Of a DNA stretch of 43,453 bases, positions 1 through 43,453 are shown piece by piece. The DNA comes from Candidatus Zixiibacteriota bacterium (GTDB lineage Bacteria > Zixibacteria > MSB-5A5 > GN15 > JAAZOE01). Made by a program: the position numbers and the translations under genes. The number at the start of each line of letters is the position of its first letter. Within the stretch, counting starts at the first letter, position 1. The notes under the pieces were generated by a model. The model did not search any database. It had not been told where the DNA came from and worked only from the letters and a program-made list of their open reading frames with translations. The stretch covers positions 1 to 43,453 of the forward strand of contig JAZGGI010000037.1 in the NCBI GenBank assembly GCA_036480375.1, given 5' to 3'.

Positions 1-80
1 CCGTCTTTACCAATCAAATTTTCGGGATTCTTATAATCTTTGAGAAGTTCTTTAATTAAAGCGGGATCAATCGAATTCAT
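1..80 (-). CDS. IS256-family transposase, N-terminal fragment (runs off window)
   Basis: Read on the minus strand from the ATG at 80, the frame is open to the window edge and gives 26 complete codons. It begins MNSIDPALIKELLKDYKNPE and continues into a LIGKDG segment. This resembles the start of IS256 (Mutator-type) DDE transposases, which have an NPE-D/N-LIG-DGLLK segment followed by the catalytic domain. An AGGAG ribosome site lies just upstream (minus strand, about 86-90). The catalytic DDE residues are outside the window, so it is not possible to say whether the element is intact. The identification rests on about 26 residues and the terminus-like sequence behind the gene. Confidence 0.72.
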   Translation of the reverse strand, partial: MNSIDPALIKELLKDYKNPENLIGKD

Positions 81-165
81 GTTAATTCTCCTGTGTAAAT
101 GCTTCTCTTTTTAATTTCGAAGCATAATCAATTATTTACATTTACACAAAATTCCTTACAGGCTT
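1..165 (-). mobile_element. IS256-like insertion sequence, 5' part with probable terminal inverted repeat
   Basis: The 85 bases upstream of the transposase start carry no other gene. They end at about 134-165 in a stretch that reads, on the minus strand, GAAGCCTGTAAGGAATTTTG and then TGTAAATG. This matches the general look of IS256-family ends (CTGT-AGGAATTTTGTGTAAA). The outer boundary is placed at about 165, next to the stop codon of the HAD gene, and could be off by a few bases. The other end and any target duplication are outside the window. Confidence 0.6.
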
Positions 166-813
166 CTATCCCGCCAGCCAGGGTTTGAGAATATCCATTA
201 TGTCGAATAGGTCATCGGTGATAATGTATTCGGATGCCTTTCCTCTCAAAGCGTTGGAATAATTGATGGCAATTGACCTTCTGCACTTTCTAAAGATGGC
301 GATGTCTGATTCGCTATCGCCAACCGCCACACAATGCTCCAAATCAATGCCGGACTTTGTACAATAATCTATCAGGCATTTTAGTTTCCCGTCTTTGTTC
401 AGGTGAGTCTTAATCCTTCCAGTAAATTTGCGATTTTTAACCTCATATTCACTGCCATAAACACTGTCGAAGCCAAATTTTATCCCGAGGATGTCGGCAA
501 CTTGAATTGGTCCGGAGGTTATTAGTACTGATCCTATTCGTCTCTCCCTTAATAATAATAATACCTTGTCTATATTCTGGATAAGCCGAATACTCTTTGC
601 GAGATTGTCTTTAACTTCCTTAAGGGCAAGTCCCTTGATCAGTTTTACTTTGAAATAATCTGCCTCGATCCACGAAATGCTCCCATCGTTCTCACGGCTT
701 TGTATTTTCTCAAGCGCTTTCAAATTGTTATTAAGCATACAAAGATATCTTACGGAATCGGTGTTCCTGATTAAGGTACCATCCATGTCGAAACTAACGG
801 TCTTAATCTTCAT
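166..813 (-). CDS. HAD-superfamily phosphatase, SerB-like
   Basis: A 215-residue cytoplasmic protein with all HAD signatures: motif I FDMDGT (residues 8-13, nucleophile Asp and acid/base Asp), motif II ITSG (about residues 98-101), and motif III/IV GDSESD (about 166-171). The cap is a short helical insert after motif I, as in phosphoserine phosphatase-like (HAD-IB) enzymes. It probably dephosphorylates a small phosphorylated metabolite; the substrate cannot be read from sequence. A weak AAGGA site precedes the ATG. It is divergent from the MBL lipoprotein gene. The stop codon TAG (166-168) directly abuts the IS256-like terminus, so the last residues may have been reshaped by the insertion. 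Confidence 0.85.
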   Translation of the reverse strand: MKIKTVSFDMDGTLIRNTDSVRYLCMLNNNLKALEKIQSRENDGSISWIEADYFKVKLIKGLALKEVKDNLAKSIRLIQNIDKVLLLLRERRIGSVLITSGPIQVADILGIKFGFDSVYGSEYEVKNRKFTGRIKTHLNKDGKLKCLIDYCTKSGIDLEHCVAVGDSESDIAIFRKCRRSIAINYSNALRGKASEYIITDDLFDIMDILKPWLAG

Positions 814-966
814 TTACAGCAATCCTTTATAGCGACAATTTTCCATTCGGAAGAGTATTACACATCAATTCTTGAATGTAGTGTAATCTGCCGCATTGCT
901 ATTGGCAAGAGGAATCAATGAAAAACAGTATTGCCAAAGAGGATCATTTCTGCACTCCTTTTGCAG

Positions 967-992
967 ATGTCAAAAGTCGGGATTTTTGACCT
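967..992. repeat. dispersed hairpin repeat, copy 1
   Basis: The 26-base element ATGTCAAAAGTCGGGATTTT-TGACCT contains the inverted arms GTCAAAA and TTTTGAC (7 bp). A related copy lies at 2572-2596. The two copies differ by transitions and one gap, and one pair of changes preserves a base pair in the stem. It lies in the divergent gap between the HAD and MBL genes, upstream of the predicted MBL promoter. Confidence 0.5.
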
Positions 993-1009
993 AACGGGAT
1001 ATTTATCAA

Positions 1010-1038
1010 TTGACAATTCAGTAGTTTCATCATAAACT
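1010..1038 (+). promoter_or_regulatory. predicted sigma-70 promoter of the MBL lipoprotein gene
   Basis: TTGACA at 1010-1015 is followed by a 17-base spacer and TAAACT at 1033-1038, with the ATG at 1062. The -35 box is perfect and the -10 box matches in four of six positions. An AGGAGAGG ribosome site lies between promoter and start. Confidence 0.5.
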
Positions 1039-1061
1039 TCAAAGAACTCAGGAGAGGTCTC

Positions 1062-1844
1062 ATGAATCTATCCGCTGTGAAAACGGTATCAATATTTGCA
1101 TTGGCGATCATATTAATATCGGGTTGCTCGGGTAGTAAAAGATTAGAGGTAAAACGTCAGATCACAGGATTGGAGACCAACTGTTATCTGATATATGATA
1201 TTCAGAGCCGGGAAGCCGCTCTTATCGACGTTGGTGGTCCGATAGATTCATTACTGACAATTATTCACGAACAAGACCTAAAACTAAAGTACTTTCTTTT
1301 TACCCACGGGCATGCCGATCACACTATAGGATTACCGGCTATCAGAAATAAATTTCCGGCAGCTTTGGTCTGTATGCATAGAAAAGATTATAAAAATACG
1401 TTTGTCTGGACAGAATGGGCATATGAATACTTCGAGCAGGAAACTATAGAAGAATGGGCCAAGGATCCTGAAATGAAAAAAATTATAGAATTTGATCCTG
1501 ATTCGTTCGGAGAACCGGAAATTTTCGTTACAAATAATCAAGAGTTTGAACTGGGCAATTTTAGAATTAGGGCAATCCATTCACCGGGCCATTCTGTCGG
1601 AAGTATTTGCTATCATATTAATAACTCTCTTTTTTCAGGTGATGTATTGTTTCGAGGAAAAGTAGGTAACACATATCTTTTGGGTGGCTCTCCTGAGGAG
1701 ATAGTCCGTTCGGTTAGACGTTTATATACGATGTTTCCGGATGAGACCATTGTCTACCCGGGGCATAATGAATTCACCACTATCGGCGCAGAAAAGACCG
1801 AAAACGACGAAGTAACAATTGATTCTGTAAGTCTGGAAAACTGA
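1062..1844 (+). CDS. MBL-fold metallo-hydrolase, predicted lipoprotein
   Basis: A 260-residue protein with a lipoprotein signal peptide: hydrophobic segment, then lipobox ISGC with Cys22. It carries the metallo-beta-lactamase fold zinc motif THGHADH (81-87), a second His in PGHS (175-178), the bridging Asp in SGDVLF (192-197) and the last His in YPGH (232-235). The nearby TTIGAEK resembles the glyoxalase II-like branch. A charged insert of about 45 residues (about 110-155) sits between the first and second metal motifs. Thioester or lactone hydrolysis is typical of such proteins, but the substrate is unknown. Lipidation would place it in the periplasm on a membrane, unusual for a glyoxalase II homologue. 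The start is supported by AGGAGAGG. Confidence 0.85.
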   Translation: MNLSAVKTVSIFALAIILISGCSGSKRLEVKRQITGLETNCYLIYDIQSREAALIDVGGPIDSLLTIIHEQDLKLKYFLFTHGHADHTIGLPAIRNKFPAALVCMHRKDYKNTFVWTEWAYEYFEQETIEEWAKDPEMKKIIEFDPDSFGEPEIFVTNNQEFELGNFRIRAIHSPGHSVGSICYHINNSLFSGDVLFRGKVGNTYLLGGSPEEIVRSVRRLYTMFPDETIVYPGHNEFTTIGAEKTENDEVTIDSVSLEN

Positions 1845-1878
1845 TATGCCTGCCTAAGGCAGCGGAAAAATAAATCAA

Positions 1879-1908
1879 ATGGTTCGAGAATCGTTCAGTA
1901 CGGGGTAT
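1879..1908. repeat. 30-bp direct repeat, copy 1
   Basis: The element begins ATGGTTCGAGAATCG and ends TACGGGGTAT. It recurs at 2635-2664 with 28 of 30 bases identical; both differences are A/G transitions. The two copies flank the orphan gene at 2058-2513 in the same orientation. Confidence 0.7.
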
Positions 1909-2057
1909 TGAGATAATCGGACAGGCATCGGGGCAGCGAAATCAGGTTTAGAGCTAAAGGTTACGGTAACGGGAACCGGTTTCACTCATTCGCGGTGAGG
2001 AATAGGAATCGGATGGGCCACCGGTCAAATATTCTAAGTATTATGAAAGGAGCCAGT

Positions 2058-2513
2058 ATGTCATATTGGCGTATGCAACTGCATCCAGCTGAACCATCCA
2101 AGGCCACATATTTCGCCGCCGAAAGTCTTGCCGCCGGATTTATCGGTCTTGATTTTGCAAAATCGGTAGGAGACCTGACTGATATTAAGAAAGACGACTT
2201 GGAGAAAGGAAAACAGGACTACTTGGCTTTCCAGAGTGAAATGTTGCCCGATGATCAGGTGCTTATTATTGTCCACCACTATCCTTTTGCGCTTGTTAAG
2301 GTAAAAGGGGCTTATAACTATATTCGTACACCTGATCGCAGAATCGGAGTATGGTTTCGGCATTTTCGAGAAATTACTGATGTGCGTTATTATGCGGATT
2401 ATGTCAATAATCCCAAAGATTGGGAGAAGCTAATTATGACCGACGCTATTTCCGTTCTTAAAAACGCAAAATCAAAATCGTATCAGTTGATCAAAAGATG
2501 GTTGACTGCTTAA
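2058..2513 (+). CDS. Hypothetical protein, possible PUA/EVE-like fold
   Basis: A 151-residue protein starting MSYWRMQLHPAEP. The ATG at 2058 is chosen because AAAGGAG sits five bases upstream; the in-frame ATG at 1995 has no such site. There is no signal peptide or membrane segment. The central part (QVLIIVHHYPFALVKVKG) is a run of predicted beta strands, followed by an aromatic-rich segment GVWFRHFREI. A W at the start, a GDLT-like turn, and strand-rich phrases of the -VLIIV--YPFALVKVKG type recall PUA/EVE-type readers found beside restriction systems. I cannot assign a family with confidence. It is flanked by two copies of a 30-bp repeat, which suggests an acquired or mobile cassette. Confidence 0.65.
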   Translation: MSYWRMQLHPAEPSKATYFAAESLAAGFIGLDFAKSVGDLTDIKKDDLEKGKQDYLAFQSEMLPDDQVLIIVHHYPFALVKVKGAYNYIRTPDRRIGVWFRHFREITDVRYYADYVNNPKDWEKLIMTDAISVLKNAKSKSYQLIKRWLTA

Positions 2514-2523
2514 GCCGAGTAGT

Positions 2524-2544
2524 TCGAAACCCCTGTGGTTTCGA
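2524..2544. repeat. 8-bp perfect hairpin after the orphan gene
   Basis: TCGAAACC (2524-2531), five-base loop, GGTTTCGA (2537-2544). It starts 11 bases past the stop codon at 2511-2513. There is no T-run after it, so it is not a classic intrinsic terminator, but it could protect the 3' end or be part of the repeat-rich spacer. Confidence 0.5.
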
Positions 2545-2571
2545 TATTGAGTTATCAGCTTTTGTGAGCGA

Positions 2572-2596
2572 ATGTCGAAGTCAGGACTTTCGACCT
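2572..2596. repeat. dispersed hairpin repeat, copy 2
   Basis: The 25-base element reads ATGTCGAAGTCAGGACTTTC and then GACCT, with arms GTCGAA and TTCGAC. It aligns with the copy at 967-992 with one gap and four transitions. The A-to-G change in the left arm is matched by a T-to-C change in the right arm. Confidence 0.5.
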
Positions 2597-2634
2597 GCTC
2601 AAAACTTGCTTATGGACGTGTAAACCTAAATTGT

Positions 2635-2664
2635 ATGGTTCGAAAATCGTTCAATACGGGGTAT
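2635..2664. repeat. 30-bp direct repeat, copy 2
   Basis: Second copy of the element at 1879-1908, differing at two positions (G to A in both). It lies 71 bases upstream of the next orphan gene. In this copy the ATG at its start opens a short frame of about 34 codons; in copy 1 the same frame stops after ten codons, so a coding role is unlikely. Confidence 0.7.
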
Positions 2665-2735
2665 GAGGTTGGGAGGGCAAGCATCCAAGTACTGACTTCG
2701 AATATGGAAAAATACTTGTTGCACTTTTTATTGAT

Positions 2736-3824
2736 ATGATAATTAATGTAGAAAAGAAAAATAAGAAAATGCAATGCAATGCAATCGCAATTAGCACCAA
2801 GAGCCAATGCAAGAATAAGGCCCTTTGGGGTACAAAGTATTGTTGGGTACATTACCCTAAGAGCCAAATAATCGTTGCCACACTATTTACATTAATTGTT
2901 TCAATACTTTTTTCTGAACCCATAAATTATGTTTTGTCAAAATACACTTTCCTAAATTATCTAGATAATACGTCACCTATCATTACAGGCATATTCCCTG
3001 ATGTGTCAATTGAGAAGAAAGTAAATAAAACTACAGAATCGTTCATTGTTTATTACTCCGAAGATGGAGCAGGTTTGGATTTAGATAAATGTAAAATAGA
3101 TTTAAGGCTAAGGAATGGGAATTCATTCGAATCAATTTATGGAAAACTGATTCAATACCCGGAATCCTTGAGTTTCAAATTGGATGAAGAATTAGCGTAT
3201 GGTGACTATTTAATGGGTCTTCTTATTGCCGATAAGGCAGGCAATTATATTAAAGATAATTATGAATTCTCTGTAATAGAACAAGTTGATTTAGACGTTT
3301 CTATAAACTACAGTCATATTACCGCACTGGATATTGCGCGTAAGTTCCCGAATTTCTTCAAAACAAAAATAAATAATGAGTTCGCAGATAGTCTTGGATT
3401 TCTATTATATACAATAGAGTTAACCAATCATGCAGACAATCTATGGATAAAGGATTTAAGCCTTACTGTATGGTTGACCGGATTAATTTTGGATTGGATA
3501 GAAGTAGGACATGATAAAGCTGAAGATATTGAAAGTTATATTAAGGCGGAATCTATGAATAAACTTATACCTAAAGGGCATTTGCTTTTGGGTGAAAGGA
3601 GCTTGAAGATTGATGAAATTGCACCTCACGGTTGGATAAAATTTATAGCTTTGATCGGTCTTCATAAAATTAGCCATCGCGGATTATTTAACGATGGATA
3701 TCTCACTCTGCCCAATACGCAATTAGAAAATGCAAGTATGTATGGAACATATATTTCTAGATGGAATGGCAAAGAGGTAAGGAAAAATGTATATTTCACA
3801 CCGTCTGCAGATTTTGTGGAATAG
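2736..3824 (+). CDS. Membrane-anchored protein with N-terminal zinc knuckle (DUF5763-like)
   Basis: A 362-residue protein of unknown function. The N-terminus has Cys14, Cys25, Cys36 and His39 in the arrangement C-x10-C-x10-C-x2-H, with the phrases QCKNKA and YCWVH typical of the short DUF5763-type zinc knuckle. One hydrophobic segment follows at about 44-60. The remaining 300 residues are polar and strand-rich with no motif I recognise, probably outside the cytoplasm, so the knuckle would be cytoplasmic. No good ribosome site precedes the ATG at 2736 or the in-frame ATG at 2769, so the start is uncertain. The gene is visibly more AT-rich than most of the window and follows the repeat-rich spacer, consistent with transfer. 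Confidence 0.72.
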   Translation: MIINVEKKNKKMQCNAIAISTKSQCKNKALWGTKYCWVHYPKSQIIVATLFTLIVSILFSEPINYVLSKYTFLNYLDNTSPIITGIFPDVSIEKKVNKTTESFIVYYSEDGAGLDLDKCKIDLRLRNGNSFESIYGKLIQYPESLSFKLDEELAYGDYLMGLLIADKAGNYIKDNYEFSVIEQVDLDVSINYSHITALDIARKFPNFFKTKINNEFADSLGFLLYTIELTNHADNLWIKDLSLTVWLTGLILDWIEVGHDKAEDIESYIKAESMNKLIPKGHLLLGERSLKIDEIAPHGWIKFIALIGLHKISHRGLFNDGYLTLPNTQLENASMYGTYISRWNGKEVRKNVYFTPSADFVE

Positions 3825-3864
3825 GCAAGAGTCAAATTTGTAAATCAATAAATTATTCTTAAAC

Positions 3865-3895
3865 AAAAAAAAGGACTGACCATCACAGTCAGTCC
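3865..3895 (-). terminator. intrinsic terminator of the RRM gene
   Basis: GGACTGAC (3873-3880), seven-base loop, GTCAGTCC (3888-3895). On the minus strand it is followed by a T-rich run, the complement of 3865-3872. It lies about 50 bases past the RRM stop codon and may also stop the converging plus-strand transcript from 2736-3824. Confidence 0.8.
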
Positions 3896-3947
3896 CTTAT
3901 AATTATAGTTCAAGCTGCTTTTGGTAAGCAGGCGTTGTAATCAAAGA

Positions 3948-4310
3948 TTACCAGCGTCCGCCGCCACCGCCACCGCGTTGACCACCACGACCGCCGCCGC
4001 CACGACCACCGCCGCCGCGACCACCGCCGCCATAACCACCACCGCGACCACCGCCGCCCCGATTATCGGTGCGAGGGCGAGCTTCGTTGACATTCAGATT
4101 GCGTCCTTTGCATTCGGTTTCATGCAACGCCGCTATGGCTTCTTTGGCTTTGTCATCATCATCCATTTCAACAAATCCGAAACCTTTGGATTCACCGCTG
4201 TACTTGTCTTTGATGATGTTGATACTTGAAATTTCGCCGTGCTCCGCAAATATTTCGCGAAGGTCGTCCTCTGTCGTTTGATACGACAGGTTTCCTACGT
4301 AGATTTTCAT
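3948..4310 (-). CDS. RRM-domain RNA-binding protein with glycine-rich tail
   Basis: A 120-residue protein with one RNA recognition motif (residues 2-79). RNP2 is IYVGNL near the start and RNP1 is KGFGFVEM in the centre. The last 40 residues are Gly/Arg-rich (GGGGRGGG-type repeats ending in GGRW). This is the layout of bacterial glycine-rich RNA-binding proteins (Rbp type), which bind single-stranded RNA and are often cold-induced. A GGAGAG site precedes the ATG. A predicted promoter at 4496-4523 would give a leader of roughly 180 nt, a feature shared with many cold-shock messages. The GC-rich low-complexity tail creates long antisense frames that are not genes. Confidence 0.92.
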   Translation of the reverse strand: MKIYVGNLSYQTTEDDLREIFAEHGEISSINIIKDKYSGESKGFGFVEMDDDDKAKEAIAALHETECKGRNLNVNEARPRTDNRGGGGRGGGYGGGGRGGGGRGGGGRGGQRGGGGGGRW

Positions 4311-4495
4311 TCTACTCTCCGTATTACGTTTATCACATGTCGGAGCGGTTCCTGATCCAGAATTCCTCGACCCTTGATAAACCCATTATTGCGCATTATT
4401 GCGCCGCGTCCTTATCTAAGATTCTTGGAAGAATTGATCAGGAAAACCAATCTTAAAGAAAACCATAGTCCAGGACATTTCTAATTCACATATCT

Positions 4496-4523
4496 ATAAT
4501 ACGGCAAAAAACCCCAAAGTCAA
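4496..4523 (-). promoter_or_regulatory. predicted sigma-70 promoter of the RRM gene
   Basis: On the minus strand TTGACT (4518-4523), 16-base spacer, TATTAT (4496-4501). The start codon is about 180 bases downstream, implying a long untranslated leader that contains the tandem phrase ATTATTGCGC (4385-4402 region). Confidence 0.5.
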
Positions 4524-4543
4524 CACCCTTTTTACAAATTATT

Positions 4544-4573
4544 TTGTTGGAGAGGCTCAAATTTAAGTATAAA
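4544..4573 (+). promoter_or_regulatory. possible promoter of the small barrel gene
   Basis: TTGTTG (4544-4549), 18-base spacer, TATAAA (4568-4573), 28 bases before the ATG at 4601. The boxes are imperfect. It would be divergent from the RRM promoter, with the -35 boxes about 20 bases apart. Confidence 0.35.
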
Positions 4574-4600
4574 ATACAGGTAGTATTCCGGGAGGATAAT

Positions 4601-5209
4601 ATGAAAAATGAGTATATTTTTACCGCGCTGTTAATAATCTGCGCCGCGGGTCTGGCTTTTCCTCAGTCAAATCCGGTCGGACAAAGTAATTTTTTAGTCG
4701 GCGGGAAATTGTATTTTCAAAGCCAGACCGGGGAAGCTTATGAGGATGAGGAGGGAGAATCAACAACGACGATTAGCATAAATCCGGATTTGGGGATATT
4801 TTTTGCCGACGGATTTTATCTCGGAGCCGCCGCGGAAATGCAATCGATCGATATCGGAAAGAAAAGGCGATTGGAATATTCTATCGGGCCCAGGATTGGC
4901 TATTTTTATAACAGTGACAAATATCGGGAAGACAATCAGGGCGCTCTATTCCCGTACGCGACGATATATTTTACCTATGGCGAATTTCAGGATCATGATG
5001 AATTTGAATTCAACTACGTCAAGACATCGATCGGGATAAATCTGGGAGTGGTCAAGATGATCTCGCCCGCTCTGGGGCTCGATATCGGGCTAAAAATCTC
5101 ACACGATACATTTGAAGTTAAAGGAGAGAATCTGGCTGGTATGGACGGAGTTACCGTTCGCCTCGGAGTCGGTTTGGTTGGATTTTTTGGAAAACGATTT
5201 AATTTGTGA
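4601..5209 (+). CDS. Small outer-membrane beta-barrel protein
   Basis: A 202-residue protein. The ATG at 4601 follows GGAGG by five bases and opens a typical Sec signal peptide (KNEY, then a hydrophobic stretch, cleavage near AFPQS). The earlier in-frame ATG at 4544 would bury that signal. The mature part is a run of alternating amphipathic strands (GIFFADGFYLGAAAEM, RIGYFYN, ATIYFTYGEF, IGINLGVV, LGLDIGLKI) ending VGLVGFFGKRFNL. An aromatic residue lies near the C-terminus, as expected for an 8-stranded OmpX/OmpW-like barrel. The function is unknown; structural, adhesive and small-molecule roles are all possible. Confidence 0.8.
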   Translation: MKNEYIFTALLIICAAGLAFPQSNPVGQSNFLVGGKLYFQSQTGEAYEDEEGESTTTISINPDLGIFFADGFYLGAAAEMQSIDIGKKRRLEYSIGPRIGYFYNSDKYREDNQGALFPYATIYFTYGEFQDHDEFEFNYVKTSIGINLGVVKMISPALGLDIGLKISHDTFEVKGENLAGMDGVTVRLGVGLVGFFGKRFNL

Positions 5210-5245
5210 TTGCATTTATAGAACTGAGATATATTTATATTCATC

Positions 5246-6481
5246 ATGCCCCGTACCAACACAAAATATTTATCGATATCAATTAGGCAGGCGCGAAGAT
5301 TGGCGTTAAACGCTCAACTGCTTGATGGCAAAACGAAATTCCCCGCTGGTAAAGAAGGGATTGCCCGAGTAATTGAGAAAATCGGTTATGTTCAGATTGA
5401 TACGATCTCTGTCGTCGAACGGGCTCATCATCATACCCTTTGGACGAGACGCGGGGATTATAATGGACAGATGCTGCATGAACTTCAGGCCAAAGATCGG
5501 TGGATTTTTGAGTACTGGGGTCATGCTATGTCGTATCTGCCGATGTCTGATTATCGGTATTACCTGCCCCGGATGAAAAAATTTTGTGATCCTTACAGCA
5601 AATGGGAAAAGATGAGATATCAGAAATACGGTCATTTGATGAAGCCGGTTTTGGAACGGATTAATAAAGAAGGGCCATTGGGCTCCAAAGATTTCGCGCA
5701 GGCGGCTGATAAGAAGAGAGGGACATGGTGGGATTGGCGGCCGGCTAAAGTGGCTCTCGAGATGCTATTCTGGCGTGGGGAATTGATGATAACCGAGCGG
5801 CGTAATTTTCATCGAGTATATGATTTGACCGAGCGCGTTTTGCCCGATACGGTTGATACGTCTTTTCCCAATGATGATGAAGTCGGGCGGTTTTTTGTAA
5901 GGCGCGCTCTGCAATCTTACGGCATTGCCACCGATAAAGAAATTCGCGAGCATATTCATTCGGTTGATAAAGAGACGATTGAAAATTCACTGAAGGCAAT
6001 GATTGATTCCAAAGAAGTGGTTCAGATTTCAATTGGTAAGAGTAATAAAAAATATTACGCTCTGCCGGAATCGCTCGAAAAATTAAATTATCTTAAACGC
6101 ACTTCCAAAAAGATCCATATTCTCTCGCCATTTGATAATTTGATAATTCAGCGCGAACGAACCAAAGGTCTTTTTGAATTTGATTATACATTAGAATGTT
6201 ATGTCCCGGCGGCGAAAAGAAAATACGGTTATTTCGTTTTACCGATTTTATGGAGTGATAGATTTGTCGGCCGCATTGACGCCAAAGCGGAGAGAAAGAA
6301 AAAAGTTTTACTGATTCGCAAATTGTATTTTGAAGATAGTTTTGATGAATATGATAAGTTGCTTCCGGCCCTGGTCAAAAAACTGAATGATTTCGCACGG
6401 TTTAACGGATGTGATGAAATTGAGATTGAAAAGATTATACCAACGATTATTAAATCTGCCATAAAGAACGCTCTGAAATAG
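5246..6481 (+). CDS. YcaQ/AlkX-type DNA glycosylase (winged-helix HTH_42 family)
   Basis: A 411-residue protein of the AlkZ/YcaQ winged-helix DNA glycosylase family. The N-terminus RQARRLALNAQ and GIARVIEKIGYVQIDTISVV is characteristic. The catalytic motif reads Q50-I51-D52, the Q-x-D form of the YcaQ (AlkX) branch rather than the Q-x-Q of AlkZ. HHHTLWTR (61-68) and WIFEYWGHAMSYLP follow as family markers. E. coli YcaQ unhooks nitrogen-mustard type interstrand crosslinks and removes alkylated bases, so a role in alkylation repair is likely. The length fits the family. The ribosome site is weak. It stands alone, followed in the same frame by a membrane-protein remnant. Confidence 0.88.
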   Translation: MPRTNTKYLSISIRQARRLALNAQLLDGKTKFPAGKEGIARVIEKIGYVQIDTISVVERAHHHTLWTRRGDYNGQMLHELQAKDRWIFEYWGHAMSYLPMSDYRYYLPRMKKFCDPYSKWEKMRYQKYGHLMKPVLERINKEGPLGSKDFAQAADKKRGTWWDWRPAKVALEMLFWRGELMITERRNFHRVYDLTERVLPDTVDTSFPNDDEVGRFFVRRALQSYGIATDKEIREHIHSVDKETIENSLKAMIDSKEVVQISIGKSNKKYYALPESLEKLNYLKRTSKKIHILSPFDNLIIQRERTKGLFEFDYTLECYVPAAKRKYGYFVLPILWSDRFVGRIDAKAERKKKVLLIRKLYFEDSFDEYDKLLPALVKKLNDFARFNGCDEIEIEKIIPTIIKSAIKNALK

Positions 6482-6622
6482 TTATATTCCTCTTTAATAT
6501 TTTTGCCGGTTTTTTACGGCGGGATGGGATTTGTGTTTGGATCGTTAGGCGCCTGGTTATATAATGTGGTCTCCGGATGGATCGGAGGAATTGAACTCAC
6601 TTTCGAAACAGAGCCAAAGTAA
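6482..6622 (+). pseudogene. C-terminal remnant of a small membrane protein (DUF3566-like)
   Basis: Directly after the glycosylase stop codon, the same frame stays open for 46 codons. It reads LPVFYGGMGFVFGSLGAW, then LYNVVSGWIGGIELTFE, ending at TAA 6620-6622. The pattern of a glycine-rich hydrophobic stretch, W-LYN, GGIEL-FE matches the C-terminal half of small DUF3566-like membrane proteins. No start codon has a good ribosome site: TTG at 6503 and ATG at 6524 are the only options. The usual first helix is missing, so I read it as a 5'-truncated fragment. A short functional peptide started at 6524 (32 residues) cannot be excluded. Confidence 0.5.
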
Positions 6623-6675
6623 ATTGAATCTGGCTTAGCTCCATAGCGTAAATTACGATTTAACGAGGAGAGTAA

Positions 6676-7434
6676 ATGAAAAAGAAAAACGCAGACTGGT
6701 GGGAAGAGTTTTTTGATGATTTCAGGCCGGTATTTGATTCTGTACCGGTCAAAGCTACCAATGCGGTTGTTCGGTTCGCAATTAAAAAGCTAAATCTGAA
6801 ATCCGGTAATCATGTTCTCGACTGTCCCTGCGGGATCGGCCGGGCTACAATTACATTGGCTCGCAAAGGCATGAAAATAACCGGCGTTGATTTTTATCAA
6901 GGGTATTTGGATGAGCTAGACAAAAAGGCTGCCGCAAAAAAACTTCGCATCAAGACCGAATGTTGCGATATGCGCCGAATAAATTATGAAAATAAATTTC
7001 ATGCCGTAATAAACCTTTGGACTTCGTTTGGATATTTCGAGAAAGAATCAGAAAATTTACTTGTATTGAGAAAATTCTATAAAGCCCTGAAGCCGGGCGG
7101 TAGACTTCTCATCCAGACCATCAATCGAGATTTTATCATTGCTGATTTCAAGGAGTCGGAATGGCTAAGAATTAGCCACGGATATGTTCTTATAGAAAAT
7201 AAATTTGATTTTCGCCGGTCGTTAATTCACGGAACGTGGCATTTTGTAAAAGATGGAGATGAAAGCTCGCAACCAATGCGAATCAGAGCATATTCTTATC
7301 ATGAACTGGTTAATATGTTTGAACAGGTTGGATTTAATGATGTAGAAGGGTATGGCTCGGTCGAAGGCGAGAAAATCTCTGAAAAGAACCGCGGCAATTT
7401 AATAATCGGGACTAAGCCGAGAAGAAAGAAGTAG
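6676..7434 (+). CDS. Class I SAM-dependent methyltransferase
   Basis: A 252-residue cytoplasmic enzyme with the Rossmann methyltransferase core. Motif I is VLDCPCGIGRATITLA (about 47-62), the acidic ribose-binding residue is in TGVDF (about 69-73), the CDMRRI segment is motif III, and LKPGGRLLIQT follows strand 5. The PCGIGR variant of the SAM loop is typical of small-molecule methyltransferases of the Methyltransf_11/25 type. The acceptor is unknown. The start follows GAGGAGAG. It converges on the BACON lipoprotein gene, with a 25-base gap and no obvious terminator. Confidence 0.85.
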   Translation: MKKKNADWWEEFFDDFRPVFDSVPVKATNAVVRFAIKKLNLKSGNHVLDCPCGIGRATITLARKGMKITGVDFYQGYLDELDKKAAAKKLRIKTECCDMRRINYENKFHAVINLWTSFGYFEKESENLLVLRKFYKALKPGGRLLIQTINRDFIIADFKESEWLRISHGYVLIENKFDFRRSLIHGTWHFVKDGDESSQPMRIRAYSYHELVNMFEQVGFNDVEGYGSVEGEKISEKNRGNLIIGTKPRRKK

Positions 7435-7459
7435 TTATTCTTCCAGGTTTTTTGACAAA

Positions 7460-8398
7460 TTATGGCCGGTACCAGACGCCGCCGACAAAAGCACTGTCCA
7501 GTTCAATATCGCCGTTATTGAGAAGTCCCACATAAGGCGCGTAAAATTCATAGTATTCTGGCTCGCCATCAGGCGTATAATGCAATTGTATTACGCTTTC
7601 AAAAATCCTCCCCAGTATCTGTACCTTGCCATAATCGACAAATGATAATTGACCGCTGACCGAACCGGCTCCGACGTTATTGACAAATACCTGCGAATTA
7701 TAATTGTGGGGTCCGGCCATTTCCAGATTAAAGGGAATCGCAAGAGGGGGAACAAAGACATATATATCATCGCCGGTCAGCATGTGGACATAATATCCGG
7801 CGGTGTCGGTTGCCGATGAATCTATTGACCACGCCTCAGCCGTGATACCGTTATGTAAAACTCTGCGGCAAGTACTAAGGGCAATTGTCGTGTCGCCGGA
7901 AACCGTTCTGATAATTTGTTCATCGATGGCATTGGTATAATACCAGGTGTCGCCGTCGGCCATCGGGAAATATTCCGGGCCAAGGGGAACGACTTTGGTT
8001 AGCTCAACCAGGATAGTATCGGTGCCGCCGTTGGAGGAAACAATTATTGTTCCCGATTCATCTCCGATATCGAGACCGCTCCGATTGACGCTCACGGCGA
8101 TATGGTCGGTTTCCGAGGTGGCGCTTCCACTGGAGGGGTTTAGAGAAATCCAGTCATAATTTGTCGCCGCCTGCCAATCGAGAGTGCCGGTTCCTTTGTT
8201 GGCGATACTGAGAACCTCGACGCCGCTACTTCTGCCGAAATCAAGAGAATTGGGAGACGCTTGCAGAACCGGTGAGGTAGGCTGAATGGGATTATCGCCA
8301 CCATCGTCATCGTCGCCACCGCAACCGAACTGAGCAAACAGAAGCAAAACCAGTAGTATTTTGCAGAACTTATTTGTTTTCATGAACTTATCTTGCAT
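7460..8398 (-). CDS. BACON-domain lipoprotein
   Basis: A 312-residue predicted lipoprotein. A hydrophobic stretch ends in the lipobox AQFGC (Cys26 from the first Met; the in-frame Met6 at 8383 gives a more usual signal peptide). An acidic linker (GDDDDGGD) follows. Residues about 43-135 form a BACON-type Ig-like domain with LDFG, NKGTGTLDWQA, WISLNPSSG and GTIIVSSNGG; such domains bind carbohydrate or mucin-like partners. The C-terminal 170 residues begin FPMADGDTWYYTN and resemble domains of secreted FCB proteins with no known activity. Surface attachment or glycan binding is likely. Neither start has a convincing ribosome site. Confidence 0.78.
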   Translation of the reverse strand: MQDKFMKTNKFCKILLVLLLFAQFGCGGDDDDGGDNPIQPTSPVLQASPNSLDFGRSSGVEVLSIANKGTGTLDWQAATNYDWISLNPSSGSATSETDHIAVSVNRSGLDIGDESGTIIVSSNGGTDTILVELTKVVPLGPEYFPMADGDTWYYTNAIDEQIIRTVSGDTTIALSTCRRVLHNGITAEAWSIDSSATDTAGYYVHMLTGDDIYVFVPPLAIPFNLEMAGPHNYNSQVFVNNVGAGSVSGQLSFVDYGKVQILGRIFESVIQLHYTPDGEPEYYEFYAPYVGLLNNGDIELDSAFVGGVWYRP

Positions 8399-8584
8399 TT
8401 AAATAAATATGCCTTCAGCCATAAAATATACGCAATAATTTCATTTCGTCAAGTATTGCAAATATTCGGCCGAAAATGTTTTTTCGTTAAACGTTTGACA
8501 AACAGGTAGAATTACCGTCTTAAATATGGCTGATTTATAGATAAAAATATTTATCCTGATTGGGTTAAAGTATTGTAAAACCGT

Positions 8585-8613
8585 TTGACAGCATATTGTT
8601 AAATTGTTATATT
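8585..8613 (+). promoter_or_regulatory. strong sigma-70 promoter of the FadL-type barrel gene
   Basis: TTGACA (8585-8590), 17-base spacer, TATATT (8608-8613), giving a leader of about 60 nt before the ATG at 8680. This is the best promoter match in the window. Another TTGACA lies about 90 bases upstream (around 8496) with a poor -10. Confidence 0.7.
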
Positions 8614-8679
8614 TTCAATCTGTCGCAAGGCAGAAGGTGAGAAAATATTTAGCTCGCGATTAACGGAAGGAAGTTCTAT

Positions 8680-10128
8680 ATGAAGATGCTGATCGGTCTT
8701 TTAACTTTGAGTATATTGCTTGGCGTTTCTTTGGCATTTGGGCAAACACCTTATACAGCCATCAACGCGAATAGCTTTGGATTTTATGGTGGTGGAGCCA
8801 GAGCTATGGCAATGGGAAGCGCTTTTATCGGTCTTGCTGATGACGCCAGCGGAGGTAGTTGGAATCCCGCGGGAATATATCAAATGGATAAACCGCTTAT
8901 ATCCGCATCTTATAATATATTCAAACCGCGGGACGAATTTAAATATGACGCGGACCCTTTTTCACTTCACGAGGTTACTAATAATAATCTCCAGATTAAT
9001 GGGCTTAACTATTTCTCTTTTATGGCTCCGGTACGCATAAAGGGTCATCCGTGGGTTTTCAATTTTAATTATATTCGGAACAATAATCGAAGTATCCTGG
9101 TTGATATAAAGTCAAATCCGTTGAGCGGTTTGGATCCGGATAGTTATCAAAAATGGGAATCTTATCTGCAAACCTTTAATTTTGGCTTCTCCACCAGATT
9201 ATATGACCGCCTTGCATTTGGAGTTCTTGCCAATATTTACGACGCTCGACAAACCATTATTTCAGGAGAAAGCCTTTCATATGATAGCGTTATTTATTTC
9301 GATGGTTCATCTATTAACGTAATGCAGCAAACCAATGTTACCGATTCAACTGCAAGTAATGGATTCAATTTTCTCATCGGGTTAATGTATAAATTGGATA
9401 AAATGAGCTTTGGTGCAACTGTAAGAACTCCTTTTAAGCTAAAACACAGTTCAGATTATATTTTTGAAGTCTTAACGACTCACCAAGGATTAGAACATGT
9501 ATACGGCACCTTTAGCATATTTGACGATGATAATCCGAGTAAACAGGCTATGCCGTTGTCGGTTGGATTTGGTGTTGGCCTGACACCCAAAGAAAACATG
9601 AATATCACTCTTGATTTTAATTTTGATAAGTACGGTTCAGTTAGTTGGTTTGCTAATGATTCTACGGTGATATCGCCGGGAGGAGAGAAAACTGATTATT
9701 ATACGGAAACACCTATTGACTGGAATAACACTTTCGGAGTCGGGAGTGGAATTGAATATTTCTTAAGCAGTGAATATGGGCAGATTCCATTACGGGTCGG
9801 ATTTAGATTCAATCAGTTACCTCAGCCGAAGGATTTCGTACAAAATGATCATATGTTTTTGGATGATAATGGTCAGCTGACCGGTGCCTCCACTACTACA
9901 TTTTCTGCCAGCGGCCGTCAAAATATGCAGCAGTTTAGCGTTGGATCGGGTATTCATTGGGCGCAGATTAAAATTGATTTTGCATACCGCTATACGTCCT
10001 CTACGGGATTAAACATTTTACAGACTCTAACCGCAACTGGATTTGAGGACGAACCGGCGACTATATCTAATCAACAGCTTAAGCCCAAGGCGCATGAAAT
10101 TAATATTAGCTTTACCGGGTATTTTTAA
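8680..10128 (+). CDS. OmpP1/FadL/TodX-family outer-membrane protein
   Basis: A 482-residue barrel protein with a Sec signal peptide (cleavage near AFGQ). The N-terminal segment GGGARAMAMGSAFIGLADDA followed by WNPAGI is the hallmark of FadL-like and PorV-like barrels; it forms the plug and first strands. Long strand-rich sequence follows, ending INISFTGYF with a C-terminal Phe as barrel-assembly signal. FadL proteins carry long-chain fatty acids or other hydrophobic compounds across the outer membrane. PorV-type members help type IX secretion, but no such genes are visible here. It is a single transcription unit with its own promoter and terminator. The start follows GGAAGG. Confidence 0.88.
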   Translation: MKMLIGLLTLSILLGVSLAFGQTPYTAINANSFGFYGGGARAMAMGSAFIGLADDASGGSWNPAGIYQMDKPLISASYNIFKPRDEFKYDADPFSLHEVTNNNLQINGLNYFSFMAPVRIKGHPWVFNFNYIRNNNRSILVDIKSNPLSGLDPDSYQKWESYLQTFNFGFSTRLYDRLAFGVLANIYDARQTIISGESLSYDSVIYFDGSSINVMQQTNVTDSTASNGFNFLIGLMYKLDKMSFGATVRTPFKLKHSSDYIFEVLTTHQGLEHVYGTFSIFDDDNPSKQAMPLSVGFGVGLTPKENMNITLDFNFDKYGSVSWFANDSTVISPGGEKTDYYTETPIDWNNTFGVGSGIEYFLSSEYGQIPLRVGFRFNQLPQPKDFVQNDHMFLDDNGQLTGASTTTFSASGRQNMQQFSVGSGIHWAQIKIDFAYRYTSSTGLNILQTLTATGFEDEPATISNQQLKPKAHEINISFTGYF

Positions 10129-10152
10129 GGGTAAGCCTTAAAAGATTTAATT

Positions 10153-10186
10153 AGGCGGAAGCAAGTTTTGATTCCGCCTTTTTTTT
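10153..10186 (+). terminator. intrinsic terminator after the FadL-type gene
   Basis: AGGCGGAA (10153-10160), 11-base loop, TTCCGCCT (10172-10179), then a T-run to 10186. It separates this unit from the TPR gene at 10250. Confidence 0.9.
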
Positions 10187-10249
10187 CTGATAGGATTTGG
10201 AAATGTTCCGATAATTAAATTAAGACAAGCTTACAGAAGAAGGAAATAA

Positions 10250-10930
10250 ATGGCACAGAATATTAAAATTACCAAACGGGATCTCAAAGAAGACAAATTC
10301 ACGACGAATATGCTTCTGTCCAAAGATTATATCATGACTAACTGGGTGTTTTTTGCCGGTGGAGCGGCAGTTATAATACTTATTGTACTGGGAATTACCT
10401 TCTTACAGCAAGAACAATCCCGAAAAGAAATCATGGCCGCCGAAATTTATAATCGAGCCGCCAGTCAATTAATAGGTAAAAGCTATCAATTGGCGATTGT
10501 CGATTATAAGTTGATTATTGATGAATACGGTTCATCCGCCGTTGCCGAGCAGGCGGCTTTTGAATTAGGCAATGCCCAATTTTATGCCAGGCAGTTTAAT
10601 GAAGCCAAAGTCGCATTTGAGGATTATCTGTCGGAATATGAAGACAATAACAAATATTTTACGACATCAGCTATGGCGGGAATCGCGGCCTCTCTGGCTG
10701 GAATCGGCGATATGGCCGGGGCGGCCGATATGTACCGGGTTGCGGCCGAAAAATATCCTGATTTTGATATGGCCGGCCAGTATTATTTTGACGCCATGAA
10801 GCATTACGCCCTGGCGGAGAATATTGAATCGGCCAGGGTGATATTCGCCAAATTGACCAATGATTATAAAAACAGCCGTTATTATCGCGACGCCTTAAGA
10901 TTGGCCGGAGAATACGGCATAGAATTATAA
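10250..10930 (+). CDS. Membrane-anchored TPR protein (YfgM/TPR_21-like)
   Basis: A 226-residue protein. A charged cytoplasmic N-terminus of about 28 residues precedes one transmembrane helix (about 31-51, WVFFAGGAAVIILIVLGITF). Tetratricopeptide repeats follow, visible as AAEIYNRAASQLIGK, AEQAAFELGNAQFYAR, AIAASL and AAEKYPDF blocks. The arrangement is that of YfgM, which sits beside the Sec translocon and hands proteins to periplasmic chaperones. I infer a similar scaffold role. It starts the row TPR, GH57, small membrane protein, M48 protease, with gaps of 22, 12 and 6 bases, so the four genes are probably co-transcribed. Confidence 0.8.
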   Translation: MAQNIKITKRDLKEDKFTTNMLLSKDYIMTNWVFFAGGAAVIILIVLGITFLQQEQSRKEIMAAEIYNRAASQLIGKSYQLAIVDYKLIIDEYGSSAVAEQAAFELGNAQFYARQFNEAKVAFEDYLSEYEDNNKYFTTSAMAGIAASLAGIGDMAGAADMYRVAAEKYPDFDMAGQYYFDAMKHYALAENIESARVIFAKLTNDYKNSRYYRDALRLAGEYGIEL

Positions 10931-10952
10931 TGATTATTTCCGGGGGAGGGAA

Positions 10953-13088
10953 ATGCTGAAAGTCGCCTTTCTCTGGCACATGCATCAGCCTTATTATCGT
11001 GATCCCCAATCGGGTAATATGGCGCTCCCGTGGGTCAGGCTGCATGCTCTCAAAGATTACTATGACCTGCCGGTTCGGGTCGGGAATTTTGAAAATCTAA
11101 AAATGACGTTTAATCTGGTTCCGTCGCTTTTGGAACAGATTGATCTTTACTGCGAGAAGCAATCTACCGACCGGCACTTTGAATTAACGTCCCGTCCTAC
11201 CGATAGCTTAAATTCTCAGGAAAAAAACGAAGCGTTTAAGATGTTCTTTCAAGCCAATCCGGAGACCATGATTGATCCTTTTCCGTGCTATCGACGGATT
11301 TTTAAAAAATATCAGGATTGTAATAATAACGCGGAACTGGCGGCTCGAACTTCGACTGTTCAGGAAATCAGGGATTTGATTGTCTGGGGCAATCTGGTTT
11401 GGGTTGATCCGATTATCAGAAAACGTGAACCTTACAAAAGTCTATTTAACAAAGGAGAAAAGTTTACCGAAGAGGATAAGTCTCTTCTTATCGATGCCCA
11501 GTTATCGCTTATGTCTGAAATTGTACCCGCGTATAAGTCTTTGATTGAGGAAGATAAAATTGAGGTTTCTTTTTCTCCGTATTTTCATCCGATTTTGCCG
11601 TTATTATGTGATACTGATTCCGCCCGGGAAGCATTACCGGGGATAAATCTACCGCAAAATCGCTTTTGTCATCCGGAGGATGCTCGGCGCCAGGTAGTTC
11701 TTGCGATTGAAATGTATCGGGAAAAATTCGGAAGAGATTTGAAAGGCATGTGGCCGTCCGAGGGTTCGATATCTGAAGCTATGGCCGAAATCCTAATCGA
11801 AAACGGCATCAAATGGATGGCCTCGGATGAAAAGGTATTGTATAATTCCGCGCAAAAATCCGGATTCAATCGGAATGAATCAGGGCCTCATAGTATTTAT
11901 AGATATGAATCATCCGGTGAGGCAATTCATATATTTTTCCGCGATCACGCCTTGTCGGATAAAATTGGATTTGTCTATTCGGGATGGGAAGCCAATCGGG
12001 CGGCTAATGATTTTATGAATCAGCTTTACCGGCTGGATGATTTGTTGGGAGAGGATAAAACTAATATCGTATCGGTCATACTTGACGGCGAAAATTGCTG
12101 GGAATTTTATCCTGATGATGGTGATGAGTTTTTAAATCTTTTATTTGAGCGACTTTCTTCCGACGCTAAGATTGAAACGGTGACAATGTCTGAAGCGATA
12201 AGTAAGATCCAATCTAAACCACTCAAAAAGATTTTCGCCGGTTCCTGGATTAATAATAATTTTCGCATTTGGATCGGTCATGCCGAGGATAACCTGGCCT
12301 GGGATATTTTATGGGAGGCGAGACGGGCGTTATACAAATTCAAAGACGAACATCCGAATTACGATGCGGAAATAATCGCCCGGGCCGAAAAATCGCTTCT
12401 GGCCGCCGAAGGTTCGGATTGGAACTGGTGGTACGGTGACGAGCATCGAGGAACTCATAACGAATTGTTTGATCAAATTTACCGAAAACATATTAGCTTT
12501 ATTTATTCATCATTAGGGCTGGAAGTGCCCAAAAACGTTCTCTCGCCAATAACTCAGGTTGTTCCGGTTTCACATATCACTGCTCCGGAGGGTACCGTAA
12601 CGCCGCAAATCGACGGTAAACTGACGAACTACTATGAATGGCTCGGGGCCGGAAAATACGATTGTCTTAAGGCCGGAGGCGCGATGCATCGAGTCGATCG
12701 GGCCATTAAGGAATTATACTTCGTTTCCGATGACGATTATCTTTATTTCCGGTTAGATTTCACCGAGAAGGGTTTTTTGCTTGACAACCATCGTCTAAGT
12801 TTGAAAATTGATATCGTGAATCCCGGTCAGGGCCAGTTTGTATTTTCAAAAGATAAAATACGTAAAGTGCCTGACTGGGTTAGGGACAAAAGCGATATAT
12901 TATTCGGCATTGGCGACATTGCCGAAATCGGCTTGAAAAAGAGTATGTTTTTCCCGGATGGGCGCGGAGATTTGTATTTTCGCATGGGTGTTCTGGAAGA
13001 TGAACGCGAGCTTGAAATTTGGCCCCAGGGCGATCCGATTCATTTTGCCGTACCCGGGCGGGGGGAAGATATTGTATGGGATTTGTAA
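10953..13088 (+). CDS. Glycoside hydrolase family 57 (alpha-amylase/glucanotransferase type)
   Basis: A 711-residue enzyme with the five GH57 regions: HMHQP at 9-13; WPSEG with the predicted nucleophile Glu270; FRDHALSD with the predicted acid/base Asp331; DGENCWE; and the helical WINNNFRIWIG segment about 60 residues later. The catalytic (beta/alpha)7 barrel covers about 1-400. A helical region follows, then a beta-rich C-terminal domain from about 560 (ITAPEGTVTPQIDGKLTNYY), as in amylopullulanase-like members. It acts on alpha-glucans such as glycogen. There is no signal peptide, so it is cytoplasmic. The start follows GGGGAGGG. The exact activity (amylase, 4-alpha-glucanotransferase, branching) is not decided by sequence. 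Confidence 0.9.
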   Translation: MLKVAFLWHMHQPYYRDPQSGNMALPWVRLHALKDYYDLPVRVGNFENLKMTFNLVPSLLEQIDLYCEKQSTDRHFELTSRPTDSLNSQEKNEAFKMFFQANPETMIDPFPCYRRIFKKYQDCNNNAELAARTSTVQEIRDLIVWGNLVWVDPIIRKREPYKSLFNKGEKFTEEDKSLLIDAQLSLMSEIVPAYKSLIEEDKIEVSFSPYFHPILPLLCDTDSAREALPGINLPQNRFCHPEDARRQVVLAIEMYREKFGRDLKGMWPSEGSISEAMAEILIENGIKWMASDEKVLYNSAQKSGFNRNESGPHSIYRYESSGEAIHIFFRDHALSDKIGFVYSGWEANRAANDFMNQLYRLDDLLGEDKTNIVSVILDGENCWEFYPDDGDEFLNLLFERLSSDAKIETVTMSEAISKIQSKPLKKIFAGSWINNNFRIWIGHAEDNLAWDILWEARRALYKFKDEHPNYDAEIIARAEKSLLAAEGSDWNWWYGDEHRGTHNELFDQIYRKHISFIYSSLGLEVPKNVLSPITQVVPVSHITAPEGTVTPQIDGKLTNYYEWLGAGKYDCLKAGGAMHRVDRAIKELYFVSDDDYLYFRLDFTEKGFLLDNHRLSLKIDIVNPGQGQFVFSKDKIRKVPDWVRDKSDILFGIGDIAEIGLKKSMFFPDGRGDLYFRMGVLEDERELEIWPQGDPIHFAVPGRGEDIVWDL

Positions 13089-13100
13089 TCCGGAGGATAA

Positions 13101-13496
13101 ATGTCTGAGTCTTTTTTTAATCAGGATAAGAAGGATGAAAAGTTTTCCGATGAAGGAAGAATTCCGGAATTAGAGAGCGATGAATTTGATACCCGGCCGT
13201 CTGAAGATAAGCGGATGATGGCGGTTATGGCTTATATACCGTTTCTGTGTTTTATTCCCCTTCTAAAAATGCGCGATGATCAGTACGTTTATTTCCATGC
13301 CCGGCAGGGCCTGGTCTTGTTTTTTTTCGAAATAATCGCCTTTATTTTTTCATTTCCACATCTCAGCCAGTTGTTCTGGACAGCGATTATTATCGGGTGT
13401 ATCGGGGCGGCTGTCGCCGGCATCATGTTCGCCGTTCAGGGTAAAGCTCACCAGATTCCCATTATTGGAGAGCTGGCGAATAAGCTCAAGTTGTAA
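13101..13496 (+). CDS. Small integral membrane protein (DUF4870/Tic20-like)
   Basis: A 131-residue protein. An acidic N-terminal tail of about 35 residues precedes three hydrophobic segments (MAVMAYIPFLCFIPLL, VLFFFEIIAFIFSF, FWTAIIIGCIGAAVAGIMFAV). The central YVYFHARQGLVLFF phrase is typical of DUF4870-like proteins, whose function is unknown. It starts 12 bases after the GH57 gene with a GGAGG site, and the M48 lipoprotein gene begins 6 bases after it. Family membership is by motif only. Confidence 0.72.
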   Translation: MSESFFNQDKKDEKFSDEGRIPELESDEFDTRPSEDKRMMAVMAYIPFLCFIPLLKMRDDQYVYFHARQGLVLFFFEIIAFIFSFPHLSQLFWTAIIIGCIGAAVAGIMFAVQGKAHQIPIIGELANKLKL

Positions 13497-13502
13497 GTTA
13501 GA

Positions 13503-14315
13503 ATGAAATTTGATCATTCAAGATACTATCTACCGGTCTTTTTAATAATTGTTTTATTTGCTTTTCAATCCTGCGCGACAACCGGTCCCGGTGGCAGAAA
13601 ATCATTTATCCTGATATCTTCGAGTCAGGAAGTATCAATTGGACAGGGATTAAATCAGGAGCTTCAGCAGTCTGAGAAATGGCTCAATGATGCGGACTGG
13701 CAGGCGTATTTCAATGAACTCGGCCAGAAAATTGTCGCGGTTTCCGATCGCAAAGATATTGAATATAAATTCGCGGTTATAGAATCGGATCAGATTAACG
13801 CCTTCGCCGCGCCCGGTGGTTTTGTATATTTTTACACCGGATTAATCAAGAAGATGGATAATGAGGCGGAGTTAGCCGCCGTTATGGCCCACGAAATCAG
13901 CCATGTTGTGGGTCGCCACGGCGTTAAGCGCCTTCAATCGGTTATGGGTTTATCACTTGTTCTTGATCTGGCTCTGGGAAAAAAATCAGATCAAGCGAAA
14001 GCTCTGGCAGGTACGGCCTTAGGAGTCGTTATGTCGGGCTATTCGCGCTCCAATGAACATGAGGCGGACGATTTTGGATTGACCTATATGGTAAAGGCAG
14101 GCTGGCACCCTGACGGGATGATATCAATGTTTGAAAAATTACGAGCAATGAGTAATGATGATAATGCCGGATTTTTCGAAATGCTCGCTTCCAGTCATCC
14201 TCAAGCCAGCGACCGAATATCTTCAACCCGGGAGAGAATTCAGAAACTACAACCATTACCTCCCAATTTAACTCTAAACACACAGAGATTTATTGCGCTT
14301 AAGAGTCGCCTTTAA
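13503..14315 (+). CDS. M48-family metalloprotease lipoprotein (BepA/LoiP-like)
   Basis: A 270-residue predicted lipoprotein (lipobox FQSC, Cys24). The zinc motif is His130-Glu131-x-x-His134 (HEISH), and NEHEAD at 184-189 provides the third ligand region. APGGFVYFYTGLI precedes the active site, as in periplasmic M48C proteases. Relatives BepA and LoiP monitor outer-membrane protein assembly and degrade stalled substrates. The mature protein is about 245 residues and lacks the TPR domain of BepA; the TPR protein at 10250 in the same row could supply a scaffold (inference). It is the last gene of the row; no T-run terminator follows. Confidence 0.9.
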   Translation: MKFDHSRYYLPVFLIIVLFAFQSCATTGPGGRKSFILISSSQEVSIGQGLNQELQQSEKWLNDADWQAYFNELGQKIVAVSDRKDIEYKFAVIESDQINAFAAPGGFVYFYTGLIKKMDNEAELAAVMAHEISHVVGRHGVKRLQSVMGLSLVLDLALGKKSDQAKALAGTALGVVMSGYSRSNEHEADDFGLTYMVKAGWHPDGMISMFEKLRAMSNDDNAGFFEMLASSHPQASDRISSTRERIQKLQPLPPNLTLNTQRFIALKSRL

Positions 14316-14716
14316 TTCACTACGACCAATATTATCCGGGGAATGCAGGCTTAATGCCTGAATACTGAGCTCAGTTAATCAAAACAAAATAGGTCAATGA
14401 TTAGTGCAATTGAATGCAATATTTCCTTTGAGAAATGCAGTAGATTGCAGGTATTATGATTTGCTGTTCATTACCTAAACAGCCAAAAACACTTCATAAA
14501 ATTTTAATAAAAAATTGTGGGTCTAATAAATCCACGATTGTGATTGTATGCCGTTATGATGTTACAACTTAGGCGGTGGGTAGATAGCGGTTTAGGCAGT
14601 AATACTCGGATACGAATTCGACAATATTTCCGGCAGTCTATTTGCTCGTTTTCAAATAATGCTCGGGATAATTATAAAAATCACCCAAAATTATTTGATC
14701 TTTTAGGGGGCCCACT
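14316..14716. other. 401-base intergenic region before the sugar transferase
   Basis: No gene is supported here; the 68-codon frame at 14544-14750 has no ribosome site and overlaps the transferase. A small hairpin CAGGC-TTAAT-GCCTG is at 14346-14360 and a perfect 12-base palindrome ACTGAGCTCAGT at 14364-14375. Recurrent TGCA phrases follow (14405-14450), and TGTGG/CCACG arms lie near 14516-14536. It probably contains the transferase promoter and a long leader, but I see no convincing sigma-70 or GG-N10-GC sigma-54 site and no known riboswitch. Confidence 0.5.
14364..14375. promoter_or_regulatory. 12-base perfect palindrome, possible operator
   Basis: ACTGAGCTCAGT is an exact inverted repeat, 350 bases upstream of the sugar transferase start and 49 bases past the M48 protease stop. 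A dimeric regulator site is possible; chance cannot be excluded. Confidence 0.25.
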
Positions 14717-15619
14717 ATGTATTCAAATTCTGTTGGTGCGCAACAGATAGCCGATTTAACAATTGATAAGACTGGTTCTTTAACCGCCGTCGAGGATAAG
14801 AATTTAGTCTCCATAGCTTTGTCTCTCGGTATTGAAAAAGGCAATCAGGGAAATTCAATACTGGGAATTTTGATGAGTTACATCATTCTCGGTGTAACGC
14901 TAATGATTTCCGTCTTTCGGCATTGGCTGGCGGTAATTCCTCGCTATGCCTTTAATAGGGCATATCTGAAGCGCAGTGTTGATATTTTTGGAGCTCTGGT
15001 CGGTTTGATTTTGACTCTTCCGGTATTTATTATTCTTCCGATCCTTATTAAGCTTGATTCACCCGGACCGATTTTTTATAAGCAATTGCGAGTTGGTCAG
15101 AATCGCCGCCGGGACGGAAGACGGCAGGAAAACGGTTCAAAGCTGGGACGAAACGGGCGGGATCGTCGTCGAATGAATTTGCACGGCACGCCGTTCCATG
15201 TTTACAAGTTTCGCACAATGGTGCCTGAAGCCGAGAAAAAGTGCGGCGCTGTTTGGGCGACCAGGAATGATCCCAGAGTAACCCGTCTGGGGAGATTTAT
15301 GCGTAAATCACGGTTAGACGAGATTCCGCAGTTTGTGAATATTCTATTGGGTCAAATGTCGCTGGTCGGTCCTCGCCCGGAGCGCCCGAAATTCGTTGAA
15401 GAATTATCAGCACAAGTGGATAATTATAAAAAACGATTGGATGTTAAGCCCGGATTGACCGGTCTGGCTCAAATCGAGAACGGTTATGATTCATCGGTTG
15501 CGTCGGTAGTGCGGAAAGTGCAGTATGACTTGCAATATATTCAGAAATGGAGCATCTGGCAGGATTTCAAAATTATGCTGCGAACAGTTCTCGCAGTTAT
15601 AACGGGTAAAATCTCGTAG
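14717..15619 (+). CDS. Polyprenyl-phosphate sugar-1-phosphate transferase (bacterial sugar transferase)
   Basis: A 300-residue member of the small monotopic phosphoglycosyl transferase family, which starts exopolysaccharide or O-antigen repeat units on undecaprenyl phosphate. One membrane helix at about 49-65 (ILMSYIILGVTLMISVF) precedes the family re-entrant helix (KRSVDIFGALVGLILTLPVF, about 89-108). Family motifs are SPGPIFYKQLRVGQ, FHVYKFRTM, the catalytic RKSRLDEIPQF, and VGPRPERPKFV. An Arg-rich insert of about 30 residues follows RVGQ. The start follows AGGGGGC. It lies just upstream of the PrsK/PrsR block and is a natural candidate target of it. Confidence 0.92.
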   Translation: MYSNSVGAQQIADLTIDKTGSLTAVEDKNLVSIALSLGIEKGNQGNSILGILMSYIILGVTLMISVFRHWLAVIPRYAFNRAYLKRSVDIFGALVGLILTLPVFIILPILIKLDSPGPIFYKQLRVGQNRRRDGRRQENGSKLGRNGRDRRRMNLHGTPFHVYKFRTMVPEAEKKCGAVWATRNDPRVTRLGRFMRKSRLDEIPQFVNILLGQMSLVGPRPERPKFVEELSAQVDNYKKRLDVKPGLTGLAQIENGYDSSVASVVRKVQYDLQYIQKWSIWQDFKIMLRTVLAVITGKIS

Positions 15620-15636
15620 TTATAACGGGTAAAGGC
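15591..15636 (+). repeat. 23-base tandem duplication across the transferase stop codon
   Basis: The 20 bases at 15591-15610 recur at 15614-15633 with one mismatch (C to T), including the 16-base identical core AGTTATAACGGGTAAA. The stop codon TAG (15617-15619) lies in the second copy and is created by the mismatch. Confidence 0.75.
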
Positions 15637-15672
15637 GTCTTTTAGGACTGAATCTATTGAAATTATTCAAAT

Positions 15673-15700
15673 CGCGCTTTACATATAAGGCGCGGTTTTT
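15673..15700 (+). terminator. intrinsic terminator after the sugar transferase
   Basis: CGCGCTTTA (15673-15681), loop CATA, TAAGGCGCG (15686-15694) with one G-T pair, then G and five T. It splits the transferase from the PEGA-to-PrsR genes. Confidence 0.8.
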
Positions 15701-15723
15701 GTATATTTGGGGATGAGTTTTTA

Positions 15724-15752
15724 TTGCTACAATATCAAGGATTAGATATATT
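15724..15752 (+). promoter_or_regulatory. predicted promoter of the PEGA-to-PrsR operon
   Basis: TTGCTA (15724-15729), 17-base spacer, TATATT (15747-15752), 33 bases before the ATG at 15785. It lies downstream of the terminator, as expected for a new unit. Confidence 0.5.
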
Positions 15753-15784
15753 TTCCCGAAATTAATCAAAAAGGGAATTACTTT

Positions 15785-16516
15785 ATGAATCAGGCCATAA
15801 AATGGAATTTGGCGGTCTGTTGCGTTTTATGTTTGGTCACTTCGACCGGTCTTCTTGCCCAGGATGAAGGTAATATCCTTATTAATTCTAATCCGCAAGG
15901 AGCGCTGGTAAAGCTTGAGGGTTTATTTAATCTGTCAGGTGTTACGCCCGTTAGATTTGACCGAGTTTTATCCGGACAGTACCGTCTTACGGTAGAGCGG
16001 GACGGCTATGAAAAGTATCAATCAACCGAGTATTTCTCTGAGTCACAGCCTGTCCAGCTTGATATAAATCTTGTCAAAAAAACCAGAGCGAAAGCGTTTT
16101 TCAGATCCGTAGTATTCCCCGGCTGGGGACAAAAATATTATGGCGATAAAACCAAATCGACGGTAATTGTATTGGGTACGCTTGCTTCGGCCCTTGGGTA
16201 TTTACATTATAAAAGCGATTATGACGACAAGGTTGACGAGTATAATGCCGCCAAATTGGCTTTTGCCGAAGAACGCAACTGGAGTGAGTTAAGTAGCCTG
16301 GAAGAGCGTGTCTGGGCCACCCAGAGAGAAGCCAATAACGCGGAGAATAAAGTAAATCTCTTAATAGCCGTTACGGCCGGAGTTTATTTGTTAAATCTCC
16401 TGGATACTATTCTCTTATTTCCCGAGCATAGTTCATACTCCGAATATAAAGCAATTACGGCGGTGCCCGATTTGGGCGAAGACAAAATCGGATTAACTTT
16501 GGCGGTGAGGTTTTAG
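15785..16516 (+). CDS. PEGA-domain protein with FPGWGQ (DUF5683-type) region
   Basis: A 243-residue protein with a Sec signal peptide (cleavage near LLAQ, residue 26). A PEGA domain at about 30-95 (ILINSNPQGALVKLEG, GQYRLTVERDGYEKYQ) is followed by the membrane-associated FPGWGQKYYG motif (111-120) and hydrophobic segments at about 126-142 and 187-207, separated by a coiled-coil-like acidic stretch. PEGA domains are surface-exposed Ig-like folds; FPGWGQ proteins occur widely in FCB envelopes, with unknown activity. It begins the operon toward PrsK/PrsR; the FN3 lipoprotein starts 2 bases after its stop. Confidence 0.8.
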   Translation: MNQAIKWNLAVCCVLCLVTSTGLLAQDEGNILINSNPQGALVKLEGLFNLSGVTPVRFDRVLSGQYRLTVERDGYEKYQSTEYFSESQPVQLDINLVKKTRAKAFFRSVVFPGWGQKYYGDKTKSTVIVLGTLASALGYLHYKSDYDDKVDEYNAAKLAFAEERNWSELSSLEERVWATQREANNAENKVNLLIAVTAGVYLLNLLDTILLFPEHSSYSEYKAITAVPDLGEDKIGLTLAVRF

Positions 16517-16518
16517 AT

Positions 16519-18063
16519 ATGATAAAAAAATATGTTATTTTGGCCATATCGATTCTGGTCGCCATGTTCCTCCTTTCATGCAGTGAGGAAATTGAATCAC
16601 CGAGCGGAGTATCAGGTTTGCCCGCGGAACCTGAAGCACCTCGGGGATTAACCGCCGCAATTGGAGAAGGTTCGATTACGTTGAGTTGGGGTGTTTCGGA
16701 CGCTTCGGCGATTTCTCAATATTTTATCTACTACTCCGATTCTTCATCTTCTGATATGTCATTGCTGGACTCGACTCAAAATTTATCATACGAAGTGACG
16801 GGATTATCAAATGGAGTCGGATATTTTTTTCGAGTATCAGCGCTCACCACAACCGGGTATGAAGGCGAGAAGTCTCGCGCCGTCAGTGCTACTCCCGGGA
16901 TATTTTCAATATTGATTAATAACGGCGATGAATATACAAATGATCGGACAATAACAATCGCGTTAACCGCGCCAGCCTTGACCAGCCTCGTACAATTTTC
17001 CGAAAGCTCTGATTTTAATTCGGCCCACTGGGAAGATTTTAGCGCAATGAAGGGATATTTATTATCCGATGGCGATGAAATGAAGCGCGTTTACGCTCGC
17101 TTTCAAACTCGTGACGGAGGTAATTCGTCAGGGATGATAGCCGATAGTATAATCCTTGATCGATATGCCGTCATTGATTCGGTTACCGAAAATTCAGGCG
17201 GTGCGGTTTTAACCGTCGGCGATACGGTACATATTTCACTATATACTTCCGAATCGGGAGGGGAGGCATCGGTCAATATTGATGGAATCGGGAATGTAGC
17301 TCTCAATGATCTGGGATTGAGCGGAGACGGTTTGGCCGATGACGGTATATATGAAATTGATTATGTTTTGCCGGTGGGAACGGAGCTATTGGACGCGGAA
17401 ATTACCGGAAGTTTTACTGACGCCGCCGGTAATCGAGCTTCGGATGTAAAGGCCGGAACTCGTTTAACCGCAACTTTTCCGCCAGATCCGGTGACCCTGA
17501 CAGGTTATACCGAATCATCACTTGAAGTACTATTACAATGGACTCGATCGGCCATTTCCGATTTTTCATTTTATCGTATATTTCGCGATGAAAACCCGGG
17601 CATAGATGAATCATCTTACCTTGTGACAACAATTAGCAGTCAATCTACGACCAGTTTTCAGGATACGGCCCTGGCCGACACGACAGCATACTATTACAGG
17701 GTGTTTGTTTATGATAGCCATGGCAATTCCTCAGGATCCAATGAGTTGGAAATATCGACTTTGAAAAACACTCCCCCGGATGCCATAACGGTTGCGGTTG
17801 GATTAACCGGCGAGGCTCTCGCGGTCGAGGTTAGCTGGCTTCAATCATATGAGGATGATTTTGCGTCATATCATCTTTTGAGAGACAGCAGTCTGTTAAC
17901 CGGTTACGATAGCGATCTTGTTGTAGGCATATTTAATACGCAAACGACGACATCGGTAACCGATTATTTGCCGGCGGCCGGAACATACTATTATCAGATT
18001 TTTATATTTGACAAACAGGGATTAATGGCCGGTTCGAATATCGTGTCAATTAATATTCCATGA
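16519..18063 (+). CDS. Fibronectin type III repeat lipoprotein
   Basis: A 514-residue predicted lipoprotein (lipobox FLLSC, Cys21). FN3 modules are visible at about 40-127 (PEAPRGLTAAIGEGSITLSW, GYFFRVSALTTTGYEG), 322-410 (SSLEVLLQWTRSAISDF, AYYYRVFVYDSHGNSSG) and 418-512 (EVSWLQSYEDDFASYHLL, TYYYQIFIFDKQG). Between the first and second lies a bacterial Ig-like/choice-of-anchor segment with LNDLGLSGDGLADDGIYE. This is a surface stalk architecture for cell-surface or polysaccharide interactions. Its place between the PEGA protein and the PrsK/PrsR genes fits an exopolysaccharide-associated envelope role. Confidence 0.88.
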   Translation: MIKKYVILAISILVAMFLLSCSEEIESPSGVSGLPAEPEAPRGLTAAIGEGSITLSWGVSDASAISQYFIYYSDSSSSDMSLLDSTQNLSYEVTGLSNGVGYFFRVSALTTTGYEGEKSRAVSATPGIFSILINNGDEYTNDRTITIALTAPALTSLVQFSESSDFNSAHWEDFSAMKGYLLSDGDEMKRVYARFQTRDGGNSSGMIADSIILDRYAVIDSVTENSGGAVLTVGDTVHISLYTSESGGEASVNIDGIGNVALNDLGLSGDGLADDGIYEIDYVLPVGTELLDAEITGSFTDAAGNRASDVKAGTRLTATFPPDPVTLTGYTESSLEVLLQWTRSAISDFSFYRIFRDENPGIDESSYLVTTISSQSTTSFQDTALADTTAYYYRVFVYDSHGNSSGSNELEISTLKNTPPDAITVAVGLTGEALAVEVSWLQSYEDDFASYHLLRDSSLLTGYDSDLVVGIFNTQTTTSVTDYLPAAGTYYYQIFIFDKQGLMAGSNIVSINIP

Positions 18064-18113
18064 TTCCGGCCCGGGTGATCGGGATAAAGAACACTTAAGT
18101 AAGGCAGCTAAGA

Positions 18114-18971
18114 ATGGGACAGAGAGTTCAATTCGGAGAATTTTGGTTCTTGTATCTGCAAACACTTAAGCAGATGAAACGAGCCGTATTATGGTCGCCC
18201 TTGTTAATTCTGGGGCTGCTGACGATAGGACTGGCGGCAGCACATTACTATATTTTTTCCCCCGTATTGGGTCCGTTATTGAAAGGCTGGTTAGGCTTTA
18301 CATATCCTCAATTTAAAGACGCCTTTTTTCACTATCCGAACCATTTTGTCTTGTTACCGCTAATTCTTGATACTTCAGTACGGGTGTTTTCCATACTCGT
18401 GGAAGCGCTTTTCCTGGGAATATTTTCCGATTTAATGATTTCCGTATATCGGGGAGAGAAACCTGCTTTTAGTCAATCATTCGGTCGAGCCGTAAAAAAA
18501 TATATAAAATTGACTTCGGTGTGGGGTGGATTGCTGGTTGTTCTCTATTTGCTTTCTCTTTATTATTATGATTTTCTTACGGACGTCATTGGACTTACGT
18601 TGAAGCAGTCGCCCCGAAGACAGGTAGCGGCTTTCTTCTCTCTGCATTTTTTGGCGATTGCGGTATATTCCCCATTTATATTTATTATCCCCAGTATTAT
18701 GGCAGGCGGTTCGTCGCTTTCGAGTATAATAGGCAGGGCCCTTAAGACTTTTATTCGCCACCCGATAGTTGCCTTTGGAATCGTCCTCATTCCTTATGTA
18801 ATATCAGCTACTCCGGGCTTACCGTTATCGTTTTCAGCTCGCGTTGTTGAGGTGTTTAATCCGGAAATGATTTTTTATCTAATTTTGACGTCAATCGTAG
18901 TCAGTCTGATTGCCAACTTCATCATGATAGGCACCGCCGTAAAGTTTTTTATGGATCAGAATGAATCATAA
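18114..18971 (+). CDS. Polytopic membrane protein of unknown function
   Basis: A 285-residue protein with about six transmembrane helices: near 24-46, 78-105, 129-152, 172-196, 218-236 and 251-277. The loop RGEKPAFSQSFGRAVKKYIKL and the repeat-like SSLSSIIGRALKTFIRHP resemble the glycerophosphoryl/YciC-type membrane families in which a GRALK segment precedes a helix; I do not assign a family. The TAA stop overlaps the ATG of PrsK by one base (TAATG at 18969-18973), so the two are probably translationally coupled and may work together. Confidence 0.75.
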   Translation: MGQRVQFGEFWFLYLQTLKQMKRAVLWSPLLILGLLTIGLAAAHYYIFSPVLGPLLKGWLGFTYPQFKDAFFHYPNHFVLLPLILDTSVRVFSILVEALFLGIFSDLMISVYRGEKPAFSQSFGRAVKKYIKLTSVWGGLLVVLYLLSLYYYDFLTDVIGLTLKQSPRRQVAAFFSLHFLAIAVYSPFIFIIPSIMAGGSSLSSIIGRALKTFIRHPIVAFGIVLIPYVISATPGLPLSFSARVVEVFNPEMIFYLILTSIVVSLIANFIMIGTAVKFFMDQNES

Positions 18972-21067
18972 TGGAACCGGTCCAAGTATTTTTAATTGTT
19001 TCGTTCGGCCTGTTATTACTCAGTATTTTTCTGGTTATATTATACAAGCGGTTTTCATCTTATAGTCGTCCGCTTTTATATTTTTCCTTTATAAACGTCA
19101 TCGGAATCGCGGCGTTGTATATTGAACTCGGACAATTTCCGCAGCTCTGGAAAACGGCTCATATCCTGGTGTATGCTTTTATATCGTTCATGCCATTTAC
19201 ATGGTATGTTTTGTCGAGTTGCTGGGCGCAGGATAAAAACGAATTCGAATCAAAACACAGATTGTTTCCTCGTCTGTTATTCTATCTGGCAGTCCTAATA
19301 TTCGTAATTATGATCTGGCAAAAGGCAGTGGATGTCGTTATTATTGGCGACCGCTGGTTTATAGATTTTCCAAAATGGCGTTTTTTCATAAATCTGAATT
19401 TAATTATATGCCTTACGGCCGGAGCTTACGCCATTGAAAATCGCTATCGTTCATCGTTGGGATTATCGCGGGAAAGAATCAAGAAATCGTTTTACCTTTT
19501 ATTGACGTACGTGATAAATTTTCTGGCTCTGGCAACAATCGCCATAATATACGGCCAAATCAGTGATTATCTTTTGGCCCTGAATTTCTTTCTGGCCGGA
19601 CTGATTTGCCTGTTTTACGTGAGACATGTGATAAGATTCGAGCCGGAAAATGATGGAATCATAATTTCACGGAAAGCGTCATACTCATCAATCGTTGTTG
19701 TCATTTTTGGCTTATACTTTTTGGTCATTGGCTTGACAGGCGAAATATTGAGAAAACTGAATTTGAATGAAGGGGCTTTTTTTACAGTTGTAGCCTTGAT
19801 TTTGATAGTCTCGACATTTATCGTTTTTTTCTATTCTCAGGCCAGGCGCTCGCGATTAACCGGTTTGACCGATGGAAGTGGGCATATATCTTCGGGACGC
19901 AAATACGATGTAGAATGGAAAGAATTCGCCGAAGAAATCTCTGCCACGATAGAATATGATGAGATTTATTTGCGCACCAAAAGATTATTGCATCGTATAA
20001 TGAAAATTGAGGACAGTTTTTTTATTCTCAAGGAATCCGAACCGGGTCGCGATTATAGATTACTGGTCGGTGATGATATCGACCGTATTATTCCCGAGAA
20101 GAATTTGAATCAATTGTGCGATTGGCTGCACCGGTTGGGGCGCCCGATTGAAGTGAGTGATGTCAAAGATGTCGGAGAGATGGAGCTGAATCAGTATCAG
20201 GAATTGGAAAGGCTAATTCCGTTTAATGTATTTCTGCTTGTTCCCTTCGCGGCGCGCCATCAATTTATCGGTATGTGGGGAATTGGCCTTCATAATTCGG
20301 GCAGAAAACTTCTCAGTGACGAAATAGGTTTTGTCGAAGCCGCGGCCGGACCGGTCGCCTTGACTTTACATGGAGCGCGGATTACCGAAGAGCTGGTTAC
20401 GTCGCGAGAAATTGAATCATACCACCGGTTTTCATCGTTTGTGCTGCACGATCTCAAAAATTCCGTCGGGATGCTATCGATGCTTTTGCAAAACGCCGAC
20501 AAGAATATAGCCAATCCCGATTTTCAAAAAGAAGCCCTGGTGACAATCGGAAGGGCGGTCGATCGCCAGAAGAAAATAATATCACGCCTCACCGAAGATC
20601 GCGGCGAAGATAAATATTTTATTAAAGAGACTAACCTTGCTGAATTAATCAAATCCGCTACTGAAAGAGTTAGGATCGATACCATTCCCCAGGTTGATTT
20701 GAATTGTGAAATTGACGATAACGTTACAGTATTTGTGGATCCGGAAAAAATAGGTTCGGTGTTTGATAATTTGATAATGAACGCGGTCGAAGCGATGCCG
20801 GAAGGAGGCATTTTATCAATCAATATTGTATCTGAAGTTGATAGCGAAGCGATCGGAATAAAATTCAGCGATTCCGGTTGCGGGATGGATGCCGATTTTA
20901 TTAATTCAAAATTATTTCGGCCGTTTAGCTCTACCAAAAAGCATGGTCTCGGGATAGGTATGTATCAGTCTCGAGAAGTTATACTTAAACACGGCGGACG
21001 CATGGAAGTAAAAAGCGAAATAGGTCGGGGAACCGATTTTATAATCTACTTACCCGGAGAAAGATAA
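18971..21067 (+). CDS. prsK: PEP-CTERM/exosortase-type histidine kinase PrsK
   Basis: A 698-residue membrane histidine kinase. About nine membrane helices fill the first 300 residues. A GAF-like domain lies at about 315-480 (EEISATIEYDEIYLRTKRLL, FLLVPFAARHQFIGMWGIGL). The H-box is HDLKNSVGMLSMLLQNADKN with predicted phospho-acceptor His493. The ATPase domain has N-box DNLIMNAVEAMPEGG, G1 DSGCGMD and G2 HGLGIGMY. This order and the HDLKNSV phrase match PrsK, the kinase paired with PrsR in genomes with XrtA exosortase and EPS synthesis. The next gene is its regulator. Identification is good for the family; the exosortase itself is not in the window. Confidence 0.85.
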   Translation: MEPVQVFLIVSFGLLLLSIFLVILYKRFSSYSRPLLYFSFINVIGIAALYIELGQFPQLWKTAHILVYAFISFMPFTWYVLSSCWAQDKNEFESKHRLFPRLLFYLAVLIFVIMIWQKAVDVVIIGDRWFIDFPKWRFFINLNLIICLTAGAYAIENRYRSSLGLSRERIKKSFYLLLTYVINFLALATIAIIYGQISDYLLALNFFLAGLICLFYVRHVIRFEPENDGIIISRKASYSSIVVVIFGLYFLVIGLTGEILRKLNLNEGAFFTVVALILIVSTFIVFFYSQARRSRLTGLTDGSGHISSGRKYDVEWKEFAEEISATIEYDEIYLRTKRLLHRIMKIEDSFFILKESEPGRDYRLLVGDDIDRIIPEKNLNQLCDWLHRLGRPIEVSDVKDVGEMELNQYQELERLIPFNVFLLVPFAARHQFIGMWGIGLHNSGRKLLSDEIGFVEAAAGPVALTLHGARITEELVTSREIESYHRFSSFVLHDLKNSVGMLSMLLQNADKNIANPDFQKEALVTIGRAVDRQKKIISRLTEDRGEDKYFIKETNLAELIKSATERVRIDTIPQVDLNCEIDDNVTVFVDPEKIGSVFDNLIMNAVEAMPEGGILSINIVSEVDSEAIGIKFSDSGCGMDADFINSKLFRPFSSTKKHGLGIGMYQSREVILKHGGRMEVKSEIGRGTDFIIYLPGER

Positions 21068-22426
21068 GTGGCCAAACCTGTTATTCTCATAGTTGATGAT
21101 GAAGAGGGAATTCGGTCTCAATTAAAATGGGCGCTGATTGATGATTATGAGGTTGTTGAAGCGTCGGGTCCGGATGATGCCCGCGCCCTGGCTTTTGATC
21201 ATAAGCCCCTGATTGTTCTCCAGGACATAGCTTTGAATACGCGGGAAGGTGCCGCCGAAGGTATAGAGTTAATAGAGTATTACCTCAGGTTAAATTCTTT
21301 TTGCAAAGTTATTATGGTCACCGGACATGGTCAAAAAGAAAACGCTCTCAAAGCTGTCGCCAAAGGCGCATATGATTTTTTTGAAAAGCCGGTCGATTTG
21401 GATCAATTGAAAATTATCATGGATCGGGGCCTCCGGATGGCATCGCTGGAGGAAGAGAACCGGCAACTATCGACCGAGTTGGCCAATGTCAAACGATTTG
21501 ACAATATCATTGGCGATTCGGATAAAATGCAGGAAGTCTATAAAATTATCGAAACGGTATCGGGAACCGATTATAAGGTTTTGATAACCGGGGAATCGGG
21601 GACGGGTAAAGAATTGGTCTCAAGAGCAATTCATAATTCCGGTCTTCGAAAGGGGCAGCCCTTTGTAACCATAAATTGCGGCGCGATTCCCGAAAACCTG
21701 CTCGAATCGGAATTATTTGGACATGAAAAAGGGGCCTTTACCGACGCCCATGCGCAGAAAATCGGTAAATTCGAGTTGGCTAATAACGGCACGATTTTCC
21801 TCGATGAAATTGGTGAGTTGCCGCTAAATCTTCAGGTTAAGCTACTGCGGGTCTTGGAAAACCATATTATTGAAAGGGTTGGCGGACGAGCGGAGATACC
21901 TCTCGAGGTTCGTGTCCTGGCGGCGACCAATCGAGATTTACTGGAAGAGGTTAAAAAAGGCGCCTTTCGTCAAGACTTATATTATCGACTATCAGTAATA
22001 ACAATCGATTTACCGCCTCTCCGGGAGCGGGGAGACGATATCCTGTTGCTGGCCAAGACATTTCTAAATAGATACGGCCTTGAAAACAGAAGGACCAACC
22101 TGTCATTTTCTGAGGCATCAGCCCGCGCAATAGCGTCTTACGAATGGCCTGGTAATGTCCGTGAGCTCGAAAATAAAATTAAAAGAGCTGTTATCATGGC
22201 TCAGGACAAGAAGATAAAACCGATGGATTTGTCGTTACCCGCGGTTTCGGGAAACGGTGCCGGCCGGGCGACTTTGCAGGATGTCCGTGAAGAAACCGAA
22301 AGAGAATATATACTTGAATCCCTGATTAGAAACAATTGGAATATATCCCGAGTTTCGCGAGAATTGGGTACCAGCCGAACGACCCTGTATGATTTGATTG
22401 AGAAATACCGTCTTAAAGATAAATAG
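21068..22426 (+). CDS. prsR: Sigma-54-dependent response regulator PrsR
   Basis: A 452-residue NtrC-type activator. The receiver domain (1-120) has acidic pocket DDEE (10-13) and phospho-acceptor Asp53 in LQDIAL; QLKWALIDDYEV and GAYDFFEKPVDLDQLK are PrsR-like phrases. The AAA+ domain has Walker A GESGTGK (175-181) and Walker B FLDEIGEL. The sigma-54 contact loop reads GAFTDA (222-227) rather than GAFTGA, a natural variant in this family. A Fis-type HTH (ISRVSRELGTSRTTLYDLI) ends the protein. The start is GTG at 21068, directly after the PrsK stop TAA. It should drive exopolysaccharide and surface-protein genes with RNA polymerase-sigma-54. Confidence 0.88.
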   Translation: MAKPVILIVDDEEGIRSQLKWALIDDYEVVEASGPDDARALAFDHKPLIVLQDIALNTREGAAEGIELIEYYLRLNSFCKVIMVTGHGQKENALKAVAKGAYDFFEKPVDLDQLKIIMDRGLRMASLEEENRQLSTELANVKRFDNIIGDSDKMQEVYKIIETVSGTDYKVLITGESGTGKELVSRAIHNSGLRKGQPFVTINCGAIPENLLESELFGHEKGAFTDAHAQKIGKFELANNGTIFLDEIGELPLNLQVKLLRVLENHIIERVGGRAEIPLEVRVLAATNRDLLEEVKKGAFRQDLYYRLSVITIDLPPLRERGDDILLLAKTFLNRYGLENRRTNLSFSEASARAIASYEWPGNVRELENKIKRAVIMAQDKKIKPMDLSLPAVSGNGAGRATLQDVREETEREYILESLIRNNWNISRVSRELGTSRTTLYDLIEKYRLKDK

Positions 22427-22535
22427 CTGTTCAAAATTGCGGTTTTTGCACATTTCCCCCTAAATAAATTCATCACCTTAACCGATTATACAACTATACC
22501 ATAGTACGTTACAAGACGTTAGGGAAATACAAAAT

Positions 22536-23969
22536 ATGAAAAAAGTACTGCTTGTTGATGACGACGTTGAAATGTCGCAATCACTAATCAATTTATTTGA
22601 CCCTGATAAATACGCTTTCCATCATCTGGAAGATGGACAGGAAACGACGAGTTATATTAAACAGCATGAGGAAAATCTTGATCTCGTAATGCTGGATGTG
22701 AACCTGCCGTCGTGCTCCGGTCTGGATGTATTAAGAAATATAAAAAAGATCAAGGATAATTTACCCGTCATAGTTATCTCCGGTTTTGTATCAACCGAAA
22801 ATGCGATGGAAGCTATGCGCGAGGGTGCGTATGAATATTTAACCAAGCCATTTGAACTGAATAAATTGATTGAAATAGTTAATAAAGCATGCGGTTATCA
22901 GCAGGAGCCCCATATCAGAACGCCGCATGTGATCGCATCGGATGATGATAAGGCGAAAGATATTATTATCGGTCAATCGCCCGAAATAGTCGAAATTGCC
23001 AAGATGATTGGTCAGGTCGCCAAGACCGATGCGTCGGTTCTAATTTTCGGCGAGTCGGGCACCGGAAAAGAATTGGTAGCTCGCGCTATTCATCGTAATA
23101 GCCTGAGGCGAAACAATACTTTCCTATCGGTCAACTGTGCCGCGTTATCCGATACCCTGCTGGAGTCGGAATTATTCGGTCATGAAAAAGGAGCCTTCAC
23201 CGGCGCGTATTTCAAGCGTATCGGAAAATTCGAACAATGCGATGACGGGACAATTTTCCTTGATGAAGTCGCTGATATGTCGATGTTGACTCAAGGAAAA
23301 GTACTTCGCGTTTTACAGGAAAAAGAATTTGAGCGGCTGGGTGGTAATGAGACAATTGGTGTTGACGTCCGGGTTATCGCGGCAACAAATAAATCATTAG
23401 TTCAATGCATGAAGGATGGCTCTTTTCGAGTTGACCTCTTCTATCGATTGAAAGTTGTTTCTCTGTACATTCCGCCTCTGCGCGACCGTCGCGAGGATAT
23501 ACCTCTCCTGGTAGATCATTTTATCAAGAAATATAATAAATCCCTGGGGAAAGACGTCCGTTCCGTTTCCAAAAAGGCCAAGACAGTATTATCGAAATAT
23601 ATCTGGCCGGGAAATGTCAGGGAACTTGAGAATAATATTCATACCGCTATGGTCATGTCCAAATCAGATATGCTTCAACCGGAAGATTTCCCGGTCTGCA
23701 ATGAAGACACCAATAAGGTTGAAATTGATGTGGAAGGCTTGCAGGATAATTACACCGAAATGTTTGCTCGCCTGATTGAGCCGGTATTTCCAAAACTGAT
23801 CGGCAGCAGCGAGGGCGGTATTTATCATCTGATGCAGTCATCCATGGAAAAGGCTTTGATCTCCGCCTGCCTGAAACATTTTAATTCCAATCAGGTCAAG
23901 GCTTCGGATATGCTGGGTATATCCCGCAATACTCTTCGGGATCGCATTAGCAAGTACGGCATATATTAG
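22536..23969 (+). CDS. NtrC-family sigma-54 response regulator
   Basis: A 477-residue activator with receiver domain (acidic Asp8-10, phospho-acceptor Asp54 in MLDVNLP, KPFEL at the end), AAA+ domain with Walker A GESGTGKE (172-179), intact GAFTGA (219-224) and FLDEVADM, and a C-terminal Fis-type HTH (KASDMLGISRNTLRDRISKY). The linker between AAA+ and HTH is longer than usual (about 90 residues), with an acidic stretch NEDTNKVEIDVEGLQDNY. No kinase is next to it except PrsK upstream, 109 bases before, so it may share that kinase or answer to a distant one. A strong terminator follows. Confidence 0.9.
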   Translation: MKKVLLVDDDVEMSQSLINLFDPDKYAFHHLEDGQETTSYIKQHEENLDLVMLDVNLPSCSGLDVLRNIKKIKDNLPVIVISGFVSTENAMEAMREGAYEYLTKPFELNKLIEIVNKACGYQQEPHIRTPHVIASDDDKAKDIIIGQSPEIVEIAKMIGQVAKTDASVLIFGESGTGKELVARAIHRNSLRRNNTFLSVNCAALSDTLLESELFGHEKGAFTGAYFKRIGKFEQCDDGTIFLDEVADMSMLTQGKVLRVLQEKEFERLGGNETIGVDVRVIAATNKSLVQCMKDGSFRVDLFYRLKVVSLYIPPLRDRREDIPLLVDHFIKKYNKSLGKDVRSVSKKAKTVLSKYIWPGNVRELENNIHTAMVMSKSDMLQPEDFPVCNEDTNKVEIDVEGLQDNYTEMFARLIEPVFPKLIGSSEGGIYHLMQSSMEKALISACLKHFNSNQVKASDMLGISRNTLRDRISKYGIY

Positions 23970-24012
23970 GCGATTCTATATTTCGAATTTTCCTGTGAGG
24001 AAAGGTTTAATT

Positions 24013-24041
24013 GGCCGCAATTAATATTGCGGCCTTTTTTT
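24013..24041 (+). terminator. intrinsic terminator after the NtrC-type gene
   Basis: GGCCGCAAT (24013-24021), loop TAAT, ATTGCGGCC (24026-24034), then seven T. It closes the PEGA-to-NtrC block. Confidence 0.93.
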
Positions 24042-24067
24042 ATCAGGCGTATATTGGCTAATATGGG

Positions 24068-25180
24068 ATGATAAATATGCGAATATGTCATTTTGCCGAC
24101 AATCATCTGGGCGCCGGTTCCGGACCGCGAGAAAACGATATCTTCGAAGGCTTTAAAAGAGCCGTCGATAAAATTGTTGAATTGCGCCCCGATTTAATCA
24201 TAAACGCTGGCGACCTGTTTCACACAGTACAACCATCCAATAAAGTTATCGCCTTTGCCTCCCGCCAGCTTTTGCGTCTGGGACGGGATCATAAAATTCC
24301 AACGGTCATAATTTCGGGTAATCATGACGCTCCCAAACAAAAATATATCGCCGCGGCTTTATCGATATTTGAGGATTATGAAAATATTCACGTTATATAT
24401 AAATCGCGCTATGAAAAAATCAGGATTGGTGATGTGTCCGTCTCAGCCGTTCCTCATTGCCTGACGCCCGAAATTTTGCATCAGGAGCTCGCCAGAATTT
24501 TACCGGTTAATGACGCTTCTATCAATATCCTGGTTCTGCATGGTGTGGTAGGCGGTATCAAAGCGTTTCAAATGGCTGATTTGTCGGAGCAGATGATTCC
24601 GTCTGATTGTTTTAAGAATTTCGATTATGTCGCCCTCGGACATTATCATAATTTCACGAAGGTTGATAAAAATATTTACTATTCCGGTTCAACCGAGCGT
24701 TTATCCCAGGCCGAAAGCGGCTATAAGAAAGGTATTATAGAAGCTGAGTTTGGGAAATCCGGTTTAACGGATATTAGATTTCATGAGATACCAACCCGGG
24801 TTATGCTGGATTTACCGCCGGTCGAAGCAAGGGGGCATTCGGCGGATGAAATCATGGCGCAGATTGAACAGAAGATAAGGGATAAAACGCCTGAGGATAA
24901 AATTATTCGCCTGAAGGTTGATGGAATTTCAGAAGAGACATATCGGGCATTATCATTTGATAAAATAGCCGAGATGAAGAGCAAGGCGTACTCGCTCGAT
25001 ATTCAGTTTATAAAGGAAGAGAAAAAGGAAGACAGCCTCTATGCCGATTTGAATCTGGGGCGGCTTGATTTGGCTTTTGAAAAATTCATTTCGTCCAGTT
25101 CAATTGAAAAGCTTGAAAAAGAAAAATTGGCTAAGATGGGAATAGATTATCTAAATCGAGCCGAAGAAATAGACGACTAA
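24068..25180 (+). CDS. SbcD/Mre11-type DNA exonuclease, metallophosphatase family
   Basis: A 370-residue protein with the calcineurin-like phosphoesterase motifs of Mre11/SbcD: HFADNHLG (D11 and H13 as metal ligands), NAGDLFH, SGNHD, LHG and GHYH. A C-terminal acidic/Lys-rich helical part follows, as expected for the capping and SbcC/Rad50-binding region. The likely role is double-strand break end processing. No sbcC/rad50 gene is adjacent; the next gene is a methyltransferase. An internal Met4 (MRICHF, ATG at 24077) is the usual start in this family; neither start has a clean ribosome site. It begins 27 bases after a terminator. Confidence 0.85.
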   Translation: MINMRICHFADNHLGAGSGPRENDIFEGFKRAVDKIVELRPDLIINAGDLFHTVQPSNKVIAFASRQLLRLGRDHKIPTVIISGNHDAPKQKYIAAALSIFEDYENIHVIYKSRYEKIRIGDVSVSAVPHCLTPEILHQELARILPVNDASINILVLHGVVGGIKAFQMADLSEQMIPSDCFKNFDYVALGHYHNFTKVDKNIYYSGSTERLSQAESGYKKGIIEAEFGKSGLTDIRFHEIPTRVMLDLPPVEARGHSADEIMAQIEQKIRDKTPEDKIIRLKVDGISEETYRALSFDKIAEMKSKAYSLDIQFIKEEKKEDSLYADLNLGRLDLAFEKFISSSSIEKLEKEKLAKMGIDYLNRAEEIDD

Positions 25181-25195
25181 AAACTATATTCCCGA

Positions 25196-25224
25196 GTGAA
25201 ATTTATATTGCGATTTTTTATAAT
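25196..25224 (+). promoter_or_regulatory. predicted promoter of the second methyltransferase gene
   Basis: GTGAAA (25196-25201), 17-base spacer, perfect TATAAT (25219-25224), 53 bases before the ATG at 25278. Confidence 0.45.
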
Positions 25225-25277
25225 ACCGGCGATTATTGCGTATCAAATATTGATTCCGGAAATTTCAGGGGGTAGCG

Positions 25278-26045
25278 ATGCAGACATTTGTTACGGCCGA
25301 TAAGCGGCGCATGTATGAAGATTTAGCCTGGGCCTGGCCGATAATCAGTCCTCCCGACGATTATATCGAAGAAACCGAAGAATATGTCAAACTCATAAAA
25401 GAGCATTCTCAGATTCCGGTCAAGAATATCCTGAATATGGGATGCGGCGGTGGCCATAACGATAATACGCTGGCCAAATATTTTGATGTCACCGGAGTGG
25501 ATATCAGTCATGATATGTTACATCTGGCCCGAACCCTTAATCCCGATGTCAAATACGAGCATGGGGATATGCGCTCGGTCCGATTGGGACAAGGGTTTGA
25601 TGCCGTTACGGTATTTGATTCCATCAGTTATATGCGGACGCCGGAAAGTCTGAAAGCGGCTTTTACGACTGCCTATGCTCATTTGAGACCCGGCGGCGTT
25701 TTCCTGACCTGTGTTGAAGAAACTATTGAGACGTTCAGACAAAATAAAACCCGGCATACTACTCGAAGCCTGGGCGATGTTGAGATTACTTTGATAGAAA
25801 ATTATTATGATCCGATCCCGGATGATTACTGCTACGAGGGGAATTTTATCTACTTAATCAGGCGTTCCGGAGAACTTTCGATTGAAATCGATTGTCATTT
25901 GTTGGGGCTGTTTGAGCTGACGACCTGGATGGATTTGATGAAAGAAGTCGGCCTTGAAGTATTTAAACGCGATTCAATGATACCGATACCGGATGGGGTA
26001 ACGACACCAATACTAATAGGTTTAAAACCGGTAACGCATATTTAA
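25278..26045 (+). CDS. Class I SAM-dependent methyltransferase
   Basis: A 255-residue enzyme with motif I ILNMGCGGGHNDNTLAK (about 51-67), the acidic ribose ligand in TGVDIS (about 73-78), GDMRSV (about 96-101), the AVTVFDSISY strand 4 and LRPGGVFLTCVE. The SAM loop GCGGGH is characteristic of Methyltransf_25-type proteins. The N-terminal RMYEDLAWAWPIISPPDDY extension is a family hallmark of some small-molecule methyltransferases; the acceptor is unknown. The start has an AGGGGGT site. It converges on the sodium symporter pair, with a stem-loop between. Confidence 0.85.
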   Translation: MQTFVTADKRRMYEDLAWAWPIISPPDDYIEETEEYVKLIKEHSQIPVKNILNMGCGGGHNDNTLAKYFDVTGVDISHDMLHLARTLNPDVKYEHGDMRSVRLGQGFDAVTVFDSISYMRTPESLKAAFTTAYAHLRPGGVFLTCVEETIETFRQNKTRHTTRSLGDVEITLIENYYDPIPDDYCYEGNFIYLIRRSGELSIEIDCHLLGLFELTTWMDLMKEVGLEVFKRDSMIPIPDGVTTPILIGLKPVTHI

Positions 26046-26051
26046 AATAAA

Positions 26052-26087
26052 CCGGGAAATACCTCCGAATTCTGAAGTTTTTCCCGG
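26052..26087 (-). terminator. stem-loop between convergent genes, probable terminator
   Basis: CCGGGAAA (26052-26059), 20-base loop, TTTCCCGG (26080-26087). On the minus strand it is followed by TTTATTTTAAA, a T-rich run, so it most likely ends the symporter transcript. On the plus strand the T-tract is poor. Confidence 0.6.
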
Positions 26088-26113
26088 CTGTATTCTATCG
26101 ATACTATCTTTCT

Positions 26114-26227
26114 TTATAATTGTGTGTCGTCGTCGTTTTCGGCTAATATTCTTCGGAAGCAAAATGTTCCTATAGAAATTACACCGCCCCACATGATAAT
26201 TAACATAATCCATCCGCCTAATTCCAT
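26114..26227 (-). CDS. NSS transporter small subunit-like peptide (MetS-type)
   Basis: A 37-codon gene starting ATG at 26227, one base after the symporter stop codon (26229-26231). Its ribosome site GAGGTG lies within the last codons of the symporter, so translation should be coupled. The protein MELGGWIMLIIMWGGVISIG forms one hydrophobic helix with a GG kink, followed by TFCFRRILAENDDDTQL: a basic pair, then an acidic tail. This is the layout of MetS, the small single-helix partner of NSS amino-acid transporters (MetP/MetS in corynebacteria). Position directly behind an NSS gene strongly supports the call. It is too short for most gene finders. Confidence 0.7.
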   Translation of the reverse strand: MELGGWIMLIIMWGGVISIGTFCFRRILAENDDDTQL

Positions 26228-26228
26228 C

Positions 26229-27767
26229 TTACACCTCGCTTCCGGTTTCACGTTTACGTTTTTGCCAAGCAATACGGACTAAAATACAGAGAACTAAGAA
26301 TACGATTACCAAGCCGATGCGCGTTCCCAATATATAGGGCATATCCTCTTCGGCGACACCCCTCATTAGAATCACATCGACCCAATCCTGAACAAACCAT
26401 GTTCCCAAAATAGCCAGTAGAAAAATTGGAGTGACATACTTGATAATATACTTGAAAAACCCGGGAACTCTCATCTTGGAACCGACATGCATTTCGGCCC
26501 AGAGTTTATCGATTCCAAAAATCCAGGCTACCAGAATAATTTCAATCGTCGCGCCCAGGACGATTATAAAGCTCCCTCCCCAGAAATCAAGATCGCCCAA
26601 GACTCCTTTATCAAAAAACCATATTGCCGGTTGACATAATATAAAAGTGCTCAGGGCGAAAGCTATGACCGCTCTTTTGCGGCTCATTCCGAATTCGTCC
26701 TGGAAAAAGCCTACCAACGGCTGTGTCAGGGATATCGAAGATGTTATGCCTGCCAAAAATAGCATTAAAAACCAGAGAAAACTGAATAACTGCCCGAATG
26801 GTATCTGGCCGAATATTCCGGGCATAGTAACGAATCCGAGGTTAAAGGCGCCGGAATTGGCTATTTCGACGATGCCTTCATTGCCAAAGAAGAAAAACGC
26901 GGCCGGGATGATAAGCGAACCGCCCAGAATGACCTCGGCGAATTCATTGGTACTTGCCGCCGATAACCCCGCCAGAGGAACATCATCGGTTTCTCTAAGG
27001 TAACTTGAATAAGACAGGATAACGCCCATACCCAGAGACAAAGTGTAGAACACCTGTCCTGCCGCGGCCAGCCAGACTTTCCCGGATTTTAATTGAGAGA
27101 AATCAGGATTCCACAAAAATCCAAGGCCGTTAAACTCGCCCCAATCCATGGTGATGACTCGAATTACTAACAGTATGCCGAAGATTAATAGAGCGGGCAG
27201 GGCAATATTGCACATTTTTTCGATACCGCCTTTAATGCCAAAAAATGTGATGAAGATATTGACCGAGAATGTAATTATGAAGAAAGTAAACGCGGCGCTT
27301 AAACCGCCAAACCAATGATTGTGTTCAATTCCCTGCAATCCGGAAAGGAAATTGGTTAACTGTCCTCCTTCGCTGGCCTGACTCAAAGTTCCAGTCGCTG
27401 AATAGAAACAATACGCTAATGTCCATGATTCGATATAAACGTAATACATATAGATAATCAACGGACCCAATATGCCAAGAACACCGATATATTTAATCGC
27501 CCGATTGCGTTTCCATAATGATTGGAAAATACCGGGCGCTGAAGAATGGCCGTAACTGCCGCCGTAGCGTCCGGCCGTCCATTCTACCCACATCAGTGGG
27601 ATCCCAATTAACAGAAACGCGCATAAATAAGGAATCATAAACGCGCCGCCGCCGTTTTGGGCGGCCTGAACCGGAAATCTCAGGAAATTACCTAAGCCGA
27701 CCGCGGAGCCTGCGACGGCCAGGATGACCCCCATTCTTGTTCCCCAGCGTTCTCGGTGTTGAGCCAT
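26229..27767 (-). CDS. Sodium-dependent NSS-family (SNF) transporter
   Basis: A 512-residue polytopic protein with about 12 helices. The NSS signature is intact: RWGTRMGVILAVAGSAVGLG, then GNFLRFPVQAAQNGGGAFMIPY across the unwound part of helix 1; FFSL-like FYTLSLGMG in helix 6; and GITSSISL in helix 8 for the second sodium site. Members import amino acids or related solutes with sodium. The substrate is not readable; NSS genes with a MetS-like small subunit carry methionine or alanine in known cases. The start has AGAGAGG. It is followed by the 37-residue small subunit gene, with overlapping signals. Confidence 0.93.
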   Translation of the reverse strand: MAQHRERWGTRMGVILAVAGSAVGLGNFLRFPVQAAQNGGGAFMIPYLCAFLLIGIPLMWVEWTAGRYGGSYGHSSAPGIFQSLWKRNRAIKYIGVLGILGPLIIYMYYVYIESWTLAYCFYSATGTLSQASEGGQLTNFLSGLQGIEHNHWFGGLSAAFTFFIITFSVNIFITFFGIKGGIEKMCNIALPALLIFGILLVIRVITMDWGEFNGLGFLWNPDFSQLKSGKVWLAAAGQVFYTLSLGMGVILSYSSYLRETDDVPLAGLSAASTNEFAEVILGGSLIIPAAFFFFGNEGIVEIANSGAFNLGFVTMPGIFGQIPFGQLFSFLWFLMLFLAGITSSISLTQPLVGFFQDEFGMSRKRAVIAFALSTFILCQPAIWFFDKGVLGDLDFWGGSFIIVLGATIEIILVAWIFGIDKLWAEMHVGSKMRVPGFFKYIIKYVTPIFLLAILGTWFVQDWVDVILMRGVAEEDMPYILGTRIGLVIVFLVLCILVRIAWQKRKRETGSEV

Positions 27768-27909
27768 AAATACCTCTCTTGCTAATTAACGCGACGAAAT
27801 TTCATCCAGACCAATATATATTATATGAGTTTTGATCTCTGATGGTGGTAAAATTGATAATATCATATATAAAGCGCTTGTTGAAACTATTTGAGATTTC
27901 ATTTTGTAA

Positions 27910-27939
27910 ATAGTATGACGCCTGACCCCTCCTTGTCAA
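27910..27939 (-). promoter_or_regulatory. predicted promoter of the symporter operon
   Basis: On the minus strand TTGACA (27934-27939), 18-base spacer, TACTAT (27910-27915), giving a leader of about 135 nt before the ATG at 27767. Confidence 0.45.
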
Positions 27940-27973
27940 TATTAATATTTGCCGGGCGAGAGTTTTGTTTTTG

Positions 27974-28002
27974 TTGACCGGAATGAGGCAAGAGATTATT
28001 TA
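27974..28002 (+). promoter_or_regulatory. predicted promoter of the small barrel/uppP unit
   Basis: TTGACC (27974-27979), 17-base spacer, TATTTA (27997-28002), 35 bases before the ATG at 28038. The -35 is about 35 bases from the divergent symporter promoter. Confidence 0.5.
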
Positions 28003-28037
28003 TATTTAAGCCAATATACGAAAGGAGACATCATTAA

Positions 28038-28682
28038 ATGATGAGAGTGACAAGATTTTTTATTATTGTCTGTATGATCGCCGGATCGGCATCGGGGCAG
28101 TTTCTGGGGCAAATGACATCGGCAGATTGTCTTGAAAAGGGAACTAATATTGGCGGAGGTTATTTAATTATCGCCGAGGACGCGTTAGGCGTGGTCGGTT
28201 CATGGCGAATGGGACTGGCTGAGTATATCGAGGGTCGCGTTAGAGGCGGACTTATTGATCCGGAAAGAAGCGACGTAAATTTAATATTGGGAATTGACGC
28301 TAAATATCAATTGTGGGAATATATCCGAGGGGAAAATCCTTTTGATATGTCTCTCGGGACAGGAATAGAATATTCCAGGTTTGATGACGGGAAATATTTT
28401 AGCCTGACCGGTTCGATAACCGGATCCTATACGCATGATTTGCAGAGCGGAAAAAAAATTGAACCTTACGCTCAACTGCATTTGCGTCTCCAGCGGGTCT
28501 CGACCGATGATATTTATAATGGGGTGGGTCAAAAGGTTGGCGGCGGTTCCAATTCCGAACTAAAATTAGGCGGCAGTATTGGAGCCGTCTTTAGCGTTAT
28601 GACACTGGCTGATTTTACCGTCGAATTACAATTGGATGACCAATTCGCGATCATGGCGGGCCTGGATTTATTCGAGTTTTAA
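28038..28682 (+). CDS. Small outer-membrane beta-barrel protein
   Basis: A 214-residue protein with signal peptide (RVTRFFIIVCMIAGSASGQ). Amphipathic strands follow (GGGYLIIAEDALGVVGSWR, EYIEGRVRGGLI, VNLILGIDAKYQLW, FDMSLGTGIEYS, LTGSITGSYTHDL, PYAQLHLRLQRV), ending AIMAGLDLFEF with a C-terminal Phe as barrel signal. The length fits an 8- to 10-stranded barrel. It resembles the 4601 barrel in design but not in sequence. The function is unknown. It is 35 bases upstream of uppP with no terminator, so the two are probably one unit. Confidence 0.78.
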   Translation: MMRVTRFFIIVCMIAGSASGQFLGQMTSADCLEKGTNIGGGYLIIAEDALGVVGSWRMGLAEYIEGRVRGGLIDPERSDVNLILGIDAKYQLWEYIRGENPFDMSLGTGIEYSRFDDGKYFSLTGSITGSYTHDLQSGKKIEPYAQLHLRLQRVSTDDIYNGVGQKVGGGSNSELKLGGSIGAVFSVMTLADFTVELQLDDQFAIMAGLDLFEF

Positions 28683-28717
28683 TACTTGAAATAATCATTT
28701 CATAGAATTGAATATAG

Positions 28718-29503
28718 ATGGAATTTTGGGATGTCTTAATTTTAGGCGTTATTCAGGGGTTAACTGAATTTTTGCCGATTTCTTCATCGGGCCATCTGGT
28801 CATCAGCCAGCATATGCTGGGAATCAAAGCTCCGGGAGTCAGTCTTGAGATATGGCTTCATTTCGGTACTTTGGTCGCGGTGCTGGTATATTATTATAAA
28901 CGACTCTTTGGAATCGTAAAAGCCTTGCTGGGCCATTCTGAAAACCGCGATGAAAACCTGCGTCTATTGCTGGCAATTATTGTCGGGACAATTCCGGCCG
29001 TGATAGTGGGGTTTTCATTAAAATCATCAATCGAATCGGCTTTTGGCTCAACAGCCTTTACGTCGGCCATGCTTGTTGTTACGGGTATGATCCTCCTGGC
29101 CAGCGGATTAGCCCGCAATAAGAACCTGCAAATAAATATTCCTCGAGGTTTCGCTATCGGGATTGCCCAGGCTTTAGCTATTTTACCCGGCATATCTCGC
29201 TCCGGAAGTACAATCACCTATGCCATGCTTTTGGGAATCAAGCCGGCTAAGGCGGCGGAGTTTTCATTTTTACTCGCCATACCGGCTATCGGAGGAGCAT
29301 TTCTGTTGGATTTATTATCGAGTGATAATATGGCCTGGTCGGGAAGCGAAATCGGGTTGTACTTAATTGGAGCTTTAGTGTCCTTTGTATTTGGATTGCT
29401 CTCGATTCATTACCTTCTGAAACTGATCGCACGCGGTAAGTTTTTTATTTTTGGGTTTTATTGCCTTGCCGCGGGAATTATTTCTTTTATATTTGTCAAC
29501 TGA
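28718..29503 (+). CDS. uppP: Undecaprenyl-diphosphatase UppP (BacA)
   Basis: A 261-residue polytopic membrane enzyme. The first signature is GVIQGLTEFLPISSSGHLV (Gln13-x3-Glu17, then SSSGH), and the second is LPGISRSGSTITYAM; both match the BacA/UppP family. It removes the terminal phosphate of undecaprenyl pyrophosphate, recycling the lipid carrier for peptidoglycan and polysaccharide synthesis. The length is typical. The stop overlaps the ATG of the glycosyltransferase fusion by one base (TGATG at 29501-29505), which couples it to heptose-linked glycan synthesis. Confidence 0.96.
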   Translation: MEFWDVLILGVIQGLTEFLPISSSGHLVISQHMLGIKAPGVSLEIWLHFGTLVAVLVYYYKRLFGIVKALLGHSENRDENLRLLLAIIVGTIPAVIVGFSLKSSIESAFGSTAFTSAMLVVTGMILLASGLARNKNLQINIPRGFAIGIAQALAILPGISRSGSTITYAMLLGIKPAKAAEFSFLLAIPAIGGAFLLDLLSSDNMAWSGSEIGLYLIGALVSFVFGLLSIHYLLKLIARGKFFIFGFYCLAAGIISFIFVN

Positions 29504-31059
29504 TGCGGAATATTATTATCATACGTCTGGGACGCTTGGGTGATGTTACGCTAACCGGGCCGACTATTAAAAATCTGCGTTTTCTATATCCGAATTCAAA
29601 AATATTTTACATAACACGGGAGCCATATCAATCTCTGTGTCATTCGCTTTTCGGAGTCGATGAAGTATTAACTTTTCCCGATAGGGGGAGCTATCTTGAT
29701 CTTATTAAACTATCAATTAAGTTAGATGATTTCCAACCCGACCTGGTCGTCGATTTACATAAAAATTTCCGTTCCTTTCATCTGGCAAATTTATGCAAAG
29801 CCCGCTATAAAGTAGTTTATAAAAAAAGGCGCAGAGAGCGGCAGGCAGCCGTCAATGGAAAGAAATTCGTTTCACCGATACCGCATACGATTGATCAGTA
29901 TAATCTCGTAATAGATCGGCTAAAGGGCGAACGTATCGCCAAACGGCCGGATATATTTTTGCCCTATGAAAAATTGTCGGATTATAAATATCGGAGAGAA
30001 GGCGTTGCCGTCGCGCCGGGCACCGGTTCGCCCGTTAAAAGCTGGTCGATCGAAAATTTCGTTTCCGTTATTGAAAAAATTGTTGGTGATTTTAATTTTC
30101 CGGTGTCGGTATTTCTGTCATCGGCGGATAAGGAAATTGAAGATAAGCTTTCTCCTTTGCCGAAAGACAAAGTTTCAATTTATAAGGATGAACCGCTGGA
30201 TCGAATTTGCGAACTCCTGTCACTGCATCGCTTGAGTTTGACCAATGATTCCGGATTAATGCATCTCTCCTCAGCATGCGGGACTCCGACTATGGGACTG
30301 TTCGGGCCGACTCATGAACAGCTTGGATTTTATCCCATGGGAATCCATGATAAGATGCTGGGCACGGACGAAAAATGCCGCCCCTGTTCGCTGCACGGCA
30401 ATGTCCCTTGTTATCGAGAGGAACAATACTGTTTCACTCGTTTGACGGTTGATCTTGTCTACGAACAGGCGGCAATAATTCTCAATCAGGAAGTTCTGTC
30501 TCCGGCCGTATTTATTGATCGTGACGGTACCTTGATAGTCGATAAGCATTATCTGGCCGACCCGGAAAAGATTGAATTTATTGAAGGCTCGGTTAACGCC
30601 TTACGAAAATTGAAAGAGGCCGGATTTAAAATCGTGATTATCTCCAATCAATCGGGCGTGGCGCGGGGCTTTTTCCCCGAAGAAACCGTTGTGAAAGTAA
30701 ATAATCGTCTGGTAGAATTACTGAAAGAAAATGGTGTCGAGATAGACGATATCAGATTTTGCCCGTACTATCCCGATGGAGATGTTCCCGAATACACCAG
30801 GGAAGATGAATGCCGCAAGCCTCGACCGGGGATGATTGAAATGAGCGCGACCGAATTGGGAATCGATTTGAAACGATCCTACATGATTGGCGACAAACTG
30901 GCAGACATTCAATGCGGTCAATCCGCCGGAGCGATACCCGTCCTGGTTCGCACAGGTTACGGTAAAGACACAGAAAAAGAATATCCCCCCCTGCCATATC
31001 CCTCTCCGTATTATATATGCGATAACTTAAACGCCGCCGCCGACAGGATTTTGTCATAG
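29503..31059 (+). CDS. GT9 heptosyltransferase fused to GmhB-type HAD phosphatase
   Basis: A 518-residue two-domain enzyme. The ATG at 29503 (MRNIIIIRLGRLGDV) is chosen over the upstream ATG at 29461: it overlaps the UppP stop and gives the standard GT9 start. Residues 1-320 form a GT9 heptosyltransferase-like GT-B fold (APGTGSPVKSW, TNDSGLMHLSSACGTPTMGL). Residues 330-518 are a HAD-IIIA phosphatase like GmhB: FIDRDGT with Asp339/Asp341, ISNQSG, CRKPRPGM, GDKLADI. GmhB dephosphorylates heptose 1,7-bisphosphate. The Zn loop has only two of four ligands: CPYY replaces CPHH, and DEC replaces CDC. One polypeptide thus links heptose maturation to transfer. Confidence 0.9.
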   Translation: MRNIIIIRLGRLGDVTLTGPTIKNLRFLYPNSKIFYITREPYQSLCHSLFGVDEVLTFPDRGSYLDLIKLSIKLDDFQPDLVVDLHKNFRSFHLANLCKARYKVVYKKRRRERQAAVNGKKFVSPIPHTIDQYNLVIDRLKGERIAKRPDIFLPYEKLSDYKYRREGVAVAPGTGSPVKSWSIENFVSVIEKIVGDFNFPVSVFLSSADKEIEDKLSPLPKDKVSIYKDEPLDRICELLSLHRLSLTNDSGLMHLSSACGTPTMGLFGPTHEQLGFYPMGIHDKMLGTDEKCRPCSLHGNVPCYREEQYCFTRLTVDLVYEQAAIILNQEVLSPAVFIDRDGTLIVDKHYLADPEKIEFIEGSVNALRKLKEAGFKIVIISNQSGVARGFFPEETVVKVNNRLVELLKENGVEIDDIRFCPYYPDGDVPEYTREDECRKPRPGMIEMSATELGIDLKRSYMIGDKLADIQCGQSAGAIPVLVRTGYGKDTEKEYPPLPYPSPYYICDNLNAAADRILS

Positions 31060-31061
31060 AT

Positions 31062-32060
31062 ATGATTCGTGAGGCTTTATATCAAAAAAAACTGCAGAAC
31101 AACCGGGTTCAATGCTTATTATGTCCGGCCCTTTGTCGGCTGAAACCGGGGAAGCGAGGAATATGTCATTCCCGATTTAACAAAGACGGCCGGTTGGTTA
31201 CCGATAATTTTGGCGAAACGGTAACCATTGCCATCGATCCCATTGAAAAAAAGCCGCTATATCATTTTAAGCCGATAACGAGTATTGTATCAATAGGCGC
31301 CAACGGATGTAATTTATCCTGCCGCCATTGCCAGAACTGGCAAATATCGCAGGAAAAAGTTCCAACTGTTTATATTGCTCCTGAAAAATTGCCGGGAATA
31401 GGCGCTCAAAAAGATTCAATCGGAATCGCTTATACCTATACTGAGCCGTTTATCTGGTTTGAATATATTTTGGATGCGGCGCCTCAAGTCAAAAAGGCCG
31501 GTCTTGATAATGTGATAGTTTCCAACGGATATATTAATTCTGAACCATTAGAGAAATTGCTCCCCTATATTGACGCTTTCAATATCGATCTCAAAGGAAT
31601 GAAACCGGAATTTTATAAACGTATTTGTAAGGGCAGACTCGAACCGGTTTTGGAAGTTATCAAACTTATCGAAAAATCACCGGCTCATCTTGAGTTGACC
31701 AATTTGATTATACCCGGTCTGAATGATGACGATGATGACTTTCAAAAGCTGGGCGAGTTTGTGAACTCGGTAAACAAAACTATTCCGGTGCATCTTTCGG
31801 CGTATCACCCGAGTTACCAATTAAATAATCCCCCGACACCGGAAAAAACAATGAGACGGGCCTATTCCATTCTGAAAAAGTATGTCAATAACGTCTTTGT
31901 AGGGAATATGAATATCGAAGGACTGGCCGATAGCCGTTGCCCCTCATGCGATCAGGTTATTATTAGAAGGCAAGGGTATCGAATAGAAATGACGGGTTTG
32001 GATGAAAGCGGGGTATGTTCGTTATGCCACATGGAAACTGGTATTGTCCCCGGGAATTAG
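31062..32060 (+). CDS. AmmeMemoRadiSam-system radical SAM protein (AmrS-like)
   Basis: A 332-residue radical SAM enzyme. The cluster motif is Cys83-x3-Cys87-x2-Cys90 (CNLSCRHC) after SIGANG; GIAYTYTEPFIWFEY and NIDLKGM are family markers. The N-terminus has C18-x2-C21-x3-C25 and C35, and the C-terminus CPSC and CSLC, so additional metal sites are likely. This set defines the AmrS subfamily, usually encoded with AMMECR1 and MEMO1 proteins; neither is in the window. The reaction is unknown. It starts 2 bases after the GT9-GmhB stop, so it is probably co-transcribed. An alternative name in databases is pyruvate-formate-lyase activating-like. Confidence 0.88.
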   Translation: MIREALYQKKLQNNRVQCLLCPALCRLKPGKRGICHSRFNKDGRLVTDNFGETVTIAIDPIEKKPLYHFKPITSIVSIGANGCNLSCRHCQNWQISQEKVPTVYIAPEKLPGIGAQKDSIGIAYTYTEPFIWFEYILDAAPQVKKAGLDNVIVSNGYINSEPLEKLLPYIDAFNIDLKGMKPEFYKRICKGRLEPVLEVIKLIEKSPAHLELTNLIIPGLNDDDDDFQKLGEFVNSVNKTIPVHLSAYHPSYQLNNPPTPEKTMRRAYSILKKYVNNVFVGNMNIEGLADSRCPSCDQVIIRRQGYRIEMTGLDESGVCSLCHMETGIVPGN

Positions 32061-32143
32061 TTATATTATCGACTGCAGTAAGAGTAATAATGGGTCGATA
32101 CAATTTAATATCAAGCAGTTATGGCGCTTCCATCGTCTAATAG

Positions 32144-32149
32144 TATAAT
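32144..32149 (+). promoter_or_regulatory. possible -10 element before the protease-propeller-barrel gene
   Basis: TATAAT at 32144-32149 with no good -35 box. Transcription would start near 32156, favouring the downstream ATG (32198) as the true start. Confidence 0.3.
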
Positions 32150-32197
32150 TATAGTATATGGGTGGGAACCCAATTTGGCCGCTTATCGGTTTTAATT

Positions 32198-35005
32198 ATG
32201 ATGAGATTAAGATTTTTTATAATTAGTTTTTCCATCGTCGCCATTATTGGCTTTTTGTCAATTGAGCAGGCGCAGGCGCAGTTCTATTTTGGCAAAAATA
32301 AAATTCAGTACACGAATTTTAACTGGCAGGTAATGACGACCGAACATTTCAAGATATATTTTTACCCTTCAGAATTGGAATTAGCCGAAATCGCAGCCTG
32401 GTCCGCCGAAGAATCCTACAAACGTCTCGCGTCGCTTTTTAATTATGAAATATATGAGCCAATTCCGCTGATTATCTATAGTAATCCCAACTATTTTGTG
32501 CAAACCAATACGACATTTTACTTTTTGCCCGAAAACGTGGCCGGTTTCACCGAACACATGAAGGGTCGGGTGGTTGTACCTTTCAACGGTTCGTACTCCG
32601 ATTTCAATAAAGTCATCTGGCATGAAATGGTGCACGTCTTCACTTTCGCTAAGATTGGACAGACAATGCAGGATTACGGCCGTATGGCGTCGGCTTTTCC
32701 GCCGCAATGGTTCATCGAGGGGCTGGCTAATTACTGGTCTCGTGAGTGGGACAGCGAAGGCGACATGGTTTTAAGGGATATGGTCATCAACGGTAATTTG
32801 CCGTCCATAAGAAACATATGGATTTATAACAATACCTATTATGTGTATAAGCTGGGCGAGTCAATTTGCCATTTTATCGCTGATGAATATGGTGAGGATA
32901 AAATTACAGAATTATTTGAAAACTGGTCGGTGGGAAAAACATTTGATGATGTTGTTACTTTTACGCTGGGGCATAATTTGAATGAGCTTTCCGAAAAGTG
33001 GTCATATTATCTCAAAAAAAAGTACTTCCCGCAGATAGCCAATCTTGATTTACCTGATAAAAGAGCTACCAGGTTAACCAATCGAATCTTCGCCGTCCGA
33101 CCGGTACCGGTTACCTTGACCAACGAAAACGGTATCGAAGAACCCTGGGTGATATACAAAGCCAACAAGGTTGGTTATTCGGCCATTTATATGCAGCCGG
33201 CCAAAGGGGAAAGCAAAAAAGTAATAACTCTTCTTAAGGGCGAACGATCGGCCAAGTATGAGTCGTTGCATTTGCTGTCGAGCGGTGTCGATCAATTTGA
33301 CGATAAGCTGCTGGCCTTTGCATCTAAATCACAGGAACGGGATGTACTGTATATTTATGATCTGGATCATCGAAAAGTAATCACAAAGTATGAGTTTGAA
33401 AATCTTATCGGATTAGTGTCGCCTCGATTTTCTCCCCAGGGAGATCGGGTTGTCTTCACCGGATATCAATTGAGCGGATATGCCGACATCTATATGATAC
33501 ATCTCGAGTCGGGGGAATTGACGCAGCTCACCGATGATCTCTATAATGATCTGGACCCATCATTTGGATGCAAAGGAAACTCAATTATATTTTCATCCGA
33601 TCGCGGAGGTTATGGATCCGAAGGATATTTATCTCTGTACCGCATTAATCTGGATGACCGCCGATTGAGACGAATTACATTTGGAAAGTGCCATGATCGA
33701 TATCCCTCAGAGAGTCCTGATGGTCAACAATTGATATTCTCATCCGATCGCGGTGAAGAACGGTCGTTTAATATATTTAGCCTTGAACACGGACGAAAAC
33801 TATCCAAAGTAACCGAATATTTGACCGGGGCATTCGATCCCCGCTTTAATAAAAACGGCGAAGAGGTTTATTTTTACGCCTATCAAAACCGCGGCTTTCA
33901 TTTGTTTCGCTCAGATATAAATACTATGAAAACCGTCCCCGTCGATGAAAAAGAGAATATTGAGGTGCGCTGGATTCCGCAAAAAATAGGCACAGAAGCC
34001 CGGGAATCCACGGTTAAGTATAAGACTGATTATTCTCTTGATATCGCTCAATCGACAGTCGCTTATGACGGCGTTTATGGAACAATTGGCGGGATTCAGG
34101 CGGCGGTGAGCGATATGCTGGGTAACAACATGTGGATATTCCTGTTGTCTAATACGGCCCAGAGTAAAGATGATATATTGACCAGTTTCAATGTTGGCGT
34201 TACCTATCTAAGGCGAACAAATCGTTTAAATTGGGGAGTGGGCGCGTTTCATTTATATGATGAATACTATAATGATTTCGACGGCTTTTACTTTGAGCGA
34301 CTCATCGGTGGAGTTGGCTTACTAAGTTATCCCCTGACAAAATTCGACCGTATCGAAACATCACTGTTTCTGAGATACAGCGATAAAGAAAGATTCGCCG
34401 GTTTACAGCGGCGCCAAGCTCTACCCGCGACTCAGCTATTTAGTTTTATCACTGATAACACGCTTTGGGAACCTTTGGGCCCGATTGAGGGACGGCGGCT
34501 CAATTTAACAGTCGGTTTAAGCTACGATTTGAATTCGGCCGAAACATTTAACCGCCTGGCATCTATTGATTTTCGGCATTATCTAAGGCTGGGCAATCGC
34601 TCATCATTTGCCAGTCGATTCTTTGCTTATTCATCGGCTGGCACCGAACCGCAGAGAATATATCTTGGAGGCAGCTGGTCATTTAGAGGCCTCAGCCGTC
34701 GGCATTTCTACAATCGTAACATTCTTTTTAACTCTATGGAGCTTCGATTTCCTCTGATTAGTAACCTCATTATCGGATTCCCCATCGGGGCAATGAAATT
34801 CAGCGGTATTCAAGGCGCCTTATTCCATGACGCCGGAACCGCCTGGGATGATAACTGGATAGGATGGCGAGGATCATTCGGTGCCTCAATACGGGTAGCC
34901 CTGGGTTATTTGGTAGTCCTCAGATTTGATTTTTCCCGAATTCATAATTTTCACGGTATTTCAAAAAGTACAAGGACCGACTTCTTTTTCGGGTGGAATT
35001 TCTAA
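32198..35005 (+). CDS. Gluzincin peptidase-TolB-like propeller-BamA-like barrel fusion
   Basis: A 935-residue outer-membrane protein starting MMRLRFFIISF, giving a signal peptide cleaved near QAQA; the upstream ATG at 32162 lacks this fit. No clear ribosome site. Domain 1 (about 30-290) is a peptidase-MA-like gluzincin: HEMVH with His142, Glu143 and His146, and third ligand Glu174 in EGLANY. Domain 2 (about 290-615) is a WD40/PD40 TolB-like beta-propeller (SPRFSPQGDRVVFTGYQ, IIFSSDRG twice). Domain 3 (about 620-935) is a surface-antigen (Bac_surface_Ag/BamA-like) barrel with GGSWSFRGLSRR near the C-terminus and final Phe. It probably exposes or assembles surface proteins. It leads a three-gene coupled operon. 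Confidence 0.85.
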   Translation: MMRLRFFIISFSIVAIIGFLSIEQAQAQFYFGKNKIQYTNFNWQVMTTEHFKIYFYPSELELAEIAAWSAEESYKRLASLFNYEIYEPIPLIIYSNPNYFVQTNTTFYFLPENVAGFTEHMKGRVVVPFNGSYSDFNKVIWHEMVHVFTFAKIGQTMQDYGRMASAFPPQWFIEGLANYWSREWDSEGDMVLRDMVINGNLPSIRNIWIYNNTYYVYKLGESICHFIADEYGEDKITELFENWSVGKTFDDVVTFTLGHNLNELSEKWSYYLKKKYFPQIANLDLPDKRATRLTNRIFAVRPVPVTLTNENGIEEPWVIYKANKVGYSAIYMQPAKGESKKVITLLKGERSAKYESLHLLSSGVDQFDDKLLAFASKSQERDVLYIYDLDHRKVITKYEFENLIGLVSPRFSPQGDRVVFTGYQLSGYADIYMIHLESGELTQLTDDLYNDLDPSFGCKGNSIIFSSDRGGYGSEGYLSLYRINLDDRRLRRITFGKCHDRYPSESPDGQQLIFSSDRGEERSFNIFSLEHGRKLSKVTEYLTGAFDPRFNKNGEEVYFYAYQNRGFHLFRSDINTMKTVPVDEKENIEVRWIPQKIGTEARESTVKYKTDYSLDIAQSTVAYDGVYGTIGGIQAAVSDMLGNNMWIFLLSNTAQSKDDILTSFNVGVTYLRRTNRLNWGVGAFHLYDEYYNDFDGFYFERLIGGVGLLSYPLTKFDRIETSLFLRYSDKERFAGLQRRQALPATQLFSFITDNTLWEPLGPIEGRRLNLTVGLSYDLNSAETFNRLASIDFRHYLRLGNRSSFASRFFAYSSAGTEPQRIYLGGSWSFRGLSRRHFYNRNILFNSMELRFPLISNLIIGFPIGAMKFSGIQGALFHDAGTAWDDNWIGWRGSFGASIRVALGYLVVLRFDFSRIHNFHGISKSTRTDFFFGWNF

Positions 35006-36117
35006 TGAAATCCTTATTTCCGATATTATCAGCGGTCGTTATTTTTTTATTCTCGGCCTGCACCGTTCCCAAAAAATTAAAGCGCAACAATGGGTATTTT
35101 AAACCAATAAATGAACAAAAATTGGGCGTTTATCCTTCTGATGGAAATCTTACCGGGCAGCTAAATCTTTTATACGAATATAAAATCAAAGGCGCTCCGA
35201 CCGACCCGATAATACTCGGCGACCGCTATCTCAGCGTTCGAACCTCTCGCAATCGCGTGGTTTTTTATGATCAGGAATCAGGGAAGAGGGTGTGTCGGAT
35301 TAAACAGGGACGAGGCTTTATCTTACCGCCGTTGTTAACCGACTCATTAATTGTCTATGTAAAAAAGTCGCCTCTGGGGCAGATTAGAGTCCAAAATCTC
35401 TTTACCGGCAAGAAGATAGGCGAACTTAATGTAAAAGATATTCGATCCGGGCCGATAATAGTTAATAACAGCCTTATTGTGGGCACTACCACCGGCTTAT
35501 TGTCGCTCAATTTGACCGATTTGCGCCGGGAATGGAGGTTGAAAAACGATGATGTCGTTGATATCCTTCCGGTTTATGATGGTTCTCAGATTTATTATGC
35601 GGCCGGTAGTGGTCAGGTAAAGGCTGTTGAGCCCGGCGATGGTTCTTTGATATGGGAAATCGATTGCAATGCCTCGATAAGTTCAAAACTGGGTATCGGT
35701 CGTTATTTATATATCGGTTTAACCGACGGCGATATTCTGGCGCATGATAAGAACAATGGTAGTGTTGTATGGCGAACCGGTATCGGGTATGCGTATAGAG
35801 GCAAAGCCGTGGAACATAACGATAGAATCTACATAGGATGCACCGACGGCAAAGTTTATTGTTTATCGGCCGAGGATGGCGGAATAATTTGGGAGTATCA
35901 GACTGACGGTGTTGTCGTCGCCAGCCCTGTTATACATAGTCATACCGTTTTAATAGGGTCGTATGATCGGAATTTTTATAGTCTCGATGCCGAAAGCGGA
36001 GAGATGTTAGATAGCCACAATTTGGAAGGGCCGGTCGCATTTGCGGCGGTAATTAATAATAACAGGATTTTTGTGGCGTGTCAGAAAAATCGCATCTATT
36101 GTTTTGAGGAGCACTAA
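35005..36117 (+). CDS. BamB-like PQQ-repeat beta-propeller lipoprotein
   Basis: A 370-residue predicted lipoprotein (lipobox FSAC, Cys19). The ATG at 35005 overlaps the preceding TAA (TAATG); the GTG at 34993 would add four residues and weaken the signal peptide. PQQ-like repeats fill the mature protein: DGSLIWEIDCNASISSKLGI, NGSVVWRTGIGYAYRGKAVE, DGGIIWEYQTDGVVVASPVI, GSYDRNFYSLDAESGEML. This is the eight-bladed fold of BamB, which binds BamA in the outer-membrane assembly machine. It follows a BamA-like barrel protein directly, so the two probably form a complex. No quinone-binding activity is implied. Confidence 0.85.
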   Translation: MKSLFPILSAVVIFLFSACTVPKKLKRNNGYFKPINEQKLGVYPSDGNLTGQLNLLYEYKIKGAPTDPIILGDRYLSVRTSRNRVVFYDQESGKRVCRIKQGRGFILPPLLTDSLIVYVKKSPLGQIRVQNLFTGKKIGELNVKDIRSGPIIVNNSLIVGTTTGLLSLNLTDLRREWRLKNDDVVDILPVYDGSQIYYAAGSGQVKAVEPGDGSLIWEIDCNASISSKLGIGRYLYIGLTDGDILAHDKNNGSVVWRTGIGYAYRGKAVEHNDRIYIGCTDGKVYCLSAEDGGIIWEYQTDGVVVASPVIHSHTVLIGSYDRNFYSLDAESGEMLDSHNLEGPVAFAAVINNNRIFVACQKNRIYCFEEH

Positions 36118-38312
36118 TGGAACGCAATATAAATCTTAGCGAGAAAAATCTTCAAACCGATATTAAAAGCCTGACCCGGGAGATTGTCCACGAACTGTTT
36201 TTGATTTGTCGCAAAGCCGGAATATATGCCATTGACCATCCCATGATTCTCAATGGCCTCTCCAAGCCGTTTCTGGGTTTGCAACGCCTGTTCGGATTTA
36301 AAAAATATTTTATATTATATTTCACTGAGGGACGATTATACGCCAATAATATTCTCATGGCCGATGCCGGGGCCGTGAACTATCTTAAAGATAAAATGCA
36401 TGAGCTGGATATCAAATCGATCGCTTTCGACGAAAATCTGACAGCCGGTGAGTTTACTGCTTTTATTGAGCGGTTTGTCGGACGTATAAATCCTTCTCAC
36501 CCTGATTATGCGATGGAATCATATTTAGAGAGGCTACGGATTTCGACGATTTTAATCAATAGTCCCCTAATTGAAAAACTATATAATACCGGTTTACGGT
36601 ATCGCGAAGTGCAACTTGATGATTTTTCCGTCAGGCGCATGGTGACGGATTATTTATCGGGCGATATTAATCTGGCGGTAAAGATGCTGGCCGGCGGTTA
36701 TATGGATACCGGTAACCAGGCCGAAGACTCCGGAATCGATTATCATAAAGAAATCGTGCAATTTATATTGCCAGAAAAGTTTTCGGAGTTGCAGTCTTCT
36801 GAGCTGTTGTCGATGGCCTTGAGGATTCTGGAGGAAAATCCCTATAAGAACGATGAGTTACCCGACGAATTGATTCAACTTATTCATTCTTTTAATTTCC
36901 ACCCGCGCCGTGACGAATTGACCAATAAAATCCAATCGCATTTAATGGATCAGGGTTACCAATCGAATATACTTGAAAATTGCTTATCCGTTCCGGCCTC
37001 GATTATGCTGGAAACAGTTCAGGATATTGATCGTATCGGCAATGATATTTATTCTGAAAAGTACCGGGAAGCGCTCTATGGCGAATTCCGTGATGCCTTT
37101 ATCAGGTTGCTGCGAACCCGGCAGATTGGTAAAGCGGCCAGCATTTCCGAAAAGGTAGTAAATTACCTCGCCTCCGATACGGCCATCTATCGCCAGCATT
37201 CAATTTGTCTATTAAAAGATATAATAGCCACCAGCATCACTGCGGGAGAAAACGAGTTTTTGAACGCGATTCTGCGCTATATGCAGTCTTTGTTTACTCG
37301 CGGACTGGAGTCATTTGAATTCTCCGAAGTCGCCTTTGAGCTATTAAATGTTATGATTTCTATGCAGAGATATAAGGCTGTCGCGGAATTTTTAAATGTT
37401 CTCAGCTCCAGCCGCCGTTATGAGAATGGGGTTTTAGTTTATGACTCGGTTACGGTGCGACGTATCTTTGAAGTGCTGGATAATAAAGAATTGATCTCTC
37501 AATTGATAAGGGGAATTCAGACACCGAACGGTAATCTCGTTAAACAGGTACGAGATATTTTAATAGCCCTGCAATCAGAAGAGGTTGCTCTTCAATTAGC
37601 GGAAATCGTAATCCACCCTAACCGTCAAATCCGTCAACACTGTTTGAAAATTCTATCGGAATCGGGCCAACCGGCGGTGAAAGTATTTTCGGATATATTG
37701 AGGGATGAGAAATATTTTATGCGACCCTTCGATCGCCGCGAATTGCCCGATGAAAAGTGGTATCTGATTAGAAATGCTATTTTTGTTCTGGGAAATTTGG
37801 GGGACAAGGAAGCCTGCGATGCTTTCAGGTTCAGACTATCAGACTCCGATGTTCGGGTTCGCCTTGAAATGGTTAGAGCGCTGGAGAAGATAGACGCCAA
37901 TGAATCGGTTGATTTGTTAATGCTCCTTGCGGAGGATCCCGATAGCTCTGTCCGTGAAGCCGCCATTATCGTTTTGGGCCTGAAGAAAAGAAGCGATTTA
38001 TTCCCGTTTTATGTTGATCTGATCGGCCGGCAAAAGGGCGAGGCCGACCGTATTATTAATGCCCTTGCGCTCACCGGGAGTTTGGAAGCACGCGATTATC
38101 TCTGGAATCTTCTGCAAAACGATCAAAAATTAAAAGAATTATCGTCCGGTAAATTGTCCGTAAATCTGATTCAATCCGCAATAATTAAGGCTCTTGAAAA
38201 GATCGGCGATGATGAAATAATAAAGAAACTCGAGAATTATAAGCCTGATCAGCAAAATAATATATCAAAAACAGCCAAAATATTTTTAAACAAACTAAAT
38301 CTAAAGCAGTAA
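36117..38312 (+). CDS. HEAT-repeat protein, probably cytoplasmic
   Basis: A 731-residue protein with no signal peptide and no membrane helix. The first 300 residues form a helical domain with KKYFILYFTEGRLYANNILM and DIKSIAFDENLTAGEFTAFI. HEAT repeats are seen from about 470: RQIRQHCLKILSESGQPAVK, DSDVRVRLEMVRALEKI, DPDSSVREAAIIVLGLKKRS. HEAT proteins of this type are scaffolds or lyase partners. The ATG overlaps the preceding TAA (TAATG at 36115-36119), so it is co-translated with the BamB-like lipoprotein. How a cytoplasmic protein fits two envelope proteins is open; signalling of envelope state is one idea. Confidence 0.82.
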   Translation: MERNINLSEKNLQTDIKSLTREIVHELFLICRKAGIYAIDHPMILNGLSKPFLGLQRLFGFKKYFILYFTEGRLYANNILMADAGAVNYLKDKMHELDIKSIAFDENLTAGEFTAFIERFVGRINPSHPDYAMESYLERLRISTILINSPLIEKLYNTGLRYREVQLDDFSVRRMVTDYLSGDINLAVKMLAGGYMDTGNQAEDSGIDYHKEIVQFILPEKFSELQSSELLSMALRILEENPYKNDELPDELIQLIHSFNFHPRRDELTNKIQSHLMDQGYQSNILENCLSVPASIMLETVQDIDRIGNDIYSEKYREALYGEFRDAFIRLLRTRQIGKAASISEKVVNYLASDTAIYRQHSICLLKDIIATSITAGENEFLNAILRYMQSLFTRGLESFEFSEVAFELLNVMISMQRYKAVAEFLNVLSSSRRYENGVLVYDSVTVRRIFEVLDNKELISQLIRGIQTPNGNLVKQVRDILIALQSEEVALQLAEIVIHPNRQIRQHCLKILSESGQPAVKVFSDILRDEKYFMRPFDRRELPDEKWYLIRNAIFVLGNLGDKEACDAFRFRLSDSDVRVRLEMVRALEKIDANESVDLLMLLAEDPDSSVREAAIIVLGLKKRSDLFPFYVDLIGRQKGEADRIINALALTGSLEARDYLWNLLQNDQKLKELSSGKLSVNLIQSAIIKALEKIGDDEIIKKLENYKPDQQNNISKTAKIFLNKLNLKQ

Positions 38313-38394
38313 TCTAAGCCAAAATAGCATGTAAAGATAAATATAATGCCATTGTGGCGCATAATTTTGTCCAAATTGGCAGTACGACTAATTC

Positions 38395-38406
38395 TTAGAA
38401 TTCTAA
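38395..38406. promoter_or_regulatory. perfect palindrome in the dnaK promoter region
   Basis: TTAGAATTCTAA, an exact 12-base palindrome 94 bases before the dnaK start, next to where the -35 box of the TATAAT at 38428-38433 would lie. It does not match CIRCE (TTAGCACTC-N9-GAGTGCTAA). A heat-shock repressor operator is a reasonable guess. Confidence 0.4.
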
Positions 38407-38427
38407 ATTCTCCGTAATTGATTTATA

Positions 38428-38433
38428 TATAAT
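38428..38433 (+). promoter_or_regulatory. -10 element of the dnaK promoter
   Basis: TATAAT 67 bases before the dnaK start, with no recognisable sigma-70 -35 at 16-18 bases. An activator or repressor may use the palindrome just upstream. Confidence 0.45.
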
Positions 38434-38447
38434 AGCTTATCGTTTTC

Positions 38448-38483
38448 GGCACTATATTTGATAGATATTTGAAAAAAAGTGCC
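38448..38483 (+). promoter_or_regulatory. inverted repeat in the dnaK leader abutting the ribosome site
   Basis: GGCACT (38448-38453) and AGTGCC (38478-38483) are exact complements separated by 24 AT-rich bases. The right arm touches the AAAAGGAG ribosome site (38484-38491). The fold could hold the ribosome site near structure and act as a thermosensor. Confidence 0.4.
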
Positions 38484-38499
38484 AAAAGGAGATTTAGAT

Positions 38500-40419
38500 A
38501 TGAGCAAAAAAATCATAGGAATCGATCTGGGAACCACCAATTCCTGTCTTGCGGTCATCGAAGGACAAGAGGCAAAGATTATAAATAATCCTGAAGGCGG
38601 GAGAACAACGCCTTCCGTCGTTGCCGTCGATAAGAAGGGCGAAAGATTAGTCGGCGCTGTTGCCAAACGTCAGGCCGTCACCAATCCGGAGAATACCATT
38701 TTCTCGATTAAAAGACTAATGGGGCGGGTATACGATGAGATAACTCAGGAATTGAAAAACTTCCCATATAAAGTGAAGAAGAACAGCAATGGCGAGTTGC
38801 GCGTAATTATGAATGGAAAAGATTACGCTCCGCCCCAGGTTTCGGCGATGGTGCTGTCATACCTCAAGAAGGCTGCGGAAGATTATCTTGGGTATGAAGT
38901 CAAAGAAGCTGTCATTACCGTTCCGGCCTATTTTAATGATCGTCAACGTCAGGCGACCAAGGACGCCGGTCGGATTGCCGGATTGGATGTCAAGCGAATT
39001 ATCAACGAACCTACCGCCGCGGCTCTGGCTTATGGACTCGATAAAAAGAAATCAGGCAAAATCGCGGTTTATGACCTTGGCGGCGGAACCTTTGATATTT
39101 CAATTCTCGAATTATCGGATGGAGTTTTTGAAGTCTTGTCAACCAACGGCGATACACATCTGGGCGGCGATGATTTTGATAAACGAATCATTGACTGGCT
39201 GGCTGATGAATTCAAAAAAACCGACGCAATAGACCTTTCAAAGGACCCGATGGCTTTGCAGCGATTAAAGGAAGCCGCCGAAAAGGCTAAAATTGAATTA
39301 TCATCTACGCTTGAGACCAATATTAATCTGCCCTTCGTGACGGCCGATTCGTCCGGCCCGAGACATCTCAATATGACTCTCAGCCGGGCCAAATACGAGC
39401 AGTTGACTGACGATCTGGTTGAGCGGTCGATTACACCGGTGCGCAAGGCTATCGAAGACGCAGGCATCAATTTTTCCGATATTGATGATGTTGTCATGGT
39501 TGGCGGAATGACCCGGATGCCCAAAGTCGTTGAACGGGTCAGCAAAATGTTTGGCAGGGAACCGAATAAAGGAGTCAATCCGGATGAAGTCGTCGCCATG
39601 GGCGCGGCTTTGCAGGGCGGCGTTTTGACAGGCGATGTCAACGATCTTTTGCTTCTCGATGTGATCCCATTGTCGCTTGGTATTGAGACCCTGGGTGGTG
39701 TTGATACCGTGATTATCGAACGTAATACGACGATTCCGACAAAAAAATCACAGGTGTTTTCTACCGCGCAGGAAAATCAGCCTTCGGTTGAAGTGCATGT
39801 CCTTCAGGGCGAGCGCAAGATGGCAATCGACAATAAAACCATCGGGCGCTTTCATCTTGACGGAATACCTCCGGCGCCGAGAGGGATGCCGCAGATTGAG
39901 GTCACTTTCGATATCAATGCCGACGGTATTCTCGAAGTGTCGGCGCAGGATAAAGGTACCGGCAAAAAGCAATCGGTGCGTATCGAGGCTTCATCGGGTT
40001 TGGCCGAATCGGAAATTGAGAAAATGGTTGACGACGCCAAGTCGCATGAAGCCGAAGACGAGGAAAAACATAAGAAAGTTCAAATTCGTAATGAAGCCGA
40101 CCAGGCGGTTTTTATGGCTGAGAAGAACCTCAAGGATATGGGCGATAAACTCGATGCCGATAACAAAACCAAAATCGAGGCGGCTATATCGCGAGTGAAA
40201 GAGGCTCTTAAAGGCGAAAACACCGAGGAGATTAAATCGGCTTCCGATGATTTGACCGCCGCCTGGCATGCAGCCGCGCAGAATATTTATCAGCAACAAG
40301 CGCAGCAACAGGGAGCACATCCGGATCCCGATATGAATACCGATCAAACTTCGCAAGCACAATCTGCAGACGACAGTAAGACAGTCGATGCCGATTATGA
40401 AGTTGTTGATGAAGAATGA
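38500..40419 (+). CDS. dnaK: Hsp70 chaperone DnaK
   Basis: A 639-residue DnaK. The start at 38500 ([16 protein letters not shown]) follows AAAAGGAG by eight bases; the upstream ATG at 38479 lies before that site. ATPase domain signatures are [20 protein letters not shown] and [13 protein letters not shown]; the substrate domain has SLGIETLGG and [15 protein letters not shown]. The C-terminal lid ends in a Gln-rich stretch and EVVDEE. It refolds and transfers proteins with DnaJ and GrpE. The next two genes are J-domain proteins; grpE is not in the window. It is followed by a strong terminator, so the J genes may also have their own promoter. Confidence 0.98.
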
Positions 40420-40466
40420 CACACGCTTTAATATAGATTGAGGGCATGGATTGCTCTCTGGTAAAG

Positions 40467-40493
40467 GGGGCTTTTGAAAGAAAGCCCCTTTTT
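40467..40493 (+). terminator. intrinsic terminator after dnaK
   Basis: GGGGCTTT (40467-40474), loop TGAAAG, AAAGCCCC (40481-40488), then five T. Confidence 0.9.
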
Positions 40494-40522
40494 GTTACAT
40501 ATAGATCGAACAAAACAAATGA

Positions 40523-40551
40523 TTGACCGGAGGCCAAAAGACGTATAGTTT
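40523..40551 (+). promoter_or_regulatory. possible promoter of the J-domain genes
   Basis: TTGACC (40523-40528), 17-base spacer, TAGTTT (40546-40551). The transcription start would fall at about 40558, the A of the ATG. This predicts a leaderless message; there is no ribosome site near the start. Confidence 0.35.
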
Positions 40552-40557
40552 ATCGCT

Positions 40558-41148
40558 ATGAAAAAAGAACCGTTTGACATACTCGGTATCAGTAAAGATG
40601 CCAGCCGGGGCGAAATCAAATCCGCTTTTCGACGGATGGCCAAAAGGTATCATCCCGATATCGTCGGCGGTACCGGCGATAAATTCAAACGAATACTTCT
40701 GGCTTATGAACAAATCGCCGGATATGTCCACGGCGAGGGAGAAACGGTTAAGGATTTTGATTTCGAAGTCAATGTCAACATAGATAGAAAAAAGCAAGTT
40801 CAGGATTTATTCGATGATTTCAAAGACGGTATCCTGACATATTTCGATATCGGCAAACCTGAGTTTTTGAATCTGTTTTTGGAATTAACTCCTGAACAGG
40901 CTTCTCAAGGAGGAAAAATAAAAATCAATCTCCCGCTAACGTGCAAATGTAAAAAGTGTTATGGCTTCGGACAAATATTTTTTATCCGTTGCAAAAAATG
41001 CGGCGGAACCGGGGAAGAGGTTTACCAAAAAAGCACGTTGCTTGATTTTTCCGGAGGCGTTGCGGATGATTCGACAGCCAAGCAGCATATTGATAATCTG
41101 TTTTTGACGGTCGTATTCAAAATTGAAGATAAGGCGAAAGATAAATAG
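40558..41148 (+). CDS. Miniature DnaJ-like J-domain protein with half a zinc module
   Basis: A 196-residue protein. The J domain (4-60) has the HPD motif at 32-34. There is no G/F linker; an acidic helical stretch (about 61-105) follows. Then LFLELTPEQASQGGKIKINL matches the first C-terminal domain of DnaJ, with the zinc module reduced to two CxxCxGxG motifs: C131-C134-YGFG and C145-C148-GGTG. A short strand segment closes the protein. Canonical DnaJ has four such motifs. It would stimulate DnaK through HPD but bind substrate differently. It lies between dnaK and canonical dnaJ, whose ATG follows its stop codon directly. Confidence 0.85.
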   Translation: MKKEPFDILGISKDASRGEIKSAFRRMAKRYHPDIVGGTGDKFKRILLAYEQIAGYVHGEGETVKDFDFEVNVNIDRKKQVQDLFDDFKDGILTYFDIGKPEFLNLFLELTPEQASQGGKIKINLPLTCKCKKCYGFGQIFFIRCKKCGGTGEEVYQKSTLLDFSGGVADDSTAKQHIDNLFLTVVFKIEDKAKDK

Positions 41149-42300
41149 ATGGCCCGGGATTATTATAAAACTCTCGGTGTGGATGAGAATGCCAAAACCG
41201 ATGAGATAAAGCACAAGTACCGCACGCTGGCCAAAAAATATCATCCTGACCACAATAAGGGCGACAAGCAGGCTGAGGAAAAATTCAAGGAAATTTCCGA
41301 AGCTTACGACGTCCTCAAGGATGATAAAAAACGCCAGCAATATGATACGATGCGCAAATTCGGAGGATTCGATCCTCGCCAGGGCGCGGGCGGTTTTCCC
41401 GGAGGGGGCGGAGGACGATTTTATACCAACGGCGATTTCCGGCAGGCTTTCGGCGGTAATTTCGACATGAACGATCTTTCCGGTCTGGGCGGTCTGGGCG
41501 ATATTTTCAGTTCGCTTTTCGGCGATAACATCCGCACTCGAACGCGGCAGCGCGGTTATGGAACGCCGCCTCCGAACGCTCCCCGCAAGGGTCGCGATAT
41601 ACGCATCACGATGAAAATATCGGTCGAACAATCGGCAACCGGTGTTGCAAAAAAAATCAAAATGCATCTGCCGGAAAGTTGCTCGTCCTGTTCGGCGACG
41701 GGATATGTTTCCGGCGGGCAGAGAGTATGTTCGCGCTGCAGCGGCACCGGGCAGGTAACGCATACGCAGGGCGCTTTCGCGATTTCACGGCCCTGTCCGT
41801 CATGTCTGGGGCGAGGCGTTGAACCGGGGCAGATGTGCCAGCGGTGCCGGGGAACGGGAGCGGTCAAAAAACGCAAAAAACTATCGGTTAAGATTCCTCC
41901 GGGGATTGAACATGACGGAACGGTCAGGCTCAAAGGCCTCGGTTATCCGGGAAAAAACAATGGCCCTCAGGGCGATTTAATTATAAAGGTCAATATTATG
42001 GACGATCAAAAATTCAAACGGGAAGACAGCGATATTCATACATCGGTGGACATCAGTTTTCCTCAGGCGGCGCTGGGCGCCAAAGTGGCGGTGCAGACGC
42101 TGTCTAAAAAAGTGATGCTCAACGTTCCGGCCGGAACTCAGCCGGGTTCACTTCTTCGGCTCCGGGGCGCGGGACTCAGCGTCGGCGATAAATCCGGCGA
42201 CCTGTTCGTGACAGTCAACGTCAAAGTCCCCACCACCCTCACCGATAGACAAAAAGAGTTGTTGCAGGAGTTTGAAGAATTGACGGGAGTGGGGGTGTAG
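41149..42300 (+). CDS. dnaJ: Hsp40 co-chaperone DnaJ (type I)
   Basis: A 383-residue canonical DnaJ: J domain with HPD (32-34), Gly/Phe-rich linker (71-125), four-motif zinc domain (Cys178/181, 194/197, 216/219, 230/233), then C-terminal beta domains (GIEHDGTVRLKGLGYPG, LNVPAGTQPGSLLRLRGAGL). The first motif is CSSCSATG, with Ala for the usual Gly. It delivers unfolded proteins to DnaK and stimulates its ATPase. The ATG at 41149 directly follows the TAG of the mini-J gene with no spacer, so translation is coupled. Confidence 0.96.
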   Translation: MARDYYKTLGVDENAKTDEIKHKYRTLAKKYHPDHNKGDKQAEEKFKEISEAYDVLKDDKKRQQYDTMRKFGGFDPRQGAGGFPGGGGGRFYTNGDFRQAFGGNFDMNDLSGLGGLGDIFSSLFGDNIRTRTRQRGYGTPPPNAPRKGRDIRITMKISVEQSATGVAKKIKMHLPESCSSCSATGYVSGGQRVCSRCSGTGQVTHTQGAFAISRPCPSCLGRGVEPGQMCQRCRGTGAVKKRKKLSVKIPPGIEHDGTVRLKGLGYPGKNNGPQGDLIIKVNIMDDQKFKREDSDIHTSVDISFPQAALGAKVAVQTLSKKVMLNVPAGTQPGSLLRLRGAGLSVGDKSGDLFVTVNVKVPTTLTDRQKELLQEFEELTGVGV

Positions 42301-42307
42301 ATAACAA

Positions 42308-42907
42308 TTGCAGATTAGCAATAAAATCGTTATTAATATTGAAGGTATGATACATTGGATGAGGAAAAATTGTGTAACCGTGATTGCAGTTATTTCTTTA
42401 TTATTTGCTGCATATAATTTTTATACATTGAATTTTGATGTAAACGTTGAAGTTTTTGCAGGACGTCAGGCCAAGTTTGGCAAATACTTTATTGATGGCG
42501 ACACTACTATTTATTATCCTGTTGTTTATTTAAGTTTATTATATCAAAATTCAGGGGGGAAAGCTACTGTGATTACAGATACAAAACTATTAGTGAAGTG
42601 GAGAGTTGATGGTAAAATCAAAGCTTCAAGAGAATTTTTAATTGAAAGAGAGGTTGATAATTTTTTAAATGAGCCAAATATTATGTCCCAATTTCCCATT
42701 AAGCCAATATCAATATTAGGGAAATCTTCTGAATTAAGACAATATGCTTTTACTCATCCACGTAATAATAAAATTCCTGAATTTCAATCTAAATTTGATA
42801 TTGAAATGAGGATATTTACGAAAGATGAACAAAATTGGGTGAGTCAAAATATATACATTGTGAAAGATAAGAGGTGGTCCTGGTTTGTTGGACAGTTTGA
42901 CGGCTGA
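42308..42907 (+). CDS. Hypothetical protein with one N-terminal membrane helix
   Basis: A protein of up to 199 residues; the open frame begins with TTG at 42308, but ATG codons at 42347 and 42359 are alternatives. The last (MRKNCVTVIAVISLLFAAYN) gives the best signal-anchor, 182 residues. No start has a clear ribosome site. One helix at about 22-40 is followed by a polar strand-rich part with no motif I recognise (VYLSLLYQNSGGKATVITDT, RIFTKDEQNWVSQNIYIV). It is more AT-rich than the chaperone genes and ends where the IS3 element begins, which suggests recent arrival or disturbance; the true C-terminus may have been altered. Confidence 0.6.
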   Translation: MQISNKIVINIEGMIHWMRKNCVTVIAVISLLFAAYNFYTLNFDVNVEVFAGRQAKFGKYFIDGDTTIYYPVVYLSLLYQNSGGKATVITDTKLLVKWRVDGKIKASREFLIEREVDNFLNEPNIMSQFPIKPISILGKSSELRQYAFTHPRNNKIPEFQSKFDIEMRIFTKDEQNWVSQNIYIVKDKRWSWFVGQFDG

Positions 42908-43453
42908 TTTAAGGTGTCTTCGGTTTGGTTGATTATGCCGCCATGTTGTTAAGATATACCTCCATCGGTGTTTTGTCATCAAAAAAAGAATGGGGTCGTT
43001 CCAAGTTATAGAACCGTAACCAATTCTCGATTTCACGATGGGCCTCAATTCCCGTTTCAAACTCCCATAAGTAAACTGACTCATACTTCAATGAGCGCCA
43101 CAGTCGTTCAATGAATACGTTGTCCATCCAGCGCCCTTTGCCATCCATCGAGATACGGACTCCGGCCCCGGACAAAACATCAGTGAACTCCGCACTGGTA
43201 AACTGACTCCCCTGATCGGTGTTGAATATCTCCGGTTTACCGTAACGTGACAGAGCTTCGGTAAGCGCCTCGACACAAAAACCGCTGTCGATGGTGTTGG
43301 ACAACCGCCAGGACAACACCGCCCGGGTATGCCAGTCCATTACCGCCACCAGGTACATAAAGCCGCGCCGCATCGGAATATACGTGATGTCGGCGCACCA
43401 GACCTGATTGGCACGTTCAATTGACAGACCGCGAAGTAAATATGGATAAACCC
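42905..43453 (-). mobile_element. IS3-family insertion sequence, right portion (runs off window)
   Basis: The element contains the orfB transposase at 42933-43453. Its outer end lies close to the stop codon of the orphan gene; GGTGTCTTCGGTTTGG at 42914-42929 is a likely part of the terminal repeat, so the boundary is approximate. The other end is outside the window. Confidence 0.65.
42933..43453 (-). CDS. IS3-family transposase orfB, C-terminal part (runs off window)
   Basis: At least 173 residues of an rve-type DDE integrase, reading from the window edge: NQVWCADITYIP (first Asp), FNTDQGSQFTS (second Asp), DNVFIERLWRSLKYE (catalytic Glu), and the FYNLERPH tail. YPYLLRGLSIERANQVW and YLVAVMDWHTRAVLSWRLSN are typical of the IS3 group. 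The frame continues open to 43453, so the apparent ATG at 43373 is internal. The upstream orfA is outside the window. No frameshift or stop is visible in the part seen, so this half could be functional. Confidence 0.92.
   Translation of the reverse strand, partial: VYPYLLRGLSIERANQVWCADITYIPMRRGFMYLVAVMDWHTRAVLSWRLSNTIDSGFCVEALTEALSRYGKPEIFNTDQGSQFTSAEFTDVLSGAGVRISMDGKGRWMDNVFIERLWRSLKYESVYLWEFETGIEAHREIENWLRFYNLERPHSFFDDKTPMEVYLNNMAA

Follow-up and report, generated by a model that had tools for sequence, protein, structure and literature searches.

Omp85 proteins without POTRA domains have been catalogued for more than 10 years without a known job. A locus of Candidatus Zixiibacteriota bacterium, at which a gene for such a barrel fused to a protease overlaps two further genes, raises the question of what the barrel does and which of its neighbors work with it. 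A preliminary description, made from the DNA letters, had proposed that all three genes (here P1, P2, and P3) could form an undescribed outer-membrane assembly, processing, or surface-release system. Here, we report a computational follow-up of the window (the whole stretch of DNA analyzed, 43,453 nucleotides), which partly supported that interpretation: we take P1 and P2 as a unit and P3 as an optional neighbor.

Gene layout

The three open reading frames (ORFs) lie where the preliminary description had placed them (P1, 32198 to 35005; P2, 35005 to 36117; P3, 36117 to 38312), and TAATG joins both P1 to P2 and P2 to P3. Their features are as follows.

32198-35005, + strand: P1, peptidase MA, TolB-like propeller, and POTRA-less Omp85 barrel protein, 935 amino acids (aa) (ORF, Pfam, AlphaFold2, orthologs)
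32198-32278, + strand: P1 signal peptide, likely cut at AQA27/Q28, with Q28 invariant in orthologs (sequence, alignments)
32327-33064, + strand: P1 gluzincin (Peptidase_MA_2) domain, residues 44 to 289 (Pfam, AlphaFold2)
32621-32635, + strand: P1 HEMVH zinc-binding motif, H142 to H146 (ortholog alignment)
32717-32719, + strand: P1 E174, third zinc ligand of the gluzincin motif (ortholog alignment)
33089-33937, + strand: P1 TolB-type PD40 propeller, residues 298 to 580 (profile matches, AlphaFold2, foldseek)
34007-35002, + strand: P1 Omp85-type barrel, residues 604 to 935, with a C-terminal aromatic residue (Pfam, AlphaFold2, foldseek)
34682-34690, + strand: P1 Omp85 L6-loop signature FRG, R830 and G831 invariant (71-ortholog alignment)
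34823-34837, + strand: P1 Omp85 strand signature FxDxG, F876 and D878 invariant (71-ortholog alignment)
35005-36117, + strand: P2, PQQ-propeller (BamB-like) lipoprotein, 370 aa, with an alternative GTG start at 34993 (ORF, Pfam, orthologs)
35059-35061, + strand: P2 lipobox cysteine C19 (ortholog alignment)
36117-38312, + strand: P3, alpha/beta N-terminal region and HEAT solenoid, 731 aa, without an export signal; optional neighbor (ORF, Pfam, fold search)

A promoter scan 5′ of P1 gave no excess over shuffles. The genes stand in a block that runs sodium symporter, small outer-membrane-like protein, uppP, GT9-HAD, radical SAM, P1, P2, P3, dnaK, and dnaJ. At 29461 to 31059, one ORF encodes both a family 9 glycosyltransferase (heptosyltransferase type) and a HAD phosphatase and is kept in the syntenic block. 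Relatives share, at 22 to 47% identity, a small exported protein without a Pfam match that is encoded at 28038 to 28682, flanked by the symporter and uppP genes, and an IS3-type transposase fragment lies at the contig end (42933 to 43373, minus strand).

Architecture and conserved sites of P1

As had been read from the letters, P1 combines a protease, a TolB-like propeller, and a BamA-like barrel in one chain. In Pfam searches, Peptidase_MA_2 matched at 45.8 bits (cut-off, 32.4) and PD40 at 48.1 bits (cut-off, 20.9); the barrel narrowly passed the Pfam Omp85 cut-off in the genome search (25.2 versus 24 bits). A search that gave POTRA matches in four other proteins of the same genome gave none in P1. 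The AlphaFold2 single-chain model (pLDDT, 83; pTM, 0.79) placed a helical zincin at residues ∼44 to 289, a propeller at ∼298 to 580, and then a barrel to the C terminus, with roughly 16 barrel strands at residues 621 to 933 and low confidence at 614 to 626. In the PDB (foldseek), the propeller of the model neighbored TolB and its barrel BamA; the propeller also resembles those of tricorn and S9 peptidases. A PDB sequence search with the peptidase domain alone returned nothing significant, and a closest named relative of this domain is the surface protease flagellinolysin. P1 did not match Pfam Peptidase_M48, the family of BepA; its paralog scored 19.7 bits, below the cut-off of 20.3.

The proposed HEMVH/Glu174 gluzincin site is intact, and its residues are conserved: H142, E143, H146, and E174 do not vary across all 71 orthologs, down to 37% identity. 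R830, G831, F876, and D878 of the barrel are likewise identical in all 71, and G880 in 70. Together, zinc site and Omp85 motifs show strong purifying selection on both the predicted enzyme and the barrel mechanism.

Linkage of P1 and P2

P2 proved to be the BamB-like PQQ-propeller lipoprotein that had been described, with a PQQ_2/BamB-type propeller at 89.6 bits (Pfam cut-off, 27.6). It is a predicted lipoprotein throughout, and the lipobox cysteine C19 is invariant in 50 orthologs. BamB structures were among its best profile matches, ranking after designed propellers.

P2 directly follows P1 at 60/60 Zixibacteria loci and adjoins it at 8/9 non-Zixibacteria loci; a stop-start (RTG) overlap joins the two at 45 of 74 loci. 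The stretch from symporter to dnaJ is largely syntenic within the order (most of 20 relatives mapped), and adjacency of P1, P2, and P3 there is therefore weak evidence alone. The telling evidence comes from a second, Latescibacterota-type phylum (G106, L141), where the uppP-dnaK context is absent and P2 still follows P1 at 21 of 25 loci. Among 56 genomes of that phylum, with presence scored by bit-score gaps chosen after the data were seen, 24 had both genes, 3 had P1 without P2, none had P2 without P1, and 29 had neither (Fisher P = 7e-13, which overstates independence because the counts are clade structured and come from related genomes). P2 is missing beside a few P1 genes that branch deeply (G113 to G115 and L135).

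These data bear on a reading in which nothing but frozen gene order, from the transporter gene to dnaK-dnaJ, holds together three functionally unrelated genes. Synteny of the whole block is what such a reading predicts, and P3 behaves accordingly, being absent in several genera and without a close ortholog in the second phylum. For the locus as a whole we consider it very unlikely: P1-P2 persists in the second phylum without the block, where P2 never occurs without P1. The expectation that the three genes travel together thus held for P1 and P2, across two phyla, and failed for P3, which is linked only in Zixibacteria.

At second-phylum loci L141, L137, L142, and L143, P2 has 3′ of it genes for a small exported protein and a lipoprotein of ∼420 aa (C-DRQRRNPLDP). 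The latter is a possible further partner in the Latescibacterota-type phylum.

Distribution and the paralog P1b

A profile built from the 71 P1 orthologs found P1-family proteins in 83/83 genomes of the Zixibacteria phylum searched (78/78 of those of high quality); of the 56 second-phylum genomes, 55 have a member of the family. Nearly every Zixibacteria-phylum genome searched carries two copies, P1 and P1b. P1b of the genome studied here (1,117 aa; L037:15370-18723, contig C28) has an intact HExxH plus Glu and intact Omp85 motifs; HExxH plus Glu and the L6 pattern are kept in 21/21 P1b proteins. In each of 13 Zixibacteria genomes examined, murA is immediately followed by P1b. In a tree (quick method, midpoint root), a fully supported branch separates P1 from P1b; the duplication appears old, since each side of that branch has members from both phyla. 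Zixibacteria are uncultured and little studied; each of their genomes examined has a P1-family protein, almost always with P2 encoded beside it, and this protein is therefore probably a core yet undescribed part of outer-membrane building or proofreading in Zixibacteria.

Relation to known systems and proposed function

The same genome encodes a canonical BamA with five POTRA elements (contig C22), a TamA-TamB pair (C50), a true TolB at another locus (above the curated cut-off), a PlpD-like patatin-POTRA-Omp85 protein (L209:743-3445, contig C28), and further Omp85 proteins. P1 was considered as the BamA or TolB of this genome and rejected, as canonical copies of both are present elsewhere. Because canonical BamA, TolB, and TamAB are present, P1-P2 works beside them and not instead of them. 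The echo of TolB and of the BamA-BamB partnership noted in the preliminary description stands by fold. It does not extend to identity: P1 and P2 lie far below the curated BamA, TolB, and BamB cut-offs, with P1 at 101.7 bits against 343.15 for TolB (NCBIfam TIGR02800) and P2 at 108 bits against 285.2 for BamB (TIGR03300), and the comparison within the genome placed the canonical BamA and TolB at other loci. TolB of Tol-Pal shares its propeller fold with P1 and is the best PDB match of the P1 propeller.

The nearest described kind is the uncharacterized WD40-Omp85 subfamily (Heinz and Lithgow 2014, PMC4104836), which has a TolB-like N-terminal propeller and a POTRA-less Omp85 barrel, is known from sequence only, and has been likened to a BamA-BamB fusion. 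P1 fits this class by architecture. The main text of that paper ascribes to the subfamily neither a peptidase domain nor a partner lipoprotein; P1-P2 has both. No WD40-Omp85 member was found studied in the literature searched. As far as the searches showed, the system is without published description, as had been supposed: no account of the peptidase-propeller-Omp85 combination or its lipoprotein was found, with subscription journals and preprints mostly outside the search. In this lineage, one kind of POTRA-less Omp85 protein, with an intact protease site and a dedicated lipoprotein partner, is present in every genome examined.

In PlpD (PMC11116518), as in P1, an enzyme domain precedes the Omp85 barrel; PlpD differs in having a POTRA and a patatin lipase instead of the zinc peptidase and propeller of P1. 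Its enzyme domain was measured to be periplasmic, as N-terminal parts of Omp85 proteins are, and by analogy we infer the same for the N-terminal domains of P1; the preliminary description had called P1 a surface protein, which is not supported. The PlpD result also counts against a type V-like mode, in which the P1 barrel would export its own protease-propeller part to the surface, there digesting external proteins or releasing surface proteins. Export of Omp85-enzyme fusions has been discussed (PMC4104836), and the kinship with flagellinolysin would suit it, but a PQQ-lipoprotein partner and universal conservation at a single locus fit a housekeeping envelope role better, and we regard surface export as highly improbable.

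In E. coli, the BAM complex, its BamB subunit, and the protease BepA (PMC13067283, PMC8423444) bring together the same parts, an Omp85 barrel, a BamB-fold lipoprotein, and an HExxH zinc peptidase at the barrel machine. There, however, they are separate chains; P1 has no POTRA, to which E. coli BamB binds, and no M48 match. A review among these papers places the origin of BamB within Proteobacteria. BamP of the Bacteroidota BAM was considered as a related protease subunit and set aside, as its paper does not contain the word "peptidase" and presents BamP as accessory, positioned at the seam of BamA.

Tentatively, we favor reading P1-P2 as an Omp85 machine that lacks POTRA, has a zinc peptidase built in on the periplasmic side, works with a BamB-like partner, and probably acts in outer membrane protein (OMP) assembly or quality control. 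In P1, a gluzincin and a TolB-type propeller take the place of periplasmic POTRA domains. P2, anchored in a membrane (probably in the outer membrane, on its inner leaflet), would dock on the part of P1 that faces the periplasm, in the way that BamB binds BamA. The P1 barrel may assist the insertion or movement of certain outer-membrane clients, while the propellers of P1 and P2 would hold clients or partners in the envelope. The peptidase would process clients or cut stalled ones, like BepA, a separate protease, on the E. coli BAM. Such a module would act alongside canonical BAM, TAM, and Tol-Pal.

The main rival, somewhat unlikely in our judgment and ahead of surface display, treats the barrel as a mere anchor and P1-P2 as a periplasmic site of proteolysis or peptide processing that takes no part in OMP assembly. 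The P1 propeller would then gate the entry of substrates, like the propellers of tricorn or S9 peptidases. The propeller resemblance and the strictly conserved active site agree with this rival, BamA and TamA are present, so that assembly can do without P1, and the barrel of PlpD-type proteins may likewise be only an anchor. A pure anchor is nevertheless disfavored because it would not need the Omp85 L6 and strand signatures, which are tied to the assembly or translocation mechanism and kept as strictly as the zinc site; the BamB-like nature of the partner also argues for the assembly or quality control reading. A bolder form of that reading, which we think unlikely, is that P1-P2 and, in parallel, the murA-linked P1b constitute a second, essential, unrecognized branch of outer-membrane assembly, conserved across one phylum or more, with a protease-propeller cage in place of POTRA and each client assembled or destroyed inside one polypeptide. 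P1-P2 offers a defined two-gene unit for asking whether Omp85 barrels assemble clients without POTRA and whether proteolytic quality control is built into an Omp85 machine.

P3 and its neighborhood

P3 is, as proposed, a HEAT-repeat protein without an export signal (HEAT_2, 77.7 bits, above the Pfam cut-off; no signal peptide). Among the matches listed, a PDB fold search returned only generic HEAT/armadillo solenoids and gave no identity for the N-terminal region. Its orthologs are confined to Zixibacteria and missing in several genera there, and no close ortholog was found in the second phylum; some genomes (e.g., L104, L108, L113, and L130) have it 5′ of P1, and the P2-P3 overlap is kept at only 4 of 43 loci. 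Because it is mobile, limited to Zixibacteria, missing in several genera, and rarely overlapping, P3 is optional and not core. The idea of P3 as a regular third partner was dropped on the same absences and the unkept junction, and frozen gene order remains likely for this gene. We read P3 as a cytoplasmic HEAT scaffold, linked in Zixibacteria and outside the core.

P3-type HEAT proteins stand on both sides of P1-P2 at L102 and L114, which suggests local duplication of P3. The gap between P3 and dnaK in the window is only 167 bases (38312 to 38479); in relatives (L039, L041, and L042), an ORF between the two genes resembles a small heat-shock protein (Hsp20/alpha-crystallin).
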